From positions 2,024,001-2,088,000 of the forward strand of contig NZ_CP093280.1 in the NCBI RefSeq assembly GCF_026651855.1: a stretch of 64,000 nucleotides of DNA. Reading direction: 5' to 3'. Origin of the DNA: Pseudomonas silvicola (GTDB lineage Bacteria; Pseudomonadota; Gammaproteobacteria; Pseudomonadales; Pseudomonadaceae). The notes below the pieces were generated by a model, which was not told where the DNA came from, ran no database searches, and saw only the letters and a program-made list of their open reading frames with translations. Shown here piece by piece: positions 1 through 64,000 of the stretch (the first letter of the stretch is position 1; each line of letters starts with the position of its first letter). The position numbers and the translations under genes were made by a program.

Positions 1-74
1 AGTGCCCAGGCGCTAACGCTCCCCAGTGCAGAGCCCAGGGAGAGCAATAAAGGGAGGGTTTTAACGAGCCTCAT
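1..74 (-). CDS. lptA: LptA (LptH), N-terminal fragment
   Basis: This is the start of the periplasmic LPS-transport bridge protein, called LptH in Pseudomonas. It runs off the left edge. The ATG is the complement of 72-74 and lies inside the 3' end of lptC, which it overlaps by 14 nt in another frame. The 24 visible residues begin MRLVKTLPLLL and end near SVSAWA, a typical Sec signal peptide. Identity rests on this signal peptide plus its position directly after lptC. LptA would bridge LptC at the inner membrane to LptD at the outer membrane. Confidence 0.8.
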   Translation of the reverse strand, partial: MRLVKTLPLLLSLGSALGSVSAWA

Positions 75-633
75 ACAATCCTCTTACGTTGGACAGCAAG
101 TTGATCTTGCTGTCTTTCAAATATGCCTTCATGCCCTTGCCCGTAGAGACGCCACCGGCGCCATCGATTCTAACGTCTCGGTCTGTCTGCGCATATTGCT
201 GTTGTGGGAATACCGTCATGCGTGTGCTGGTAATCAGGGTAGGGCGGTCTTTCTGGTCGGTCCGGGCGATGCGCACGTTGTCGATAAGCTCGACCTGGGT
301 GCCGTCCGGGTTCACTTCGCCCTTGTCGCTGGTCACATGCCATGGGAATACGGTGCCACGGTACAGGTTCATGTCCGGGTTCGTCACCTTGGTGATCTGG
401 CTGGCCTGCATGTGCTCGACCTTGTCGGCGGTCATGCGGTATTGCACGCCCCCATCCGGCAGGTACTGCACGCTGTGGGCGTTGATGGCGTAATAGTCGA
501 TGGCACTGTCGTCGATGGCCGCTGCGGGCTTTTCGAGGAAAGTGTCCGGGTTGATGTTCCAATAGCCGACCGAGACGAAGATCGCCACGATGACGCAGAA
601 CAGCAGTAGGTTGCGCAGTTTTTTGCTCGGCAT
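61..633 (-). CDS. lptC: LPS export protein LptC
   Basis: Bitopic inner-membrane protein of the Lpt machine; it takes LPS from LptBFG and hands it to LptA. The product has 190 residues, the usual LptC length. One hydrophobic segment (about residues 9-24, LLLFCVIVAIFVSVGYW) is followed by a periplasmic beta-jellyroll region. It starts 8 nt after the kdsC stop and its 3' end overlaps the lptA start, so kdsD-kdsC-lptC-lptA read as one minus-strand operon coupling Kdo synthesis to LPS transport. Confidence 0.93.
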   Translation of the reverse strand: MPSKKLRNLLLFCVIVAIFVSVGYWNINPDTFLEKPAAAIDDSAIDYYAINAHSVQYLPDGGVQYRMTADKVEHMQASQITKVTNPDMNLYRGTVFPWHVTSDKGEVNPDGTQVELIDNVRIARTDQKDRPTLITSTRMTVFPQQQYAQTDRDVRIDGAGGVSTGKGMKAYLKDSKINLLSNVRGLYEAR

Positions 634-641
634 GGGAAACT

Positions 642-1166
642 CTATAAATAGGCGGCCAAGGCCGCTTCGAGGTTGCCTTGGGCGCGCAGGATCAGCTCGC
701 AGAACTCGCGGGCGGCGCCTTCGCCGCCACGGGCCTGGGTGACGCCGTCGGCATGTTCGCGCACGAATGGCGTGGCGTTGGCCACCGCCATGCCCAGGCC
801 GACGCGGCGAATCGGCGCCAGGTCGGGCAGGTCGTCGCCCAGGTAGGCTACCTGTTCATAGCTTAGGCCCAGTTGCGCCAGAAGCTCGTCCAATACCACC
901 AATTTGTCTTCGCGGCCCTGGAACAGGTGGGCGATGCCCAGGCTCTTGGCCCGGCGCTCGACGATGGGGTTCTTGCGCCCGGTGATGATGGCCGTGGCCA
1001 CCCCCGAGTTGATCAGCATCTTGATACCCTGGCCATCCAGGGTATTGAAGGTCTTGAGTTCGCTGCCGTCTTCCAGGAAGTACAGGCGACCGTCGGTCAG
1101 TACGCCGTCGACGTCGAAAACGGCCAGCTTCACAGCCTGGCCGCGTTGCAGCAGGTTCTGGGTCAT
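642..1166 (-). CDS. kdsC: 3-deoxy-D-manno-octulosonate 8-phosphate phosphatase KdsC
   Basis: HAD-family phosphatase releasing Kdo from Kdo 8-phosphate in the cytoplasm. The 174 residues are the normal family length. The HAD nucleophile motif DVDGVLTDG lies at about residues 18-26, and the acidic motif GDDLPDLAP lies near residue 110. The ATG directly abuts the kdsD stop (TAA at 1167-1169), which suggests translational coupling. No cap domain is visible, as expected for this tetrameric family. Confidence 0.95.
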   Translation of the reverse strand: MTQNLLQRGQAVKLAVFDVDGVLTDGRLYFLEDGSELKTFNTLDGQGIKMLINSGVATAIITGRKNPIVERRAKSLGIAHLFQGREDKLVVLDELLAQLGLSYEQVAYLGDDLPDLAPIRRVGLGMAVANATPFVREHADGVTQARGGEGAAREFCELILRAQGNLEAALAAYL

Positions 1167-2141
1167 TTACATCACTCCCGCACGCAACAGGTCGTGCATG
1201 TTCAGGGCGCCCACGGGGCGGTCTTCCTTGTCGACCACCACCAGCGCGCTGATCTTGTGGTCTTCCATGATCTTCAGGGCTTCGGCGGCCAGCATCTCGG
1301 CGCGGGCGGTCTTGCCATGCGGTGTCATGACCTGCTCGATGCGCGCGCTGTGCACGTCGATGGCCTTGTCCAGGGTGCGGCGCAGGTCACCGTCGGTGAA
1401 GATCCCGGCCAGGCGGCCATCGGCCTCCAGTACCACGGTCATGCCCAGGCCCTTGCGGGTCATTTCCATGAGCGCGTCCTTGAGCAGCGTGCCGCGTTGC
1501 ACCTGCGGCAGTTCGTCGCCGGCATGCATCACGTTTTCCACCTTGAGCAGCAGGCGGCGGCCCAGGGCACCACCGGGGTGCGAGAAGGCGAAGTCCTCGG
1601 CGGTGAAGCCGCGGGCTTCCAGCAGGGCGATGGCCAGGGCGTCGCCCAGCACCAGGGCCGCGGTGGTGGACGAGGTGGGCGCCAGGTTCAGCGGGCAGGC
1701 TTCGTGAGCGACGCGGGCGTCCAGGTTGACTTCGGCAGCCTTGGCCAGCGGCGAATCGGGGTTGCCGGTGAGGCTGATCAGTTGAATACCCAGGCGCTTG
1801 ATCAGCGGCAGCAGGGTGACGATCTCGGCCGTGGAGCCCGAATTGGACAGGGCCAGAATGATGTCGTCGCCGGTGATCATGCCCATGTCGCCATGGCTCG
1901 CCTCGGCCGGGTGCACGAAAAACGCCGTGGTGCCGGTGCTTGCCAGGGTGGCGGCGATCTTGTTGCCGATATGCCCGGACTTGCCCATGCCGACCACCAC
2001 CACGCGGCCCTTGCTGGCCAGAATCAGCTCGCAGGCACGGACGAAATCGGCATTGATATTGGCCAGCAGGCCTTCTACCGCCTCGAGTTCAAGGCGGATA
2101 GTGCGTTGTGCCGATTGGATCAGGTCGCTGGATTGGCTCAT
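1167..2141 (-). CDS. kdsD: D-arabinose 5-phosphate isomerase KdsD
   Basis: Converts ribulose 5-phosphate to arabinose 5-phosphate, the first step towards Kdo. From the chosen ATG (complement of 2139-2141, MSQSSDLIQS) it has 324 residues. The frame is open for 25 more residues upstream, but those look non-coding. An N-terminal SIS domain (GMGKSGHIGNKIAATLAS near residues 60-77) is followed by two CBS domains (from about VMHAGDELPQ, and VMTPHGKTAR). It is first in the minus-strand kds-lpt operon and divergent from mlaF. Confidence 0.95.
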   Translation of the reverse strand: MSQSSDLIQSAQRTIRLELEAVEGLLANINADFVRACELILASKGRVVVVGMGKSGHIGNKIAATLASTGTTAFFVHPAEASHGDMGMITGDDIILALSNSGSTAEIVTLLPLIKRLGIQLISLTGNPDSPLAKAAEVNLDARVAHEACPLNLAPTSSTTAALVLGDALAIALLEARGFTAEDFAFSHPGGALGRRLLLKVENVMHAGDELPQVQRGTLLKDALMEMTRKGLGMTVVLEADGRLAGIFTDGDLRRTLDKAIDVHSARIEQVMTPHGKTARAEMLAAEALKIMEDHKISALVVVDKEDRPVGALNMHDLLRAGVM

Positions 2142-2372
2142 GTCGAAAACGTATTGCCCGATGAAAAGGCGGCGATTATAGCGGTATTGAGCGAAACCCT
2201 CACGTTCGATCGTCAACCTTTAAATGTCTTGTTGCTCAACCACTGGTTCGACGGCCTTGGGGCGGGTGTGTCAGGGGTGATATAGTTCGCCGCCAGTTGG
2301 CCCGCCAGAAGCGCGCGTGTCTTCGTGACAGGGGGAAGCGTCCGAGGACAGGCTGCATCGCAAGGAGTTTAG

Positions 2373-3182
2373 ATGAGTGCCGATAATGACTACGCGGTCG
2401 AGCTGAAGGGCGTTTCCTTCAAGCGCGGCTCGCGGAGTATCTTCAATAATGTCGATATCCGCATTCCACGCGGCAAGGTCACCGGTATCATGGGACCTTC
2501 CGGCTGCGGCAAGACCACGCTGCTGCGCCTGATGGGCGCGCAGCTGCGCCCCAGCGCCGGCCAGGTACTGGTCAACGGCCAGGACCTGCCGACCCTGTCG
2601 CGCAGCGCGTTGTTCGATGCGCGCAAGCACATGGGCGTGCTGTTCCAGAGCGGCGCGCTGTTCACCGACCTCGACGTGTTCGAGAACGTGGCGTTCCCGC
2701 TGCGGGTGCACACCGACCTGCCCGACGACATGATCCGTGACATCGTGCTGATGAAGTTGCAGGCCGTGGGCTTGCGCGGAGCGGTGGAACTGATGCCCGA
2801 CGAGCTGTCTGGCGGCATGAAGCGCCGCGTGGCACTGGCCCGGGCCATCGCCATGGACCCGCAGATCCTCATGTACGACGAGCCGTTCGTGGGCCAGGAC
2901 CCCATCGCCATGGGGGTACTGGTGCGCCTGATTCGTCTGCTCAACGACGCGCTGGGCATTACCAGCATCGTGGTGTCCCATGACCTGGCGGAAACCGCCA
3001 GCATCGCCGACTACATCTATGTGGTTGGTGATGGCCAGGTGCTGGGTCAGGGCACGCCGCAGGAGCTGATGGCCGCCGACAACCCGCGCATCCGTCAATT
3101 CATGAAAGGCGACCCCGATGGGCCGGTTCCTTTCCATTTCCCGGCGCCGGACTACCGCGCCGATCTTCTGGGGACGCGCTGA
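2373..3182 (+). CDS. mlaF: Phospholipid transporter ATPase MlaF
   Basis: ABC ATPase of the MlaFEDB inner-membrane complex, which moves phospholipids to keep the outer membrane asymmetric. The product has 269 residues. Walker [10 protein letters not shown] lies near residues 43-51, the signature LSGGMKRR near 149, and Walker [14 protein letters not shown] near 170. A good ribosome site (AAGGAG, 2360-2365) precedes the ATG. It is the first gene of mlaFEDCB (ttg2 in Pseudomonas), and its stop overlaps the mlaE start (TGATG). Confidence 0.96.
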
Positions 3183-3979
3183 TGCGCAAGAAATCACTGT
3201 TGGAACGCATTCGCCTGTTCGGCTGCGCGGCCATCGACATGGTGGCGGTGCTGGGGCGCTCCGGGCTGTTTTTGCTGCATGCGCTGGTCGGCCGCCGGGG
3301 CATCGGCGGCGGCTTTCAACTGCTGGTCAAGCAACTGTATTCGGTGGGCGTGATGTCGCTGCTGATCATCGTCGTCTCCGGCATGTTCATCGGCATGGTG
3401 CTGGCCCTGCAGGGCTTCAGCATCCTCACCAAATACGGCTCCGAGCAGGCCGTGGGGCAGATGGTCGCGCTGACCCTGCTGCGTGAACTGGGGCCGGTGG
3501 TCACCGCGCTGCTGTTCGCCGGGCGCGCCGGCTCGGCGCTGACCGCCGAGATCGGCAACATGAAGTCCACCGAGCAGCTGTCGAGCCTGGAAATGATCGG
3601 CGTCGACCCGCTCAAATACATCGCCGCGCCGCGCTTGTGGGCCGGTTTCATTTCCCTGCCGATCCTGGCCATCATCTTCAGCGTGGTCGGTATCTGGGGT
3701 GGTTCGTGGGTCGCCATCGACTGGCTGGGCGTGTATGACGGTTCGTTCTGGGCCAACATGCAGAACAGCGTCAGCTTTACCGACGATGTCGTCAACGGCG
3801 TGATCAAGAGCATCGTGTTCGCCTTCGTGGTGACGTGGATCGCCGTGTTTCAGGGGTACGACTGCGAGCCCACTTCAGAGGGGATCAGCCGTGCCACCAC
3901 CAAGACCGTGGTGTACGCCTCGCTGGCCATCCTGGGCCTGGACTTTATTCTGACCGCTTTGATGTTTGGAGATTTCTGA
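3182..3979 (+). CDS. mlaE: Phospholipid transporter permease MlaE
   Basis: Polytopic inner-membrane permease of the Mla complex, 265 residues, with several hydrophobic helices (for example [20 protein letters not shown] and [18 protein letters not shown]). The MlaE signature region [18 protein letters not shown] lies near residues 103-120. Start and stop overlap mlaF and mlaD by one base each, so the operon is translationally coupled. Confidence 0.96.
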
Positions 3980-4446
3980 TGCAAAACCGCACCCTGGAAA
4001 TCGGTGTCGGCATGTTTTTGCTGGCCGGGATACTGGCGTTGATTCTGCTGGCCCTGCGTGTCAGCGGCCTGTCCACCAGCGCTGCCAACGACACCTACAA
4101 GCTGTATGCGTACTTCGACAACATCGCCGGCCTGACCGTGCGCGCCAAGGTCACCATGGCTGGCGTCACCGTCGGCAAGGTCACGGCCATTGACCTGGAC
4201 CGCGACAACTTCACTGGCCGCGTCACCATGCAGATCGACAAGAAGGTCAACAACCTGCCGGTCGACTCCACCGCTTCCATCCTGACGGCTGGCCTGCTGG
4301 GCGAGAAGTACATCGGCCTGAGCGTGGGGGGCGATGACAAGCTGCTCACCGACGGCGGAACCATTCATGACACCCAGTCGTCCCTTGTACTGGAAGATCT
4401 GATCGGCAAATTCCTGCTCAATACCGTTAACAAAGACGCCAAATGA
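3979..4446 (+). CDS. mlaD: MCE-domain protein MlaD
   Basis: Forms the periplasmic hexameric MCE ring above MlaE that channels phospholipids. I start it at the ATG overlapping the mlaE stop ([14 protein letters not shown]), giving 155 residues; the open frame upstream is only mlaE in another frame. One N-terminal membrane anchor (about 8-26) is followed by a single MCE domain containing GLTVRAKVTMAGVTVGKV near residues 50-67. Its stop overlaps the mlaC region. Confidence 0.94.
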   Translation: MQNRTLEIGVGMFLLAGILALILLALRVSGLSTSAANDTYKLYAYFDNIAGLTVRAKVTMAGVTVGKVTAIDLDRDNFTGRVTMQIDKKVNNLPVDSTASILTAGLLGEKYIGLSVGGDDKLLTDGGTIHDTQSSLVLEDLIGKFLLNTVNKDAK

Positions 4447-4457
4447 GGAGTTACTCC

Positions 4458-5099
4458 ATGATGTCCATCCTGCGACGTGGCCTGCTCGTACTGCTGGCCT
4501 GCATGCCGCTGCTGGCCACTGCTGCCGACCAGTCGGCCCATGACCTTGTGGATCGCACCACCAAGGAACTGCTGGCCGACCTGGCCGCGAACAAAGAGCA
4601 GTACAAGACCGATCCAAGCAAGTTCTATGACGCGCTGAACACCATCATTGGCCCTGTGGTCGATGCCGACGGTATTTCCAAGAGCATCATGACCGTCAAG
4701 TACTCGCGCAACGCCACCCCCGCGCAGGTCAAGCGCTTCGAGGAGAACTTCAAGAAAGGCCTGATGCAGTTCTATGGCAACGCGCTGTTGGAATACAACA
4801 ACCAGGGCATCACCGTGGGCCCGGCCAAAGGCGACGAGGGTGACCGCACCAGCGTCGACATGACCGTCAAGGGCACCAATGGCGCGGTCTACCCCGTGCA
4901 GTACACCCTGGTGAAACTGAACGGCGAATGGAAAGTGCGTAACGTCATCGTCAACGGCATCAACCTGGGCAAGCTGTTCCGTGACCAGTTCGCCGATGCC
5001 ATGCAGCGCAATGGCAACAACCTGGACAAGACCATCGACGGCTGGGCCGGCGAAGTGGCCAAGGCCAAGGCCGAGAAGGGCACTGGTGCTGCCCAATGA
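4458..5099 (+). CDS. mlaC: Periplasmic phospholipid-binding protein MlaC
   Basis: Soluble carrier shuttling phospholipid between the outer-membrane MlaA complex and MlaFEDB. I choose the ATG at 4458 because GAGGAG (4445-4450) sits 7 nt upstream. An earlier in-frame ATG at 4443 overlaps the mlaD stop but has no such site. The product has 213 residues with a Sec signal peptide (MMSILRRGLL to LLATAADQ), then the MlaC/Ttg2D fold. It overlaps mlaB by ATGA. Confidence 0.94.
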   Translation: MMSILRRGLLVLLACMPLLATAADQSAHDLVDRTTKELLADLAANKEQYKTDPSKFYDALNTIIGPVVDADGISKSIMTVKYSRNATPAQVKRFEENFKKGLMQFYGNALLEYNNQGITVGPAKGDEGDRTSVDMTVKGTNGAVYPVQYTLVKLNGEWKVRNVIVNGINLGKLFRDQFADAMQRNGNNLDKTIDGWAGEVAKAKAEKGTGAAQ

Positions 5100-5401
5100 C
5101 CGATGCCGCCATCAGCCAGGGCGCCGGCGGCGAGCTGCTGCTGACCGGCGTGCTGGACTACAGCACGGGCACCGCCTTGCGCAAGCAGGGCCAGGCCCTG
5201 GTCAAGGCCAGCCCCGGCACCGCCCTGGTGCTGGACTGCGCCGGCGTGGTCAAGTCCAGCAGCGTGGGCCTGTCCCTGCTGCTGTGCCTGCGGCGTGAGG
5301 CCATCGCCTGTGGCAAGACCCTGACTTTCAGGGCCCTGCCGCGGGACATGCAGCAGATCGCCGAGGTGTGCCAACTGAGCGGAATTTTATCCGCGGCGTG
5401 A
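5096..5401 (+). CDS. mlaB: STAS-domain protein MlaB
   Basis: Small cytoplasmic STAS protein, 101 residues, that binds MlaF and supports assembly and activity of the transporter. The STAS pattern is visible as LVLDCAGVVKSSSVGLSLLL near residues 42-61, with the conserved Ser pair in the loop. It overlaps the mlaC stop by 4 nt and is followed at once by a terminator, so it closes the mla operon. Confidence 0.92.
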   Translation: MTDAAISQGAGGELLLTGVLDYSTGTALRKQGQALVKASPGTALVLDCAGVVKSSSVGLSLLLCLRREAIACGKTLTFRALPRDMQQIAEVCQLSGILSAA

Positions 5402-5420
5402 GCAATCAGGCACAATGAAC

Positions 5421-5476
5421 AAGCCCCTCCGTCAGAGTCCTGTTAACCAGGGTTCGCAGGCGAGGGGCTTTTTTTG
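5421..5476 (+). terminator. Terminator after the mla operon
   Basis: A 9-bp stem AAGCCCCTC (5421-5429) / GAGGGGCTT (5462-5470) is followed by a T run. The 32-nt loop can form a small inner hairpin (CCTG/CAGG). It separates mlaB from ibaG. Confidence 0.85.
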
Positions 5477-5482
5477 TATGAT
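5453..5482 (+). promoter_or_regulatory. Candidate ibaG-murA promoter overlapping the terminator
   Basis: TTCGCA (5453-5458), an 18-bp spacer and TATGAT (5477-5482) lie within and just after the mla terminator, 40 bp before the ibaG ATG. The -10 is good and the -35 weak. Confidence 0.4.
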
Positions 5483-5521
5483 GGCCGACCCGCGCGCACA
5501 GGGCGCCGATCGAGGTTGAGC

Positions 5522-7049
<1,528 letters not shown>

Positions 7050-7168
7050 GCTGTTTTCGGGCGCAGGGACGCGCCCCATGAATCTGTCCAGCCGGACCCC
7101 CAGGGGCCGGCAGTGGCCCGGCGCCGGTTGCGACCGGGCACAATCCTGATTAAGGAAAGACGTTTTCC

Positions 7169-7804
7169 ATGTTGACCATCGCGCTGTCCAAGGGCCGCAT
7201 TCTCGATGACACCCTGCCGCTGCTGGCAGAGGCGGGCATTGTTCCGACCGAGAATCCGGATAAGAGCCGCAAGCTGATCATCCCCACGACCCAGGACGAT
7301 GTGCGCCTGCTGATCGTGCGTGCCACCGACGTGCCGACCTACGTCGAGCATGGCGCCGCCGACCTCGGCGTCGCCGGCAAGGACGTGCTGATGGAATACA
7401 CCGGCCAGGGCCTGTATGAGCCGCTGGACCTGCAGATTGCCCAGTGCAAACTCATGACCGCCGGTGCCATTGGCGCGCCAGAGCCCAAGGGCCGCCTGCG
7501 CGTGGCCACCAAATTCGTCAACGTCGCCAAGCGCTACTATGCCGAACAGGGCCGCCAGGTCGACATCATCAAGCTGTACGGGTCCATGGAGCTGGCCCCG
7601 CTGGTGGGCCTGGCCGACAAGATCATCGATGTGGTCGACACCGGCAACACCCTGCGTGCCAACGGCCTGGAGCCCCAGGAGCTGATCGCCACCATCAGCT
7701 CGCGCCTGGTGGTGAACAAGGCGTCGATGAAGATGCAGCACGCCCGCATCCAGTCACTGATCGATACCCTGCGCAAGGCGGTGGAGTCGCGACACCGCGG
7801 CTGA
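7169..7804 (+). CDS. hisG: ATP phosphoribosyltransferase HisG (short form)
   Basis: First step of histidine synthesis: ATP plus PRPP gives phosphoribosyl-ATP. At 211 residues this is the short HisG that lacks the C-terminal regulatory domain and needs HisZ, which is not in this window. The catalytic core includes [27 protein letters not shown] and the PRPP loop [13 protein letters not shown] near residue 155. AGGAAAG lies upstream of the ATG. Confidence 0.96.
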
Positions 7805-7857
7805 CCCACATGCGCGGCCTTGAGTCGCGCCCATCTATCCGTGTCATAGCCAGAATT

Positions 7858-7902
7858 CTCAGGTGCCCACGCGGATGGCTTGGTAGTCTAGCGGCGCCTG
7901 AG
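7858..7902. repeat. Inverted repeat between hisG and hisD
   Basis: CTCAGGTGCC (7858-7867) and GGCGCCTGAG (7893-7902) pair with one G-T position around a 25-nt loop. It lies in the 138-bp hisG-hisD gap. There is no clean T run, so it may be an RNA processing or attenuation structure rather than a terminator. Confidence 0.4.
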
Positions 7903-7942
7903 ATTTGCTATTTTCAGCATTCGCCAACTATTGAGGCCCGCT

Positions 7943-9271
7943 ATGACCACGTCCACAGCAATCCGTCGACTCAACGCCACTGATCCGGACTTCGCGCGCC
8001 ATCTGGATCATCTGCTGAGCTGGGAAAGCGTGTCCGACGACTCGGTCAACCAGCGCGTGCTCGACATCATCAAGGCGGTGCGCGAGCGCGGCGATGCGGC
8101 GCTGGTGGAGTTCACCCAGCGCTTCGATGGCTTGCAGGTGGCCTCCATGGCTGACCTGATCCTGGGCCGAGAGCGCCTGGAGCTGGCCCTGACCCGCATC
8201 ACCCCCGAGCAGCGCCAGGCCCTGGAAAAAGCCGCCGACCGCGTGCGCAGCTACCACGAGAAACAGAAGCAGGACTCGTGGAGCTACACCGAGGCCGACG
8301 GCACCGTGCTGGGCCAGAAAGTCACCCCGCTGGACCGCGCTGGCCTGTATGTGCCAGGCGGCAAGGCATCGTACCCGTCCTCGGTGCTGATGAACGCCAT
8401 TCCGGCCAAGGTCGCCGGCGTGACCGAAGTGGTCATGGTGGTGCCTACGCCGCGTGGTGAGGTCAACGAACTGGTACTGGCCGCCGCGTGCATCGCCGGT
8501 GTCGACCGTGTGTTCACCATCGGTGGCGCCCAGGCCGTGGCCGCGCTGGCCTACGGTACCGAGAGCGTGCCGCAGGTCGACAAGGTGGTGGGCCCCGGCA
8601 ACATCTACGTGGCCACCGCCAAGCGCCACGTGTTTGGCCAGGTGGGCATCGACATGATCGCCGGCCCGTCCGAGATCCTCGTGGTATGCGACGGCCAGAC
8701 CGACCCGGACTGGATCGCCATGGACCTGTTTTCCCAGGCCGAGCACGACGAAGATGCCCAGGCCATCCTGGTCAGCCCTGACGCGGCGTTTCTCGACAAG
8801 GTGGCCGCGAGCATCGACAAGCTGCTGCCCACCATGGACCGTGCCGAGATCATCAATACGTCGATCAATGGCCGTGGCGCCCTGATCAAGGTAGCGGACA
8901 TGGAACAGGCCATCGAAGTGGCCAACCGTATCGCCCCCGAGCACCTGGAGCTGTCGGTGGCTGACCCGCAAGCCTGGTTGCCGAAGATCCGCCACGCTGG
9001 CGCCATCTTCATGGGCCGCCACACCAGCGAGGCCCTGGGCGACTATTGCGCGGGCCCCAACCACGTGCTGCCGACCTCCGGCACCGCGCGGTTTTCCTCG
9101 CCGCTGGGCGTGTATGACTTCCAGAAGCGTTCGTCGATCATCTTCTGTTCGCAACAGGGTGCATCCGAGCTGGGCAAGACCGCTTCGATCCTGGCCCGCG
9201 GCGAATCGCTGAGCGCCCACGCTCGCAGCGCCGAATACCGCATTCTCGCCGACGACCAGCAAGGGAACTGA
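7943..9271 (+). CDS. hisD: Histidinol dehydrogenase HisD
   Basis: Zinc enzyme for the last two NAD-dependent oxidations from histidinol to histidine. I start at the ATG at 7943 ([10 protein letters not shown]), which has GAGG 6 nt upstream; a TTG four codons earlier would consume that site. It has 442 residues. Family motifs include [30 protein letters not shown], and the zinc/substrate region [19 protein letters not shown]. It ends 3 nt before hisC. Confidence 0.96.
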
Positions 9272-9274
9272 GAC

Positions 9275-10318
9275 ATGAGCAAATTCTGGAGCCCCTTCGT
9301 CAAGGAACTGGTGCCCTACGTGCCGGGCGAACAGCCCAAGGTCGCCAACCTGGTGAAGCTGAACACCAACGAAAACCCTTATGGCCCGTCGCCCAAGGCC
9401 ATCGAAGCGATGCGTGCCGAGTTGGGTGACAACCTGCGCCTGTACCCGGACCCCAACAGCGACCTGCTCAAGCAGGCGGTGTGCGAGTTCTACGGCGTTC
9501 AGCCCAACCAGGTGTTCCTGGGCAACGGCTCCGACGAAGTGTTGGCGCACATCTTCCACGGTCTGTTCCAGCACGACCTGCCGCTGTTGTTCCCGGACAT
9601 CAGCTACAGCTTCTACCCGGTGTACTGCGGCCTTTACGGCATTGCCTCGGCGCCGGTGGCGCTGGATGAGCAGTTCCGGATCCGCGTGCAAGACTATGCC
9701 CGCCCCAATGGCGGCATCATCTTCCCCAACCCGAATGCGCCGACGGGTTGCGTGCTGGCACTGGACGCTGTGGAGCAACTGGTGAAGAACAGCCCGGATT
9801 CGGTGGTGGTGGTCGACGAAGCCTACATCGACTTCGGCGGCGAGACCGCCATCGCCCTGGTCAACCGCTACCCCAACTTGCTGGTCACCCAGACCCTGTC
9901 CAAGTCGCGCTCCCTGGCTGGCCTGCGGGTAGGCCTGGCCGTTGGCCACCCGGATCTGATCGAGGCGCTTGAGCGGGTCAAGAACAGCTTCAACTCCTAT
10001 CCGCTGGACCGCCTGGCGATTGTTGGCGGCGCGGCTTCGTTCAAGGACCGCGAATACTTCGAGCGCACCTGCCAGTTGGTGATCGACAGCCGCGAGAAGC
10101 TGGTGGCCGAACTGACCCAACGTGGTTTTGACGTGTTGCCATCGGCCGCGAACTTCATCTTCGCCCGCCATCCGCAGCAGGATGCCGCTGCGATCGCGGC
10201 GAAAGTGCGTGAAAAGGGCGTGATCGTGCGCCACTTCAAGCAGCCGCGCATTGCCCAGTTTCTGCGCATCAGCATCGGCACGCCCGAACAGAATCAGGCA
10301 CTGCTCGACGCGCTGTAA
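9275..10318 (+). CDS. hisC: Histidinol-phosphate aminotransferase HisC
   Basis: PLP-dependent aminotransferase forming histidinol phosphate. It has 347 residues. The PLP lysine lies in [16 protein letters not shown] near residue 210, and [11 protein letters not shown] near residue 30 is the substrate-end motif. It follows hisD by 3 nt and is closed by a bidirectional terminator shared with algW. Pseudomonas often carries a second HisC paralogue elsewhere. Confidence 0.95.
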
Positions 10319-10358
10319 CCTCTGCCAGCAAGGCCGGCCTGTTCGCCCCGGCCATGAA

Positions 10359-10380
10359 AAAGCCCGCTTTCGCGGGCTTT
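10359..10380. terminator. Bidirectional terminator between hisC and algW
   Basis: A perfect 9-bp stem AAAGCCCGC (10359-10367) / GCGGGCTTT (10372-10380) with loop TTTC. A/T runs on both sides suit two convergent operons. Confidence 0.9.
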
Positions 10381-10384
10381 ATCG

Positions 10385-11548
10385 TTACTGCACTTCTTCC
10401 GTGGCACTCGGCGCCGGTGGCGGCCGCAGGCCCACTTCGGCGGTCAGCTTCTTCTCCTTGCCATTGCGCATGATCTGGATCTCGATGCGGTCGTTCGGCT
10501 TGGTGCGCGCCACCTGGTTCATGGACTTGCGCCCGTCACCGGCTGGCTGGCCGTCGATGCTCAGGATGACGTCGCCCAGTTGCAGGCCGGCTTTCTGCGC
10601 CGGGCCGTCGCGGAAGATGCCAGCGACGACGATGCCGGGCCGGTCTTTCAGGCCGAAGGAGTCGGCCAGCTCCTGGGTCAGCGGCTGTACTTCGATGCCC
10701 AGCCAGCCGCGGATCACCTGGCCGTGCTCGATGATCGATTTCATCACCTCCAGCGCCAGCTTGATCGGGATGGCGAAGCCGATGCCCTGGGAGCCACCGG
10801 ACTTGGAGAAGATAGCCGTGTTGATACCGGTCAGGTTGCCGTTGGCGTCCACCAGCGCGCCACCGGAGTTGCCCGGGTTGATGGCGGCGTCAGTCTGGAT
10901 GAAGTCTTCATAGGTGTTCAGGCCCAATTGGTTGCGGCCCGTGGCGCTGATGATGCCCATTGTCACGGTCTGGCCGACGCCGAACGGATTGCCGATGGCG
11001 AGCGCCACGTCCCCGATGCGGATATTGTCGGAGCGGCCGATGGTAATCGAGGGCAGGTTCTGCAGGTCGATCTTGAGCACCGCCAGGTCCGTCTCCGGGT
11101 CGCTGCCTATGACCCGGGCCAGGGTTTCACGGCCGTCCTTGAGGGCCACCACGATCTGGTCGGCGTTGGCCACCACGTGGTTGTTGGTCAGCAGGTAGCC
11201 TTCGGGGCTCATGATCACGCCCGAACCGAGGCTTGACTCCATACGCCGCTGCTTGGGCAGGTTGTCGCCGAAGAAACGGCGAAATTGCGGGTCTTCGAAC
11301 AAGGGGTGGCTGGTCTTGTTCGCGACCTTGGTGGTGTACAGGTTGACCACGGCGGGTGCCGCCAGCACCACGGCGTCGGCATAGGTGACGGGGCCCTGGA
11401 CCACGCTGGAGGAACTCTGGGCCACTTGTTGCAGGTTGACGTCCTGGCTGGGCAAGCCCACCAGTTGCGGGAAACGCTGAATGATCAGCAAGGCGATGAG
11501 TAAACCAGTCAGCAGCGGCCAGCCAAAATAACGCAGTGCCTTGAACAT
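10385..11548 (-). CDS. algW: DegS-type periplasmic serine protease AlgW
   Basis: Membrane-anchored HtrA protease. In Pseudomonas, AlgW senses misfolded outer-membrane proteins through its PDZ domain and makes the first cut in MucA, releasing sigma factor AlgU. It has 387 residues. There is an N-terminal anchor (about 8-24), then a trypsin-like domain with His in LLTNNHVV, Asp in ETDLAVLK and Ser in NPGNSGGALV, then one PDZ domain (from about residue 275). The single PDZ and the anchor separate it from MucD/DegP. Confidence 0.93.
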   Translation of the reverse strand: MFKALRYFGWPLLTGLLIALLIIQRFPQLVGLPSQDVNLQQVAQSSSSVVQGPVTYADAVVLAAPAVVNLYTTKVANKTSHPLFEDPQFRRFFGDNLPKQRRMESSLGSGVIMSPEGYLLTNNHVVANADQIVVALKDGRETLARVIGSDPETDLAVLKIDLQNLPSITIGRSDNIRIGDVALAIGNPFGVGQTVTMGIISATGRNQLGLNTYEDFIQTDAAINPGNSGGALVDANGNLTGINTAIFSKSGGSQGIGFAIPIKLALEVMKSIIEHGQVIRGWLGIEVQPLTQELADSFGLKDRPGIVVAGIFRDGPAQKAGLQLGDVILSIDGQPAGDGRKSMNQVARTKPNDRIEIQIMRNGKEKKLTAEVGLRPPPAPSATEEVQ

Positions 11549-11671
11549 TTAACGGATCCTGGGAATTTGCTAAGGAGCGCAAGCCATTCCCCAGGGCGGG
11601 GGGGAGGCTCATAATGGGCGCCATTATACGAGGGCTTGCGCCGCTCTGAACTGCCTATTTAGGAGTCTTTT

Positions 11672-12430
11672 ATGGCTGTTGCACTGAGCACACTGGTGGA
11701 GGAAGCCGATCGCTACCTCAGCAGCGGAAAAATCCAGGATTATTGCCCCAATGGCCTGCAGGTGGAAGGCCGTCCGCAGGTGATGCGCATCGTCAGTGGC
11801 GTGACCGCCAGCCAGGCGCTGCTGGACGCGGCGGTGGAAGCCGGGGCGGACCTGGTGCTGGTGCACCATGGCTATTTCTGGAAGGGCGAAAACCCCTGCG
11901 TGGTTGGCATGAAGCAGCGGCGCCTGAAAACCCTGCTCAAGCACGACATCAGCCTGTTGGCCTACCACCTGCCCCTGGACCTGCACCCGGAAGTGGGCAA
12001 CAACGTACAGTTGGCGCGCCAGCTGGACATCACCGTGGAAGGGCCACTGGACCCGGACAACCCGCGCGTGGTGGGCCTGGTGGGTTCGCTGGTCGAGCCC
12101 GTGACCGCCCGCGACTTTGCCCGCCGGGTGCAGGAAGCCCTGGGCCGTGAACCCCTGTTGATCGAGGGACAGGAGATGATCCGACGGGTGGGCTGGTGCA
12201 CGGGTGGGGGGCAGGGTTACATCGACCAGGCGATCGCCGCGGGTGCCGACCTGTACATCAGCGGGGAGGCCTCGGAGCAGACCTTCCACAGCGCCCGGGA
12301 AAACGGCGTCAGCTTCATCGCCGCCGGCCACCATGCCACCGAGCGCTATGGCGTCCAGGCCCTGGGCGACTACCTGGCACGGCGCTTCGCCGTGGAGCAC
12401 ATCTTCATCGATTGCCCCAACCCGATCTGA
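11672..12430 (+). CDS. Nif3-like dinuclear metal centre protein (YbgI type)
   Basis: Conserved 252-residue protein of the Nif3/YbgI family, a toroidal hexamer with a two-metal site. Its exact reaction is unsettled; GTP cyclohydrolase I type 2 is a database name, not a proven role here. Metal motifs include LVHHGYFWKGENP near residues 64-76 and FIAAGHHATERYGV near residues 213-226. TAGGAG precedes the ATG. It is divergent from algW. Confidence 0.9.
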   Translation: MAVALSTLVEEADRYLSSGKIQDYCPNGLQVEGRPQVMRIVSGVTASQALLDAAVEAGADLVLVHHGYFWKGENPCVVGMKQRRLKTLLKHDISLLAYHLPLDLHPEVGNNVQLARQLDITVEGPLDPDNPRVVGLVGSLVEPVTARDFARRVQEALGREPLLIEGQEMIRRVGWCTGGGQGYIDQAIAAGADLYISGEASEQTFHSARENGVSFIAAGHHATERYGVQALGDYLARRFAVEHIFIDCPNPI

Positions 12431-12613
12431 AGTCGCCAGCCCCACACGGGGCAACGCCCGGCTGAGATGCCAGGCGCCGCCAAACCTGCGGGCATATTCT
12501 TATACTGCTTCGTTCTAACCACCCAATTAGATAGAAGAGGCCGCTGTGCTAGAGTGGGCGGCTCGAACACGGCCCGCAGGCCGTCCATAACGAATGTAAT
12601 TCCGTGAGTAGCC
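12431..12613 (+). other. cysD upstream region
   Basis: A 183-bp gap before cysD. It contains TATACT at 12501-12506, a plausible -10 without a clear -35, and a dyad-like TTCTAACC...AGATAGAA. CysB control of cys genes is established knowledge, but I cannot assign a CysB site from sequence alone. Confidence 0.3.
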
Positions 12614-13531
12614 ATGGTCGACAAACTGACGCATTTGAAACAGTTGGAGGCAGAGAGCATCCACATCATCCGTGAGGTGGCTGCCGAGTTCGATAACCCG
12701 GTGATGCTCTACTCCATCGGTAAAGACTCTGCCGTGATGCTGCACCTGGCACGCAAGGCGTTCTTCCCAGGCAAGCTGCCGTTCCCGGTCATGCACGTGG
12801 ACACCCAGTGGAAGTTTCAGGAGATGTACAAGTTCCGGGACCGCATGGTCGAAGAACTGGGCCTGGACCTGCTGGTGCACGTCAACCCCGAAGGTGTGGC
12901 CCAGGGCATCAACCCGTTCACCCACGGCAGCTCCAAGCACACCGACATCATGAAAACCCAGGGCCTGAAACAGGCGCTGGACAAGTACGGCTTCGACGCC
13001 GCCTTCGGTGGCGCGCGCCGCGACGAAGAAAAGTCGCGTGCCAAGGAGCGTGTCTATTCGTTCCGTGACAGCAAGCACCGCTGGGACCCGAAGAACCAGC
13101 GCCCCGAGCTGTGGAACGTCTACAACGGCAAGGTCAACAAGGGCGAGTCCATTCGCGTGTTCCCCCTGTCGAACTGGACCGAGCTGGACATCTGGCAGTA
13201 CATCTACCTGGAAGGCATCCCGATCGTGCCGCTGTACTTCGCTGCCGAGCGTGACGTGATCGAGAAAAACGGCACGCTGATCATGATCGACGACGATCGC
13301 ATCCTCGAGCACCTCAGCGAGGAAGAAAAGGCACGGATCGTCAAGAAGAAAGTGCGTTTCCGTACCCTTGGCTGCTACCCGTTGACGGGCGCGGTGGAGT
13401 CGGAGGCCGAGAGCCTGACCGACATCATTCAGGAAATGCTCCTGACGCGAACTTCCGAGCGCCAGGGCCGGGTCATCGACCACGATGGCGCCGGTTCGAT
13501 GGAAGACAAGAAACGTCAAGGCTATTTCTAA
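12614..13531 (+). CDS. cysD: Sulfate adenylyltransferase subunit 2 CysD
   Basis: Catalytic subunit of ATP sulfurylase; with the GTPase CysN it makes adenosine 5'-phosphosulfate (APS) from sulfate and ATP. The 305 residues are complete. The PP-loop [10 protein letters not shown] lies at residues 34-43, [16 protein letters not shown] near residue 134, and [14 protein letters not shown] near the end. It lies 14 nt before cysN. From residue 85 (position 12866) onward, this gene's 3' part is repeated identically at 15826-16491 as the tail of a chimeric ORF. This copy looks fully functional. Confidence 0.96.
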
Positions 13532-13665
13532 GTTAGGGTCAGACCATGTCGCACCAATCCGATTTGATCAGCGAGGACATCCTCGCCTACCTGGGCCAGC
13601 ACGAGCGCAAGGAGCTGCTGCGCTTCCTGACCTGTGGCAACGTCGATGACGGCAAGAGCACCCTG
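12866..13665 (+). repeat. Duplicated block B, copy 1 (cysD 3' part to cysN P-loop)
   Basis: An 800-bp block holding the cysD 3' part, the 14-bp gap and the first 40 codons of cysN. It recurs at 15826-16625 (offset 2,960 bp) with no difference I could find by eye. It is bounded by the 16-mer at 12866-12881 and the 15-mer at 13651-13665. Confidence 0.95.
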
Positions 13666-16491
13666 ATCGGGCGCCTGCTGCACGACTCCAAGATGATCTA
13701 CGAAGATCACCTGGAAGCCATTACCCGTGATTCCAAGAAAGTCGGCACCACCGGTGAGGACATCGACCTGGCACTGCTGGTGGACGGCCTGCAGGCCGAG
13801 CGCGAGCAAGGCATCACCATCGACGTGGCCTACCGCTACTTCTCGACCGCCAAGCGCAAGTTCATCATCGCCGACACCCCCGGCCACGAGCAGTACACCC
13901 GTAACATGGCCACGGGTGCCTCTACCTGTGACCTGGCGATCATTCTGGTCGACGCCCGCTATGGCGTTCAGACCCAGACTCGCCGCCACAGCTACATTGC
14001 GTCATTGCTGGGCATCAAGCATATCGTCGTGGCCATCAACAAGATGGACCTCAAGGGTTTCGACGAAGCCGTTTTCGAGGAAATCAAGGCCGATTACCTG
14101 AAGTTCGCCGAAGGTATCGCCTTGAAGCCGACCAGCCTGCACTTCGTGCCGATGTCGGCCCTCAAGGGCGACAACGTGGTGAATCACAGCGAACGGTCGC
14201 CGTGGTACACCGGCCAGACGCTGATGGAAATCCTCGAAACCGTGGAAGTGGCTGCCGACCGCAACCTCACCGACCTGCGTTTCCCGGTCCAGTACGTCAA
14301 TCGTCCGAACCTGAACTTCCGCGGCTTTGCCGGCACCCTGGCCAGCGGCATCGTGCACAAGGGCGACGAAGTGGTGGTGTTGCCATCGGGCAAGAGCAGC
14401 CGCGTCAAATCCATCGTCACCTTCGAAGGCGAACTGGAGCAGGCCGGTCCTGGCCAGGCCGTGACTTTGACCATGGAAGACGAGATCGATATCTCCCGTG
14501 GCGACCTGCTGGTGCACGCCGATAACGTGCCAGCTGTGACCGACAGCTTCGATGCCATGCTGGTGTGGATGGCGGAAGAGCCGATGCTGCCGGGCAAGAA
14601 ATACGACATCAAGCGCGCCACCAGCTACGTGCCGGGCTCCATCGCCAGCATCGTCCACAAGGTCGACGTCAACACCTTGGCCGAAGGCCCGGGCAGCGCG
14701 CTGGCGCTGAATGAGATCGGTCGTGTGAAGGTCGCGCTGGACGCCTCCATCGCCCTGGACGGCTACGACAGCAACCGCACCACCGGTGCGTTCATCGTCA
14801 TCGACCGCCTGACCAACGGCACCGTCGGCGCTGGCATGATCATCGCACCGCCAGTGGTGCCGCATGGTTCGGCCAGCCACCACGGCAAACTGGCCCATGT
14901 GGCCACCGAGGAGCGTGCCCTGCGCTTTGGCCAGCAGCCCGCCACCGTGCTGTTCAGCGGCCTGTCGGGCGCTGGCAAGAGCACCCTGATCGGGCGCCTG
15001 CTGCACGACTCCAAGATGATCTACGAAGATCACCTGGAAGCCATTACCCGTGATTCCAAGAAAGTCGGCACCACCGGTGAGGACATCGACCTGGCACTGC
15101 TGGTGGACGGCCTGCAGGCCGAGCGCGAGCAAGGCATCACCATCGACGTGGCCTACCGCTACTTCTCGACCGCCAAGCGCAAGTTCATCATCGCCGACAC
15201 CCCCGGCCACGAGCAGTACACCCGTAACATGGCCACGGGTGCCTCTACCTGTGACCTGGCGATCATTCTGGTCGACGCCCGCTATGGCGTTCAGACCCAG
15301 ACTCGCCGCCACAGCTACATTGCGTCATTGCTGGGCATCAAGCATATCGTCGTGGCCATCAACAAGATGGACCTCAAGGGTTTCGACGAAGCCGTTTTCG
15401 AGGAAATCAAGGCCGATTACCTGAAGTTCGCCGAAGGTATCGCCTTGAAGCCGACCAGCCTGCACTTCGTGCCGATGTCGGCCCTCAAGGGCGACAACGT
15501 GGTGAATCACAGCGAACGGTCGCCGTGGTACACCGGCCAGACGCTGATGGAAATCCTCGAAACCGTGGAAGTGGCTGCCGACCGCAACCTCACCGACCTG
15601 CGTTTCCCGGTCCAGTACGTCAATCGTCCGAACCTGAACTTCCGCGGCTTTGCCGGCACCCTGGCCAGCGGCATCGTGCACAAGGGCGACGAAGTGGTGG
15701 TGTTGCCATCGGGCAAGAGCAGCCGCGTCAAATCCATCGTCACCTTCGAAGGCGAACTGGAGCAGGCCGGTCCTGGCCAGGCCGTGACTTTGACCATGGA
15801 AGACGAGATCGATATCTCCCGTGGCGACCTGCTGGTGCACGTCAACCCCGAAGGTGTGGCCCAGGGCATCAACCCGTTCACCCACGGCAGCTCCAAGCAC
15901 ACCGACATCATGAAAACCCAGGGCCTGAAACAGGCGCTGGACAAGTACGGCTTCGACGCCGCCTTCGGTGGCGCGCGCCGCGACGAAGAAAAGTCGCGTG
16001 CCAAGGAGCGTGTCTATTCGTTCCGTGACAGCAAGCACCGCTGGGACCCGAAGAACCAGCGCCCCGAGCTGTGGAACGTCTACAACGGCAAGGTCAACAA
16101 GGGCGAGTCCATTCGCGTGTTCCCCCTGTCGAACTGGACCGAGCTGGACATCTGGCAGTACATCTACCTGGAAGGCATCCCGATCGTGCCGCTGTACTTC
16201 GCTGCCGAGCGTGACGTGATCGAGAAAAACGGCACGCTGATCATGATCGACGACGATCGCATCCTCGAGCACCTCAGCGAGGAAGAAAAGGCACGGATCG
16301 TCAAGAAGAAAGTGCGTTTCCGTACCCTTGGCTGCTACCCGTTGACGGGCGCGGTGGAGTCGGAGGCCGAGAGCCTGACCGACATCATTCAGGAAATGCT
16401 CCTGACGCGAACTTCCGAGCGCCAGGGCCGGGTCATCGACCACGATGGCGCCGGTTCGATGGAAGACAAGAAACGTCAAGGCTATTTCTAA
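13546..16491 (+). CDS. Chimeric CysN - CysN - CysD fusion (rearranged cysNC)
   Basis: A 981-residue open frame that should have been CysNC. Residues 1 to about 465 are a complete CysN, the ATP sulfurylase GTPase: P-loop GNVDDGKS 31-38, [11 protein letters not shown] from 110, NKMD 165-168. At the start of the CysC domain the CysC P-loop [10 protein letters not shown] (ending at 481) switches into CysN again. Residues 477-765 repeat CysN 36-324, including a second NKMD at 606-609. At DLLVH (761-765) it switches to CysD, and 761-981 equal CysD 85-305, without the PP-loop. The first CysN domain may work; the CysD tail cannot bind ATP as CysD does. Either a real rearrangement or an assembly error. 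Confidence 0.85.
13651..14518 (+). repeat. Duplicated block C, copy 1 (cysN core)
   Basis: An 868-bp segment of cysN from the P-loop codons to DLLVH. It recurs at 14974-15841, offset 1,323 bp (441 codons), with no difference I could find by eye. It is bounded by GGCAAGAGCACCCTG (13651-13665) and GACCTGCTGGTGCACG (14503-14518). Confidence 0.95.
14974..15841 (+). repeat. Duplicated block C, copy 2
   Basis: Second copy of the cysN core. It is entered through the CysC P-loop 15-mer at 14974-14988 and left through the 16-mer at 15826-15841, where sequence passes into cysD. Both joins keep frame. Confidence 0.95.
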
Positions 16492-16625
16492 GTTAGGGTC
16501 AGACCATGTCGCACCAATCCGATTTGATCAGCGAGGACATCCTCGCCTACCTGGGCCAGCACGAGCGCAAGGAGCTGCTGCGCTTCCTGACCTGTGGCAA
16601 CGTCGATGACGGCAAGAGCACCCTG
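15826..16625 (+). repeat. Duplicated block B, copy 2
   Basis: Second copy of the cysD 3' part, the gap with its ribosome site, and the cysN start. It is left through the 15-mer at 16611-16625 into the unique cysC remainder. Confidence 0.95.
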
Positions 16626-17084
16626 GCCTATGCCGTGGAGCGCAAGCTGTTCGACATGGGCCGCGCGGTGTTCGTGCTGGACGGCCAGAACCTGCGTCAC
16701 GACCTGAACAAGGGCCTGCCGCAGGACCGTGCCGGCCGTACCGAGAACTGGCGTCGTGCCGCCCACGTGGCGCGTCAGTTCAACGAAGCGGGCCTGCTGA
16801 CCCTGGCTGCCTTCGTGGCGCCGGACGCCGAAGGCCGTGAACAGGCCAAGGCCCTGATCGGTGCTGACCGCTTGTTGACCGTGTACGTGCAGGCTTCACC
16901 GCAGGTATGCGCCGAGCGTGACCCGCAAGGGCTGTACGCCGCCGGCGGGGACAACATCCCCGGCGAGTCCTTCCCCTACGACGTGCCGCTCAATGCCGAC
17001 CTGGTGGTCGACACCCAGAGCGTGTCGCTGGAAGAAGGCGTCAAGCAGGTACTGGACCTGTTGCGCAAGCGCGGCGCTATCTAA
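16506..17084 (+). CDS. cysC: APS kinase CysC with a CysN-derived N terminus
   Basis: A 192-residue frame whose first 40 residues are the CysN N terminus ([10 protein letters not shown] to DDGKSTL) and whose residues 41-192 are the CysC part of CysNC ([20 protein letters not shown] onward). APS kinase phosphorylates APS to PAPS. The hybrid P-loop GNVDDGKST still fits GxxxxGK[ST], and [13 protein letters not shown] and the rest of the kinase are present. Activity is therefore possible but unproven. The start and upstream sequence duplicate those of cysN. In a normal genome these codons end a 633-residue CysNC. Confidence 0.8.
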
Positions 17085-17100
17085 GCACTGCCATGCTCAC

Positions 17101-17130
17101 CCAACCCCGCTTCGGCGGGGTTGGTCGTTT
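17101..17130 (+). terminator. Terminator after the cys genes
   Basis: A perfect 10-bp stem CCAACCCCGC / GCGGGGTTGG with a TTCG loop (17101-17124), followed by TCGTTT. It closes the sulfate-activation operon. Confidence 0.88.
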
Positions 17131-17224
17131 CCAGGGGAAGCAAACCCAGCGGTAGATCGTTACCACCTGGCGGGGCGTTGTTCGCGGTGTGATGCGCGGA
17201 CCTCATCCAGACAGGACCCCGTTC

Positions 17225-20200
17225 ATGAACGATCTCTACTCCCTCAGTGCCCAGGTCGCACGATTGGCGCCGCTGGCCAGCAGTGTCAGCAAGCACTTCG
17301 CCGGGCGCCCGACCTTGCAGGATGCCGCCCGGCAGGTACTGACCATGCAGTTGGCGCTGCTGTACCCCGACTTGGCCATCGACCCCGCGCGCCTGGAACT
17401 GCTGGCGCCCATCAAGGACCCTGGCACTGGCCGGTTCGGCGGTTACCACCGCACCCTGATGACCGACGCATTGATGCGCCGCTACCTGGTCGATGAAAAC
17501 ATCCTGCTGATGCCGGGCTATCACTTGCTGACCCATGAAGGTGGGGCTGAGCAGCCCGGCGCACTGGCCGTGGATATCAAGCAGGTGCAGCGCATCGTCA
17601 ACGAATGGGGCCCGCAACTGTTGAATGTCCATGGGCAGGCCCTGTGTGATTACTGGAACGTAGTCCAGCTTGGCGGCGGCAACCGCTGGAAGTGGCTGGC
17701 CGCATGGCTGCAGACCCGGTTGAAGCGGTGCGTGGAGCGCGACCACAAGGCGGGGGCGCTGGACCAGGACCAGGCTGCCACCGCCATGGCGTTGGTCACA
17801 CTGCCCGACGCCCTGCACCGCAGGCAATACAGTGGCGATGCCCTGCGGGCCTCGCTGATCGGCCTAAAACCTGCCGGTGACGATGCGGCCAGCGTGGCGC
17901 AGGTCACCCATGCGCTGGTGATTCAGCGGCACGTCAGCCTTGATGATCGAGACGTCGTCCTGCTGTATACGCCCCTCAAGGGTATCGAGGCCTTCGCCAG
18001 CCTGGACGCCTTGGCCGTCAGTGTGGCCAAGCTGTTGCCGCCTCAGTTCTCGCCCTCGGCCATCCGCCTGGCACTCTATGAGCCTGATGAAAGCGTGTTC
18101 GAGGTGCAGGCCAAGGCCATCCTCGCCCAGCAACTGGCAGCCGTGCAGGCAGTGGGCGCGCGCTGCCGGGCCGAAGCCAGCACCGTCAGCGAACTGGAGC
18201 GGCAAGTGGAGCGCGTGACCTGCCTGTTCGAGGTGGATACCGCCGAGGAGGTGGCCGAACTCAAGTCCGTGGAGGGCGCTGTGCCCCAGTGGTTGCTGGC
18301 GGCGAGCAGCGCTGATCGGCGCGCGTACTCCCTGCATCTGGCCGACCTGGCCATACTGCGCCAGCAGCAGGGTGGGCGTGTGTTTACCGATGGTATCGCG
18401 TCGATCATGACGTTCGCCCGTCAAGCGTTGAGCGAAGCGATCGCCAAGGCCCATCCACAGGCGCCCGTTACACTGCTCGATGATGTGCAGGTGCATATCC
18501 TCACCCTGCCCGATGCGCCGATGAGTATCGTCGACGGCGGGCACAGGACGATGGTCGACCAGACCATCAGCCTGGTCCAACTGGCGGTGATGAACCTGGC
18601 AGGTCGCCCCAGGGGCCATTTGATCGTCGAGCCCAGGCAAGGGGCAACCTTGCCGGCCTGGGTCGATAAGGCGGCCATCGAGGCGCTGGTGACCCGGGTG
18701 GATGTCGGCGGGGCCTACATCAGCATGCTGCGGGCCAGGCTGCGCGACAATGAGGTCGAAGCAGCGGGGCGCAAAAGCAACTTCACGGCACAATTGGCCA
18801 TTCAACTGCCGATGCTTGCCCTGGAGAACAAGATCCGCCAGCAGCAGGGTTTCACCGAGCGCGGCCAACGCCTGGTCGCCCAGGTGCTGGCGCATCCACA
18901 GGCGGCAAGTGTGGACGGCCATGCCGTATCGATGAAAACCCTTGGCTTCAAGGCGGCGGCGAACCGGTCCCCTGACCGGGTGCAGAACATGTTTGTGATG
19001 GGGGCCGTGGACGGTACCGGCACCCAGGTTCTTTACCGGCCATTGTTCACGCCGGCGTTGATGGAGTTCGACAGTGGCGAGGCGTTGCTGGACGCCATTG
19101 CCGAGCCCGGTGCGCTGCAGGACAGTGTGTTGGATTGGCTCGAGCCCGCCACACGCAAAGTGTATGCCCAGGGTGGTTTCAAGGAACCGCACGTGGCGCG
19201 CTTTGGCCTCGGTTCAGACGCCGCCGTGCTGGAGCCGCCGGCACCCGCTCGCTTGAGCCTGGCGCCGATGGCGGGGCCGTTGCTCGCTGGCCTCTATGAG
19301 CAAAGTGTGGAAGCCTTGATCACGGTGGCCAGGCGGCAGTCCCTGTCCAGTGAGCAGAGCCGCTGGATCAATTATCAGGCATTGGCCTGGACGCTCTTCA
19401 ATGCCTTGTTGCCCGTATTTTCCGGACCTTTGGCCACGGCCGGCTGGATGATTCAGGCCATCACCAGCCTGGGTATCGCCCTGGACGCCCGTGTACAGGG
19501 CAAGAATGAGGCCGTCACTGACACCCTTGCCGATCTGTTTTTCAATGTCGCGCTGGTGCTGTTGACTCACGGCGTCAGCCAAGCGCCCTGGATCAAGGCG
19601 TATCCCGAAGCGCTGCCTGCCACGGTGGAACCGTTGGTGGCCTCCAGATTCGATCTGCGGCCCGTGGAGGCTAGCCAGGTTGCCAGTGAATTGAGTTTCA
19701 GCTGGTCGCGGGCCAACCACCGCTTGACCCGCGAGGACCTTGATCGGCTGATGGGGTTTGAAGTGGCCAAGCCCGCGACGTTGGGCGAACCAGTGCCCCA
19801 CGGCGCGTTGCAAGGGCTTTACCAGGATGGCCAGCGTTGGCTGGTGAGCCTGGACGGGCATTTCTTTCAGGTCAGCCTTGATGAGGGCCAGGCGCGCATC
19901 GTCGACACCGCGCGTCCCGACCATCCCGGCCCTTGGCTGGAGCGCGATGAGGTGCACCGCTGGCGCCTTGACCTGAGCTTGCGCCTGCGCGGTGGTAGCC
20001 CGAAGCGCAACATCGAGCAACAGCGTGCGCAGAACCTGGCCCGCAAGCTCGAATGCGGGCGCATCGTCAGCGAGTTCAATGCCACGCGTACCGAGATGAA
20101 CGTCAAGGTCAACGTGCTGATCCGCAAGATCGGGGTAGCTGCAGCGGCCAACGATCTGGCAGTGGTTCAGCGCTTGCGCGAGCGCCTGTCGGCCGAAACG

Positions 20201-21832
20201 GAGCCTTATCTGGCATCACTGCGCAAGGTGCTCGCCGCTTGCATCGAACTCAAGGCGCTGGACCCCGGCTTCGATCGGACTCGCGAGCAGGCCGAGTTGC
20301 TGGGGTTCCTGCACCTGGTGGGGACCGAGGAGCTGATCAACCTGCGCATGCGCAGCAGAATCATCAACAGCGAAGCCGAGCCACTGGGCATGGAACTGCA
20401 AGCGCAGCACGTGGAACCGGCACAGTCCCGGCTGTTCTTCGACTTCGTTCAACGCAGCAGCGACCTCACCGACAAACAGGTGCGGTTGACCAAGGAAGTG
20501 AGGGGCTGGAAAAAGCAGCTCGAACGCCTGCCGCTTGAGGGCGACCGGGTGCTTAAAACCCTGACCACGTCCTATGAAATCGACCTGCCCGTCGAGAACT
20601 GGATTGGCTTGCTGATTGATGGTCTTGGTCTGTTGTGTGTTCGTCACATCCCGGAACTGCCGGTGGCCAGCCGGCTGGTCGACAGCGTGGTCAGTTCGGC
20701 GCGGCTGGCGGCACTGAGCCACGCCGAACTGCAGCAGAGCGCGCATTTCACCCTCAACGACCGGGTGGAGGTACTCGATAGTGTCGAGCAACAGTATGCC
20801 GCGGCACTGGACGCGCTGAGCGACTACCGCACGCAGTTGGGGGCGCAGTTGGATCTCACGGCCATGGGCCGCCTGGAGGGCTTCATCGCCGAACTGCGTG
20901 CAAGTGCCAAGGAGGAATTGGTGCCGTTGGTCAAAGAGCAGGAAAAAATGACGCGCAAGCAGCGTCGCTCCGAGCGCAACGCCAACCTCTTCGTCACGGC
21001 GCGCCGTGGGGTGGTGGTCGGCAAGCGCCGGACGACGAGCGCGGGCGCCACGGCGGAAACATTCGAGATGGTAGACCCCATCGAATCCAAGGTGCTGGCG
21101 TCTTTCGAGAAAGACCCCGTGGCCGGCACCTGGACCGAAGTGCAGCCGGACAAGTCCGCTGCGGCCCCGGTGAAATCCCTGAACAGTGTGGTCAATAAAA
21201 GCCAGGGCTTGCTCAAGGCCGCAGACAAGGAAGTGTTGTCGGCGTGGCGCCAGGCTGCCAAGCCATATATCCCGTCGGAAGTGGAAGACCAGCTATTGTC
21301 CTACGCGCGCCAGCTCAATGACCACGCCGACGCTATCGACCGGCAACTGACGTTGCGCAACGAGACAGACGTGGCCCTGCCTGCCCATCAGTCCGCCGAG
21401 GTCAGGGCCAAGGAGCTGCGCGACAAGGCGGCGCAATTGACGGAGGAGGGCCGCTTGATTCGCATCGACATGAGCAAGCGCCAGCCGCCGACCGTGGCCC
21501 GCGTCGATTACCTGCTGCGTCAGAAGGCCATCCGGATACGCCGAATCGGCGAGCGCAAGGCGCTGAAGAAAGGGCGTGATTTTCTGCAGGAGTATGAGGT
21601 CGCCGACCTGGAGGGCACGCCGCTGTGGTACGCCCATTTTCACTACGCCCAGGCCCGTGGCCTGGCCTCGGCCTATGAGCGGGCGCATTTGAAAACCGCA
21701 GCGCAGCGCCTGGATGGGTTGAGCAGGCAGATGGCCCAGGACGCGGCGGGCGAAGAAGTCATCGCCATTCTGCGTAGCCGCATCGAGGCGCCGTTGGACC
21801 ACCTGTTCCTGGACCTGGAGCCCAAGGGTTGA
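17225..21832 (+). CDS. Very large toxin-like protein (dermonecrotic toxin domain, DUF6543-like)
   Basis: A 1,535-residue protein from the ATG at 17225 (MNDLYSLSAQ), which has AGGA 8 nt upstream; a GTG at 17189 would add 12 residues. From memory, the N-terminal style and the central hydrophobic pair resemble Pseudomonas proteins with the dermonecrotic-toxin N-terminal domain (DUF6543). The pair is LFNALLPVFSGPLATAGWMI near residue 730 and LFFNVALVLLTHGV near residue 770. The C-terminal half (about 920-1535) is charged, Leu-rich and probably helical or coiled coil. There is no signal peptide and I see no leucine-rich repeats, so a ubiquitin-ligase NEL form is not supported. No immunity gene is obvious beside it. 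Function and secretion route are inference only. Confidence 0.6.
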   Translation: MNDLYSLSAQVARLAPLASSVSKHFAGRPTLQDAARQVLTMQLALLYPDLAIDPARLELLAPIKDPGTGRFGGYHRTLMTDALMRRYLVDENILLMPGYHLLTHEGGAEQPGALAVDIKQVQRIVNEWGPQLLNVHGQALCDYWNVVQLGGGNRWKWLAAWLQTRLKRCVERDHKAGALDQDQAATAMALVTLPDALHRRQYSGDALRASLIGLKPAGDDAASVAQVTHALVIQRHVSLDDRDVVLLYTPLKGIEAFASLDALAVSVAKLLPPQFSPSAIRLALYEPDESVFEVQAKAILAQQLAAVQAVGARCRAEASTVSELERQVERVTCLFEVDTAEEVAELKSVEGAVPQWLLAASSADRRAYSLHLADLAILRQQQGGRVFTDGIASIMTFARQALSEAIAKAHPQAPVTLLDDVQVHILTLPDAPMSIVDGGHRTMVDQTISLVQLAVMNLAGRPRGHLIVEPRQGATLPAWVDKAAIEALVTRVDVGGAYISMLRARLRDNEVEAAGRKSNFTAQLAIQLPMLALENKIRQQQGFTERGQRLVAQVLAHPQAASVDGHAVSMKTLGFKAAANRSPDRVQNMFVMGAVDGTGTQVLYRPLFTPALMEFDSGEALLDAIAEPGALQDSVLDWLEPATRKVYAQGGFKEPHVARFGLGSDAAVLEPPAPARLSLAPMAGPLLAGLYEQSVEALITVARRQSLSSEQSRWINYQALAWTLFNALLPVFSGPLATAGWMIQAITSLGIALDARVQGKNEAVTDTLADLFFNVALVLLTHGVSQAPWIKAYPEALPATVEPLVASRFDLRPVEASQVASELSFSWSRANHRLTREDLDRLMGFEVAKPATLGEPVPHGALQGLYQDGQRWLVSLDGHFFQVSLDEGQARIVDTARPDHPGPWLERDEVHRWRLDLSLRLRGGSPKRNIEQQRAQNLARKLECGRIVSEFNATRTEMNVKVNVLIRKIGVAAAANDLAVVQRLRERLSAETEPYLASLRKVLAACIELKALDPGFDRTREQAELLGFLHLVGTEELINLRMRSRIINSEAEPLGMELQAQHVEPAQSRLFFDFVQRSSDLTDKQVRLTKEVRGWKKQLERLPLEGDRVLKTLTTSYEIDLPVENWIGLLIDGLGLLCVRHIPELPVASRLVDSVVSSARLAALSHAELQQSAHFTLNDRVEVLDSVEQQYAAALDALSDYRTQLGAQLDLTAMGRLEGFIAELRASAKEELVPLVKEQEKMTRKQRRSERNANLFVTARRGVVVGKRRTTSAGATAETFEMVDPIESKVLASFEKDPVAGTWTEVQPDKSAAAPVKSLNSVVNKSQGLLKAADKEVLSAWRQAAKPYIPSEVEDQLLSYARQLNDHADAIDRQLTLRNETDVALPAHQSAEVRAKELRDKAAQLTEEGRLIRIDMSKRQPPTVARVDYLLRQKAIRIRRIGERKALKKGRDFLQEYEVADLEGTPLWYAHFHYAQARGLASAYERAHLKTAAQRLDGLSRQMAQDAAGEEVIAILRSRIEAPLDHLFLDLEPKG

Positions 21833-21841
21833 AGCGGGTGG

Positions 21842-22309
21842 TCAGAGGGTCTTGCCGACCATCAGGTAGAAAATCGCGATAAAGGCCAGGAACGCCGGCC
21901 AGCCCAGGCCAAACCACCAGGCCATGTACCGCCGTGCTTGCAGGGGCATGGCGGTACCCTGTGCCAGCGCCGTTTCCGCCAGGCGATGCACGCGAATCTG
22001 CAGCCACACCACGGGCAGCCAGCACAGCCCGGCAAACACGTACAGGCCCAGGCTCCACACCAGCCAGGGGCTCTGCAGCGGCCAGCCGGCCAGGTGCGCC
22101 AGCCCCAGGCCGCTGAGGGGCTGGAACACGGCTGCCGTGGCGGTGAACGCCCAGTCGGCGAACACCAGGTGGCGGAAAGTGCTGGCGATGACCGCCACAT
22201 TGGCGCTGCGCCATGCGCGCAGGGCGTAGTATGCAGAACCGAGGCCAGTGCCAAACAACACGGTCGAGCAGAGGATGTGCAAGGTCTTGAGGATGATGTA
22301 CAGGCTCAC
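21842..22309 (-). CDS. DUF2269-like integral membrane protein
   Basis: A 155-residue membrane protein from a GTG (complement of 22307-22309) with AGGAG 8 nt upstream, overlapping the stop of the next gene as GTGA. It has about four hydrophobic helices, including YIILKTLHILCSTVLFGTGLG at the start and WPAFLAFIAIFYLMVGKTL at the end. The pattern resembles DUF2269 proteins. Role unknown. Convergent with the toxin-like gene, only 9 bp away. Confidence 0.7.
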   Translation of the reverse strand: MSLYIILKTLHILCSTVLFGTGLGSAYYALRAWRSANVAVIASTFRHLVFADWAFTATAAVFQPLSGLGLAHLAGWPLQSPWLVWSLGLYVFAGLCWLPVVWLQIRVHRLAETALAQGTAMPLQARRYMAWWFGLGWPAFLAFIAIFYLMVGKTL

Positions 22310-22686
22310 GGGCGTGGCTCCTGCTGATACAGCCACAGTGTGACCACCAGCAGTATCAGGTTCTTCGACACGCCGCCGTAAGGGTCAAGCCAATAGCGGG
22401 GCAGAACGACGCTGATGAACAGCGTATAGCCCAGCATCAACAGCAGTTGCGCCAGCAGTGCCTGGCGCCGCCAGCGGCGCACCAGCAACCCCAGCCCCAG
22501 TAGCGCATCGCACAGGGCACCGCCCACCACGCTGGCCGTCGCCGGCCAGCCGCTGACCCCGGCCTCGCCCATTATCCGCACGCCCCAGTCAAACCCAGGG
22601 CCCAGGCAGACGAGCGCAGTCCATAGCCATACCAGCACCAGCGCGGCCAGCAGGGCGGGGCGCAGCCAGTTGCCATGAGTTGTCAT
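22306..22686 (-). CDS. DoxX-like small membrane protein
   Basis: A 126-residue protein with four predicted membrane segments (for example LRPALLAALVLVWLWTAL and LLLMLGYTLFISVVLP). It has the layout of DoxX-like family proteins paired with DUF2269 partners. It is co-translated with the downstream DUF2269 gene by a 4-nt overlap. Function unknown; family assignment is by pattern only. Confidence 0.65.
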   Translation of the reverse strand: MTTHGNWLRPALLAALVLVWLWTALVCLGPGFDWGVRIMGEAGVSGWPATASVVGGALCDALLGLGLLVRRWRRQALLAQLLLMLGYTLFISVVLPRYWLDPYGGVSKNLILLVVTLWLYQQEPRP

Positions 22687-22725
22687 GTCGCAAAATCCTT
22701 TTCAGTCGTGCGCCGGCCCTGCCGC

Positions 22726-22757
22726 GTGGGACCGGGCTGCGCCCGTTCCCACAGGGG
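22726..22757. repeat. REP-like inverted repeat
   Basis: GTGGGACCGGGC (22726-22737) and GCCCGTTCCCAC (22741-22752) around TGC, followed by AGGGG. Its arm shares CCGGGC and CCCACAGGGG elements with the larger repeat at 63208-63287. Confidence 0.6.
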
Positions 22758-22779
22758 ATGGTCGTAGGCTCAATTGCAC

Positions 22780-22803
22780 AAAAAAGGAGCCCGAAGGCTC
22801 CTT
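22780..22803 (-). terminator. Terminator downstream of zapG
   Basis: On the minus strand AAGGAGCC-TTCG-GGCTCCTT ends in a T run (the A run at 22780-22785). It sits 17 bp past the zapG stop. Confidence 0.8.
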
Positions 22804-22819
22804 GTTCAACAGGCGGCGC

Positions 22820-23254
22820 TTACTTGCGCTTGAGCCCGTACTGCTCGTCCAGCATGCCGGGCGAGTTCGGCGCCTTGGGCGCGTAGTCGCGTGGAGGCTC
22901 GGCGTCGCGTGGCGGCGTGAGGCGTTCGCGCGGGCCGGCCGGTTCGGCGTGCAGGGCCGCCAGCAGGCGCTGGCGGGTGAGCTCGTCGAGGGCCAGCTGG
23001 TTGGCACCCTCGGCCAGGTGTTCCTGCACTTCCTGGTAGCTCTGGGTCATCTTCTTGACCAGCGAAGCCGTTGTGTTGAAGTGGGTGACCACGTCATTCT
23101 GATAGCTGTCGAAGCGTTCCTGAATCTCGTCCAGCTGGCGCTGAGTGCTGCTGGGGGCGGCATTGGGCACGAGGCGGGCGACGACCAGGCCAATCACGAC
23201 ACCCACGACGAGGGCGATAGTCGGCAACAACCAAACTAAGAGCGAGTGTTCCAC
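22820..23254 (-). CDS. zapG: YhcB/ZapG cell-division-associated membrane protein
   Basis: Bitopic inner-membrane protein of the DUF1043 (YhcB) family, linked in E. coli to envelope and division functions. It has 144 residues. The N-terminal membrane helix (about 6-28, VWLLPTIALVVGVVIGLVVA) is followed by a coiled-coil stretch (RQLDEIQERFDSYQNDVVTHF) and a proline-rich tail. It is monocistronic with its own terminator and is divergent from the hydrolase gene. Confidence 0.85.
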   Translation of the reverse strand: MEHSLLVWLLPTIALVVGVVIGLVVARLVPNAAPSSTQRQLDEIQERFDSYQNDVVTHFNTTASLVKKMTQSYQEVQEHLAEGANQLALDELTRQRLLAALHAEPAGPRERLTPPRDAEPPRDYAPKAPNSPGMLDEQYGLKRK

Positions 23255-23392
23255 GAGTCCTTCCTCTATAAACGGCTTTGCTTTACGTTAACGGCTCTAA
23301 CCTGCGCTGTATACCGCGAGCAATCGCAAATATGCCAGACAGAATCCTTCGACTAGACGAGTCGACCCCTATCGAGGTCACGGAGTACCCCC

Positions 23393-24028
23393 TTGCTGAT
23401 CCGCGAAACCCCCGTTTTCATCGATGGCCCCCAAGGCCAGCTCGAAGCGCTCTACCTGGATACCGCCGATGCGCGGGGCGTTGCCCTGATCTGCCATCCG
23501 AACCCGGTACAGGGGGGCACGATGCTCAACAAGGTCATCTCGACCTTGCAGCGCACCGCCCGTGATGCCGGTTTTGTAACCTTGCGTTTCAATTACCGCG
23601 GCGTCGGCCAGAGTGCCGGCAGTCACGACATGGGCAACGGCGAGATAGACGATGCTCAGGCGGCCGCCGCCTGGCTGTGCCGCCAGCACCCGGACCTGCC
23701 CCTGACGCTGCTGGGCTTCTCGTTCGGCGGGTTCGTTGCCGCCAGCCTGGGCGGCCGCCTGGAGGCGGCTGGCCAGAGCGTGCAGCGCCTGTTCATGATC
23801 GCCCCGGCCGTGATGCGCCTGGGCCCTGAGCATAGCCTGCCCGTGGGCGGGACGCTGACCGTGGTACAACCGGAAACCGACGAAGTGGTGGACCCCGCGC
23901 TGGTGTATGCCTGGTCCGAGCAGCTGCAACGCCCCCATGAGCTGCTGAAAGTGGCAGAATGCGGACACTTTTTTCATGGCAAGCTGACCGACCTGAAAGA
24001 TCGGGTCCTGCCACGCCTTTCGAACTGA
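23393..24028 (+). CDS. Alpha/beta hydrolase
   Basis: A 211-residue serine hydrolase of the dienelactone/YfhR-like type. The nucleophile elbow is GFSFGG near residue 108, the oxyanion-side motif is CHPNPVQGGTMLNKV, and C-terminal VAECGHFFHG supplies the His. It uses a TTG start (23393) with GGAG 7 nt upstream; no in-frame ATG fits better. It abuts trpS (stop at 24028, ATG at 24029), the usual partner. Substrate unknown. Confidence 0.85.
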   Translation: MLIRETPVFIDGPQGQLEALYLDTADARGVALICHPNPVQGGTMLNKVISTLQRTARDAGFVTLRFNYRGVGQSAGSHDMGNGEIDDAQAAAAWLCRQHPDLPLTLLGFSFGGFVAASLGGRLEAAGQSVQRLFMIAPAVMRLGPEHSLPVGGTLTVVQPETDEVVDPALVYAWSEQLQRPHELLKVAECGHFFHGKLTDLKDRVLPRLSN

Positions 24029-25402
24029 ATGCAGACCGACAAGAATCAGACCATGACCACTCGTATCCTGACCGGCATCACCACCACTGGCACGCCGCAC
24101 CTGGGCAACTACGCCGGCGCCATCCGCCCGGCCATTGTCGCCAGCCGCAAGAGCGACGCCGACTCGTTCTATTTCCTGGCCGACTACCACGCGCTGATCA
24201 AGTGCGACGACCCGCTGCGCATTCAGCGCTCGCGCCTGGAGATCGCCGCGACCTGGCTGGCCGCCGGCCTGGATACCGACCGTGTGACGTTCTACCGCCA
24301 GTCCGATATTCCCGAGATCACCGAGCTGACCTGGCTGCTGACCTGCGTGGCCGGCAAGGGCCTGCTCAACCGCGCCCATGCCTACAAGGCGTCGGTGGAC
24401 AAGAACGTCGAGGCCGGTGAAGACCCGGACGCGGGCGTCACCATGGGGTTGTTCAGCTACCCGGTGCTGATGGCCGCCGACATCCTGATGTTCAACGCCC
24501 ACCAGGTGCCTGTCGGCCGTGACCAGATCCAGCACGTGGAAATGGCCCGAGACATCGGCCAGCGCTTCAACCACCTGTTCGGCAACGGCCGCGAGTTCTT
24601 CGTGATGCCCGAGGCCCTGATCGAAGAGGGCGTGGCGACCCTGCCGGGCCTGGACGGGCGCAAGATGTCCAAGAGCTACGACAACACCATCCCGTTGTTC
24701 ACCAGCGCCAAGGACATGAAGGACGCCATCTCGCGCATCGTCACCGACTCGCGCGCGCCGGGCGAGGCGAAAGATCCGGACAACTCGCACCTGTTCACCC
24801 TGTTCCAGGCCTTCGCCACCCCGGCCCAGGAAGCCGAGTTCCGCGAAGAGCTGCTGCAGGGCCTGGGGTGGGGCGAGGCCAAGAGCCGCCTGTTCACCTT
24901 GCTCGATACCGAACTGGGCGAAGCCCGCGAGAAGTATCACCAGTTCATCGCCCGCCCGGCCGACCTGGAAGACATTCTGCTGGCCGGCGCCGCCAAGGCC
25001 CGCGAAGTGGCCACGCCGTTCCTCGGCGAGCTGCGCGAAGCCGTGGGCCTGCGTTCGTTCCGTGAGCAGGCCCAGGCCACCGTTGCGACGAAGAAGAAGG
25101 CCGCCAAGACCGCCCGTTTCGTCAGCTTCCGTGACGAAGACGGCAGCTTCCGTTTCCGCTTGCTGGGCGCCGATGGTGAGCAATTGCTGCTGTCGCGCAA
25201 CTTTGCCGACGGCAAGGCGGCCGGCCAGGCCAGCAAGCAGCTGCAAAGTGGTGCGGCGCTGGACGTGCGTAGCGAAGGCAACGCCTTCACCGTATGGCTG
25301 GACGACGCCTGCGTGGGGGAAAGCCCCGCGTTCGCCGACACCGCCACCCGCGATGCCGCGGTAGACGCTCTGCGCCTTGCCTTGCAGCCCCAACAGGATT
25401 AA
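24029..25402 (+). CDS. trpS: Tryptophanyl-tRNA synthetase with C-terminal extension
   Basis: Class I synthetase charging tRNA-Trp. It has 457 residues from the ATG at 24029; an ATG at 24053 ([10 protein letters not shown]) is an alternative start. The HIGH-type motif is TGTPHLGN and KMSKS lies at 212-216. The core ends near residue 350. Residues of about 365-457 (after [10 protein letters not shown]) form an added domain with [20 protein letters not shown], which resembles DUF1508/YegP modules. A terminator follows. Confidence 0.94.
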
Positions 25403-25439
25403 TGCGACCAACTGTCGCAAGTCTAATTGCCATAAGCCA

Positions 25440-25469
25440 GGGCCGTCGTTACAGTGACGGCCCGTTTTT
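25440..25469 (+). terminator. Terminator after trpS
   Basis: An 8-bp stem GGGCCGTC (25440-25447) / GACGGCCC (25456-25463) followed by GTTTTTG. Confidence 0.88.
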
Positions 25470-25487
25470 GTTGCCCTGCTAACGAAT

Positions 25488-26582
25488 ATGACGCCTCTAG
25501 AACGATATCAAGCTGACCTCAAACGCCCCGAGTTCTTCCATGATGCTGCGCAGGAAACGGCAGTGCGTCACCTTCAGCGTCTGTACGACGACCTGATCGC
25601 CGCGCACGACAGCAAGCCGGGCCTGTTCGGCAAGCTGTTCGGCAAGAAGGAGCAGGCGCCGGTCAAGGGCCTGTACTTCTGGGGCGGCGTGGGGCGGGGC
25701 AAGACCTACCTGGTGGACACTTTCTTCGAGGCGCTGCCGTTCAAGGAAAAAGTGCGTACCCACTTCCACCGCTTCATGAAGCGCGTGCACGAGGAAATGC
25801 GCACCCTCAAGGGCGAGAAGAACCCGTTGACCGTGATCGCCAAGCGCTTTTCGGAGGAAGCACGGGTGATTTGCTTCGATGAATTCTTCGTCTCCGACAT
25901 CACCGATGCCATGATCCTGGGCACCTTGATGGAGGAACTGTTCAAGAATGGCGTGACCCTGGTGGCCACCTCCAACATCGTTCCGGACGGCCTGTACAAG
26001 GATGGGCTACAGCGCGCCCGTTTCCTGCCGGCCATTGCCCTGATCAAGCAGAACACCGAGATCGTCAACGTCGACAGCGGCGTGGACTATCGCCTGCGCC
26101 ACCTGGAGCAGGCCGAACTGTTCCACTACCCGCTCAACGAAGCGGCTGCCGACAGCCTGCGCAAGAGCTTCAAGGCGCTCACCCCCGAATGCACCCAGGC
26201 GGTTGAAAACGACAAGCTGATCATCGAGAACCGCGAAATCATCGCGCTGAAGACTTGTGACGACGTGGCCTGGTTCGACTTCCGTGAACTGTGCGACGGC
26301 CCGCGCAGCCAGAACGACTACATCGAACTGGGCAAGATCTTCCACGCCGTGCTGCTCAGTGGCGTGGAGCAAATGGGCGTGGCCACCGACGACATCGCCC
26401 GGCGCTTCATCAACATGGTGGACGAGTTCTACGACCGCAACGTGAAGCTGATCATCTCGGCCGAGGTGGAGTTGAAAGACCTGTACACCGGTGGTCGCCT
26501 GACGTTCGAATTCCAGCGGACCCTGAGCCGGTTGCTGGAAATGCAGTCGCACGAATTCCTGTCGCGCGCGCACAAGCCATAA
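25488..26582 (+). CDS. zapE: Cell division protein ZapE (AFG1-type ATPase)
   Basis: AAA-like ATPase of the AFG1/ZapE family, linked to Z-ring dynamics in E. coli. It has 364 residues. Walker A is GGVGRGKT at 66-73, Walker B is VICFDEFFV near 125-133, and the sensor-type motif is ATSNIVPDGLYKDGLQR near residues 160-176. It follows the trpS terminator, so it needs its own promoter. Confidence 0.93.
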   Translation: MTPLERYQADLKRPEFFHDAAQETAVRHLQRLYDDLIAAHDSKPGLFGKLFGKKEQAPVKGLYFWGGVGRGKTYLVDTFFEALPFKEKVRTHFHRFMKRVHEEMRTLKGEKNPLTVIAKRFSEEARVICFDEFFVSDITDAMILGTLMEELFKNGVTLVATSNIVPDGLYKDGLQRARFLPAIALIKQNTEIVNVDSGVDYRLRHLEQAELFHYPLNEAAADSLRKSFKALTPECTQAVENDKLIIENREIIALKTCDDVAWFDFRELCDGPRSQNDYIELGKIFHAVLLSGVEQMGVATDDIARRFINMVDEFYDRNVKLIISAEVELKDLYTGGRLTFEFQRTLSRLLEMQSHEFLSRAHKP

Positions 26583-26610
26583 CATCGACGGCGCGCTTTT
26601 CCCGAGCTTC

Positions 26611-26658
26611 GCCCGCTCCCGCAGGCCTCCCGGATAGGGGTAGCCTGCGGGAGCGGGC
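26611..26658. repeat. REP-like inverted repeat after zapE
   Basis: Perfect 16-bp arms GCCCGCTCCCGCAGGC (26611-26626) and GCCTGCGGGAGCGGGC (26643-26658) with a 16-nt loop, between two convergent genes. It is preceded by CCCGAGCTTC, also present in the repeat at 63208. This is typical of Pseudomonas REP sequences. Confidence 0.8.
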
Positions 26659-26669
26659 GCGGCGCAGTA

Positions 26670-27668
26670 TCAAGCTTCTTGCAGGAACTGCTGGCGGTAC
26701 TGGTTCGGCGACAGCGCTGTGTGCTGGCGGAACAGCCGGGCGAAGAAACTCGCGTCGTCGTAGCCCACCTCATAGCTGATGGTCTTGATGCTTTTGCGCG
26801 ACCCTGACAGCAAGCCCTTTGCCGTTTCAATGCGCAGCCGTTGCAGGTAATGCAGCGGCTTGTCGCCGGTTGCGTTCTGGAACCGGCGCATGAAGTTGCG
26901 GATGCTCATGCCATGTTCGCGCGCCACGTCCTCGAAGCGAAACTTGTCGGCGAAGTGTTCTTCCAGCCATTGCTGGATCTGCAGGATAAGCAGGTCCTGG
27001 TGCAGTTTCTGCCCCCCGAAGCCCATGCGCCCGGGGGTGTAGTTGCGCTGCACCTCGTAGAGGATGTCGCGCGATACCGCCTGCGCCACGCTGGCGCCGC
27101 AGAAACGCTCGATGAGGTAAATGTACAGGTCGCAGGCCGAGGTGGTGCCGGCCGCGCAGTACAGGTTATCGGCGTCGGTCAGGTGTTTATCCTGGTTGAG
27201 GATCACCTTGGGAAAGCGTTCGGCGAACTGGCCGAAGAAGCGCCAGTAGGTGGTTGCCTCCTTGCCGTCCAGCAGGCCGGCTTCCGCCAGCCAGAACACG
27301 CCGCTGGCCTCGCCGCACAACACCGCGCCGCGGGCATGTTGTTCGCGCAGCCACGGCAGCACTTGCGGATAACGCAGGCACAGGGCGTCGAAATCATCCC
27401 AGAAGGCGGGCAGCACGATCACGTCGGCATCTTCCAGGGTGCCGTCCACCGGCACTTGCACGCCGCTGAAGGTCATCACGGGTTGGCCGTCGGGGCTGAT
27501 CAGGCGGGTTTCGAACAGTGAAGTCAGGCCCTGGCCCAGTTGCTTGCCGTAACGCAGGCTGGCCAGGTGGAAGAAATCCTTGGCGTGCATCAGCGTCGAG
27601 GCAAAGACCTTGTCGATGGCCAGAATGCTCACGCGCCGTAAGGACGGGGTATTCGGGGTAAACATCAT
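26670..27668 (-). CDS. GlxA/FtrA-family AraC-type transcriptional regulator
   Basis: A 332-residue regulator with an N-terminal DJ-1/PfpI-like amidotransferase fold. This spans about residues 12-195; GEASGVFWLAEAGLLDGK has Glu in place of a reactive Cys, so it is probably a sensor only. A C-terminal AraC double helix-turn-helix follows (about 225-328, ending SYEVGYDDASFFARLFRQHT). It is divergent from the acyl-CoA dehydrogenase gene and may control it. The effector is unknown. Confidence 0.88.
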   Translation of the reverse strand: MMFTPNTPSLRRVSILAIDKVFASTLMHAKDFFHLASLRYGKQLGQGLTSLFETRLISPDGQPVMTFSGVQVPVDGTLEDADVIVLPAFWDDFDALCLRYPQVLPWLREQHARGAVLCGEASGVFWLAEAGLLDGKEATTYWRFFGQFAERFPKVILNQDKHLTDADNLYCAAGTTSACDLYIYLIERFCGASVAQAVSRDILYEVQRNYTPGRMGFGGQKLHQDLLILQIQQWLEEHFADKFRFEDVAREHGMSIRNFMRRFQNATGDKPLHYLQRLRIETAKGLLSGSRKSIKTISYEVGYDDASFFARLFRQHTALSPNQYRQQFLQEA

Positions 27669-27677
27669 GTTGATTAT

Positions 27678-27687
27678 TCTTATAAGA
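27678..27687. promoter_or_regulatory. Short palindrome before the GlxA-type regulator
   Basis: TCTTATAAGA, a 10-bp palindrome 9 bp upstream of the regulator's ATG in the shared 138-bp promoter region. It is a possible operator or simply a -10-like AT stretch. Confidence 0.25.
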
Positions 27688-27806
27688 GATAGTGGTCAAT
27701 CAGCGGCTGGATCGTCTTATTTTTTGGCGGTTGTGTCCAGTGTAGATCCCTGCCGCTGCGCCTAGGCTCTGCTATCTACCACGGATTGCTCAGCCAGAGG
27801 TGTCAG

Positions 27807-28946
27807 ATGATTCCCAGGACAGTGTTCAGCTCCGACCATGAACTGTTTCGTGACAGTGTGCGCAAGTTCTTCGAAAAGGAGGCTGCGCCGTTTCATGCCC
27901 AGTGGGAAAAGCGCGGCCACGTCGACCGCAGCCTCTGGAACAAGGCGGGGGAGGCCGGGTTGCTCTGCTCGCACATTCCCGAGGAGTACGGTGGCATGGG
28001 CGCTGATTTTCTCTACAGCGCGGTTGTCATCGAGGAGATCAGCCGCCAGGGCCTGAGTGGCGTCGGTTTTTCACTGCATTCGGACATCGTCGCCCCTTAC
28101 ATCCTGCATTACGGCAGCGAAAGCCTGAAGCACAAGTACCTGCCTCGCCTGGTCAGTGGCGAGCTGGTGGGCGCCATCGCCATGACCGAGCCGGGTGCCG
28201 GCTCGGACTTGCAGGGGGTCAAGACCAATGCCGTGCTGGACGGCGACGAGTACGTGCTCAACGGCTCCAAGACCTTCATCACCAACGGGCTGCTGGCAGA
28301 CCTGGTGATCGTGGTGGCCAAGACCGACCCCAAAGCCGGGGCCAAAGGCACCAGCCTGTTTCTGGTGGAGGCGGGTACGCCTGGGTTCGACAAGGGCAAG
28401 CGTCTGGAAAAGGTTGGCATGAAGGCTCAGGACACCGCCGAGCTGTTCTTCCAGAACGTGCGCGTTCCCAAGGACAACCTGCTGGGGCAGGCCGGGCAGG
28501 GTTTCAGTTACCTGATGCAGGAACTCCCCCAGGAACGCCTGACCGTGGCCATTGGCGCGGTAGCCTCGGCCGAAGCGGCCGTGCAGTGGACCCTGGACTA
28601 CACCCGCGACCGCAAAGCCTTCGGCAAGGCCGTCAGCGACTTCCAGAACACCCGTTTCAAACTGGCGGAAATGGCCACCGAGGTGCAGATTGGCCGAGTA
28701 TTCATCGACCGCTGCCTGGAACTTCATCTCAAGGGTGAACTGGACGTGCCCACGGCGGCGATGACCAAATACTGGGGCTCGGACCTGCAGTGCAAGGTGC
28801 TGGACGAGTGCGTGCAGCTGCATGGTGGGTACGGTTTCATGTGGGAATACCCCGTGGCCCGCGCCTGGGCGGACGCACGGGTGCAGCGCATCTATGCGGG
28901 CACCAATGAAATCATGAAGGAAATCATCGCCCGCTCGATCATTTAG
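27807..28946 (+). CDS. Acyl-CoA dehydrogenase
   Basis: FAD enzyme for the first step of beta-oxidation. It has 379 residues from the ATG at 27807 (MIPRTVFSSD), with AGAGG 6 nt upstream; earlier in-frame starts lack this. Signature regions are AMTEPGAGSDLQGVKT and the C-terminal QLHGGYGFMWEYPVAR. The probable catalytic Glu is in AGTNEIMKEI. Chain-length preference cannot be read from sequence; Pseudomonas homologues are often named long-chain. Confidence 0.92.
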   Translation: MIPRTVFSSDHELFRDSVRKFFEKEAAPFHAQWEKRGHVDRSLWNKAGEAGLLCSHIPEEYGGMGADFLYSAVVIEEISRQGLSGVGFSLHSDIVAPYILHYGSESLKHKYLPRLVSGELVGAIAMTEPGAGSDLQGVKTNAVLDGDEYVLNGSKTFITNGLLADLVIVVAKTDPKAGAKGTSLFLVEAGTPGFDKGKRLEKVGMKAQDTAELFFQNVRVPKDNLLGQAGQGFSYLMQELPQERLTVAIGAVASAEAAVQWTLDYTRDRKAFGKAVSDFQNTRFKLAEMATEVQIGRVFIDRCLELHLKGELDVPTAAMTKYWGSDLQCKVLDECVQLHGGYGFMWEYPVARAWADARVQRIYAGTNEIMKEIIARSII

Positions 28947-28969
28947 GGCAGCTTGCAGCCCTTTTCCCA

Positions 28970-30010
28970 TCAGGGGGCAGGGTTTGGTTGATCCTTGTGG
29001 ATGGCTTCGATGCCTTCCAGCACTTCATCGGTGAGTTTCAGGCCAAAGCTGGCAATGTTGCTGTCCAGTTGCTCCAGCGAGGTGGCACCGATGATGTTGC
29101 TGGTCACGAACGGCTGCTGTGTCACGAACGCCAGGGCCATTTGCGCCGGGTCCAGGCCGTGCTCGCGGGCCAGGGCCACGTAACGGCTGCAGGCGGCCAC
29201 GCTCTGTGGGTTGGAATAGCGGCTGAAGCGGCTGAACAGGGTCAGGCGCGCGCCGGCAGGCTTGGCGCCGTTCTCGAACTTGCCCGAGAGCATGCCGAAC
29301 GCCATGGGCGAGTAGGCCAGCAGGCCGCACTGTTCGCGAATGGCGATTTCCGCCAGGCCCACTTCAAAGCTGCGGTTGAGCAGGTTGTAGGGGTTCTGGA
29401 TCGACACCGCCCGCGGCCAGCCACGGCTTTCGGCCAGTTGCAGGAACTTCATGGTGCCCCACGGCGTTTCGTTGGACAGGCCGATGTGGCGAATCTTTCC
29501 GGCCTTGACCTGCTCGTCCAGGGCTTCCAGGGTTTCTTCCAGCGGGGTGATCAGGTCGTCCTGGGTGTGCTGGTAGCCCAGCTTGCCGAAGAAGTTGGTG
29601 CTGCGCTCGGGCCAGTGCAGCTGGTACACGTCGATCCAGTCGGTCTGCAGGCGCTTGAGGCTGGCGTCCAGGGCCTGGACGATGTGCGCGCGGTTGTGGC
29701 GCAGTTCGCCGTCGCGAATGTGCGCGATGCCGTTGCCGGGGCCGGCGATCTTGCTGGCCAGTACCCAGTCGGCGCGGTCGCCGGTGCGCTTGAAGTAGTT
29801 GCCGATGATGCGCTCGGTGCTGGCGTAGGTTTCCGGACGAGGGGGCACGGGGTACATTTCAGCCGTGTCGATGAAGTTGATTCCGGCCTGCTTGGCGCGC
29901 TCGATCTGCGCGAAGCCCTCTGCCTCGGTGTTCTGCTCGCCCCAGGTCATGGTGCCCAGGCACAGGGCGCTGACGTTGATGTCGGTGCGTCCCAGTCGGC
30001 GGTAATCCAT
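28970..30010 (-). CDS. Aldo/keto reductase (Tas-like)
   Basis: NADP-dependent aldo/keto reductase of 346 residues with the TIM-barrel catalytic set: NFIDTAEMYP (Asp, Tyr), WVLASKIAGP (Lys) and QLHWPERSTNFFG (His). Length and the C-terminal NIIGATSLEQLDSNI match Tas/YajO-type enzymes. The physiological substrate is unknown. It is convergent with the acyl-CoA dehydrogenase (23-bp gap) and divergent from rplM. Confidence 0.9.
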   Translation of the reverse strand: MDYRRLGRTDINVSALCLGTMTWGEQNTEAEGFAQIERAKQAGINFIDTAEMYPVPPRPETYASTERIIGNYFKRTGDRADWVLASKIAGPGNGIAHIRDGELRHNRAHIVQALDASLKRLQTDWIDVYQLHWPERSTNFFGKLGYQHTQDDLITPLEETLEALDEQVKAGKIRHIGLSNETPWGTMKFLQLAESRGWPRAVSIQNPYNLLNRSFEVGLAEIAIREQCGLLAYSPMAFGMLSGKFENGAKPAGARLTLFSRFSRYSNPQSVAACSRYVALAREHGLDPAQMALAFVTQQPFVTSNIIGATSLEQLDSNIASFGLKLTDEVLEGIEAIHKDQPNPAP

Positions 30011-30188
30011 CTGCTTCTCCTCAAGGCAAAAGGAATCATAAAAGCAGGTTGATATTTTTTTCGCAATCTGGATAATTCGCCCCCTCTCTCTGCAGTGGAA
30101 GTGATGCGCCGCTCGCCGAAGAATCTTGCCGTGTATTGGACGCGCTGACCCGAGCCCCCGATAGCGTCTGTATCCGGCTGCCTTTGAC

Positions 30189-30217
30189 TTGTCAAAGTAC
30201 GCACTATTCAGTAAGAT
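30189..30217 (+). promoter_or_regulatory. Sigma-70 promoter of rplM-rpsI
   Basis: TTGTCA (30189-30194), a 17-bp spacer and TAAGAT (30212-30217), 42 bp before the rplM ATG. A weak CCGTC/GACGG hairpin (30221-30241) would lie at the 5' end of the transcript. Confidence 0.7.
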
Positions 30218-30259
30218 CTGCCGTCTATTTTTGCTGGACGGCCTTCGAGGCTATAAAGA

Positions 30260-30688
30260 ATGAAAACTTTTACTGCTAAACCGGAAACAGTAAAACGCGA
30301 CTGGTTCGTCGTTGATGCTGCTGGTCAGACCCTGGGTCGTCTGGCTACTGAAATCGCGAGCCGTCTGCGTGGCAAGCACAAACCAGAATACACTCCTCAC
30401 GTTGACACCGGTGACTACATCGTCGTCATCAACGCTGAGCAGGTTCGTGTCACTGGCGCTAAAACCACTGACAAAATGTACTACTTCCACTCCGGTTTCC
30501 CGGGCGGCATCAAGTCGATCAACTTCGAGAAGCTGATCGCCAAGGCCCCTGAGCGCGTGATCGAGACCGCGGTAAAAGGCATGCTGCCTAAGAACCCGCT
30601 GGGTCGCGACATGTACCGTAAGCTGAAAGTCTATGCGGGCGCTGCACACCCTCATACTGCTCAGCAGCCCCAAGAACTGAAGATTTAA
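30260..30688 (+). CDS. rplM: 50S ribosomal protein L13
   Basis: Large-subunit protein of 142 residues, the exact family length. L13 signatures include [20 protein letters not shown] and [20 protein letters not shown]. It is co-transcribed with rpsI 14 bp downstream. Its codon use is visibly more restricted (many GCT/CGT/ACT) than its neighbours, as in highly expressed genes. Confidence 0.98.
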
Positions 30689-30702
30689 CGGAATAGTTCA
30701 TT

Positions 30703-31095
30703 ATGTCGGCGACTCAAAATTACGGCACTGGCCGTCGCAAGACTGCAACCGCACGCGTTTTCCTGCGTCCGGGCACTGGCAACATCTCCATCAACAACCG
30801 TTCCCTGGACACGTTCTTCGGCCGTGAAACTGCCCGCATGGTAGTTCGTCAGCCGCTGGAACTGACCGAGACCACCGAGAAGTTCGACATCTACGTCACC
30901 GTTATCGGTGGTGGTGTCAGCGGTCAAGCCGGTGCGATCCGTCACGGTATCACCCGTGCCCTGATGCAGTACGACGAGACCCTGCGTGGCGCCCTGCGTA
31001 AAGCTGGCTACGTCACTCGTGACGCTCGTGAAGTTGAACGTAAGAAAGTCGGCCTGCGTAAAGCGCGTAAGCGTCCGCAGTACTCGAAGCGTTAA
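30703..31095 (+). CDS. rpsI: 30S ribosomal protein S9
   Basis: Small-subunit protein of 130 residues. It has the N-terminal [16 protein letters not shown] and the basic C-terminal tail [17 protein letters not shown] that reaches the P-site tRNA. It is second in the rplM-rpsI operon, which a strong terminator closes. Confidence 0.98.
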
Positions 31096-31121
31096 TTTTA
31101 CGCCTCGCGACTCCGTTCAAG

Positions 31122-31156
31122 AAAAAGCCCGGTTCCGTTGGAATCGGGCTTTTTTT
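31122..31156 (+). terminator. Terminator after rpsI
   Basis: A long stem pairing AAAAAGCCCGGTTCC with GGAATCGGGCTTTTT (one G-T pair) and continuing into a T run. Confidence 0.93.
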
Positions 31157-31362
31157 ATGTCGACTAGACTACCAAGTGCTATTGCTTAATGGCGGCTTGT
31201 GAAGTCTTCGCGTGGCGGCTTGCCACGCCTGCACAGGTTGCCTGGACAGGGGTGCGGCCGTTTGCCACGGGTTTTCCCTTGTCTGCGTCTGGGCTTGTAA
31301 CTACCATTCGGCAGATTTTCAGGTGCTGACCTCGCCGGCCGGATGGAACCAACAATGTGAAT

Positions 31363-31378
31363 GCCTGTTGCAACAGGC
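31363..31378. promoter_or_regulatory. 16-bp palindrome upstream of petA
   Basis: GCCTGTTG followed by CAACAGGC, a perfect palindrome 27 bp before the petA ATG. It could be an operator or a leader hairpin. Confidence 0.35.
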
Positions 31379-31405
31379 CACGAAATGCTGATGGGAGAGG
31401 ACTGA

Positions 31406-31999
31406 ATGAGCAATGACGGCGTGAATGCAGGCCGGCGTCGCTTCCTCGTAGCGGCCACATCCGTGGTTGGCGCAGCAGGAGCGGTAGGGGCTGCGGTCCC
31501 GTTCGTCGGGTCTTGGTTCCCCAGCGCCAAGGCCAAGGCGGCGGGGGCGCCAGTCAAGTTCAACATCAGCAAGGTCGAGCCCGGCCAGCAGGTCATCGCC
31601 GAATGGCGCGGCCAGCCGGTGTTCGTGGTGCGCCGCACCGACGAGATCCTGGCCAACCTGGGCAAGATCGAAGACCGTCTTTCCGATCCCGAGTCCAGGA
31701 ACTCCACCCAACCAGCCTACGTCGACCCCAAGCTGCGCTCCATCAAGCCGCAGGTACTGATTGTGATCGGTATCTGCACGCACCTGGGCTGTTCGCCGAC
31801 CTTCCGCCCCGAGGTGGCCCCGGCCGACTTGGGCAAGGACTGGGTAGGCGGTTATTTCTGCCCTTGTCACGGCTCCCACTACGACCTCGCCGGCCGGGTG
31901 TACAAATCCCAGCCTGCGCCGCTGAATCTGGCGGTGCCACCGCATTCGTACGAATCGGACGACGTGATTGTCATCGGCGTTGACCAGGAGAAAGCGTGA
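31406..31999 (+). CDS. petA: Cytochrome bc1 Rieske iron-sulfur subunit
   Basis: 2Fe-2S subunit of ubiquinol-cytochrome c reductase, 197 residues. The Tat-type N terminus GRRRFLVAATSVVGAAGAVG doubles as the membrane anchor. The Rieske ligand boxes are CTHLGCSP near residues 126-133 and CPCHGSHYD near residues 152-160. It is first of petABC, and its stop overlaps petB (TGATG). Confidence 0.97.
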   Translation: MSNDGVNAGRRRFLVAATSVVGAAGAVGAAVPFVGSWFPSAKAKAAGAPVKFNISKVEPGQQVIAEWRGQPVFVVRRTDEILANLGKIEDRLSDPESRNSTQPAYVDPKLRSIKPQVLIVIGICTHLGCSPTFRPEVAPADLGKDWVGGYFCPCHGSHYDLAGRVYKSQPAPLNLAVPPHSYESDDVIVIGVDQEKA

Positions 32000-33210
32000 T
32001 GAGCAAATTCATGGCCTGGGTGGATGCCCGTTTCCCTGCCACCAAAATGTGGGAAGAGCACCTCACCAAGTACTACGCGCCGAAAAATTTCAATTTCTTC
32101 TACTTCTTTGGCTCCCTGGCGCTGCTGGTGTTGGTCAATCAGATCGTCACCGGTGTGTGGCTGACCATGAGCTTTACCCCCTCTGCCGAAGAAGCGTTCG
32201 CGTCGGTCGAGTACATCATGCGCGACGTGTCCTACGGCTGGATCCTGCGTTACCTGCACTCCACGGGGGCGTCAGCGTTCTTCATCGTCGTTTACCTGCA
32301 CATGTTCCGTGGGCTGCTGTATGGCTCCTACAAGAAGCCCAGGGAGCTGGTGTGGATCTTCGGCATGCTGATCTACCTGGCGTTGATGGCCGAGGCCTTC
32401 ATGGGTTATCTGTTGCCGTGGGGGCAGATGTCGTACTGGGGCGCGCAGGTGATCATTTCCCTGTTCGGCGCCATTCCGGTCATCGGTAACGACCTGACCC
32501 AGTGGATACGCGGCGACTACCTGATTTCCGGTATCACCTTGAACCGTTTCTTTGCCCTGCACGTGATTGCCTTGCCCATCGTCATCCTCGGGTTGGTCGT
32601 GCTGCACATCCTGGCGCTGCACGAGGTGGGCTCCAATAACCCCGATGGCATCGAAATCAAGAAGCTCAAGGATGAAAACGGCGTGCCGCTGGACGGCATC
32701 GCCTTCCACCCGTACTACACGGTGAAGGATATCGTCGGGGTAGTGGTGTTCCTGTTCGTGTTCTGCTCCATCGTGTTCTTCTTCCCGGAGATGGGCGGCT
32801 ATTTCCTGGAGAAGCCCAACTTCGAACAGGCCAACGCCTTCAAGACACCGGAGCACATCGCCCCGGTGTGGTACTTCACGCCGTTCTACGCGATCTTGCG
32901 GGCAGTGCCGGACAAGCTGCTGGGGGTCATGTCCATGGGCGCGGCTATCGCCGTGCTGTTCGTGCTGCCGTGGCTGGACCGCAGCCCGGTCAAGTCCATG
33001 CGGTACAAGGGCTGGGTCAGCCGCGTAGCGCTGACGCTGTTCTGCGTGTCGTTCATGACGCTGGGGTACCTGGGTGTGCAACCGCCGACACCCGAGCGAA
33101 CGCTGGTGTCCCAGGTGTGCACGGTGCTGTATTTCGCCTATTTCATTCTGATGCCGTTCTACACCCGTTTCGAGCGAACCAAACCGGTACCGGAAAGGGT
33201 GACTGGCTGA
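31999..33210 (+). CDS. petB: Cytochrome b of the bc1 complex
   Basis: Diheme membrane subunit holding both quinol sites, 403 residues. I start at the ATG at 31999 (AGGAG 8 nt upstream); a GTG one codon earlier is less well spaced. Heme-ligand helices include LRYLHSTGASAFFIVVYLHMF and NRFFALHVIALP. The Qo-site PEWY-type motif appears as APVWYFTPFYAI near residue 290. Eight or more membrane helices. Confidence 0.97.
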   Translation: MSKFMAWVDARFPATKMWEEHLTKYYAPKNFNFFYFFGSLALLVLVNQIVTGVWLTMSFTPSAEEAFASVEYIMRDVSYGWILRYLHSTGASAFFIVVYLHMFRGLLYGSYKKPRELVWIFGMLIYLALMAEAFMGYLLPWGQMSYWGAQVIISLFGAIPVIGNDLTQWIRGDYLISGITLNRFFALHVIALPIVILGLVVLHILALHEVGSNNPDGIEIKKLKDENGVPLDGIAFHPYYTVKDIVGVVVFLFVFCSIVFFFPEMGGYFLEKPNFEQANAFKTPEHIAPVWYFTPFYAILRAVPDKLLGVMSMGAAIAVLFVLPWLDRSPVKSMRYKGWVSRVALTLFCVSFMTLGYLGVQPPTPERTLVSQVCTVLYFAYFILMPFYTRFERTKPVPERVTG

Positions 33211-33989
33211 TGAAAAAAATAATAGCGTTGCTCGTGCTGGTCTTCTTGCCTGCCGTGGTACTGGCTGCCGAAGGGGGGCCGGCGCTGGAAAAGGTCGACA
33301 TCGACCTCACTGACAAGGCCGCGCTGCAGGACGGCGCGCGCACCTTCGTCAACTACTGCATGGGGTGCCACAGTGCCAAGTTCCAGCGCTATGAGCGTGT
33401 GGCGGATGACCTGGGCATTCCCCATGACATGATGCTGGAAAAGCTGGTGTTCACCGGTGCCAAGATTGGTGACCACATGACCATCGGCATGCAGCCGGCA
33501 GACGCCAAGGCGTGGTTTGGCGCGGCGCCGCCGGACCTCACCCTGGTGGCGCGGGTGCGCGGCACTGACTGGCTGTATGGGTACCTGCGTGCCTTCTACG
33601 AAGACCCTTCACGGCCCTGGGGCGTGAATAACCTGGTCTTCCCCAATGTGGGCATGCCCAACGTGCTGGCAGGCCTCCAGGGGCGCCAGGTGATGGGGTG
33701 CAAGCAGGTACAGGTGGAGACCGACGGCAAGAAACAGTACGACCCGCTCACCGGTGCGCCCTTGACCCACGAAGCCTGTGATCAGCTGACGTTGCTGCCC
33801 AAGACCGGCAGCCTCACGCCGGAGCAGTTCGATGACAAGATTCACAACCTGGTGACCTTCCTGGCCTACTCGGCCAACCCCAACAAGCTCGCCAGCGAGC
33901 GCATCGGCGCTTACGTGTTGCTGTATCTGGCGATCCTGTTCATTTTTGCTTACCTGCTCAAACGTGAATTTTGGAAGGACGTTCATTGA
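33210..33989 (+). CDS. petC: Cytochrome c1 of the bc1 complex
   Basis: Periplasmic c-type cytochrome anchored by a C-terminal helix, 259 residues. It starts at the ATG overlapping the petB stop, with a signal peptide (MKKIIALLVLVFLPAVVLAA). The heme site CMGCH lies at about 50-54 (NYCMGCHSAKF), the likely axial Met region is VGMPNVLAG, and the tail anchor is YVLLYLAILFIFAYLLKRE. It passes electrons from the Rieske protein to soluble cytochromes. Confidence 0.96.
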   Translation: MKKIIALLVLVFLPAVVLAAEGGPALEKVDIDLTDKAALQDGARTFVNYCMGCHSAKFQRYERVADDLGIPHDMMLEKLVFTGAKIGDHMTIGMQPADAKAWFGAAPPDLTLVARVRGTDWLYGYLRAFYEDPSRPWGVNNLVFPNVGMPNVLAGLQGRQVMGCKQVQVETDGKKQYDPLTGAPLTHEACDQLTLLPKTGSLTPEQFDDKIHNLVTFLAYSANPNKLASERIGAYVLLYLAILFIFAYLLKREFWKDVH

Positions 33990-34015
33990 ATATGCGGTAA
34001 GATTTGCAGTTAAAT

Positions 34016-34068
34016 GCGCGCGCCCCTCACATTCGCCAAAGGAGTGTTTCAGGGGCGCGCGCGTTTTT
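34016..34068 (+). terminator. Terminator after petC
   Basis: A 12-bp GC-rich stem GCGCGCGCCCCT (34016-34027) / AGGGGCGCGCGC (34051-34062), then GTTTTTG. Confidence 0.88.
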
Positions 34069-34105
34069 GTGATATTCATGTTTTTTCCACGCGAGGAGGA
34101 CCGCC

Positions 34106-34723
34106 ATGGGCGTGACCAATCGGTTGGCCTGTTACTCCGACCCCGCTGACCACTATTCTCACCGGGTGCGCATCGTGCTGGCCGAGAAGGGTGTCAGCGC
34201 CGAAATCATCAGTGTGCCTGCGGGTTCGCAACCGGCGAAATTGATTGAAGTGAATCCCTACGGCAGTCTACCGACGCTGGTAGACCGTGATTTGGCGCTG
34301 TACGAATCCACCGTTGTGATGGAGTATCTGGATGAGCGCTACCCACATCCGCCGCTGATGCCGGTGTACCCGGTCGCACGGGCCAACAGCCGCCTGCTGA
34401 TCCATCGTATCCAGCGCGACTGGTGTGGGCTGGTGGATCTGATCCTTGATCCACGCGCCAAGGAGCCGGCCCGCGTCCAGGCCCGCAAGGAACTGCGCGA
34501 GAGCCTGACCGGCGTATCGCCACTGTTTGCCGACAAGCCTTTCTTCCTCAGTGAGGAGCAAAGTCTGGTTGATTGCTGTCTACTGCCCATACTCTGGCGA
34601 TTGCCGATGTTGGGTATCGAATTGCCGCGGCCTGCAAAGCCGCTGCTGGACTATATGGAGCGTCAGTTTGCCCGTGAGGCCTTCCAGGCTAGCCTCTCGG
34701 CCGCTGAACGTGAAATGCGCTAG
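34106..34723 (+). CDS. sspA: Stringent starvation protein A
   Basis: RNA-polymerase-associated GST-fold protein of 205 residues, used in stationary phase and in virulence control in Pseudomonas. The thioredoxin-like start [22 protein letters not shown] lacks a catalytic GST Cys/Ser pattern. The conserved surface run is [24 protein letters not shown] precedes the ATG. It is followed at once by sspB, its normal partner. Confidence 0.95.
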
Positions 34724-34740
34724 GTTTGAAGGAGCCGTTG

Positions 34741-35175
34741 ATGAACTCCAGTCGTCCGTATCTTGTGCGTGCACTCTACGAATGGATCGTGGACAACGAT
34801 TGCACGCCCCACATGCTGGTCAACTCCGAATTCCGTTCCGTGCAGGTCCCCAAGGGCTTCGCCAGTGACGGCCAGATCGTGCTGAACGTATCGCCCAAGG
34901 CGGTTCGCCACTTGCACATGGACAACGAAGCGGTCAGCTTCGAGGGCCGCTTCGGCGGCGTTGCCCATACCCTGTACGTGCCCATTGGCGCGATTCTCGG
35001 CGTGTACGCGCGCGAGAATGGCCAGGGCATGGTCTTCGACCTCGAGCCATCGATGATGGAAGAGGAAGAAGACAGCGGGTTCGAAGTGCATGCCGTCTCC
35101 GACGACGACCTGCCACCCGACGGAGGCCGCCCACAGCGCCCTGCCGGGCGCCCGAGCTTGAAGGTGGTCAAGTAA
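34741..35175 (+). CDS. sspB: ClpXP adaptor SspB
   Basis: Adaptor that delivers ssrA-tagged proteins to ClpXP, 144 residues. I start at ATG 34741 (MNSSRPYLVRALYEW) with AAGGAG upstream. The substrate-binding domain spans about 1-105, and an acidic linker (EEEEDS) follows. The C-terminal ClpX-binding tail is RPSLKVVK. Confidence 0.95.
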   Translation: MNSSRPYLVRALYEWIVDNDCTPHMLVNSEFRSVQVPKGFASDGQIVLNVSPKAVRHLHMDNEAVSFEGRFGGVAHTLYVPIGAILGVYARENGQGMVFDLEPSMMEEEEDSGFEVHAVSDDDLPPDGGRPQRPAGRPSLKVVK

Positions 35176-35176
35176 C

Positions 35177-35208
35177 AAAAAAGGCGATCCGTGTGGATCG
35201 CCTTTTTT
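35177..35208. terminator. Bidirectional terminator between sspB and dolP
   Basis: A perfect 14-bp stem (35177-35190 with 35195-35208) starting with six A and ending with six T, loop GTGT. It serves both convergent operons. Confidence 0.94.
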
Positions 35209-35246
35209 CAGACATGAAGCTTTTGGCTTGCAGCGCGAATCTGCCT

Positions 35247-36520
<1,274 letters not shown>

Positions 36521-36544
36521 TCAGTCGCGTTCGAGCCGTATTGT

Positions 36545-36916
36545 TCAACTCTCGAACGCATTGCGTAGCCAATTCAGGCGCATGTCCTTGCTGGCAGTGC
36601 CTTCCAGGGCGATCACGTCGAAGCGGCAGGGGTGGTTGGCCCAGCGCGCTTCCTTGTGCAGATACAGATGGGCAGCGTTGACTACCCGGGCCACCTTGCG
36701 CGCATCGATACTTTCGAGCGCGCCGCCCCATTGTGCGTGCAGGCGGTAACGAACTTCGACGAATACTACTGTATCGCCATCGAGCATGACCAGATCAAGC
36801 TCGCCGCCTTTACACAGCCAGTTGCGCGCAAGCAGTTGCAGGCCCTGCTGCTGCAGGTAGGCAAGCGCTTGCGCTTCGGCCTCCAGGCCTGCCTGGCGCG
36901 GTGAGGCGGCAGGCAT
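36545..36916 (-). CDS. yraN: YraN/UPF0102 endonuclease-like protein
   Basis: A 123-residue protein with a PD-(D/E)XK-like core: AQALAYLQQQG, then GGELDLVMLDGDTVVFVEVRYR, where Glu-39, Asp-41 and Glu-54 with a following polar residue match the family. Its function is unproven. It starts at the ATG that shares one base with the lpoA stop (TAATG); the longer upstream frame is lpoA in another frame. Lower-strand cluster member. Confidence 0.9.
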   Translation of the reverse strand: MPAASPRQAGLEAEAQALAYLQQQGLQLLARNWLCKGGELDLVMLDGDTVVFVEVRYRLHAQWGGALESIDARKVARVVNAAHLYLHKEARWANHPCRFDVIALEGTASKDMRLNWLRNAFES

Positions 36917-38691
36917 TACTGGGCGGTGTCCGGCAGGCGCTGGACCTGGCCGCCGTTGAACTGTGCCCATGGCAGTTGGCGCTCGATGCGTTGCCCGGCA
37001 TTCACGCTCAGGTTGCCCGACAGGCCCTGCATGCGGTTGTCTGGCAGCGCCTTGAGTTGTTCCAGGCGTGGGGCCAGGCCGAAGGCGTCGGCGCCCATGG
37101 CGTACAACCGGCCCAGGCTGCCACCGGCCTGGGGCCACTGGCGCACGACCTGCTGGCGCAGTGGGTTGGCGTTGTCCAGCAGCCACGGGGTTTCACAGAA
37201 GCGTACGCCGTTCATGTCGTTGTACTGCGAGGTGTCGCCGCTGGCGCTGTATACGTTGGACGTCGCATACACCGGCACGTCACCGGCGTATTGGAAATTC
37301 AGCGTCGGCTTGATCTGCTGGGCCAGCTGGGGAGTGGACGCCAGGAAAATGAAGTCGACATCCTGGCGGCGCGAACCGTTGGAGCCGTTGGCGCCCTGGT
37401 GGGCCTGCATCAGGTCGCCGATCTGCTGGGCCAGCGCGACTGGCTGGTCGACCCGCTGGGAGCCCAGCAGGCTGCCGCCGTTGGCTTCGAAGTCCTGGCG
37501 GAACGCTGCCAGCACGCGGTCGCCCCACTCGCCACGCGGCACCAGGGCCACGGCGCGGTGCAGACCATCAGCACGGGCGCGGCGCGACACTTCGCGGGCT
37601 TCGTCTTCGGCGGCCAGGCCGAACTGGAACAGCTGTGGCGGGTTGGCAGCGGTGGTGTCGCTGTAGTTCAGCGCCAGGGTGGTAAGCGGCAGTTGCGGGC
37701 GGCCGGCCAGTTGCTTGACCAGCGGCTTCTCCAGCGGGCCCACCACCATTTGCGCGCCAGCGGCCTGGGCCTGGCGGTAGAAGTCGTCCATGGAGGTCAC
37801 GCGCGAGCTGTCGAACACCTCGACCACAGGCGGCTTCTGGCCTGCCTGCTGGGCCTGGTAGTAGGCGGCCATGAAGCCGTCACGCAGGGCCTTGCCCACC
37901 GACGCCAGTTGGCCTTGTTGTGGCAACAGCAGGGCAATCTTGGTCAGCGGCTGGCTGGTCAGTTCCATCAGCTTGGTCAGGGCCGCGGGCAGTTGCTTGG
38001 CTGCTGGATGGCCCGGGTGGGTGTTGCGCCAGTCGTTGATGGCGGCTTTCTGCTGGTCCAGGGTGCCGGCGCTTTTCACGGCCAGGGCCAGGTTCCGCCA
38101 GCCAGCCAGGTCGTCGGTGCCGGTGGTTTGCAGTTGATCGGCGGGCAGGCTGCTGACCAGTGCCCAGATAGCGTCGCTGTTGGCCGCTGCCGCGTCACCG
38201 CTGAGCAGGGGGGCGATGAACACCCGCTCCTGGGCAGCGGGCAAGGTCTGGCCATCGGCCTCCAGGGCGCGGGCGCGGACGGTGTGGGTGCGTACCTGCT
38301 GCTCCACCGACGCTTCGCCCAGGCGTTGCAGGCTCGGGTGGTTGAGGGCGTTCAACGCCTCCTTGGGCTGGTTGCGCGCCAAGGCCAGCTCAGCGGCCAG
38401 GGTGCTGGCGATGATCTGCTGGCCAGCGTTCAACTGCTCTACCTGGACCTGGGCCAGGATCTGGCCGGCGCGATCATTGGCATGCTGGCGGTAGGCCAGG
38501 TCGGCGGCGCTCAGGCGCAACACCGATGCCTCGGCCGGGGTCTTCGCCGAGGCGGCCTGGCCCAGCAGTTGCTCGATGGTAGCATCGGGGGTGCGTGGCA
38601 GTTCGCCCAGGTTGCTGGAGGGCGAGCTGGCGCAGGCGGCCAGCAACATGGCAAGGCAAAGGGCTGAGAGCAGCCGCAGGCAAGCTGTCAT
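36916..38691 (-). CDS. lpoA: Penicillin-binding protein activator LpoA
   Basis: Outer-membrane lipoprotein (YraM/LppC) that stimulates PBP1A, 591 residues from MTACLRLLSA (38691). The lipobox is AMLLAAC. An N-terminal TPR-like helical region (about 30-240) is followed by a periplasmic-binding-protein-like domain (from about KIALLLPQQGQLASVGKALR). The upstream in-frame extension lacks a signal and is rejected. It is first of the minus-strand cluster and divergent from rsmI. Confidence 0.93.
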   Translation of the reverse strand: MTACLRLLSALCLAMLLAACASSPSSNLGELPRTPDATIEQLLGQAASAKTPAEASVLRLSAADLAYRQHANDRAGQILAQVQVEQLNAGQQIIASTLAAELALARNQPKEALNALNHPSLQRLGEASVEQQVRTHTVRARALEADGQTLPAAQERVFIAPLLSGDAAAANSDAIWALVSSLPADQLQTTGTDDLAGWRNLALAVKSAGTLDQQKAAINDWRNTHPGHPAAKQLPAALTKLMELTSQPLTKIALLLPQQGQLASVGKALRDGFMAAYYQAQQAGQKPPVVEVFDSSRVTSMDDFYRQAQAAGAQMVVGPLEKPLVKQLAGRPQLPLTTLALNYSDTTAANPPQLFQFGLAAEDEAREVSRRARADGLHRAVALVPRGEWGDRVLAAFRQDFEANGGSLLGSQRVDQPVALAQQIGDLMQAHQGANGSNGSRRQDVDFIFLASTPQLAQQIKPTLNFQYAGDVPVYATSNVYSASGDTSQYNDMNGVRFCETPWLLDNANPLRQQVVRQWPQAGGSLGRLYAMGADAFGLAPRLEQLKALPDNRMQGLSGNLSVNAGQRIERQLPWAQFNGGQVQRLPDTAQ

Positions 38692-38813
38692 GTATATCTT
38701 CCTGATACTCGATCGGTTAGGCCGGCAATTGTACCCAAGCATGGCGCCTGGTGCGATGTCACAGGCATGAAAGCCGCACCAAAGGTCATTCAGGGTTTTG
38801 CCGGGTGGCTTTT

Positions 38814-38844
38814 TTGGCCGGCGGCTGGCATGGCAGGCTACAAT
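38814..38844 (+). promoter_or_regulatory. Candidate rsmI promoter
   Basis: TTGGCC (38814-38819), a 19-bp spacer and TACAAT (38839-38844), 29 bp before the GTG start. A TACAAT also reads on the minus strand at 38728-38733 towards lpoA. Confidence 0.35.
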
Positions 38845-38873
38845 GCCGCTTTTGCCAACGACAGGTGTGTGCT

Positions 38874-39746
38874 GTGACTGCTGCAGGTGCTTCGAATTCC
38901 GCCACGGGAACGCTTTATGTCGTGGCCACGCCCATCGGTAACCTGGATGACATGAGCGCCCGCGCCTTGAAGATTCTAGGCGACGTGGCGCTGATCGCCG
39001 CCGAGGACACCCGTCACTCTATCCGCCTGCTGCAACACTTCGGGATCAACACCCCCCTTGCCGCGTGCCACGAGCACAACGAGCGGGATGAGGGCGGGCG
39101 GTTTCTCGACAAGCTGCGCGCGGGCGAGAGTGTTGCGCTGATCTCCGACGCCGGCACGCCGTTGATCTCCGACCCCGGTTACCACCTGGTTCGCCAGGTG
39201 CGTGCCGCGGGTATCCAGGTGGTGCCGGTCCCTGGCCCCTGCGCATTGATCGCGGCGCTGTCGGCGGCGGGCCTGCCGTCGGACCGGTTCATTTTCGAAG
39301 GTTTCCTGCCGGCCAAGGCAGTGGGGCGTCGTTCGCGCCTGGAGCAGGTGCGTGAAGAGCCGCGCACGCTGATCTTTTATGAAGCGCCGCATCGGATCCT
39401 GGAGTGCCTGCAGGACATGGAGTCGGTATTCGGGCCTGATCGCCCCGCATTGCTGGCGCGTGAACTGACGAAAACTTTTGAAACATTGAAAGGCCTGCCA
39501 CTGTCCGAATTACGTGCGTTCGTGGAGGCGGACAGCAATCAGCAGCGAGGTGAGTGCGTGGTGCTGGTGGCGGGCTGGACGGCGCCCGACAGTGATGAGG
39601 CGGTCAGCGCCGAGGTGATGCGCGTGCTGGACCTGCTGCTCAAGGAGATGCCACTCAAACGAGCGGCGGCGCTGGCGGCGGAGATCACCGGGGCGCGCAA
39701 GAACGTGTTGTATCAGGTGGCGTTGGAGCGGCAGAAAGGCAACTGA
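38874..39746 (+). CDS. rsmI: 16S rRNA 2'-O-ribose C1402 methyltransferase RsmI
   Basis: SAM-dependent methyltransferase of 16S rRNA, 290 residues from the GTG at 38874, with ACAGG 8 nt upstream. The 41 in-frame residues before it look non-coding. Family motifs are TLYVVATPIGNLDDMSARAL, AEDTRHSIRLL and ISDAGTPLISDPGYHLV. The divergent position next to lpoA is conserved. Confidence 0.95.
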   Translation: MTAAGASNSATGTLYVVATPIGNLDDMSARALKILGDVALIAAEDTRHSIRLLQHFGINTPLAACHEHNERDEGGRFLDKLRAGESVALISDAGTPLISDPGYHLVRQVRAAGIQVVPVPGPCALIAALSAAGLPSDRFIFEGFLPAKAVGRRSRLEQVREEPRTLIFYEAPHRILECLQDMESVFGPDRPALLARELTKTFETLKGLPLSELRAFVEADSNQQRGECVVLVAGWTAPDSDEAVSAEVMRVLDLLLKEMPLKRAAALAAEITGARKNVLYQVALERQKGN

Positions 39747-39783
39747 TAGCCAGGAAGCGCGCTGCGAGCCGCACGCTTAATGC

Positions 39784-39812
39784 TTGCAGCTTCCCCCGCT
39801 ATTCCGTAACCT
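39784..39812 (+). promoter_or_regulatory. Candidate rnpB promoter
   Basis: TTGCAG (39784-39789), a 17-bp spacer and TAACCT (39807-39812). The predicted start falls at about 39819-39821, exactly where the P1 stem of the RNA begins. Both boxes are weak matches. Confidence 0.4.
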
Positions 39813-39820
39813 TGTCGGCG

Positions 39821-40179
39821 GAGAGTCGATTGGACAGTCGCTGCCTGCTTTTGTTCCGCAAAAGCGGGGGGAGGAAAGTCCGGGCTCCATAGGGCGGAGT
39901 GCCAGGTAATACCTGGGAGGCGCGAGCCTACGGAAAGTGCCACAGAAAATAACCGCCTAAGCACTTCGGTGCCGGTAAGGGTGAAAAGGTGCGGTAAGAG
40001 CGCACCGCACGTCTGGTAACAGTGCGTGGCTAGGCAAACCCCACTCGGAGCAAGACCAAATAGGGTTCCATATGGCGCGGCCCGCGTTGGAACCGGGTAG
40101 GTTGCTAAAGGTGTCCAGTGATGGCCATCGTAGAGGAATGACTGTCCTCGACAGAACCCGGCTTACAGATCGACTCTCC
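39821..40179 (+). ncRNA. rnpB: RNase P RNA (class A)
   Basis: Catalytic RNA that matures tRNA 5' ends. The termini pair: GAGAGTCGAT (39821-39830) with ATCGACTCTC (40169-40178). The hallmark GAGGAAAGTCCGGGC lies at about 39870-39885, with AGGGTGAAAAGGTGCGGTAAGAG and the closing ACAGAACCCGGCTTA downstream. About 359 nt is a normal bacterial A-type length. I see no hairpin terminator right after it; a pyrimidine-rich tail follows. Confidence 0.96.
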
Positions 40180-40387
40180 ACCTCCTTCTTCCTTGGGCTT
40201 CAATCAACAGCAGAAGCCGATTCCTAATACCGAAAAAATCTTACTCTTGATAATTCACTTTAACTTTGGCCCGTAGCTCATTGAGTTAACTTGGCTTTAT
40301 ACCCCTTCGCTTCCTTCGAATTAGCCTTTCGCCTTCCTTTTATCTCCTAAATCTCCGATCTGTAAGGGTTTTCCTTACGAGCGTGCC
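40180..40387. other. AT-rich region between rnpB and the dcw promoter
   Basis: About 208 bp, clearly richer in A/T and pyrimidines than its surroundings. It holds only a small perfect hairpin GTAAGG-GTTTT-CCTTAC (40362-40378). No gene is seen. It may act as an upstream activating element for the strong promoter that follows. Confidence 0.5.
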
Positions 40388-40417
40388 TTGACGGTGGTAC
40401 GGGCGCATTCCTATAGT
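40388..40417 (+). promoter_or_regulatory. Sigma-70 promoter of the dcw cluster (Pmra)
   Basis: TTGACG (40388-40393), an 18-bp spacer and TATAGT (40412-40417), each matching 5 of 6 consensus bases. The predicted transcript start is near 40424, about 68 bp before the mraZ GTG. Confidence 0.8.
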
Positions 40418-40423
40418 GTGCGC

Positions 40424-40450
40424 AAGTGGCGGAAAGTGGCACAAAGTGGG
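40424..40450 (+). promoter_or_regulatory. MraZ-type direct repeats
   Basis: Three copies of A-A-G-T-G-G-C/G with GTGG at 40426, 40436 and 40446, an exact 10-bp period on one DNA face, right at the predicted transcript start. E. coli MraZ binds three TGGGN repeats spaced the same way, so this is the likely autoregulatory operator. Confidence 0.7.
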
Positions 40451-40491
40451 TTTTTCAGGCACAAAAAACTAAAAAATGGGGAAGCGCCTCT

Positions 40492-40947
40492 GTGTTTCGC
40501 GGAGCAAATGCCATCAGTCTCGATGCCAAAGGCCGGCTAGCCATGCCCAGCCGGTATCGTGACGAGCTGGTTTCGCGCTCCAATGGCCAGCTGATCGTGA
40601 CCATCGATGCCGTTGACCCCTGCCTTTGTGTGTACCCGCTGGACGAATGGGAATTAATTGAAACAAAGCTGCGCGCACTGCCGTCGCTCCGGGAAGAAAA
40701 CCGCCGTCTGCAAAGGTTGCTGATTGGCAACGCGGTTGACCTGGAGCTCGACGGCAGTGGGCGTTTTCTGGTTCCGCCACGTTTGCGCGAGTACGCGAAG
40801 CTGGACAAGAAAGCCATGCTGGTCGGCCAGCTGAACAAGTTTCAACTGTGGGACGAGGATGCCTGGAACGCTGTTGCTGAAGCGGACCTGGCAGCTATTC
40901 AACAACCGGGCGCCATGCCTGATGAACTGCGTGATTTGATTCTGTGA
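40492..40947 (+). CDS. mraZ: Transcriptional regulator MraZ
   Basis: AbrB-fold DNA-binding regulator at the head of the dcw cluster; it represses its own operon in E. coli. I start at the GTG at 40492 (read as [11 protein letters not shown]) with GGGGAAG upstream, giving 151 residues as in E. coli. A GTG 22 codons earlier lies inside the operator repeats and is rejected. Two SpoVT/AbrB-like halves are seen ([17 protein letters not shown] and [17 protein letters not shown]). Confidence 0.93.
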
Positions 40948-41887
40948 CTATAGATAGCGGCTTTAACCACATCACCGTATTGCTTGACGAAGCCGTCGAG
41001 GCTCTCGCCATACAGGGCGATGGCTGCTATGTGGACGGTACCTTCGGGCGGGGTGGTCACAGCCGGCTGATCCTCCAGCACCTGGGGCCGCAGGGCCGAT
41101 TGCTGGGGTTCGACAAAGACCCACAAGCGATTGCCACCGGGCAAGCGCTGGCGGCCGAAGACGGCCGCTTTGTCATTGTGCAGCGCAGCTTTGCGGAAAT
41201 GGGTAGCGAAATTGCTAGCCAAGGCCTGGCGGGCAAGGTCAACGGCGTGCTGCTGGACCTGGGCGTCTCGTCGCCCCAGCTGGATGACCCCGAGCGCGGC
41301 TTCAGCTTCATGAACGACGGCCCGCTGGACATGCGCATGGACCCCACCCGGGGTGTCAGTGCCGCCGAGTTCATCGCCAATGCCCCCGCCGAGGAAATCG
41401 CCCGGGTGTTCAAGGAATACGGCGAAGAGCGGTTCGCCAAGCGGATGGCCAACGCCGTGGTAGCACGCCGCGAAGTCAAGCCGTTCGAACGCACCGCCGA
41501 CCTGGCCGAAGTGCTCAAGGTCGCCAACCCAGCCTGGGAAAAGGGCAAGAACCCCGCTACCCGTGCGTTCCAGGGCCTGCGCATTCACGTCAACAACGAA
41601 CTGGCCGATCTGGAGGCGGGCCTCGAAGCGGCGCTGGATTCGCTGGAAGTCGGTGGCCGCCTGGTGGTGATCAGCTTCCACTCGCTCGAGGACCGTATCG
41701 TCAAACTGTTCATGCGCAAACTGGCCAAGGGCGAGGCTGACAACCTGCCGCGCAACCTGCCGGTGCGCTTCCAGGCGTTCGAGCCGAAGATCAAGGTTCA
41801 CGGCAAGGCCCAGTTCGCCTCCGAGGCTGAATTGAAGGCCAACCCGCGCTCGCGCAGCGCGGTCATGCGCGTGGCGGAGAAGTTGCG

Positions 41888-41891
<4 letters not shown>
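40944..41891 (+). CDS. rsmH: 16S rRNA N4-methyltransferase RsmH (MraW)
   Basis: Methylates C1402 of 16S rRNA, the same base whose ribose RsmI modifies. It has 315 residues with a GTG start overlapping the mraZ stop by 4 nt. SAM-binding [16 protein letters not shown] lies near residues 30-45, [10 protein letters not shown] near 103, and the C-terminal [14 protein letters not shown] near 248. Confidence 0.96.
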
Positions 41892-43916
<2,025 letters not shown>

Positions 43917-43917
<1 letters not shown>

Positions 43918-45380
43918 TGAGCATGCCACTGAGCAAGATCTTCGCCCAGGCCGGCCGCGATCCGCTGATCCGCGAACTGGCCCTGGACAGCCGTGACGTA
44001 CGCCCCGGCGACCTGTTCCTGGCGGTACCGGGGGCCAAGGTCGATGGCCGCGCACACATTGCCGACGCCCTGGGACGCGGCGCCGCGGCGGTGGCCTATG
44101 AAGTGGAGGGCGCCACCGTGCTGCCCATCACCGATGTGCCGCTGATTCCGGTCAAGGGCCTGATACGCCAGCTGTCCGACATCGCCGGGCGCTTTTATGG
44201 CGACCCGAGCCGCCTGCTGAACCTGGTGGGCGTGACCGGCACCAACGGCAAGACCAGCGTCACGCAATTGGTGGCCCAGGCCCTGGATCTGCTCGGCCAG
44301 CGCTGCGGACTGATCGGTACCCTGGGCACCGGCTTCCACGAAGCGCTGCAGAGCGGGCGCCTGACCACCCCGGACCCGATCGCGGTGCAGTCGACCCTGC
44401 TGGACCTGAAAAAAGCCGGCGCCAAGGCTGTGGCCATGGAAGTGTCTTCCCACGCTTTGGACCAGGGGCGCGTCGCCGCACTGGCGTTCGACGTGGCTGT
44501 GCTGACCAACCTCAGCCGTGACCACCTGGACTACCACGGCAGCATGCAGGCCTATGCCGCGGCCAAGGCCAAGCTGTTCGGCTGGGCCGGCTTGCGTTGC
44601 CGGGTGCTGAACCTGGACGATGCTTTCGGCAGCACCCTGGCTGAAGAAGAACATGAATCCCGGCTGATCACTTACAGCCTGCTGGACCCGTCCGCGACCC
44701 TGTACTGCCGTGAAGCCGAGTTCGACGACCACGGCGTGCGCGCCACCCTGGTCACCGCCCAGGGCGAGCACCTGTTGCGCAGCCGCCTGTTGGGGCGTTT
44801 CAACCTCAGCAACGTGCTGGCGGCGGTGGGTACCTTGCTGGCGCTGGACTACCCGCTGGACGACATTCTCAAGGCCATGCCGCAGCTGGAAGGCCCGCTG
44901 GGCCGCATGCAGCGCCTGGGTGGCGGCAAGCAGCCGCTGGTAGTGGTCGATTACGCCCACACCCCGGATGCCCTCGACAAGGTATTGCAAGCCCTGCGCC
45001 CGCACGCCAAGGGCGAGTTGCTGTGCCTGTTCGGCTGTGGCGGTGACCGCGACCGCGGCAAGCGCCCACTGATGGCCGAAGTGGCCGAGCGTCTGGCCGA
45101 CCGTGTGCTGGTCACCGACGACAACCCGCGCAGCGAAGATCCGTTGCAGATATTCAGTGACATCCGCCCCGGCTTCAGCGCTGCTGCCCGGGTCGAATTC
45201 GTGTCCGGCCGTGGCCCCGCCATCGCTCAGCTCATCGCTCAGGCCCAGGCCGACGACGTGGTGCTGCTGGCGGGCAAGGGCCATGAGGACTATCAGGAAA
45301 TCAACGGCCAGCGCCTGGCATTCTCCGACCTGGAAGAGGCTGCCCGTGCCCTGGCCACCTGGGAGGTGGATCATGCTTAA
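43917..45380 (+). CDS. murE: UDP-MurNAc-tripeptide synthetase MurE
   Basis: Adds meso-diaminopimelate to UDP-MurNAc-dipeptide. It has 487 residues from the ATG sharing one base with the ftsI stop. The ATP loop is GVTGTNGKTSVTQL near residues 104-117. DNPR in VTDDNPRSEDP is the diaminopimelate-specific motif, fitting a Gram-negative. It overlaps murF by 8 nt. Confidence 0.97.
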
Positions 45381-46740
45381 GCCCATGTCCCTGGCGGAAT
45401 TGCTCAAGCCATTGGCTGCGCGTTTGCATGGCCAGGATGTAGCATTCACCGGTGTCAGCATCGACAGCCGTGCCATCGTGCCAGGCCAGTTGTTCGTGGC
45501 GCTCACCGGCCCGCGTTTCGACGGCCACGACTACCTGGCTGACGTTGCAGCCAAGGGCGCCGTCGCGGCCCTGGTGGAACGTGAAGTGGCGGGCACCGAC
45601 CTGCCGCAACTGGTGGTCGCCGATTGCCGCGTTGCCCTTGGCCAACTGGCTGCGCTGAACCGTTCGCGGTTCAGCCGCCCGGTGGCTGCGGTGACTGGCT
45701 CCAGCGGCAAGACCACGGTCAAGGAACTGCTGGCCGGAATCCTGCGCACCCAAGGTGAAGTGCTGGCCACCCGTGGCAACCTCAACAACGACCTGGGCGC
45801 GCCGCTGACCCTGCTCGAACTGGCACCGCAGCACACCGCGGCGGTCATCGAGCTGGGCGCCTCGCGCCTGGGCGAAATTGCCTACACCGTGGGGCTGACC
45901 CGGCCGCACGTGGCCATTCTCAACAACGCGGGCACTGCTCACGTGGGCGAATTCGGTGGCCCGGACAAGATCGTCCAGGCCAAGGGCGAGATCATCGACG
46001 GCCTGGCCGCCGATGGCACCGCCGTGCTGAACCTGGACGACAAGGCCTACGGCATCTGGCACGCCCGCGCCGGCCAGCGTCGGGTGCTCAGTTTCGCCCT
46101 GACCAACACCGCGGCCGACTTCCACGCCAGCGACATCAGCGCCGACGAGCGCGGTTGCCCGGCCTTCAACCTGCATGGCCTGCAAGGTACCGCGCGGGTC
46201 CAGCTCAACCTGCTGGGCACCCGCAACGTGCAGAATGCTCTGGCCGCCGCCGCCGCGGCCCATGTGTTCGGCCTGGCCATCGACGACATCGTCAACGGCC
46301 TGCAAAGCGTGCAACCGGTCAAGGGCCGTACCGTGGCCCAGGTCACTGCCGCCGGCTTGCGGGTAATTGACGATACATACAACGCAAACCCCACCTCAAT
46401 GTGCGCTGCCGTTGATATACTCGCCGGCTTTTCCGGCCGCACCGTCCTGGTGCTCGGAGACATCGGCGAATTGGGGCAGTGGGCAGAAGAAGGGCACCGG
46501 CAGGTGGGCGAGTACGCCCGGGGCAAGGTCGACGCCCTGTATGCCGTGGGCCCGAACATGCTGCACGCGGTAAACGCGTTCGGCGCCAACGCCCGGCATT
46601 TCGCCACTCAGTCTGACCTGATCGCAGCGCTTGGCGCCGAACAGGGCAAAAACATCACTATTTTGATCAAGGGTTCGCGCAGCGCTGCGATGGAAAACGT
46701 CGTGGCGGCCTTGTGCGGTTCCAGCGGGGAGAAACATTAA
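45373..46740 (+). CDS. murF: UDP-MurNAc-pentapeptide synthetase MurF
   Basis: Adds D-Ala-D-Ala to complete the UDP-MurNAc-pentapeptide. It has 455 residues from the ATG at 45373, with GGGAGG about 7 nt upstream; an ATG at 45385 is an alternative. ATP loop [12 protein letters not shown] near residues 109-120, central [12 protein letters not shown], and C-terminal [13 protein letters not shown]. Its stop overlaps the mraY start (TAATG). Confidence 0.96.
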
Positions 46741-47822
46741 TGCTGCTGCTGCTGGCGGAGTATCTGCAACAGTTCTACAAAGGCTTCGCGGTCTTCCAGT
46801 ACCTGACCCTGCGCGGGATCCTGGGTGTGCTGACCGCGCTGTCTCTGGCCCTGTGGCTGGGCCCCTGGATGATTCGTACCCTGCAGATTCGTCAGATCGG
46901 CCAGGCCGTGCGTAACGACGGCCCAGAATCGCACCTGAAAAAATCCGGCACCCCGACCATGGGCGGCGCCCTGATCCTGTCGGCCATTGGCGTCAGCACC
47001 CTGTTGTGGGCCGACCTGACCAACCGCTACGTGTGGACCGTACTGCTGGTGACCCTGCTGTTCGGCGGCATCGGCTGGGTGGACGACTACCGCAAGGTGA
47101 TCGAGAAGAACTCGCGTGGGCTGCCAAGCCGCTGGAAGTATTTCTGGCAGTCGGTGTTCGGCCTGGGCGCTGCGATCTTCCTGTACGTCACTGCGCCAAG
47201 CGCCGTGGAAACCACCCTGATCATCCCGATGTTCAAGGACGCCAGCATCTACCTGGGCGTGGGCTTCGTGGTGCTGACCTATTTCGTCATCGTCGGCTCC
47301 AGCAACGCAGTCAACCTCACTGACGGCCTGGACGGTCTGGCCATCATGCCGACCGTGATGGTAGGCGGCGCCCTGGGCATCTTCTGCTACCTGTCGGGTA
47401 ACGTGAAGTTCGCCGACTACCTGCTGATCCCGTACGTGCCAGGCGCTGGCGAGCTGATCGTGTTCTGTGGCGCGCTGATCGGCGCCGGCCTGGGCTTTCT
47501 GTGGTTCAACACCTATCCGGCGCAAGTGTTCATGGGTGACGTCGGCGCACTGGCGCTGGGCGCGGCCCTGGGCACCATCGCGGTCATCGTTCGCCAGGAA
47601 ATCGTCTTGTTCATCATGGGCGGCGTGTTCGTGATGGAAACCCTTTCAGTGGTCATTCAGGTGGCTTCTTTCAAACTGACCGGTCGCCGTGTGTTCCGCA
47701 TGGCGCCCATCCACCACCACTTTGAACTCAAGGGCTGGCCCGAGCCGCGCGTGATCGTCCGTTTCTGGATCATCACCGTGATCCTGGTGCTGTTCGGCCT
47801 TGCCACCCTGAAACTGAGGTAG
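46740..47822 (+). CDS. mraY: Phospho-MurNAc-pentapeptide transferase MraY
   Basis: Ten-helix membrane enzyme that makes lipid I on undecaprenyl phosphate, 360 residues. Catalytic signatures are [10 protein letters not shown] near residue 70, GWVDDYRK near 113, [10 protein letters not shown] near 195 and [10 protein letters not shown] near 265. GGGGAG lies 8 nt before the ATG. Confidence 0.97.
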
Positions 47823-47828
47823 AAACGA

Positions 47829-49175
47829 GTGTCTCTGATCGCTTCTGACCAATTCCGCATCGTTGTCGGCCTCGGCAAGAGCGGCATGTCCCTGGTGCGC
47901 TTCCTGGCGCGCCGGGGCGTTGCCTTTGCCGTGGCCGACACGCGCGCGAATCCGCCGGAGCTGGCGACGCTGCGCCGTGACTACCCGCAGGTGGAAGTAC
48001 GTTGCGGCGAGCTGGACGTGGAGTTCCTGTGCCGCGCCAGCGAGCTGCTGGTCAGCCCCGGCCTGGCGCTGGCCACGCCGGCGCTGCAGCAGGCGGCCGC
48101 CCGTGGCGTGACGCTGTCGGGTGACATCGAACTGTTCGCGCGTAACGCGCAAGCGCCTATCGTCGCCATCAGCGGTTCCAATGCCAAGAGCACCGTCACC
48201 ACCCTGGTGGGCGACATGGCCGCTGCCGCCGGCAAGCGCGTCGCGGTGGGCGGCAACCTCGGCACCCCGGCCCTCGACCTGCTGGCCGACGACGTCGAAC
48301 TGTACGTGCTGGAACTGTCGAGCTTCCAGCTGGAAACCACCGACCAGCTCAATGCCGAAGTGGCCACCGTGCTGAACATCAGCGAAGACCACATGGACCG
48401 TTACAGCGGCCTGCCGGCGTACCACCTGGCCAAGCACCGGATCTTCCGTGGCGCACGCCAGGTGGTCTACAACCGCCAGGACGCCCTGACCCGCCCCCTG
48501 ATGGGCGAGGGGCTGCCGTGCTGGACCTTCGGCCTGAACAAGCCCGACTTCAAGGCCTTTGGCCTGCGCGAAGAGAACGGCCAGACATACCTGGCGTTCG
48601 AATTCCAGAACCTGATGCCGGTCAGCGAGCTGAAGATCCGCGGTTCGCACAACCAGGCCAACGCCCTGGCTGCCCTGGCCCTGGGCCACGCCGTAGGCCT
48701 GCCGTTCGAGCCGATGCTGGCTACGCTGCGTACCTTCGCCGGGCTGGCCCATCGTTGCCAATGGCTGCGCGAGCGTGACGGCGTCAGCTACTACGACGAC
48801 TCCAAGGCCACCAACGTCGGTGCTGCCGTGGCCGCCATCGAAGGCCTGGGTGCCGACATCGATGGCAAGCTGGTGCTGGTGGCTGGTGGTGATGGCAAGG
48901 GTGCCGACTTCTCCGGCCTCCAGGCACCGGTGGCTGCCCATTGCCGCGCCGTGGTGCTGCTGGGCCGCGACGCTGAACTGATTGCCGCCGCCCTGGGCGA
49001 CCGTGTGCCGCTGGTGCGGGTCAAGACCCTCGACGAAGCCGTCGAACAATGCGCGGCCCTGGCCCAGCCCGGCGATGCCGTGCTGTTGTCGCCAGCCTGC
49101 GCGAGCCTGGACATGTTCAAGAACTATGAAGAGCGTGGGCGCCTGTTCGCCCAGGCCGTGGAGGGCTTGTCATGA
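47829..49175 (+). CDS. murD: UDP-MurNAc-alanine D-glutamate ligase MurD
   Basis: Adds D-Glu to UDP-MurNAc-L-Ala. It has 448 residues with a GTG start 6 nt after mraY. The N-terminal Rossmann part includes VVGLGKSGMSLVRFL, the ATP loop is ISGSNAKSTVTTL near residues 115-127 (Ala where many homologues have Gly), and the C-terminal domain contains YDDSKATNVGAA. It overlaps ftsW by ATGA. Confidence 0.96.
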   Translation: MSLIASDQFRIVVGLGKSGMSLVRFLARRGVAFAVADTRANPPELATLRRDYPQVEVRCGELDVEFLCRASELLVSPGLALATPALQQAAARGVTLSGDIELFARNAQAPIVAISGSNAKSTVTTLVGDMAAAAGKRVAVGGNLGTPALDLLADDVELYVLELSSFQLETTDQLNAEVATVLNISEDHMDRYSGLPAYHLAKHRIFRGARQVVYNRQDALTRPLMGEGLPCWTFGLNKPDFKAFGLREENGQTYLAFEFQNLMPVSELKIRGSHNQANALAALALGHAVGLPFEPMLATLRTFAGLAHRCQWLRERDGVSYYDDSKATNVGAAVAAIEGLGADIDGKLVLVAGGDGKGADFSGLQAPVAAHCRAVVLLGRDAELIAAALGDRVPLVRVKTLDEAVEQCAALAQPGDAVLLSPACASLDMFKNYEERGRLFAQAVEGLS

Positions 49176-50386
49176 TTTTTGGCGTGATCAAGCCATACCC
49201 GTCGCCGCTGATTACCGGCCGTGGCATCGATGTCGACTTCCCGATGCTGGCCGGCTGCCTGGCCCTGCTGGGCCTGGGCCTGGTGATGATCACCTCGGCC
49301 TCCTCCGAAGTCGCCGCGGTGCAATCGGGCAACCCGCTGTACATGATGATCCGCCACCTGGTGTACCTGGTGCTGGGCCTGGGGGCTTGCGGCGTCACCA
49401 TGATGATTCCCATCGCCACCTGGCAGCGCCTGGGCTGGTTGATGCTGCTGGGCGCCTTCGGCCTGTTGGTGCTGGTGCTGGTGCCCGGCATCGGCCGCGA
49501 GGTGAACGGCTCCATGCGCTGGATCGGCTTCAGCGCGTTCAACGTGCAGCCTTCCGAAGTGGCCAAGGTGTTCGTGGTGATCTTCCTGTCGGGGTACCTG
49601 ATCCGGCAACAGAAGGAAGTGCGCGAAACCTGGATGGGTTTCTTCAAGCCGTTCATCGTGCTGCTGCCGATGGCCGTGCTGTTGCTGATGGAGCCTGACT
49701 TCGGTGCCACCGTGGTGATGATGGGCGCCGCGGCGGCCATGCTGTTCCTGGGTGGAGTAGGGTTGTTCCGTTTCGCCCTGATGGTGGTGCTGGCCGTGGC
49801 CGCGGTGTTCATCCTGGTGCAGGCGCAGCCGTATCGGATGGCGCGTCTGACCACCTTCACCGACCCGTGGGCCGACCAGTTTGGTTCCGGCTACCAGCTG
49901 ACTCAGGCACTGATCGCGTTCGGGCGTGGCGGCTGGCTGGGCGCCGGCCTGGGCAACAGCGTGCAGAAACAGTTCTACCTGCCCGAAGCGCACACCGACT
50001 TCGTGTTCTCGGTGCTGGCCGAAGAGCTGGGCGTGGTCGGTTCGCTGTGCACCGTGGCACTGTTCGTGTTCGTGTGTATTCGCGGCATGTACATCGGTGT
50101 CTGGGCCGAGCGTTCCAAGCAGTTCTTTGCCGCCTACATGGCCTACGGTCTGTCGTTCCTGTGGATCGGCCAGTTCCTGATCAACATCGGCGTGAACGTC
50201 GGCCTGCTGCCGACCAAGGGCCTGACGCTGCCGTTCCTCAGCTACGGGGGCAGCTCGTTGGTGATCTGCTGTGCCTGCCTGGGTCTGTTGTTGCGTATCG
50301 AATGGGAGAGCCGCACGCACCTGGGCAGTGAAGAAACCGAGTTCAACGAGAGCGACTTCGCCGAGGAGCCTGCCCGTGGCCGGTAA
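49172..50386 (+). CDS. ftsW: Septal peptidoglycan polymerase FtsW
   Basis: SEDS glycosyltransferase working with FtsI, 404 residues and about ten membrane helices. The SEDS catalytic region around GREVNGSMRWIGFSAFNVQPSE (near 109-130) and the C-terminal TKGLTLPFLSYGGSSL are intact. It overlaps both murD and murG. Confidence 0.96.
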   Translation: MIFGVIKPYPSPLITGRGIDVDFPMLAGCLALLGLGLVMITSASSEVAAVQSGNPLYMMIRHLVYLVLGLGACGVTMMIPIATWQRLGWLMLLGAFGLLVLVLVPGIGREVNGSMRWIGFSAFNVQPSEVAKVFVVIFLSGYLIRQQKEVRETWMGFFKPFIVLLPMAVLLLMEPDFGATVVMMGAAAAMLFLGGVGLFRFALMVVLAVAAVFILVQAQPYRMARLTTFTDPWADQFGSGYQLTQALIAFGRGGWLGAGLGNSVQKQFYLPEAHTDFVFSVLAEELGVVGSLCTVALFVFVCIRGMYIGVWAERSKQFFAAYMAYGLSFLWIGQFLINIGVNVGLLPTKGLTLPFLSYGGSSLVICCACLGLLLRIEWESRTHLGSEETEFNESDFAEEPARGR

Positions 50387-51438
50387 CGTATTGATCATGG
50401 CCGGCGGCACTGGCGGGCACGTGTTCCCGGCGCTGTCGTGTGCCCGGGAATTCCAGGCCCGCGGCTATACCGTGCATTGGCTGGGCACCCCGCGCGGCAT
50501 CGAGAACGAACTGGTACCGCAGGCGGGCTTGCCGCTGCACCTGATCAATGTCGCCGGCCTGCGTGGCAAGAGCAAGCTGTCGCTGCTCAAGGCCCCGTTC
50601 GTGCTGGTGCGCGCGCTGCTGCAGGCGCGCAAGGTGATGCGCCAGCTCAAACCGGTGTGCGTGGTCGGCTTCGGCGGCTACGTGACAGGCCCTGGTGGCC
50701 TGGCCGCGCGCCTGAGCGGCGTGCCGGTGATCGTCCACGAGCAGAACGCCGTGGCCGGTACCGCCAATCGCTTGCTGGCCCCCCTGGCGGCCCGTATCTG
50801 CGAGGCTTTTCCCAACACCTTCGCAGCGTCCGCCAAGCGCCGCACCACCGGTAACCCGGTGCGCACCGAACTGTTCCTGGAAACCCCGCGCCAGGGCCTG
50901 GCCGGGCGCAAGCCGCGGCTCTTGATCACCGGTGGCAGCCTGGGGTCGGAACCCTTGAACAAGTTGATCCCTGCCGCCCTGGCACTGGTGCCCGAGGCCA
51001 TTCGCCCCGAAGTGTTCCACCAGTCCGGCAAGCAGCACGATGAAGTGACCGCCCAGCGTTATCGCGAGGCCGGTATCGAGGCGCAGGTGGCGCCCTTCAT
51101 CAAGGACATGGCCCAGGCCTATGGCTGGGCCGACATGGTGGTCTGCCGCGCCGGCGCGCTGACCGTCAGCGAGCTGGCCGCCGCCGGCCTGGCGTCGGTG
51201 CTGGTGCCCTTGCCCCATGCCATCGACGACCACCAGACCCGCAATGCCGAATATCTGGCCCGCGAAGGCGCTGCCTTCCTGATGCCACAAGCGACAACCG
51301 GCGCAGCCGAGCTGGCTGAGCGCCTGAACGAGGTTTTGATGCAACCGGAAAAACTCAACACCATGGCGAGTACCGCACGCCGCCTGGCCAAGCCCGATGC
51401 AACCCGTACCGTTGTCGATGTCTGCCTGGAGGTGGCCC

Positions 51439-51446
<8 letters not shown>
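50376..51446 (+). CDS. murG: Lipid II synthase MurG
   Basis: Peripheral membrane glycosyltransferase adding GlcNAc to lipid I, 356 residues. The GTG at 50376 has GAGGAG 7 nt upstream and overlaps the ftsW end by 11 nt. Motifs are [13 protein letters not shown] near residue 8, [18 protein letters not shown], and the UDP-GlcNAc-binding [12 protein letters not shown] and [15 protein letters not shown]. Confidence 0.96.
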
Positions 51447-53849
<2,403 letters not shown>

Positions 53850-53853
53850 ACCC

Positions 53854-54723
53854 ATGAACGGCGCGACGCTTCGTCATCAGCAACCCGTACCCGGCCGCAA
53901 CAAGCCGGTGCCCCGTGGCGCCAGTCGCATGGTGGCGCAGGAGCCCATGGGCGCGCGGGTGCGCAAGGCCAATTTCAGCTTTCTCAAGAAGCTGTTCTGG
54001 CCCGTGCTGCTGGTGGTACTGGGCGTCGGCACTTACGAGGGCTCCATCTACCTGATGCCCTATGCCGATCGGCCGATCACCAAGATCAACGTGCAGGGCG
54101 ACCTGAGCTACATCAGCCAGCAGGCGGTGCAGCAGCGTATCGCCCCGTACGTGGCGTCGACTTTCTTCACCATCGACCTGACCAGCATGCGCACCGAGCT
54201 TGAGCAGATGCCGTGGATCGCCCACGCTGAAGTTCGCCGCGTGTGGCCCGACCAGGTGGTGATCCGGCTGGAAGAGCAACTGCCCGTGGCCCGTTGGGGG
54301 GACTCGGCGTTGCTCAACAACCAGGGCGAGGCGTTCGCGCCCCGCGAGCTGGCCAACTATGAGCACCTGCCGCAGTTGTTCGGGCCGCAGCGTGCCCAGC
54401 AGCAGGTCATGCAGCAATACCAGGTGCTGAGCCAGATGCTGCGTCCGCTGGGCTTCTCCATTGCCCGCCTGGAATTGCGCGAACGTGGCAGCTGGTTCCT
54501 CACCACCGGCGCAGGAAGCGCAGGCCCCGGTATCGAGCTGTTGCTGGGGCGTGACCACCTCGTCGAGAAAATGCGCCGCTTCATTGCCATTTACGACAAA
54601 ACACTGAAAGACCAGATCACGAATATTGCGCGCATCGACCTGCGCTATGCCAACGGCCTTGCCGTGGGCTGGCGGGAACCGAATGCGCAGCCGGCGGCCC
54701 AAGCGGCTGTCGCGAAGAATTAA
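53854..54723 (+). CDS. ftsQ: Cell division protein FtsQ
   Basis: Bitopic divisome hub, 289 residues. A long basic cytoplasmic N terminus (about 45 residues) precedes one membrane helix ([21 protein letters not shown]), a POTRA domain (about 70-140: [20 protein letters not shown]) and a beta domain. It starts 4 nt after ddlB with GAGGG upstream. Confidence 0.95.
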
Positions 54724-54737
54724 GAAGAGGCAGGACC

Positions 54738-55997
54738 ATGGCAAACGTGCAAAGCGGGAAAATGATCGTCGGTCTGGACATCGGTACCTCCAAGGTGGTG
54801 GCGCTGGTGTGCGAAGTCGCGGATGACGGTTCGCTGGATATCGTCGGGATCGGTACCCACCCTTCGCGTGGCCTGAAGAAGGGCGTGGTGGTGAACATCG
54901 AGTCGACCGTGCAGTCGATCCAGCGCGCGGTGGAAGAGGCGCAGCTGATGGCTGGGTGCCGTATCCACTCGGCGTTCGTCGGCATTGCCGGCAACCACAT
55001 CCGCAGCCTCAACTCCCATGGCATCGTCGCCATCCGCGACCGCGAGGTCAGCAGCGCTGACCTGGAGCGCGTGCTGGACGCCGCGCAGGCCGTGGCCATT
55101 CCGGCTGACCAGCGGGTCTTGCACACCCTGCCTCAGGACTACTCCATCGACAACCAGGAGGGCGTGCGCGAGCCGCTGGGCATGTCGGGCGTGCGCCTGG
55201 AAGCCAAGGTCCATGTGGTCACCTGTGCGGTCAATGCTGCGCAGAACATCGAAAAATGCGTGCGCCGCTGCGGCCTGGAGATCGACGACATCATCCTCGA
55301 GCAACTGGCCTCGGCCTACTCGGTGCTGACTGACGACGAGAAAGAGCTGGGCGTGTGCCTGGTGGACATCGGTGGCGGTACCACCGACATCGCCATCTTC
55401 ACCGAAGGCGCCATCCGCCACACCGCGGTGATCCCGATCGCTGGCGACCAGGTCACCAACGACATCGCCATGGCGCTGCGTACGCCGACCCAGTACGCCG
55501 AAGAGATCAAGATCCGCTACGCCTGCGCCCTGGCCAAGCTGGCCGGTGCCGGCGAGACCATCAAGGTGCCGAGCGTGGGTGACCGCCCACCGCGCGAGCT
55601 GTCGCGCCAGGCCCTGGCCGAAGTGGTCGAGCCGCGCTACGACGAGCTGTTCACCCTGATCCAGGCCGAACTGCGCCGCAGCGGCTACGAGGACCTGATC
55701 CCCGGTGGCATCGTGCTGACCGGCGGTACCTCGAAGATGGAAGGCGCGGTGGAACTGGCCGAAGAGATTTTCCACATGCCGGTACGCCTGGGCGTGCCGC
55801 ATTCGGTACGCGGGCTGGCCGACGTGGTTCGCAACCCTATTTATTCCACCGGCGTGGGCTTGCTGATGTACGGGCTGCAAAAGCAGAACGATGGCACCAC
55901 CCTGACCGGCCTCGGAAACAACAGCAGCAGCTATGGCGATGAACCCAAGGCACCTGTGCTGGAACGCTTCAAACGTTGGGTTCAAGGCAACTTCTAG
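54738..55997 (+). CDS. ftsA: Cell division ATPase FtsA
   Basis: Actin-like membrane tether for FtsZ, 419 residues. The phosphate-1 motif is VGLDIGTSKVVALV near residues 11-24, and phosphate-2 is VDIGGGTTDIAIF near 205. The C-terminal amphipathic membrane-targeting helix is visible as ERFKRWVQGNF. It lies 14 nt after ftsQ. Confidence 0.97.
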   Translation: MANVQSGKMIVGLDIGTSKVVALVCEVADDGSLDIVGIGTHPSRGLKKGVVVNIESTVQSIQRAVEEAQLMAGCRIHSAFVGIAGNHIRSLNSHGIVAIRDREVSSADLERVLDAAQAVAIPADQRVLHTLPQDYSIDNQEGVREPLGMSGVRLEAKVHVVTCAVNAAQNIEKCVRRCGLEIDDIILEQLASAYSVLTDDEKELGVCLVDIGGGTTDIAIFTEGAIRHTAVIPIAGDQVTNDIAMALRTPTQYAEEIKIRYACALAKLAGAGETIKVPSVGDRPPRELSRQALAEVVEPRYDELFTLIQAELRRSGYEDLIPGGIVLTGGTSKMEGAVELAEEIFHMPVRLGVPHSVRGLADVVRNPIYSTGVGLLMYGLQKQNDGTTLTGLGNNSSSYGDEPKAPVLERFKRWVQGNF

Positions 55998-56057
55998 GTT
56001 TCAGGTTTCAAAGGCAGTAGTAGGCGCTAAAACTAGAGAAATGAAAGGAGAGGGCAC

Positions 56058-57248
56058 ATGTTCGAACTTGTAGACAACATCCCGCAAAGCCCGGTAATCA
56101 AAGTTATCGGTGTCGGTGGCGGCGGCGGCAACGCTGTCAATCACATGGTCAAGAGCAACATCGAAGGCGTCGAGTTCATCTGCGCCAACACCGATGCTCA
56201 AGCCCTGAAGAACATTGGTGCGCGCACCATTCTGCAACTGGGCACCGGCGTGACCAAGGGCCTGGGCGCTGGCGCCAACCCCGAAGTGGGCCGCCAGGCC
56301 GCCCTGGAAGACCGCGAGCGTATCGCCGAAGTACTGGTCGGTACCAACATGGTCTTCATCACCACCGGCATGGGTGGCGGTACCGGTACCGGTGCGGCGC
56401 CGATCATTGCCGAAGTGGCCAAGGAAATGGGCATCCTGACCGTCGCGGTCGTGACCCGTCCGTTCCCGTTCGAAGGTCGCAAGCGCATGCAGATCGCCGA
56501 TGAAGGCATCCGCGCGCTGTCGGAAAGCGTCGACTCGTTGATCACCATTCCCAACGAGAAGCTGCTGACCATCCTGGGCAAGGACGCCAGCCTGCTGTCG
56601 GCGTTCGCCAAGGCAGACGATGTACTGGCCGGTGCCGTTCGCGGTATCTCCGACATCATCAAGCGCCCGGGCATGATCAACGTCGACTTCGCCGACGTTC
56701 GCACCGTCATGAGCGAGATGGGCATGGCGATGATGGGCACCGGCTGCGCCAGTGGTCCGAACCGTGCGCGTGAAGCGACCGAAGCGGCCATTCGCAACCC
56801 GTTGCTTGAAGACGTCAACCTGCAGGGCGCCCGTGGCATCCTGGTGAACATCACCGCCGGCCCTGACCTGTCCTTGGGTGAGTACTCCGACGTGGGTAGC
56901 ATCATCGAGGCGTTCGCGTCGGACCACGCCATGGTCAAGGTCGGTACGGTCATCGATCCGGACATGCGCGACGAGCTGCACGTGACCGTCGTGGCCACCG
57001 GCCTGGGCGCGAAGATCGAGAAACCTGTGAAGATCATCGATAACACGCTGCAGACAGCTGCCCAGCAGGCGCCGGCCCAGGCCCCCGCCCGTCAGGAACA
57101 GCCGTCGGTGAACTACCGCGACCTGGACCGTCCGACCGTCATGCGCAACCAGGCTCACGCCGGCGCCGCACAGGCGGCCAAGCTCAACCCGCAAGACGAT
57201 CTGGACTACCTGGACATCCCGGCATTCCTGCGTCGTCAGGCTGATTGA
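56058..57248 (+). CDS. ftsZ: Cell division GTPase FtsZ
   Basis: Tubulin homologue that forms the Z ring, 396 residues. The GTP signature GGGTGTGAAP lies near residues 107-116, with GVGGGGGNAVNHM near 18 and the catalytic loop NVDFADVRTVM near 208. A Gln/Ala-rich linker leads to the C-terminal peptide DYLDIPAFLRRQAD that binds FtsA and ZipA. AAAGGAG precedes the ATG. The 60-bp gap to ftsA may hold a further promoter. Confidence 0.98.
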   Translation: MFELVDNIPQSPVIKVIGVGGGGGNAVNHMVKSNIEGVEFICANTDAQALKNIGARTILQLGTGVTKGLGAGANPEVGRQAALEDRERIAEVLVGTNMVFITTGMGGGTGTGAAPIIAEVAKEMGILTVAVVTRPFPFEGRKRMQIADEGIRALSESVDSLITIPNEKLLTILGKDASLLSAFAKADDVLAGAVRGISDIIKRPGMINVDFADVRTVMSEMGMAMMGTGCASGPNRAREATEAAIRNPLLEDVNLQGARGILVNITAGPDLSLGEYSDVGSIIEAFASDHAMVKVGTVIDPDMRDELHVTVVATGLGAKIEKPVKIIDNTLQTAAQQAPAQAPARQEQPSVNYRDLDRPTVMRNQAHAGAAQAAKLNPQDDLDYLDIPAFLRRQAD

Positions 57249-57279
57249 TGGAATTTATCAGGGCTATGAAGGTGATTGG

Positions 57280-57308
57280 TGTTCAGCAAAGGCCGGGTCT
57301 GCTATTAT
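57280..57308 (+). promoter_or_regulatory. Candidate lpxC promoter
   Basis: TGTTCA (57280-57285), a 17-bp spacer and TATTAT (57303-57308) in the 112-bp ftsZ-lpxC gap. The -10 is good and the -35 moderate. An AAAGGC/GCCTTT pair flanks the -10. Confidence 0.4.
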
Positions 57309-57324
57309 CGCCAGCCTTTGTTGA

Positions 57325-58272
<948 letters not shown>

Positions 58273-58304
58273 GATCGAACACTCTCTTCTCTAGATGTCA
58301 TTGA

Positions 58305-58328
58305 GGCCACCTTCGGGTGGCCTTTTTT
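58305..58328 (+). terminator. Terminator after lpxC
   Basis: A 7-bp stem GGCCACC / GGTGGCC with a TTCG loop, followed by six T. It ends the dcw-lpxC block. Confidence 0.93.
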
Positions 58329-58370
58329 ATGTGCATGGGTGGCGACTTCTTCCGAGCTTCGCCACTGAAC

Positions 58371-58829
58371 TCAGCTTTTGGATCTGCCCGCGTGCGCCGC
58401 CAGGCGCTCCAGCGCCGCGCGCAGGTTCGGGTCGGTGATGCCTTCGGCCGTGGACTGCAAGGTCTCCGCCGCGCTGCTGGGCAGATCGACGTTGCGCTCC
58501 GCCGTGCGGTTCTGCACGGTGGGGGGCTGCACCTTGAACAGGATCCGCGTCAGGTTGTCGAATTCTGGCAGGGCCTGCAGGTCACGCTGCAGGCGCTTCT
58601 GCTGGTAGCGCAAACGTGTAGCCCAATGGCCATCAGTGACAATCAGTAGCAGGCAACCCTCGCGCCACGACGCCACGTAGCAATGTTCGCGGGCAGCTGG
58701 TTGCAGCTGGCTTTCCAGCAGGCGTTGCAGGTGCGAAAGCCGCTGGGCGTGGCTGAATAGCGCCTTGAGCGGCCGGGCCTCGCGCAGCAGGACGGCGGGC
58801 GCCCGGGCCGGGAGGGGGCGGTAGGCCAT
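58371..58829 (-). CDS. dciA: DciA-type DUF721 protein (replicative helicase operator)
   Basis: A 152-residue DUF721 protein from the ATG at 58829 (MAYRPLPARA); the 22 residues upstream in frame are not credible. The DUF721 region is visible as LLESQLQPAAREHCYVASWREGCLLLIVTDGHWATRLRYQQ. From memory, the P. aeruginosa protein between lpxC and secA is DciA, which loads or operates the DnaB helicase in bacteria lacking DnaC. It is antisense to the flanking genes. Confidence 0.82.
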   Translation of the reverse strand: MAYRPLPARAPAVLLREARPLKALFSHAQRLSHLQRLLESQLQPAAREHCYVASWREGCLLLIVTDGHWATRLRYQQKRLQRDLQALPEFDNLTRILFKVQPPTVQNRTAERNVDLPSSAAETLQSTAEGITDPNLRAALERLAAHAGRSKS

Positions 58830-59116
58830 AGTGGGAAACCTGAAGTTACAGAGCGCCCATGGTAGCAGAAACGCCTGATTTCCAGCCGGGCCCACCCGTT
58901 TGGTTACATAACTTCTTCACCTGATGGGTTGAAGTTGCGAAAAAAGCCCTTATTGTGAAAAGGCCCCGTCAAAGCGCCGTGCCAGCATCGTGGATACAAC
59001 GCCACTTTCCTCCTCATCGTTTCCGGGTAGAATGCTCGTTCGCATGCGGCCATGAGGGCTGCACGGGCGACTCACGGGGCCGCCCTCCATCCCTATGTGT
59101 GGAAGAACCTGCCGAT

Positions 59117-61855
<2,739 letters not shown>

Positions 61856-61882
61856 CGATCGGGCGTTGACCTGAAACAACCG

Positions 61883-61917
61883 CGCCGCGACCGGCTTCCA
61901 GCCGTCGCGGCGTTTTT
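61883..61917 (+). terminator. Terminator after secA
   Basis: A 13-bp stem CGCCGCGAC-C-GGCT (61883-61896) / AGCCGTCGCGGCG (61900-61912) with a TCC loop and one bulge, then five T. Confidence 0.88.
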
Positions 61918-61972
61918 CCATCGTTAACGCCGTGTGTTGGAATACGGCGTCTGTCTTTCCAGGAGTGTTCTC

Positions 61973-63190
61973 ATGGCTGTTGGTCTGGGCCCTTTGCCGA
62001 CGCTGCACCCGGTTGCAGGTTTCGAACTTGGCATTGCTTCGGCAGGCATCAAGCGCCCCGGGCGCAAGGATGTCGTTGTCATGCGCTGCGCCGAAGGCTC
62101 CAGCGTGGCTGGCGTGTTCACCCTCAACGCGTTCTGCGCCGCCCCGGTGATCATTGCCAAGCAGCGCGTGCAGGGGACCGTGCGTTACCTGCTGACCAAC
62201 ACGGGCAACGCCAACGCCGGCACCGGTGAACCCGGCCTGGCCGCCGCCGAGCGTACATGCGCCAGCCTGGCCAAGCTGGCCGGCGTTGATGCCAGCGCCG
62301 TGCTGCCGTTTTCCACCGGTGTGATCGGCGAGCCGCTGCCGGTCGAGAAGATCGAAAGCGCCTTGCAGGCTGCCCTGGACGATCTGTCGGTCGACAACTG
62401 GGCCGCTGCCGCCACCGGCATCATGACCACCGACACCTTGCCCAAGGGCGCCAGCCGCCAGTTCGTGGTCGATGGCGTGACCGTCACGGTCACCGGCATC
62501 AGCAAAGGCGCCGGCATGATCCGCCCGAACATGGCCACCATGCTCGGCTACATCGCCACCGACGCCAAGGTCGCCCCGGCGGTGCTCAAGGACCTGATCC
62601 TGGACGGCGCCAACAAGTCGTTCAACCGCATCACCATCGACGGTGACACCTCCACCAACGACTGCTGCATGCTGATCGCCACCGGCCAGGCCAAGCTGCC
62701 GGAAGTGACCGAAGCCAGCGGCCCACTGTTCGACGCGCTGAAGAAGGCGGTGTTCGAAGTATGCATGGAAGTGGCCCAGGCCATCGTCCGTGATGGCGAA
62801 GGCGCCACCAAGTTCGTCACCGTGCAGGTCAACGGTGGCGGTAACCACCAGGAATGCCTGGACGTCGGTTATGCCGTGGCGCACTCGCCACTGATCAAGA
62901 CCGCGCTGTTCGCTTCCGACCCCAACTGGGGGCGTATCCTGGCGGCCGTGGGCCGGGCGGGTGTACCGGACCTGGATGTCAGCAAGATCGACGTCTACCT
63001 GGGCGAAGTATGCATCGCCAGCCGTGGCGGCCGCTCGGCCACCTACACCGAGGAGCAGGGCTCGGCGGTGATGGCGCGCGAGGAAATCACCATCCGTATC
63101 GAACTGGGGCGTGGGGACTGCAGCGAGACCATCTGGACCACTGACCTGTCTCACGAGTACGTGAAGATCAACGCCGAATACCGTACGTAA
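61973..63190 (+). CDS. argJ: Glutamate N-acetyltransferase / ornithine acetyltransferase ArgJ
   Basis: Recycles the acetyl group from N-acetylornithine to glutamate in arginine synthesis. It has 405 residues from the ATG at 61973, with AGGAG 7 nt upstream. It is an autoprocessing enzyme: the cleavage site lies in [14 protein letters not shown], where the Thr of AT-MLG becomes the nucleophile of the beta chain. Other conserved runs are [13 protein letters not shown] and [12 protein letters not shown]. Confidence 0.96.
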
Positions 63191-63207
63191 GGCTTGAGAT
63201 CCGCGGC

Positions 63208-63287
63208 GCGGCCTTCCCGAGCTTCGCCCGGTCCCACAGGGGCAGCCCATACCCCCTGTGGGACCGGGCGAAGCTCGGGAAGGCCGC
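63208..63287. repeat. Perfect 35-bp inverted repeat (REP-type)
   Basis: Arms 63208-63242 and 63253-63287 are exact reverse complements with a 10-nt loop. The arms contain CCCGAGCTTCGCCCGGTCCC and CCCACAGGGG. The same elements occur singly near 26601, 58351 and 22730. It lies between argJ and mutT and is typical of a REP doublet; it could also stabilise or end the argJ transcript. Confidence 0.9.
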
Positions 63288-63308
63288 ACTGCGATACTGG
63301 AGGGAATC

Positions 63309-64000
63309 GTGAAACGCATTCATGTAGCCGCCGCGGTCATCCGTGGTGCTGACAACCGTATTCTCATCGCCCGCCGCGCCGATACCCAGCACCAGGGCGG
63401 CCTCTGGGAGTTTCCCGGTGGCAAGGTGGAAGAGGGCGAGGGCGTGCGCGCGGCGCTGGCCCGGGAGCTGGCTGAAGAGCTGGGTATCCAGGTCACCACC
63501 GCACGCCCGTTGATCAAGGTGCAGCATGACTACCCCGACAAGCAGGTGTTGCTGGACGTCTGGGAAGTCACTGCTTTCACCGGCCAGCCCCACGGTGCCG
63601 AGGGCCAGCCACTGGCCTGGGTGACTGCCCGGGAGCTGCCCAACTACGAATTTCCGGAAGCCAACCGGCCGATCGTGAAGGCGGCGGGTTTGGCCAGTGA
63701 GTACCTGATTACCCCCGACGGCCTGGAAACCCCGCAGCTGCTGCGCGGTATCCAGAAGGCCATTGCCGAGGGCACCCGGTTGGTGCAATTGCGCGCACCC
63801 AATGGCTACGATCCCAAGTACCGCGACCTGGCCGTGGACGCCGTGGGGCTGTGTGCCGGCAAGGCGCAACTGATGCTCAAGGGACCCCTGGAGTGGCTGG
63901 GCGACTTCCCCTCGGCCGGCTGGCACCTGACGGCTGAGCAACTGCGCAAGTACGCCAGCAAGGGGCGGCCGTTTCCACGTGAGCGGTTGCTGGCCGCCTC
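63309..64000 (+). CDS. mutT: Nudix hydrolase-ThiE-like fusion (MutT type), 5' part
   Basis: This gene runs off the right edge; 230 codons are visible from the GTG at 63309 (VKRIHVAAAV). Residues 1 to about 130 are a MutT Nudix domain with the full box GGKVEEGEG...RELAEELGI (from about residue 37), which cleans 8-oxo-dGTP in E. coli. From about residue 136 (YLITPDGLETPQLLRGIQKA) the sequence resembles thiamine phosphate synthase (ThiE). This fusion is common in Pseudomonas next to argJ; whether the second domain is active cannot be judged here. Confidence 0.9.
   Translation, partial: MKRIHVAAAVIRGADNRILIARRADTQHQGGLWEFPGGKVEEGEGVRAALARELAEELGIQVTTARPLIKVQHDYPDKQVLLDVWEVTAFTGQPHGAEGQPLAWVTARELPNYEFPEANRPIVKAAGLASEYLITPDGLETPQLLRGIQKAIAEGTRLVQLRAPNGYDPKYRDLAVDAVGLCAGKAQLMLKGPLEWLGDFPSAGWHLTAEQLRKYASKGRPFPRERLLAA

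Follow-up and report, generated by a model that had tools for sequence, protein, structure and literature searches.

Short tandem duplications in bacteria are regarded as common yet fleeting. In Salmonella cultures, spontaneous short-homology duplications have been described in which the verified cases had 11-27 bp of microhomology at the junction, according to part of the published account (PMC3411829), and a section of another report describes the use of 9 bp of microhomology for an engineered duplication (PMC11111574). More elaborate events, described in part of a report on starving E. coli (PMC3161906) and in part of the paper on the MMBIR model (PMC2621351), have more than one novel join per locus, with microhomology at the joins. 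The rearranged cys locus described here shares both of these features, but its joins are longer and no local inverted copies accompany it in 1.864 Mb. It resembles the Salmonella duplications, as far as that part of the account goes, in its direct orientation and in its junction range. However, those are variants within a culture, whereas here 15 loci are found in an assembled chromosome (about a quarter of the contig), several of them diverged and three nested. The mechanism has known precedents, and the interest lies in the setting, a chromosome that has retained many short-homology duplications; a literature search by title found no natural genome of this kind among the titles listed, which carries little weight.

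The genes themselves belong to an operon for the use of sulfate, and the CysD and bifunctional CysNC (NF004035) of the genus are the source of every block in the locus and are arranged plainly in relatives. Here, in contrast, the CysC P-loop is swapped for that of CysN, the kinase is a separate frame and CysN bears a long additional tail.

Layout of the cys locus

An exact repeat search over the whole window (the 64,000-nucleotide stretch of DNA analysed) found just two pairs of exact direct repeats of at least 25 bp, all on the forward strand. Block B, counted with the R2 and R1 that bound it (800 bp), lies at 12866-13665 and again at 15826-16625, an offset of 2,960, and block C, likewise counted with its bounding R1 and R2 (868 bp), lies at 13651-14518 and again at 14974-15841, an offset of 1,323. 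The copies, whose identity had originally been judged by eye, are 100% identical in both blocks, and exact repeats of such length, one of 800 and one of 868 bp, lie far beyond what chance would produce. By the same search block D, the cysN end plus the cysC start up to the P-loop, is present once (14519-14973, forward strand), and the order of the locus is A-R2-B-R1-C-R2-D-R1-C-R2-B-R1-E. R1 is GGCAAGAGCACCCTG (15 bp, with copies at 13651, 14974 and 16611) and R2 is GACCTGCTGGTGCACG (16 bp, with copies at 12866, 14503 and 15826); neither was found on the opposite strand. All six sites are in frame 0 of their own reading frame, and the three novel joins, D to C at R1 (14974-14988), C to B at R2 (15826-15841) and B to E at R1 (16611-16625), all on the forward strand, are in-frame.

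The extra DNA, delimited by the repeats and by comparison with relatives, spans 14989-16625 on the forward strand. Its length, 1,637 bp, is the same as the spacing of the two R2 copies in the plain order (14503 - 12866), and the insert is therefore exactly one turn of the loop R2-B-R1-C. The original prediction had given these block coordinates, offsets and order, in-frame microhomology joins and a 1,637-bp excess, all of which were reproduced. It had also predicted that removal of the excess would restore a CysNC of 633 residues, and the coordinates, taken by themselves, agree (1,443 + 459 bp, or 634 codons including the stop).

A whole-genome search found the locus once (C1:2036614-2041084), with a single 37-bp partial match elsewhere. 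A comparison with close relatives had been proposed as a check, and gave a consistent picture: 32 of the 38 genomes searched with the cys locus matched, and all 24 same-genus relatives among them fit a plain cysD-cysNC, with matched pieces covering the query from 1 to about 2375 and from about 3998 to 4471. The locus is thus single-copy in 24 of 24 same-genus relatives, as for a short-homology duplication. The D-C join was then sought in 298 genomes of the genus including this one, with counts taken from a per-genome table, and was found over its full length in none of the other 297 (296 gave partial matches and one, 78% complete, gave none); the best E-value was 1.5e-108 for the full-length join and 1.7e-51 for the next genome. 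A protein pattern for the chimeric P-loop join matched none of 111 loci, and a degenerate junction pattern gave no matches against genome contigs. The cys regions of two genomes that were read directly, G017 and G019, are contiguous and plain. By sequence, the nearest relatives among those compared are G299 (93-95%) and G098 (91-94%).

Direct duplications elsewhere on the contig

Self-comparison of 1.864 Mb of the 7.61-Mb contig C1 (1524001-2588000, 4000001-4400000 and 5500001-5900000), counting direct pairs that reach 500 bp and 99% identity, gave 18 alignments at 15 loci, cys included, or about 8 per Mb. Twelve of these loci are head-to-tail tandems, one with three copies, and three are nested (cys, C1:2099629-2112956 and C1:2575225-2581432). 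The tandem units measure 1302, 846, 918, 3303, 750, 2413, 942, 1127, 1419, 1406, 804 (three copies) and 1104 bp, their length being a multiple of three in nine of the 12 (eight if the 750-bp unit is taken as 751). In each tandem one short repeat occurs at both outer ends and again at the junction, measuring 11-37 bp (median 15.5) by local alignment and 9-28 bp by ungapped extension. A direct extra copy bounded by a short repeat that the parent sites have in common is found at cys and at the 12 tandems; a single head-to-tail unit describes 12 of the 15 loci, and does not describe cys (A-B-C-D-C-B-E) or the two other nested loci. At C1:2099629-2112956 the order is A-U-B-V-C-V-D-U-E, with four new joins, compared to A-U-B-V-D-C-E in G299 and G098, each of which has one copy of U and one of V.

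Short-repeat arrays and repeat-type sequences below 99% or 500 bp were left out (including C1:1842570, 1950171, 2340410, 2564224 and 4119425), as were several pairs at 90-96% and an older tandem at 4087557 (94.7%). An inverted pair (1849671/2384528, 98.5%), 535 kb apart, is non-local and was not counted; local inverted copies (at least 300 bp, 97%, within 30 kb) numbered zero in the 1.864 Mb. A further 60 kb from each of C1, C2 and C3 contained no comparable duplications within 30 kb.

Two complete genomes of the same genus, 400 kb each, had no locus at 500 bp or more and 99%, compared to 6.4 expected in 800 kb at the density seen here (Poisson P = 0.0016 for none). The G019 control had one 501-bp direct pair at 96.0%, under the threshold. 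A secondary control of 80 named loci (1.58 Mb) gave two local direct pairs of at least 300 bp and at least 90% (96.2% and 92.1%), and none at 97%. We place more weight on the two complete genomes, since the 80 loci are largely on draft contigs, which are able to collapse tandems.

Within the count, copy identities range from 100% to 99.2%. The eight pairs analysed for substitutions differ at 2/1,316, 6/3,331, 4/~766, 7/2,426, 4/1,972, 3/1,138, 11/1,436 and 6/1,423 positions, with a 1,104-bp pair (3 substitutions, 2 gaps) and two gap-only pairs excluded. The 43 differences comprise 27 transitions and 16 transversions, and 38 of them fall in likely genes, 24 being synonymous and 14 not (each difference was classed on copy 1, with copy 2 standing in wherever copy 1 is non-coding, and frames were picked by codon-position G+C); counting both copies separately gives 46 and 27, respectively. 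All ten differences in the 3,303 and 2,413 units are synonymous, as are 14 of 28 in the other six pairs. The synonymous excess has P = 2.4e-5 if 70% of changes are expected to be non-synonymous and 3.7e-4 if 65% are, both expectations being assumed. Consensus error would not favour synonymous sites, and assembly errors should yield identical copies, whereas several pairs here differ. Since several pairs have diverged, mostly at synonymous positions, and no local inverted copies are present, the set as a whole is best read as the product of real duplication.

At least two of the tandems, which from the translations we take to involve Gph-TrpE and GlnD-Map, have a unit that starts in one gene and ends in its neighbour, leaving the outer genes whole with an in-frame chimera between them. 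Such boundary-spanning duplications may be near harmless, because both outer genes stay whole, and this is perhaps a reason for their persistence.

Origin of the arrangement

The original prediction had cautioned that the order could be an assembly-graph artefact; the assembler would then have walked the R1 and R2 links twice, and the cell would have a plain cysD-cysNC. This worry was fair for cys taken alone: an assembly graph linked at R1 and R2 would permit such a path, and because the cys copies are identical the locus itself shows no age. The assembly also has a contamination rating of 8.04%, and within the 17,560 bp examined its contig 3 repeats exactly at an offset of 42,440 (half of 84,880), which gives that part the look of a dimer. 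With the cys copies identical, the case for a real cys locus rests on the other duplications of the contig, and these make a graph-walk artefact much less likely: there are 15 loci in the 1.864 Mb, of which 12 are plain tandems, and several of the 14 besides cys have diverged, mostly at synonymous sites. The graded divergence at these sister loci indicates that such duplications are real in this genome, and some of the tandem joins measure 9-11 bp, under usual assembly overlaps; assemblers normally need overlaps longer than this. The absence of local inverted copies also speaks against an artefact and, more specifically, against amplification chimeras, while a mixed-strain assembly would not be expected to create units bounded by short repeats. 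Real duplications, as a habit of this genome, are thus more likely than an assembly mistake, and an artefact at the cys locus itself is unlikely. We consider the cys locus to be, probably, a real and recent composite rearrangement in which direct repeats of 15-16 bp recombined, on a chromosome unusually dense in such events.

To account for the order, rearrangement steps were searched on the block names. As originally claimed, a single tandem duplication cannot yield it. The order is reached with two exchanges by way of one circle, R2 x R2 closing the circle and R1 x R1 inserting it. In this likely route, an R2 x R2 exchange in a sister copy would free a 1,637-bp circle, R2-B-R1-C, which would then enter the cysC P-loop by one R1 x R1 exchange. 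If only tandem duplications and deletions are allowed, at least three steps are needed, and the serial alternative would consist of a duplication at R1, a duplication at R2 and a deletion at R1. Given the sites assigned, four single exchanges lead to the order at C1:2099629-2112956, and three steps are enough when one of them involves a circle.

A single replication event of the MMBIR/FoSTeS kind, with several template switches (from the end of D into C, from the end of C into B and from the end of B into E), would also account for several microhomology joins at one locus, of which there are three at cys and four at C1:2099629-2112956. The short repeats at the joins and the identity of the cys copies would fit such an event, and are equally compatible with a fast series of exchanges. 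There is precedent in the complex amplification events reported in starving E. coli; however, in the part of that account drawn on here (PMC3161906) the complex events are mostly inverted duplications, and the zero local inverted copies in 1.864 Mb argue mildly against the same process here. Moreover, the joins exceed the 2-5 bp of the model, as given in part of its description (PMC2621351), and 12 of the 15 loci are plain tandems for which one exchange each is enough. We therefore regard a single event with template switching as improbable. The route first proposed starts from a tandem duplication across R1, after which B would take the place of the second D between R2 and R1. It does give the observed order but is very hard to credit, since it requires an ectopic replacement anchored on either side by 15-16 bp, and the circle route requires no replacement at all.

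Exchange between short direct repeats, as preferred here for cys, raises the question of why this chromosome has so many such loci. Matches without stops to recA, mutS, recJ, recD and an exonuclease I domain were found in this genome (G000) and in four relatives, and loss of RecA, exonuclease I, RecJ or RecD was accordingly rejected as the cause (5/5 genomes). A mutator was likewise rejected, mutS being open and the substitutions in the eight pairs being of mixed type, as was a RecT-type annealing protein, none being found in G000 and two of the four relatives having one. A tentative suggestion, which we put forward as a possibility rather than the expected outcome, is that the lineage is a natural 'duplicator', in which kilobase duplications arise by exchange at direct repeats of about 10-30 bp and become fixed, at about 8 per Mb and continuously over a long time, despite intact recA, mutS, recJ, recD and exonuclease I. 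Such a lineage would leave in-frame chimeras (the CysN-CysC P-loop swap, TrpE-Gph, GlnD-Map) at a density unseen in sister species. A chromosome that keeps many duplications, with copies ranging from identical to several per cent apart and frequently with whole parent genes and a chimera between them, would allow the events to be dated; it would also let one ask why the duplications persisted and watch gene fusions arise.

Reading frames and predicted products

The cysD gene is intact (12614-13531, forward strand, 305 aa; NF009214 522.5 bits, cut-off 413). It is followed on the same strand by a 981-aa frame (13546-16491) that, by its reading frame and profile scores, runs from CysN to the CysC P-loop, continues with the CysN core and ends with the C-terminal part of CysD. 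A Pfam search found two GTP_EFTU stretches and PAPS_reduct in this frame, and no APS kinase domain (PF01583). Its score against the bifunctional CysNC family NF004035 is high (1350.9, cut-off 715) and comes from two stretches; despite this score, the predicted protein is not a bifunctional CysNC, as it is without the APS kinase domain.

The remaining CysC is found in a 192-aa frame on the forward strand (16506-17084), which starts with the copied cysN start and carries the CysN P-loop, GNVDDGKST, ahead of the CysC sequence. With CysD left complete, an entire CysN heading a longer fusion and a kinase with a CysN-derived P-loop, sulfate activation may still be working with the rearranged genes, to judge from the predicted proteins. 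The locus would represent a natural P-loop swap between two nucleotide-binding enzymes, assayable by growth on sulfate. The 192-aa frame scores 150.4 bits against the APS kinase domain PF01583 (cut-off 21.1) and 122.5 bits against the NCBIfam apsK family TIGR00455, below its cut-off of 138.7. Within its Walker A motif, G36, K37 and S38 are invariant in alignment A1 and T39 is present in at least 90% of it.

Two further nested duplications

Besides the cys locus, the Pseudomonas silvicola genome carries a second nested duplication at C1:2099629-2112956 (C1 being the 7.61-Mb contig that also holds the cys locus), with copies of 892 bp and 2,242 bp. With letters particular to this locus, its segments run A-U-B-V-C-V-D-U-E, and the order is A-U-B-V-D-C-E in the nearest same-genus relatives, G299 and G098. 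The short sequence at the end of one copy is REP-like and occurs many times over in G098. The third nested duplication (C1:2575225-2581432; copies of 93 bp and 1,972 bp) has a 12-bp join and four differences between its 1,972-bp copies; the genes it involves are probably yebC, ruvA-ruvB and tolQ. Immediately downstream of the cys locus lies a 1,547-aa open frame (window 17189-21832).

Tandem and short-repeat arrays

Three exact units of 804 bp at C1:5770060-5772489 are held in a single 997-aa frame; CAACHT-like motifs recur in this frame, which, judged by eye, may be of the cytochrome c type. The 846-bp tandem at C1:1875302-1877009 is joined at ACCTGTCCGGTGGTGA, a sequence that can be translated as LSGG, in what is probably an ABC-F gene. 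The motif GCTCGGGAAG occurs both in an array of imperfect repeats of ~109 bp at C1:1950171-1951227 and at either end of the 3,303-bp tandem.

Contig C3

The 84,880-bp contig C3, of which all but 24,880 bp was read, repeats itself exactly at an offset of 42,440, as seen over 17,560 bp. This points to a dimeric plasmid or to a circular contig that has been doubled.
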